Part shown: positions 1 to 9,685 of the stretch, in pieces
Position numbering within the stretch: position 1 is the first letter of the stretch
Layout: every line of letters starts with the position of its first letter
Assembly: GCA_020430865.1 (NCBI GenBank)
Contig: JAGQIY010000417.1
Coordinates: 1-9,685 of the forward strand
DNA from: Myxococcales bacterium
GTDB taxonomy: Bacteria > Myxococcota > Polyangia > Polyangiales > Polyangiaceae
Direction of reading: 5' to 3'
Length of the DNA stretch: 9,685 nt
The notes under the pieces: generated by a model
Databases searched by the model: none
What the model was told of the DNA's origin: nothing
The model's input: the letters and a program-made list of their open reading frames with translations, nothing else
Made by a program: the position numbers and the translations under genes

Positions 1-157
1 CCCGCTGCAATCGCTGGAGATCGAGCCGCGGCAGTGGCTCGTCGAACAGCAGATCGGGGAGTCTTCTCAGTGCCAAATCATGCTCGTTTCCTGCATCGCA
101 CGCTGGCTCGCCGCGCGGATGCTGAAGCGCGAAGGAGTGAGTCGAAGGTACCCGAGA
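1..157 (-). pseudogene. Possible decayed ABC-transporter ATPase fragment
   Basis: On the minus strand, in the frame that leaves the window at position 2, residues LPDLLFDEPLPRLD (positions 61 to 20) match the Walker B and D-loop pattern of ABC ATPases (LLFDEPLxxLD). Upstream, where the LSGGQ signature should lie, the frame reads HPRGE (121 to 107), and each of these codons is one base from an LSGGQ-type codon. The following C and D are likewise one base from R and V. The spacing to Walker B is about two to three residues longer than usual. The frame has no ATG or GTG start and is closed upstream by TAA at 158-160, so no intact gene can begin here. The plus-strand ORF at 80-316 is probably an antisense shadow of this relic. 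A chance match cannot be excluded because only about 50 codons are visible. Confidence 0.3.
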
Positions 158-489
158 TTACTCCGATCCGAGTCGATGCGCGCGTATGACACAGCGTCGG
201 TGGCCGAGTGTAGCGAGTTTCCCCGAACTGAATGGGTGTGCGGGTGGCAATCCCGGGGCGATGCCGTTAGGGTGCACGAGTCCTTGGAAAGGGAGAGCGA
301 CCGATCCTTTGTGTAAGTTCCGTTCGAAGTAGCCGCAGATTCAGTCAGATCTCCCTCAGACAGAGTTTCCGTGCCGCGGCTCCCGCCGCGCTGCTCTCGG
401 GTAGCGAACGCCCCCGCTGTATGTCCGTTTCGCGGTGCCTGGACCGACGAAGTCGTGACCCGAGGGGCCAGTCACGAGGCTTCCCGTCC
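158..489. other. Non-coding leader before the + strand cluster
   Basis: This stretch lies upstream of the FN3 gene and holds no ORF with both a ribosome binding site and believable codon use. No tRNA-like fold or strong terminator was seen. The promoter of the cluster should lie here, but I found no pair of -35/-10 boxes good enough to call: TTGGAA at 284-289 has no convincing partner at 16-18 nt. Confidence 0.5.
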
Positions 490-951
490 GTGTTTCGTGG
501 CGCGCTGCTGCTGGCGCTGCCGCTGGCCTGGTGCTTGTTCGCGGCCTCGGCGCAAGCCGAGCAGCTCCAGCCAAAGATGCTTGGGGACACACGCCTCGAG
601 TCGCAAGCGGGTAGCTCCTCGCTGACCTGGAAGGCCGAACACGAGTCGGGCCCCGAACCGACCTACGAACTGCAGCGCGCAACAGACCCGGACTTCGAGA
701 ACCCCAAGACGCTCTATCGCGGCCCCGATCAGGGCCGCTTCGTGTCCGGCATGCTCGATGGCTCGTACTACTACCGGGTGCGCGCGCGGCAGGGCGAGGC
801 CGCTTGGAGCACCTGGTCCGAGCCGCAGGAGCTGGTCGTCACGCACTGGTCGCGGACGCGGGCCCTCGGGCTGATGGCGGTGGGCGCACTCGTCTTCTTG
901 GCCATCGTATTCGTGGTCCTGAACGGCACTCGGAAAGTCGAGCCGAGCTGA
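490..951 (+). CDS. Secreted, membrane-anchored fibronectin type III-like protein
   Basis: A protein of about 153 residues. I chose GTG at 490 because it starts directly on a clean signal peptide (VFRGALLLALPLAW..., cleavage after AQA at about residue 23) and has GAGG at 476-479. ATG at 421 would add 23 Arg-rich residues with no ribosome binding site. The mature part (about residues 24-120) looks like one FN3-like beta sandwich: SLTWKAEHESG, YELQRATDPDF, then GSYYYRVRARQGEAAWSTWS, a typical F-G strand pattern ending in EPQELVV. A hydrophobic helix near the C-terminus (about 126-147) and a short basic tail (RKVEPS) anchor it, so the FN3 domain faces the periplasm. The symporter gene starts four bases after its stop, so it is the first gene of the cluster. 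It may be an accessory or binding subunit of the transporter (inference); no catalytic motif is visible. Confidence 0.82.
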   Translation: MFRGALLLALPLAWCLFAASAQAEQLQPKMLGDTRLESQAGSSSLTWKAEHESGPEPTYELQRATDPDFENPKTLYRGPDQGRFVSGMLDGSYYYRVRARQGEAAWSTWSEPQELVVTHWSRTRALGLMAVGALVFLAIVFVVLNGTRKVEPS

Positions 952-955
952 AACC

Positions 956-2437
956 ATGATCAACGAGACCATCCTGCCCGAGACCACGGGCTGGCTGCTG
1001 CTGGCTCTGTTCAGCGTCGCCTGGATCCTGCTGGGTCGCTACTGGGGGAAGAAGGCCTCTGGCCTCGACGGCTACATGCTGGCCGGGCGCAGCGTGGGCC
1101 TGGCCCTCGGCACTGCCACCGCGGTGGCGACCTGGGTCACCTCCAACACCACGATGCTCGCTCCCCAGTTCGCGCTGGAGTTCGGCATCTGGGGCATGCT
1201 CGCGTACTCGACGGCGTCCTTCGGCCTGTTCCTGTTCGCGCCCATGGCGCAACGCATCCGGCAGTTGATGCCTCGTGGATACACCAGTGGCGAGTTCGTG
1301 CGGCTCCGCTACGGGCGCGCCGCGTACCTGCTGTTCCTGGCAATCAGCCTGTTCTACGCGCTGACCTGGATGATCAGCATGGCCATGGCCGGCGGAACGT
1401 TGCTCGAGGCGCTGAGCGGCATCCGCTACGAGTTCGGCATGACCGTCGTGCTGGGCGTCTGTGTGATGTACACCCTGTTCGGCGGGCTCTACGCGGTCAT
1501 TGGCACCGACTTCATCCAGAGCTTCATCATCCTGGTCGGCGTGGTCGTGGTCGCGATCGCGACGCTCACTCAGGTCGATCTCTCTCAGGTCCACGCCCAC
1601 ACCCAGGCGACGCGTCCGGCGCTGATGCATGTCTTGTTCCCCGCGGCAATCATGGCGGTGTTCAACAACCTGCTGTTCGGTCTGGGCGAGATCTTCCACA
1701 GCAACGTCTGGTGGAGTCGCGCATTTGCCATGCGCGAAGGTATCGGGAAGAAGGCCTACATGCTTGGCGGCCTGTTGTGGCTGCCCATCCCCGTGGCGGC
1801 CGGCTTCATCGCGCTGGCAGCCCCTTTGCTCGACGTCAACATCGTGCGACCGGATATGGTCGGTCCCGTGGTGGCCGGGAAGCTCCTGGGGTTCGCTGGG
1901 GCCATCGTGGTGTTCGTCGTGGTGTTCTCCTCGATCGCCTCCAGCATCGACAGCCTGCTGGCGGCGACGGCAGATCTGATCACCAAGGACGTGATCCAGC
2001 AGTTCATCATGCCAAAGGCGAACGACGCCAAGCTCGAGAAGATCTCGAGCTGGGTGATCGCCGGTCTGGGCGTAGTGACCTGGCTGGTGTGCCTGCCCCG
2101 CATCGGCACTCTCGCCACGGTGCTGTTCTTCGCTGGGGCGCTGGTCGCGAGCACGATCTGGCCCATCGCCATGGGCCTCTACTCGAAGAAGACGAACCCG
2201 ACGGGCGCAGCCCTGGGAATGCTACTCGGCAGCTTGGGTGGCCTCTGCGCCTACTTCCTCGTGGCTTGGTACGTGGCGGCGCTGGTGGGCACGGTGATCT
2301 CCATGACCTGCGTGCTGGTGAGCACCTGGATCGCGCCTCACTCGTTCGACTGGGCCGACCTGAATCCCGAGATCTCGTCCGACACGGAGTCGGAGGAAGC
2401 AAACCTCGCACCCCAGCCGGCTGGAGGCGCAGAATGA
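956..2437 (+). CDS. Sodium:solute symporter (SSS family)
   Basis: A 493-residue polytopic inner-membrane protein with about 13 predicted hydrophobic helices, the usual size for SSS carriers. Family marks include MLAGRSVGLALGTATAVATW at the first core helix (about 41-60), LMPRGYTSGEFVRLRYG (104-120), GGLYAVIGTDFIQ (176-188) and the Ser-rich SSIASSIDSLLAATAD (325-340). The last matches the region that supplies Na+-site hydroxyls in PutP and vSGLT. It should use the sodium gradient to import a small polar solute. The EIFHSNVWWSRA segment (245-256) and overall style recall the urea/purine (DUR3-like) branch, but substrate cannot be read from sequence. The C-terminal 30 residues are acidic and probably cytoplasmic. 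It starts 4 nt after the FN3 gene, with only a weak ribosome binding site (GAG within GAGCTGAAACC), so coupling is likely. Its stop overlaps the next start (ATGA, 2434-2437). Confidence 0.93.
   Translation: MINETILPETTGWLLLALFSVAWILLGRYWGKKASGLDGYMLAGRSVGLALGTATAVATWVTSNTTMLAPQFALEFGIWGMLAYSTASFGLFLFAPMAQRIRQLMPRGYTSGEFVRLRYGRAAYLLFLAISLFYALTWMISMAMAGGTLLEALSGIRYEFGMTVVLGVCVMYTLFGGLYAVIGTDFIQSFIILVGVVVVAIATLTQVDLSQVHAHTQATRPALMHVLFPAAIMAVFNNLLFGLGEIFHSNVWWSRAFAMREGIGKKAYMLGGLLWLPIPVAAGFIALAAPLLDVNIVRPDMVGPVVAGKLLGFAGAIVVFVVVFSSIASSIDSLLAATADLITKDVIQQFIMPKANDAKLEKISSWVIAGLGVVTWLVCLPRIGTLATVLFFAGALVASTIWPIAMGLYSKKTNPTGAALGMLLGSLGGLCAYFLVAWYVAALVGTVISMTCVLVSTWIAPHSFDWADLNPEISSDTESEEANLAPQPAGGAE
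2423..2427 (+). promoter_or_regulatory. Ribosome binding site of the 40-residue ORF
   Basis: A perfect GGAGG lies six bases before the ATG at 2434, inside the end of the symporter gene. It supports translation of the small ORF, which would otherwise be easy to dismiss. Confidence 0.75.
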
Positions 2438-2556
2438 TATTTCCACTCGGATTTTTTGAGTTCCTGGTTTACGGCGGTGTCGCGCTGACCGCGTTCGGCG
2501 CCGTCCTGGTAATCGTGCTGCTCTTGCGTGACTTGAAGGAGGGGAAGCTGTGGTAG
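2434..2556 (+). CDS. 40-residue single-pass membrane protein coupled to the symporter
   Basis: A 40-residue ORF: a hydrophobic span from about residue 7 to 31 (FFEFLVYGGVALTAFGAVLV followed by IVLLL), then a charged tail RDLKEGKLW. By the positive-inside rule the tail is cytoplasmic and the N-terminus periplasmic. It has a GGAGG six bases upstream. Its ATG overlaps the symporter stop (ATGA), and its stop TAG overlaps the GTG of the next gene (GTGGTAG, 2550-2556), so three genes are translationally chained. The first codons are AT-rich (ATA TTT CCA ... TTT TTT), as is common at real starts and unlike the surrounding GC-rich DNA. I do not recognise a named family. Small partner proteins are known for several SSS carriers, so an accessory subunit is the best guess (inference). 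Confidence 0.75.
   Translation: MIFPLGFFEFLVYGGVALTAFGAVLVIVLLLRDLKEGKLW
2536..2544 (+). promoter_or_regulatory. Strong ribosome binding site for the carbamoyltransferase
   Basis: AAGGAGGGG, with the GGAGG core at 2538-2542, lies seven bases before GTG 2550 and inside the 40-residue ORF. It fixes the GTG as start and explains why the N-terminus is longer than in E. coli PyrB. Confidence 0.8.
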
Positions 2557-3647
2557 AGCTTGCGGACGGCATCCACTCGGGGCCAGGCCCGTTTCACTCC
2601 AACTCCAAGGGTCGTCGACTCGACCCGAACGAGATACTCACCAACAACGACAAACGCATCAACTTCGACCGCCTGGAACAGCTCAACGGGCAGTCGGTGG
2701 TCCACGCCGGGCAGTTCGATCGCGAGATGATCGTGGAGCTCTCGCGATTCGCCGCGCTGCTGGAGCTGTCCGAGGTGGCCAGCCACCACCCGCTGGACGG
2801 GAAGCTGGTGATCACCGCCTTCTTCGAGGCGAGCACGCGCACTCGCCTGTCCTTCGAGAGCGCCGTGCTGCGCCTCGACGGCAAGGTGCTCAGCGTGCCC
2901 GATGGGCGGACGACGGGAGCCGCGAAGGGCGAGAGCCTCGAGGACATCGGGGAGATGATGAACACCTATGGCGACCTCGTCATCATGCGCCACACGGAAA
3001 CGGACGCGGTGCGTCGCATCCGCACGAACCTCCAGCTGCCGCTGATCAACGCGGGCAACGGCTCCGGCGAACACCCGACCCAGGCGCTGGTCGACTGGTA
3101 CACGCTGCTGAAGTGGCGACCGATCCTCTCTGCGCCCGAGGTACCGGAGTCTCAGCGCATCCACCTCGGCATCGTCGGAACGCCAGGCAACATGCGCGCG
3201 GTGAAGAGCTTCATGCGCATGGCGCTGACCTTCGCCGCCGGGATCACGAAGATCACGGTGATCTCCGAGATGGCGGACCCGTTGGGCGCAGAGCTCACTG
3301 CCTGGGTCGCCGAAAGCAGCGTGACCGTCGAGATCACGAACAACATCGAGGACGTCACCGAGTGTCTGGACGTCGTTTACATGAACTCGATCGCGCTGCT
3401 GGGCGACAGCTACAAGACACTGGATAGCCGTTACAAGCTACACTCCGAGAGCAAGCTCAAGCCCGAAGCAGTGATCCTCCACCCGATGGCCAGGCGCTCG
3501 GAGCTCGACACGTCCCTGGACGGCACTTCGCACAATCTCTACTTCGCGCAGGCGGCTGGCGCCGTGTTCATCCGCCAGGCGATCCTGATCTGTCTGCTCG
3601 GTCGCGTGGCGGCCATTCCTGGCGGCATCCGCCTGCTCACGCAGTGA
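2550..3647 (+). CDS. Aspartate/ornithine carbamoyltransferase family enzyme (PyrB-like, altered second-substrate site)
   Basis: A 365-residue cytosolic transcarbamylase. The carbamoyl-phosphate site is intact: FFEASTRTR (91-99), Lys126 in AAKGES (E. coli ATCase Lys84), IMRH with Arg147 (Arg105), HPTQ 175-178 (His134 region) and Arg216 in NMRAVKS (Arg167). The C-terminal signature YFAQAAGAVFIRQAIL (331-346) is ATCase-like. Against my recalled E. coli sequence, the 240s loop YMTRVQKER aligns with YMNSIALLGD (277-286). This puts Ser280 and Ala282 where aspartate-contacting Arg229 and Gln231 sit, and HPLPR becomes HPMAR (311-315). Automatic pipelines would call it aspartate carbamoyltransferase. 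I read it as a family member whose amine acceptor may not be aspartate. No pyrI, pyrC or carAB is nearby. About 34 residues precede the usual N-terminus. It is translationally coupled to the small ORF. Confidence 0.88.
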   Translation: MVELADGIHSGPGPFHSNSKGRRLDPNEILTNNDKRINFDRLEQLNGQSVVHAGQFDREMIVELSRFAALLELSEVASHHPLDGKLVITAFFEASTRTRLSFESAVLRLDGKVLSVPDGRTTGAAKGESLEDIGEMMNTYGDLVIMRHTETDAVRRIRTNLQLPLINAGNGSGEHPTQALVDWYTLLKWRPILSAPEVPESQRIHLGIVGTPGNMRAVKSFMRMALTFAAGITKITVISEMADPLGAELTAWVAESSVTVEITNNIEDVTECLDVVYMNSIALLGDSYKTLDSRYKLHSESKLKPEAVILHPMARRSELDTSLDGTSHNLYFAQAAGAVFIRQAILICLLGRVAAIPGGIRLLTQ

Positions 3648-3772
3648 GACGAGTCACCCGGTGAGTCCTCCCAGGCATTGGCGAGGAACCACTGACCGCG
3701 ACGCATCGGCCCTGCGCCTGCGGCGCGCAACATTACCTGCCCGCACCGCGGGCTCACCAATAGGAGACCACC
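3648..3772 (+). other. Intergenic gap between carbamoyltransferase and amidotransferase
   Basis: This 125-nt spacer is the only sizeable gap in the cluster. It contains an imperfect inverted repeat GAGTCACC-C-GGTGAGTC (3651-3667, 7 of 8 positions pairing). The one-base centre is too short for a hairpin but fits a dyad protein-binding site. There is no T-tract, so it does not look like a terminator, and no clear promoter was found. Confidence 0.4.
3762..3766 (+). promoter_or_regulatory. Ribosome binding site of the AsnB-like gene
   Basis: AGGAG lies six bases before ATG 3773. The ATG is followed directly by the TGT codon of the catalytic Cys2, which fixes the start. Confidence 0.75.
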
Positions 3773-5731
3773 ATGTGTGGAATCGTTGGGTTCTGGCAAC
3801 CTGGAAAGCTACCGGGCAACGCGGACGCCTTGCTCGGTCGAATGATGGCTCGACTGCATCATCGCGGCCCCGACGGCAGCGGCAGTCACATTGACCGCGA
3901 ACGTGGCCTGGCCATGGGACACACCCGGCTCACGATCATCGATCTGAGGACGGGCCAACAGCCGCTGTTCGCGCGCCAGCAGGGACTGGTGCTGACGTCC
4001 AACGGCGAGCTATACGACTACAAAAAAATCCGCGCAGAATATGTATGCGAGGGCAAACGCTTCAGCACCAAGAGCGATAGCGAGACCGCGCTCTTCCACT
4101 ACATGCGCTATGGGCTGGACTTCGTCGAGCAGCTGCGAGGCGAGTTCGCTGTCGCGATCTTCGACGAGCAGGAGAAGCGGCTGGTCCTGGTGCGAGACCG
4201 CTTTGGCATCAAGCCGCTGTACTATCACCTGAAGGACAACCTGCTGGTCTACGGCTCGGAGTGCAAAGCGCTGCTGGCTCACCCCGACGTACCGCGCAGG
4301 CTCGACAAGAAGGCGGCGCTGAATCAGCTGATGCAGGTGATGGTCCCCGGGACCACGTCCTTCGAGGAGATCCACGCCCTCGAGCCGGGCTGTATGTTGA
4401 TCGTGCAGGAGCAAGCCGGGCGCCTGATAGGCCGCGTGCATCGTTACTGGGACATGGACTTCCCCGACGCGAAAGATCACGACCCGGATCCCGATCCTCG
4501 CCCTTATATCCGCGGGGTACAGGACCGACTCGTGGACGCGGTGAGCGCACGTCTGGAGGCCGACGTTCCGGTGGGCTGCTACCTGAGCGGCGGCATCGAC
4601 AGCTGCTCCATGCTCGGCTTGGCCACCGCCCTGCAACAGTCACCGGTGAAGGCCTTCACCATCAGCTTCGACAACAAGGCCTACGACGAAGCCGCCATCG
4701 CCACCGAAATGGCGATGAGCACCGGCGCCGATCAGGAGATCCTGGAGCTCGGTGCCGAGGAGCTGTACGGGGACAGCTTCATTCGCACGGTGTGGCACTC
4801 CGAGCGCACGTTCTACAACACCCTGGGCGTCGCCAAGTGGCACATGAGCAAGCGCGTGCGGGAATGCGGCTACAAGGTCGTGGTGACCGGCGAAGGCAGC
4901 GATGAGCTCTTTGGTGGCTACGTGTTCTTCAAGCGCGACATGTTCCGACACGCCCCGGAGTTCGCGGTACGGGGTAGCGCTGCGGAGTCCGCGATGGCCG
5001 AGCGCAACGCCGTGTTCAAGGGCTCGGTGTTGACCGAGGAAGATGCCGCGCATCCGGCGTTCGACGAGCTCGTCGGCTTCACGCCGTCCTGGCTTCAGAG
5101 CTGGCTCCTCACGCTGGCTCAGGGACGCCCGCTGCTCGCCGACGGCGTGCTCGAAGAACTCAGGGACTACGACCCGGTGCAGGCCATCGCCGACAAGCTC
5201 GACGCCCACAAGCTCAAGGGGCGCCACCCCCTCGACAAGGTCCAGTACACCTGGATCAAGACCATGCTCGAGGGTCAGATCCTGACCTGGGGAGGCGATC
5301 GGGTAGACATGGCCAACTCGATGGAGTCGCGTCCGGCGTTCCTCGATCAGCATGTCGCGGAGTTCGCGCGCACCCTACCGCCACGACTCCGCATCAGCGA
5401 GCAGGGCATCGAGAAGTGGGTCCTCCGCGAGGCGATGCGCGGCGTGCTGCCCCAGGTGTTGTACGAGCGCGAGAAGTTCGCCTTCATGGCGCCGCCAGCG
5501 CACACCGACCGCAAGAAGCGGCAGGCGATCGACGAGATCTTGAACGAGCGCCTGACCCCAGACCACGTCAAGGCCTTGGGGCTCTTCGACCCAGAGCGCC
5601 TGAGCAAGTTCCTCGCGGATTCAGCCCGAGAGACGGACCACGCCAAGGCTGTCCGCAACGACATCCTGCTGAACCACATCCTCGGGCTGCACGTGATCCA
5701 GCAAGAGCTGCTCGACCGAGCTCTGAGCTAG
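3773..5731 (+). CDS. asnB: Glutamine-dependent asparagine synthetase family amidotransferase
   Basis: A 652-residue two-domain enzyme. The N-terminal class II glutaminase (about 1-200) has nucleophile Cys2 in MCGIVGFW, Arg52 in HTRLTIID, SNGELYD (76-82) and SDSE (101-104), so it should release ammonia from glutamine. The synthetase domain has the ATP PP-loop SGGIDS (272-277) and GEGSDELFGGY (373-383), so it should adenylate a carboxylate and amidate it. It is about 100 residues longer than E. coli AsnB. Some 135 residues separate GGY from ESRPAFLD (518-525), against roughly 45 in E. coli, and the usual E-x-R-V-P-F-L-D reads E-S-R-P-A-F-L-D. The extra helical block (FTPSWLQSWLL, KVQYTWIKTMLEGQ) lies on the acceptor side. 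It may therefore amidate something other than free aspartate. Free asparagine synthesis remains possible. It is the last gene of the cluster. Confidence 0.93.
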   Translation: MCGIVGFWQPGKLPGNADALLGRMMARLHHRGPDGSGSHIDRERGLAMGHTRLTIIDLRTGQQPLFARQQGLVLTSNGELYDYKKIRAEYVCEGKRFSTKSDSETALFHYMRYGLDFVEQLRGEFAVAIFDEQEKRLVLVRDRFGIKPLYYHLKDNLLVYGSECKALLAHPDVPRRLDKKAALNQLMQVMVPGTTSFEEIHALEPGCMLIVQEQAGRLIGRVHRYWDMDFPDAKDHDPDPDPRPYIRGVQDRLVDAVSARLEADVPVGCYLSGGIDSCSMLGLATALQQSPVKAFTISFDNKAYDEAAIATEMAMSTGADQEILELGAEELYGDSFIRTVWHSERTFYNTLGVAKWHMSKRVRECGYKVVVTGEGSDELFGGYVFFKRDMFRHAPEFAVRGSAAESAMAERNAVFKGSVLTEEDAAHPAFDELVGFTPSWLQSWLLTLAQGRPLLADGVLEELRDYDPVQAIADKLDAHKLKGRHPLDKVQYTWIKTMLEGQILTWGGDRVDMANSMESRPAFLDQHVAEFARTLPPRLRISEQGIEKWVLREAMRGVLPQVLYEREKFAFMAPPAHTDRKKRQAIDEILNERLTPDHVKALGLFDPERLSKFLADSARETDHAKAVRNDILLNHILGLHVIQQELLDRALS

Positions 5732-5738
5732 CGGCGGC

Positions 5739-5761
5739 CGGGGCGGTCCGAGATCGCCCCG
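5739..5761 (+). terminator. GC-rich hairpin terminator after the amidotransferase gene
   Basis: Nine base pairs (CGGGGCGGT with ATCGCCCCG, one G-U) enclose a five-base loop CCGAG, eight bases after the TAG stop. The downstream stretch CCACTTCGTCATTCATTGTT is only moderately T-rich, so termination may be partial or need Rho. It sits between convergent genes. On the minus strand no T-run follows, so it mainly serves the + cluster. Confidence 0.6.
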
Positions 5762-5793
5762 CCACTTCGTCATTCATTGTTCGTGTCAGGACA

Positions 5794-5807
5794 CTAGACT
5801 AGACTAG
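5794..5807. repeat. CTAGA tandem repeat giving stops in all frames of both strands
   Basis: CTAGACTAGACTAG is three CTAG palindromes spaced five bases apart. TAG occurs in all three frames on the plus strand (5795, 5800, 5805). It also occurs in all three minus frames, the copy at 5804-5806 being the stop of the barrel gene. Confidence 0.8.
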
Positions 5808-6751
5808 AAGCGCGCGCCGATCCCGACGCCGAGGCGAAAGTCCCAGGAGCTCTGCGCCTTCACTTCGTAGCTCGTGACCTGCCCTGCGGCGTCGAGCTCC
5901 TTGACGTCGACGCGATCCCGCCAGCTCGCGTCCTGGCTGAGGTTCTTGGCGGCGCGCAGCTCGATGGGGATTTCCACGGTCTCGTCTGCGTGAATCACCA
6001 GACCAAGGGCCATGTCCAGCATCGTCGAACTCTCGCCCTTCGCTCGGACCGCGCCGGCTTCCACCGGGATGTCCTGACTGTCCAGCTTGGCCTCGTTGCT
6101 GCTGGGGTTCATGAACCTCGGCCCCAACCCCAACCAGAAGCGACCGAACTGGGTCGGGATGACGCCCTTGATCAGGAAACCGAACCAGATCCCGGAGGAT
6201 ACGAAGCTCTCATCGCCATCGACGACCTTGTCGAACGTCACCTGACGCCGCAGAGTCGTGTGATCGTACCCGAGGTCGAACTCGAGCCCCAGGTAGGTGG
6301 CGATACGCCCCTCGGCGTAGAGCGCGGCGCCGTACCCGAAGCCACCCCCGACGCCGGAGAATCCGAGCCCTTCGTACCCATCGGGGACGTCGTCCGGGGC
6401 AGTCCAGACACTCCCTCCGAGCAGTACCTTCAGGCCCGCCGAAGCAGCGAACGGCCGCTCTTCCTCACGGGGCTCGGCGGGACGCGCTGGAGCCGTCTGC
6501 GGCGGGTAGGGCTGCGCACCGTAGGGCTGTGAGCCATAGGGCGGCGGACCATAGGGCTGCTGTGGCGCCGGCGGATAGGGCTGCGCCGTCGGATAGGGCT
6601 GCGCCGGCGGATAGGGCTGCGCCGTCGGATAGGGCTGCGCCGGCGGATAGGGCTGCGCCGTCGAATAAGGTGGCGGGGTTTGCGCGAGCGCCACGGCGCT
6701 CATGGACAGCGTCGCCGCCAGCGTTCCCATCAAGCCAAGTCGTGTCGCCAC
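5804..6751 (-). CDS. Outer-membrane beta-barrel protein with Pro/Tyr-rich repeat linker
   Basis: A 315-residue exported protein. The start is GTG at 6751-6749, with GGAGA at 6756-6760. An ATG further upstream (6889) would overlap the preceding gene and add an Arg-rich, non-exported leader. The signal peptide is ATRLGLMGTLAATLSMSAVALA, written here as two parts (ATRLGLMGTLAA and TLSMSAVALA), with cleavage near residue 23. Residues 25-86 are a low-complexity linker of AQPYPP/AQPYPT units followed by PYG motifs. From about 101 onward lies a predicted beta barrel: alternating strands, GGSVW, GYEGLGFSGVGGGFGYG, FGRFWLGLGP, TMLDMALGLVIHA, and the C-terminal SSWDFRLGVGIGARF ending in Phe, the BAM recognition mark. 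It is clearly paralogous to the gene just upstream (6825-7613), 73 nt away. The exact function is unknown; the linker could contact peptidoglycan or surface partners. Confidence 0.8.
   Translation of the reverse strand: MATRLGLMGTLAATLSMSAVALAQTPPPYSTAQPYPPAQPYPTAQPYPPAQPYPTAQPYPPAPQQPYGPPPYGSQPYGAQPYPPQTAPARPAEPREEERPFAASAGLKVLLGGSVWTAPDDVPDGYEGLGFSGVGGGFGYGAALYAEGRIATYLGLEFDLGYDHTTLRRQVTFDKVVDGDESFVSSGIWFGFLIKGVIPTQFGRFWLGLGPRFMNPSSNEAKLDSQDIPVEAGAVRAKGESSTMLDMALGLVIHADETVEIPIELRAAKNLSQDASWRDRVDVKELDAAGQVTSYEVKAQSSWDFRLGVGIGARF
6573..6662. repeat. 18-bp tandem repeat (five copies) coding AQPYP[P/T]
   Basis: Five nearly identical 18-bp units beginning GGATAGGGCTGCGCCG start at 6573, 6591, 6609, 6627 and 6645. 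One base alternates T/G between units, giving a 36-bp higher-order period and alternating Pro/Thr. Degenerate copies flank it (about 6503-6572 and 6663-6672). The unit is a multiple of three, so copy-number change keeps the frame. Confidence 0.9.
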
Positions 6752-6824
6752 AGCGTCTCCAAGCAAGTGCAACGGCGCGCCACGAAGACGAACGCGCCAG
6801 AAAGCGGCCACCACAGGGGCGCGC

Positions 6825-7613
6825 CTAGAAGCGCGCGCCGATGCCGAAGCCCAGACGGAAGTCCCAGCTGCTCTGCGCGGTGACTTCATAGCCAGTGACC
6901 TGAGTGCCAGTCTGTTGCAGCTTCACGCGCTGGTCCCAGTCGGCTTCCTGGCTGAGGTTCTTCGCCGCCCGTAGCTCGACGGGGATCTCGATCACATCAC
7001 CCGCGTGGATCACGAGGCCGAGCCCCATGTCGAGCATGGTCGAGTCCTTGGCCTTCGCCTGTATGAATCCGTCGGGAAAGGTTGCCCCCTCGAGCTGGGC
7101 GTCGGGGTCCCCCGAGAAGACCTTCAGCGGCCCGAGCCCCAGCCAGAAGCGACCGAAAGGCGTCGGGATGACGCCCTTGAACAGCAAGCCCACGCGCGTC
7201 TCCGACATCTCCACGCTCTCATCCACGTCCACCGTGCCGTTGTAGGTCACGGTCCGCCCGAGCTTGGTGTGGCCGAAGCCGATGTCGAACTCCAGCCCGA
7301 GGTACTCGATGAAGCGCGCCTCGAAGTACCCTGCGCCGCCGTACGCGAAGCCGCCCGCAGACCCCGCGAAGCCCAGGCCTTCATATCCACCTGGAATATT
7401 TTCAGGCGTGCCCCACAGACTCCCACCAAGCAGCGCCTTTGCGCCCGCGGAGAACTCGACGGCGCGCTTTGCGCGCGCCGGCGCAGCCTCCTCGGGGGGC
7501 GGCGTAGTTGAAGGTGCGCCCCCGGTCTGTGCCCCTGCATTGCCGGCGAGACAAACAGCGATCAGCGCCGCCGACGCGCTGGTCACTCCACTCAAGCCTG
7601 TCCCTCGTCTCAC
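6825..7613 (-). CDS. Outer-membrane beta-barrel protein (paralogue lacking the repeat linker)
   Basis: A 262-residue exported protein. The start is GTG at 7613-7611, five bases after a perfect AAGGAGG (7619-7625). The signal peptide is RRGTGLSGVTSASAALIAV followed by CLAGNAGA, with cleavage near residue 28. The Cys at 21 lacks a proper lipobox (IAVC), so it is not called a lipoprotein. A short Pro/Ala/Glu linker (about 31-50) leads into the barrel, which shares many blocks with its downstream paralogue: GGYEGLGFAG, EYLGLEFDIGFGHT, GVIPTPFGRFWLGLGP, STMLDMGLGLVIHA, ELRAAKNLSQEADW, SSWDFRLGFGIGARF. C-terminal Phe is typical of BAM substrates. The two genes arose by tandem duplication; even the last codons are nearly identical DNA. 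Probably co-transcribed. Substrate or role is not visible. Confidence 0.82.
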   Translation of the reverse strand: MRRGTGLSGVTSASAALIAVCLAGNAGAQTGGAPSTTPPPEEAAPARAKRAVEFSAGAKALLGGSLWGTPENIPGGYEGLGFAGSAGGFAYGGAGYFEARFIEYLGLEFDIGFGHTKLGRTVTYNGTVDVDESVEMSETRVGLLFKGVIPTPFGRFWLGLGPLKVFSGDPDAQLEGATFPDGFIQAKAKDSTMLDMGLGLVIHAGDVIEIPVELRAAKNLSQEADWDQRVKLQQTGTQVTGYEVTAQSSWDFRLGFGIGARF

Positions 7614-7944
7614 AGCCGCCTCCTTGCGCGCGAGAGTCTGCCAGCAACGACAGCAAGCTGAACAGGCTCAGTCGCGACGAAAGAGGTTGTCGGGATCGTT
7701 TTGTCTCGCAAGGTCTGGCGCAGCGGGGCGCGAGCGCGTGGGCGGAGCGCCAGTGACTCGATGAAGGTCCTGACTCGACCGCGAGCGGCGGTCATCCCCC
7801 GCCGCCCGCGCCGGTTGAGTTCATCGAATGCCCTCCCCGAGCTCGATGAGTGGTTCACGCGCTGCAGCACGACCCCGGGGCGAGGAGCGAGTCGAACGCG
7901 GCGCCCACGCTGCGCCGAGCAAGCCGGACTCTAGCTGGACAGCT
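7614..7944. other. Intergenic region upstream of the barrel genes
   Basis: These 331 nt separate the stop of the PD40 gene from the barrel pair. No ORF here has a ribosome binding site with believable codon use. A 7-bp perfect GC hairpin (GCGGCGG 7785-7791 with CCGCCGC 7799-7805, 7-nt loop) could act in termination of the upstream gene or in the leader, but has no T-tract. TCGATGA occurs at 7758-7764 and 7843-7849 and inverted (TCATCGA) at 7821-7827. TGACTCGA is repeated at 7754-7761 and 7771-7778. These are possible regulator sites upstream of the barrel promoter. No convincing -35/-10 pair was found. Confidence 0.45.
7619..7625 (-). promoter_or_regulatory. Strong ribosome binding site of the first barrel gene
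   Basis: The minus strand reads AAGGAGG, five bases before GTG 7613-7611. It decides the start. Confidence 0.8.
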
Positions 7945-9685
7945 CTACTTCGGGATTTGATCCACGCAGACGTTGTTCACGCACTCTCGCTCATCGCAGC
8001 AGTCCGCGGAGGTAGAGCAGGTCTCGTTCAGCTGACGGCACTTCTCCGGTGGCGGCGGCGCACACACCAGGTTGCCGCTCATGTCGGGTCGGCAGTCTCC
8101 ACCGCAGCATTCGCTGTTCACCGCACACGAGTCGCCATCCTCGCGACACGCGCGCGGCGCGTAGAAGGCAGCGATGTTCTTGTGCTGAGGGTCTTGCCCC
8201 GGTAGCCAGTACGGCACGTGGCTCGGGTCCACGGTGCCATCCTTGCCGATGGCCGCGACCCAGAGTTGCTGACGCTGAGTGCCCCGCGTACCAGCGGTTG
8301 CGTTTCCGTAGTCTCGTCTGGAGAGGAACACGACCCAGAAATAGCCGCCCTCGTCAAACGGGGAGAAGTTCGGCTGGAAGTTGTCGACGCCGGCGCCGCA
8401 GGCCTTGTCCAAGCGCAGGACGTTGCTGCCATCGGCGTTCATGATGTAGAGCGCCGAGACCTTGCCATCGGGTGCGTCGCTGCGTGATCCAGTTCCGTGC
8501 GCAAACACGATGCGCCCCGAGTCCGGCGCCCAGGTTGGATAGCTATCGGCGACGCCGCCTTCGGGCTGGGCGGACAGCGAAGAGGCCACGTGGACCTGGG
8601 TCACGCCGCCAAACGTGTCGGGACCAGTGACGTCCAGGATGGAGATGTTCCCCGCAGTGAACTGCCCACCCCAGCTGTTGGCGTCGGACACGTAGGCGAT
8701 CTTGGCACCACTCGGCGACCAAGACGGCTGCAAGCCGCTGGGAAGCGTTCCTGTGACCGCCACCTCGGTGCCAGCGAAGGGATCGTAGATCTTGATCTCG
8801 CGAGTGCTATCCGCCTGGAAACTCACGACCAGGCGAGTGTCGTCCGGACTCCAGGAGCTGTCCCACCACTTGAGGGAGCCGTCGTTGATCGGCCAAAGGG
8901 ACGGCGGCGGATTGCCAGTGAGGTCCGCCGTCAGGTCGAACACGCCGCCGATGTTGTTGCCGGGGCCGAGGCGGCCTGCCATGTAGCGACCGCTGTTGGA
9001 AACCGAGTGGCAACCGATGCAGTTCTGACCGCCACCAGAACTCGCCGGCGGCGTGGGCATGAAGGAGACCGCGGTACCGGTGCCGTCGTCGATGCGCTTG
9101 ATCCGCGTTTCCTGAATGTCCCAGTAGTAGACGCTGCCGGTCAGCGCCCCCTTGGCGAAGGTGACTTCGACAGGCGTCTCGGCCTGGATCGCCTCGTTCG
9201 CCGCAGAATCCCAGCGGTCCACGCGGATCGTCGCCGGGTCGTCGGGATCGGTCTGAGCGATGGAACGCCAGGCCCCCACGTCGACCAGATAGTCGTTGTT
9301 GAAACCAGCGCCACCGTGCAGCACGTAGGCGGTCACCGCAGCGTGTGGCTTCTCCAGCGTGACGCGGAAGATGTCCCCCGCGGCTCCGTTGAGCCACTGC
9401 ACATCCGCGGGGAAAACGTTCTGCGGCATCACGGCCTGGTCCAGGGGATACACCAGGCCGGCAGCTCTGCCAGCGTCTTGAACCAGCGTGCCGAAGTGAG
9501 TACCCGAATCCATCGGCGCTCCCCCCGCGAACAGCGTCCGCTCGAGGTTGACCGTGATGGTCGCCGTGGCGCTCACCGCGGAGTCGTCTGCGAGGGTGGC
9601 GGTCAAGACCGCGGAGCCACCCACGATCCCGTTGGCAGTGAACACGCCGCTCGCGGGATCTATCTCGCCCAGGGACAGGGGGGCG
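7945..9685 (-). CDS. Partial surface protein: Ig-like domain, c-type haem motif, PD40/TolB-like propeller, cysteine-rich tail
   Basis: The frame stays open to the right edge (13 more codons upstream of the GTG at 9645), so this is the C-terminal part, about 580 residues, of a larger exported protein. Domains in order: a bacterial Ig-like (Big2-type) end with GEIDPASGVFTANG and GGSAVLTATL (about 9540-9685); a beta-rich region; CIGCH at 9021-9007, a covalent haem c motif, followed by SVSNSGRYMAG; then PD40-like propeller repeats WSPDDTRLVVSF, WSPSGAKIAYVSD, WAPDSGRIVFAHG and FQPNFSPFDEGGYF (about 8300-8880); and two six-cysteine repeats at the end (7948-8150). The haem motif implies transport of the chain to the periplasm or surface. 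TolB-like propellers usually bind proteins or peptides. The cysteine tail fits an oxidising extracellular setting. Function unknown; an electron-transfer or substrate-binding role is inference. Confidence 0.85.
   Translation of the reverse strand, partial: APLSLGEIDPASGVFTANGIVGGSAVLTATLADDSAVSATATITVNLERTLFAGGAPMDSGTHFGTLVQDAGRAAGLVYPLDQAVMPQNVFPADVQWLNGAAGDIFRVTLEKPHAAVTAYVLHGGAGFNNDYLVDVGAWRSIAQTDPDDPATIRVDRWDSAANEAIQAETPVEVTFAKGALTGSVYYWDIQETRIKRIDDGTGTAVSFMPTPPASSGGGQNCIGCHSVSNSGRYMAGRLGPGNNIGGVFDLTADLTGNPPPSLWPINDGSLKWWDSSWSPDDTRLVVSFQADSTREIKIYDPFAGTEVAVTGTLPSGLQPSWSPSGAKIAYVSDANSWGGQFTAGNISILDVTGPDTFGGVTQVHVASSLSAQPEGGVADSYPTWAPDSGRIVFAHGTGSRSDAPDGKVSALYIMNADGSNVLRLDKACGAGVDNFQPNFSPFDEGGYFWVVFLSRRDYGNATAGTRGTQRQQLWVAAIGKDGTVDPSHVPYWLPGQDPQHKNIAAFYAPRACREDGDSCAVNSECCGGDCRPDMSGNLVCAPPPPEKCRQLNETCSTSADCCDERECVNNVCVDQIPK
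7948..8150 (-). other. Two C-terminal six-cysteine (CC-type) repeats
   Basis: Within the PD40 protein, two units share C-x6-C-x5-CC-x3/4-C-x4/9-C: CREDGDSCAVNSECC with GGDC and a distal C, then CRQLNETCSTSADCC with DEREC and VNNVC. They are joined by a PPPPEK linker. The spacing resembles small disulfide-knot modules; three disulfides per unit are likely. Confidence 0.75.

Follow-up and report, generated by a model that had tools for sequence, protein, structure and literature searches.

The window, by which we mean the whole 9,685-nucleotide stretch of DNA analysed, from a Myxococcales bacterium, carries on its forward strand a run of genes in the order small protein (ORF176), symporter, tiny hydrophobic peptide, transcarbamylase and amidotransferase:

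421..951, + strand: ORF176, a small protein and the first gene of the order, by eye with a hydrophobic N-terminal stretch and a C-terminal membrane span
956..2437, + strand: sodium:solute symporter (SSS family; PF00474, 88.5 bits), proposed to serve solute uptake or salvage
2434..2556, + strand: 40-residue hydrophobic peptide, overlapping at its start with the end of the symporter gene and at its end with the start of the transcarbamylase gene
2550..3647, + strand: transcarbamylase (GTG start, 365 residues), proposed L-glutamine Nα-carbamoyltransferase
3773..5731, + strand: AsnB-like glutamine amidotransferase (PF00733, PF13537), proposed to form a C1 amide

In the 365-residue transcarbamylase Pfam recognises PF02729 at 114.2 bits and PF00185 at 39.6 bits, each above its cut-off, and these two OTCace domains, together with the SxRT and HPxQ motifs (STRT at residues 95–98, HPTQ at 175–178), place it in the transcarbamylase superfamily. 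The initial annotation had described a carbamoyltransferase with an intact carbamoyl-phosphate site, and the residues bear this out, with STRTR, K126, R147, HPTQ and R216 all present. It had also described the aspartate contacts as missing and the HPLPR motif as replaced; an alignment with E. coli PyrB agrees on both points, setting S280 and A282, within YMNSIALLGD, on Arg229 and Gln231, A314 on Pro268 and R216 on Arg167, with HPMAR found at residues 311–315. The codons concerned are located as follows:

2832..2846, + strand: STRTR (residues 95–99, aligned to E. coli 52–56), carbamoyl-phosphate site, retained
3195..3197, + strand: R216, equivalent to E. coli Arg167, α-carboxylate contact, retained in 84 of 84 family members
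3384..3404, + strand: NSIALLG (residues 279–285), altered 240's loop, with Thr228 changed to Asn, Arg229 to Ser and Gln231 to Ala
3480..3494, + strand: HPMAR (residues 311–315), in which Ala replaces Pro268 of the HxLP motif

In aspartate transcarbamylase (ATCase), R167 and, from the next subunit, K84 position the α-carboxyl group of aspartate, while R229 and Q231 anchor its β-carboxyl group, and the RxQxER signature is said to be common to all known ATCases (PMC4581275). The HxLP motif of the superfamily, for which some variation exists among transcarbamylases (PMC4581275), is lacking in the window protein, which has HPMAR instead. The NCBIfam ATCase model TIGR00670 scores the window protein at 174.5 bits, below its cut-off of 236.95, and the homologue from Thioalkalivibrio thiocyanoxidans at 201.4. 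The predicted structure (pLDDT 87.2) finds its best matches among ATCases, at about 30% identity, and ATCases are of the unknotted transcarbamylase type (PMC4581275). The ornithine, putrescine, acetylornithine and YgeW transcarbamylases share the superfamily and the carbamoyl-phosphate motifs with the window protein and are set apart from it by scores, the NCBIfam models of all four falling far below cut-off. The DxxxSMG loop of OTCase is absent, the corresponding loop reading NSIALLGD, and the two YgeW models reach 22.6 and 21.7 bits against cut-offs of 453 and 500. Ureidoglycine transcarbamylase (UGTCase) is likewise an ATCase-like transcarbamylase annotated as a pseudo-ATCase, but it bears H(T/S)LP (PMC4581275) where the window protein has HPMAR; the tree described below contains no UGTCase rows.

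A protein search returned at least 7,658 matches at E ≤ 0.001 among 7,999 candidates, a set that may include true PyrB; the best 120 of these share 62–92% identity with the query. Among the matches listed, the names given are mostly 'aspartate carbamoyltransferase', with some 'aspartate/ornithine carbamoyltransferase family protein' or 'hypothetical protein'. An alignment of 84 family members and 78 PyrB sequences gave the residue counts, whose contrast goes far beyond chance. Arg167 and Lys84 are retained throughout the family (84/84), and neither Arg229 nor Gln231 occurs in any of the 84 aligned members, so that the RxQxER signature of the 240's loop is absent. Position 229 is Ser in 50 members and Ala in 34, and position 231 is Ala in 80, Ser in 2, Val in 1 and Thr in 1; the corresponding Arg and Gln are found in 78/78 PyrB sequences, a fixity that follows from 67 of these 78 rows having been chosen for bearing RxQxER. 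Position 268, which this choice leaves unaffected, is Ala in 83 members and Ser in one, and Pro in 78/78 PyrB sequences. Other changes typify the family: Ser80 to Gly (83/84), Gly166 to Met (84/84), Thr228 to Asn (83/84) and Ala283 to Asn (84/84). The form HP[LMF][AS]R is seen in the 46 family rows of the motif alignment. There, several PyrB rows are out of register at position 268, and the count of 78 prolines comes from later alignments. Two sub-clades differ in the 240's loop: most rows of the window type read NSIA[LFY]L, and N[AS]I[AS]W is the form that prevails among gammaproteobacterial ones.

In a maximum-likelihood tree of 68 rows, all 46 members used form one group with support 100/100, separate from the PyrB and ArgF rows included. 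Its position next to E. coli PyrB has weak support (84/43), and long branches meet among the ArgF, YgeW and PyrB rows. The partial sequence L134 was left out of the tree and L121 out of the 46-row alignment, and L120 gave no complete row; L011, L012 and L026 do not appear in the PyrB set, as none of their frames combined the three motifs.

Since Arg167 and Lys84 are kept and Arg229 and Gln231 lost, the contacts for an α-amino acid are retained and those for an acidic side chain are gone. The asparagines gained at 228 and 283, along with the changed contacts, are as would be expected if the acceptor were an α-amino acid whose side chain is neutral; L-glutamine is the likeliest candidate. A separate PyrB with RxQxER is present in all 21 relative genomes checked: ten of them (G001–G010) encode three PF02729 proteins each, of which another one bears RxQxER in 10/10, and a canonical PyrB is found in 11/11 further genomes, ten of the genus Ectothiorhodospira and that of Thiorhodospira sibirica. 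The family is almost certainly not an ATCase. The earlier proposal of an unassigned transcarbamylase labelled as PyrB thus gains from the sub-threshold TIGR00670 score, the separate clade, the missing RxQxER and the canonical PyrB of the relatives; the idea of misnaming belongs to that proposal, and the putative acceptor and pathway are added here.

The amidotransferase has the same two domains as AsnB and the same Cys2, along with NGE and SGGIDS, but shares about 30% identity over 407 residues with E. coli AsnB versus 50–59% with 12 partner proteins of its own family. It scores above the cut-off of the asparagine synthase model TIGR01536 (397.5 versus 267.1 bits) and below that of TIGR03104, the amidotransferase model of the N-acetylglutaminylglutamine amide (NAGGN) system (279.5 versus 570.1 bits); lasso-peptide and macrolactam NCBIfam models also match below cut-off. 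NGE and SGG[LIV]D[ST] are shown by 12 of 13 amidotransferase-family proteins. The amidotransferase of Actinosynnema pretiosum (L003) has neither in its translated stretch.

Among 369 gammaproteobacterial genomes, the transcarbamylase was found in 25 (E ≤ 1e-60) and the partner in 23 (E ≤ 1e-140), every genome with the partner being one of the 25 (Fisher p = 1.4e-34, which is no true probability because the genomes share ancestry). Of these 23 genomes, 20 have both genes on one contig, with 15–546 bases between them, and three have them on different contigs; at all ten loci L001–L010 the genes are adjacent. In Thiorhodospira sibirica (G057), for which PMC7824335 found no osmotic stress genes annotated, both are present, far apart. 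The transcarbamylase hits of genomes G515 and G624, like a second copy in G598, were rejected as another paralogue, SxRT and HPxQ not standing in one frame; no AsnB-like match at E ≤ 1e-80 was found in G515 or G624. Paralogues failing the SxRT and HPxQ filter were also seen at L157 (3857–4927), L158 (about 2489–3700) and L159 (8212–9363). Those of L157 and L159 lack both SxRT and HPxQ and keep the family-like stretch H-N-x-Y-F, and paralogues of this type are perhaps pseudoenzymes or serve another function.

By Pfam, the neighbours of the transcarbamylase in the window are a symporter (SSF) and an amidotransferase (Asn_synthase/GATase), with no pyr genes, as had been described. The symporter adjoins the pair at nine of the ten loci L001–L010 and gave no match at the ten Ectothiorhodospira-genus loci. 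ORF176, which has no Pfam or NCBIfam match, finds tblastn matches of 33–36% identity near the module at L002, L006, L008 and L125, and frames of similar size lie just upstream of the symporter at L004, L007, L009 and L010; the 40-residue peptide has matches of 35–38% at L002 and L108. The Thioalkalivibrio thiocyanoxidans locus (L006) is fuller, comprising a MarR regulator, a small membrane protein, an M20 hydrolase, an isochorismatase-like hydrolase, the symporter, the transcarbamylase and the amidotransferase. Its M20 protein is best matched by the allantoate amidohydrolase model of NCBIfam (535.1 versus a cut-off of 399) and lies above the cut-off of the hydantoinase/carbamoylase subfamily (374.1 versus 204); the second-best model, ErtE N-carbamyl-L-glutamate amidohydrolase, is below its cut-off (396.9 versus 520). 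The isochorismatase-like protein is nearest to the biuret amidohydrolase model, at 77.7 against a cut-off of 370. At L001–L010, some of which are short, an M20 gene lies near the pair in six (on the opposite strand at L002) and an isochorismatase-like gene in three; neither hydrolase was matched within the window. An amidase and a carbamoylase together with the pair would be the set needed to make and unmake an N-carbamoyl amino acid amide.

The pair was seen in Pseudomonadota, Planctomycetota and Actinomycetota, and the transcarbamylase is also seen in records named, for example, Myxococcales, Nannocystaceae or Leptospiraceae. Of the 47 genomes of one family, 41 have it. Elsewhere its spread is sporadic, with two of 294 genomes in the phylum of G001 (G001 counted). 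A search of 297 genomes of the phylum of G011 gave no match; run without a positive control, it carries no weight. The named genomes that bear the pair come mostly from marine or haloalkaline habitats. The soil actinomycete Actinosynnema pretiosum possesses the two genes, with neither symporter nor hydrolases beside them.

All ten Ectothiorhodospira-genus genomes, among them E. magna (G014), E. lacustris (G013) and strain BSL-9 (G021), encode the transcarbamylase, and at all ten loci the transcarbamylase and AsnB-like genes are clustered with an M20 and an isochorismatase-like gene. In strain BSL-9 the transcarbamylase gene (C1, 1194650–1195584) is split over two frames, through decay or sequencing error. 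A sucrose synthase gene lies beyond the M20 end at all ten (L111–L120), as well as beside the module at L123, and a fructokinase-like gene 0.1–5.7 kb beyond the AsnB end at all ten, at the locus edge and partial in L118. These families were assigned on the proteins of genome G017, whose sucrose synthase reaches 1,182 bits with TIGR02470 (cut-off 810.4) and whose fructokinase-like protein reaches 86.3 bits with a fructokinase model (cut-off 450); sucrose is a candidate solute of such bacteria (PMC7824335).

Nα-carbamoyl-L-glutamine 1-amide (CGA), an uncharged, nitrogen-rich protectant against salt stress, was isolated from the halophilic purple bacterium E. marismortui by Galinski and Oren in 1991 (cited through PMC1224877 and PMC3857566) and falls with NAGGN into one class of compatible solutes (PMC1224877). 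It is called a minor solute of this species, and a Raman study of E. marismortui extracts gave no CGA signal with a reference library that lacked CGA (PMC3857566). Genome G017 (2.6 Mb, 68.8% G+C at the locus) resembles E. marismortui DSM 4180T (2,624,954 bp, 68.2%), and G016 (2.8 Mb, 68.6% at the locus) resembles E. mobilis DSM 237T (2,796,053 bp, 68.3%); these two species form a group set apart by small genomes and high G+C (PMC8877833). No betA or BetI was found above cut-off in G016 or G017, and both are likewise described as missing in E. mobilis and E. marismortui (PMC7824335). They are also missing above cut-off in G014 (61.7% G+C at the locus) and in the 2.0-Mb genome G018 (55.2%), and E. 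magna is described as lacking betaine synthesis (PMC7824335). Genome G017 thus fits the CGA species E. marismortui DSM 4180T, indirectly, and carries the gene cluster; since all ten genomes carry the genes, their presence does not distinguish the CGA species from the rest of its genus. A search of the open-access literature found no report of genes for CGA, and an earlier one in subscription journals, which lay outside the search, is possible. PMC1224877, PMC3857566 and PMC7824335 name CGA and led to no gene for it, and the main text of two Thioalkalivibrio papers (PMC8092127, PMC9062515) contains neither 'asparagine' nor 'carbam'; of two related finds, PMC7398229 concerns NAGGN and PMC11979133 a feed additive.

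A pathway model for the cluster can be proposed, in which acceptor and product, the order of the reactions, what the hydrolases do and what the symporter carries are all inferred. The transcarbamylase would transfer the carbamoyl group of carbamoyl phosphate to the α-amino group of L-glutamine, giving Nα-carbamoyl-L-glutamine, and the AsnB-like enzyme would use glutamine and ATP to convert the C1 carboxylate of this intermediate into the amide, giving CGA. The Na+/solute symporter may recover or import CGA. At loci that also encode the two hydrolases, the isochorismatase-like protein as amidase and the M20 protein as carbamoylase would reverse the two steps and make the nitrogen reusable. The scheme follows the logic of the NAGGN system, where an N-capped glutamine compound is amidated at C1 by an AsnB-type enzyme, and TIGR03104 does match the partner; the likeness ends with its score, below the NAGGN cut-off, and with the cap, which would be carbamoyl here and is acetyl there.

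The product of the pair is likely an N-carbamoyl amino acid amide and, somewhat less surely, CGA itself. For the whole explanation, comprising glutamine carbamoylation, C1 amidation to CGA and salvage by the symporter, we estimate a probability of roughly 0.7. The broader statement, that the clade comprises L-glutamine Nα-carbamoyltransferases which, with a dedicated amidotransferase, make CGA in at least three phyla, mostly in salty waters, and are labelled as PyrB, is one we favour somewhat more guardedly. Several observations count against the pathway: the partner exceeds the asparagine synthase cut-off, the best model for the M20 protein is allantoate amidohydrolase, the Actinosynnema pair lacks the symporter, the genes of T. 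sibirica lie far apart, the hydrolases gave no match in the window and adjoin the pair at no more than six (M20) and three (isochorismatase-like) of L001–L010, the link of G017 to E. marismortui is indirect, and CGA is a minor solute of that species with no Raman signal in its extracts.

Other readings of the cluster were weighed against the same evidence. A solute of the same type could arise from another acceptor or another order of steps, with glutamate (one or two amides then being added), glutamine amide, asparagine or a further compound leading to a relative of CGA. The resemblance of the M20 neighbour to ErtE would suit glutamate, the length of the side chain is not readable from the transcarbamylase sequence, and acceptors could differ between the two sub-clades because their loops differ. 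The loss of Arg229 and Gln231 nevertheless speaks against an acidic side chain, the retention of Arg167 and Lys84 points to a free α-carboxylate in the first step, and we know of no such solute other than CGA reported from the genus Ectothiorhodospira; on this evidence a different acceptor or order appears unlikely. The case for a secondary-metabolite or peptide pathway, in which an amino compound is carbamoylated and the AsnB-like enzyme then forms an amide bond, draws on the lactams that AsnB-like enzymes form in natural products, on the sub-threshold lasso-peptide and macrolactam matches, on the pair in Actinosynnema and on the sporadic spread. It is very unlikely in view of the 41 of 47 genomes of one family that carry the transcarbamylase, unlike a strain-specific metabolite, and of the recurring annotated neighbours, which are hydrolases, the symporter and, in Ectothiorhodospira, sucrose enzymes.

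The fold, carbamoyl-phosphate site, Arg167, Lys84 and Glu50 are shared with PyrB. The family differs from PyrB in lacking Arg229, Gln231 and Pro268, in the Gly for Ser80, in its identity of about 30%, in its clade and in its neighbours. That the protein might be a divergent working ATCase, a second PyrB kept for catabolism or spare capacity, is highly improbable, with Arg229 and Gln231 missing throughout, a canonical PyrB alongside in every relative checked, no adjoining pyr genes in the window and a tight link to the amidotransferase. Least credible is an amidotransferase that makes glutathione amide beside an unrelated transcarbamylase. Glutathione amide occurs in purple sulfur bacteria and has been inferred for most Ectothiorhodospiraceae, yet the glutathione reductase taken as its proxy was not found in E. 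mobilis or E. marismortui (PMC8877833), whose likenesses G016 and G017 bear the pair, and partner and transcarbamylase occur in the identical 23 of 369 genomes.

If the CGA pathway is correct, it would supply genes for a compatible solute that was described in 1991 and is so far known from very few bacteria. It would also extend the transcarbamylases by one whose acceptor is new and whose HxLP motif is altered, allow many PyrB labels to be corrected, and make a nitrogen-rich solute, with four nitrogens per six carbons, traceable in marine and soda-lake genomes.

The remainder of the window lies downstream on the reverse strand. Two adjacent genes (5804–6889 and 6825–7613) encode proteins that are alike by eye and are possibly outer-membrane paralogues; the longer (5804–6889) bears PYPPAQPYPTAQ repeats, and the two have no Pfam or NCBIfam match. 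Beyond them, a gene at 7945–9684, which runs off the window end, encodes a TolB-like propeller protein (PD40) that contains a CxxCH motif and is rich in cysteine at its C-terminus.
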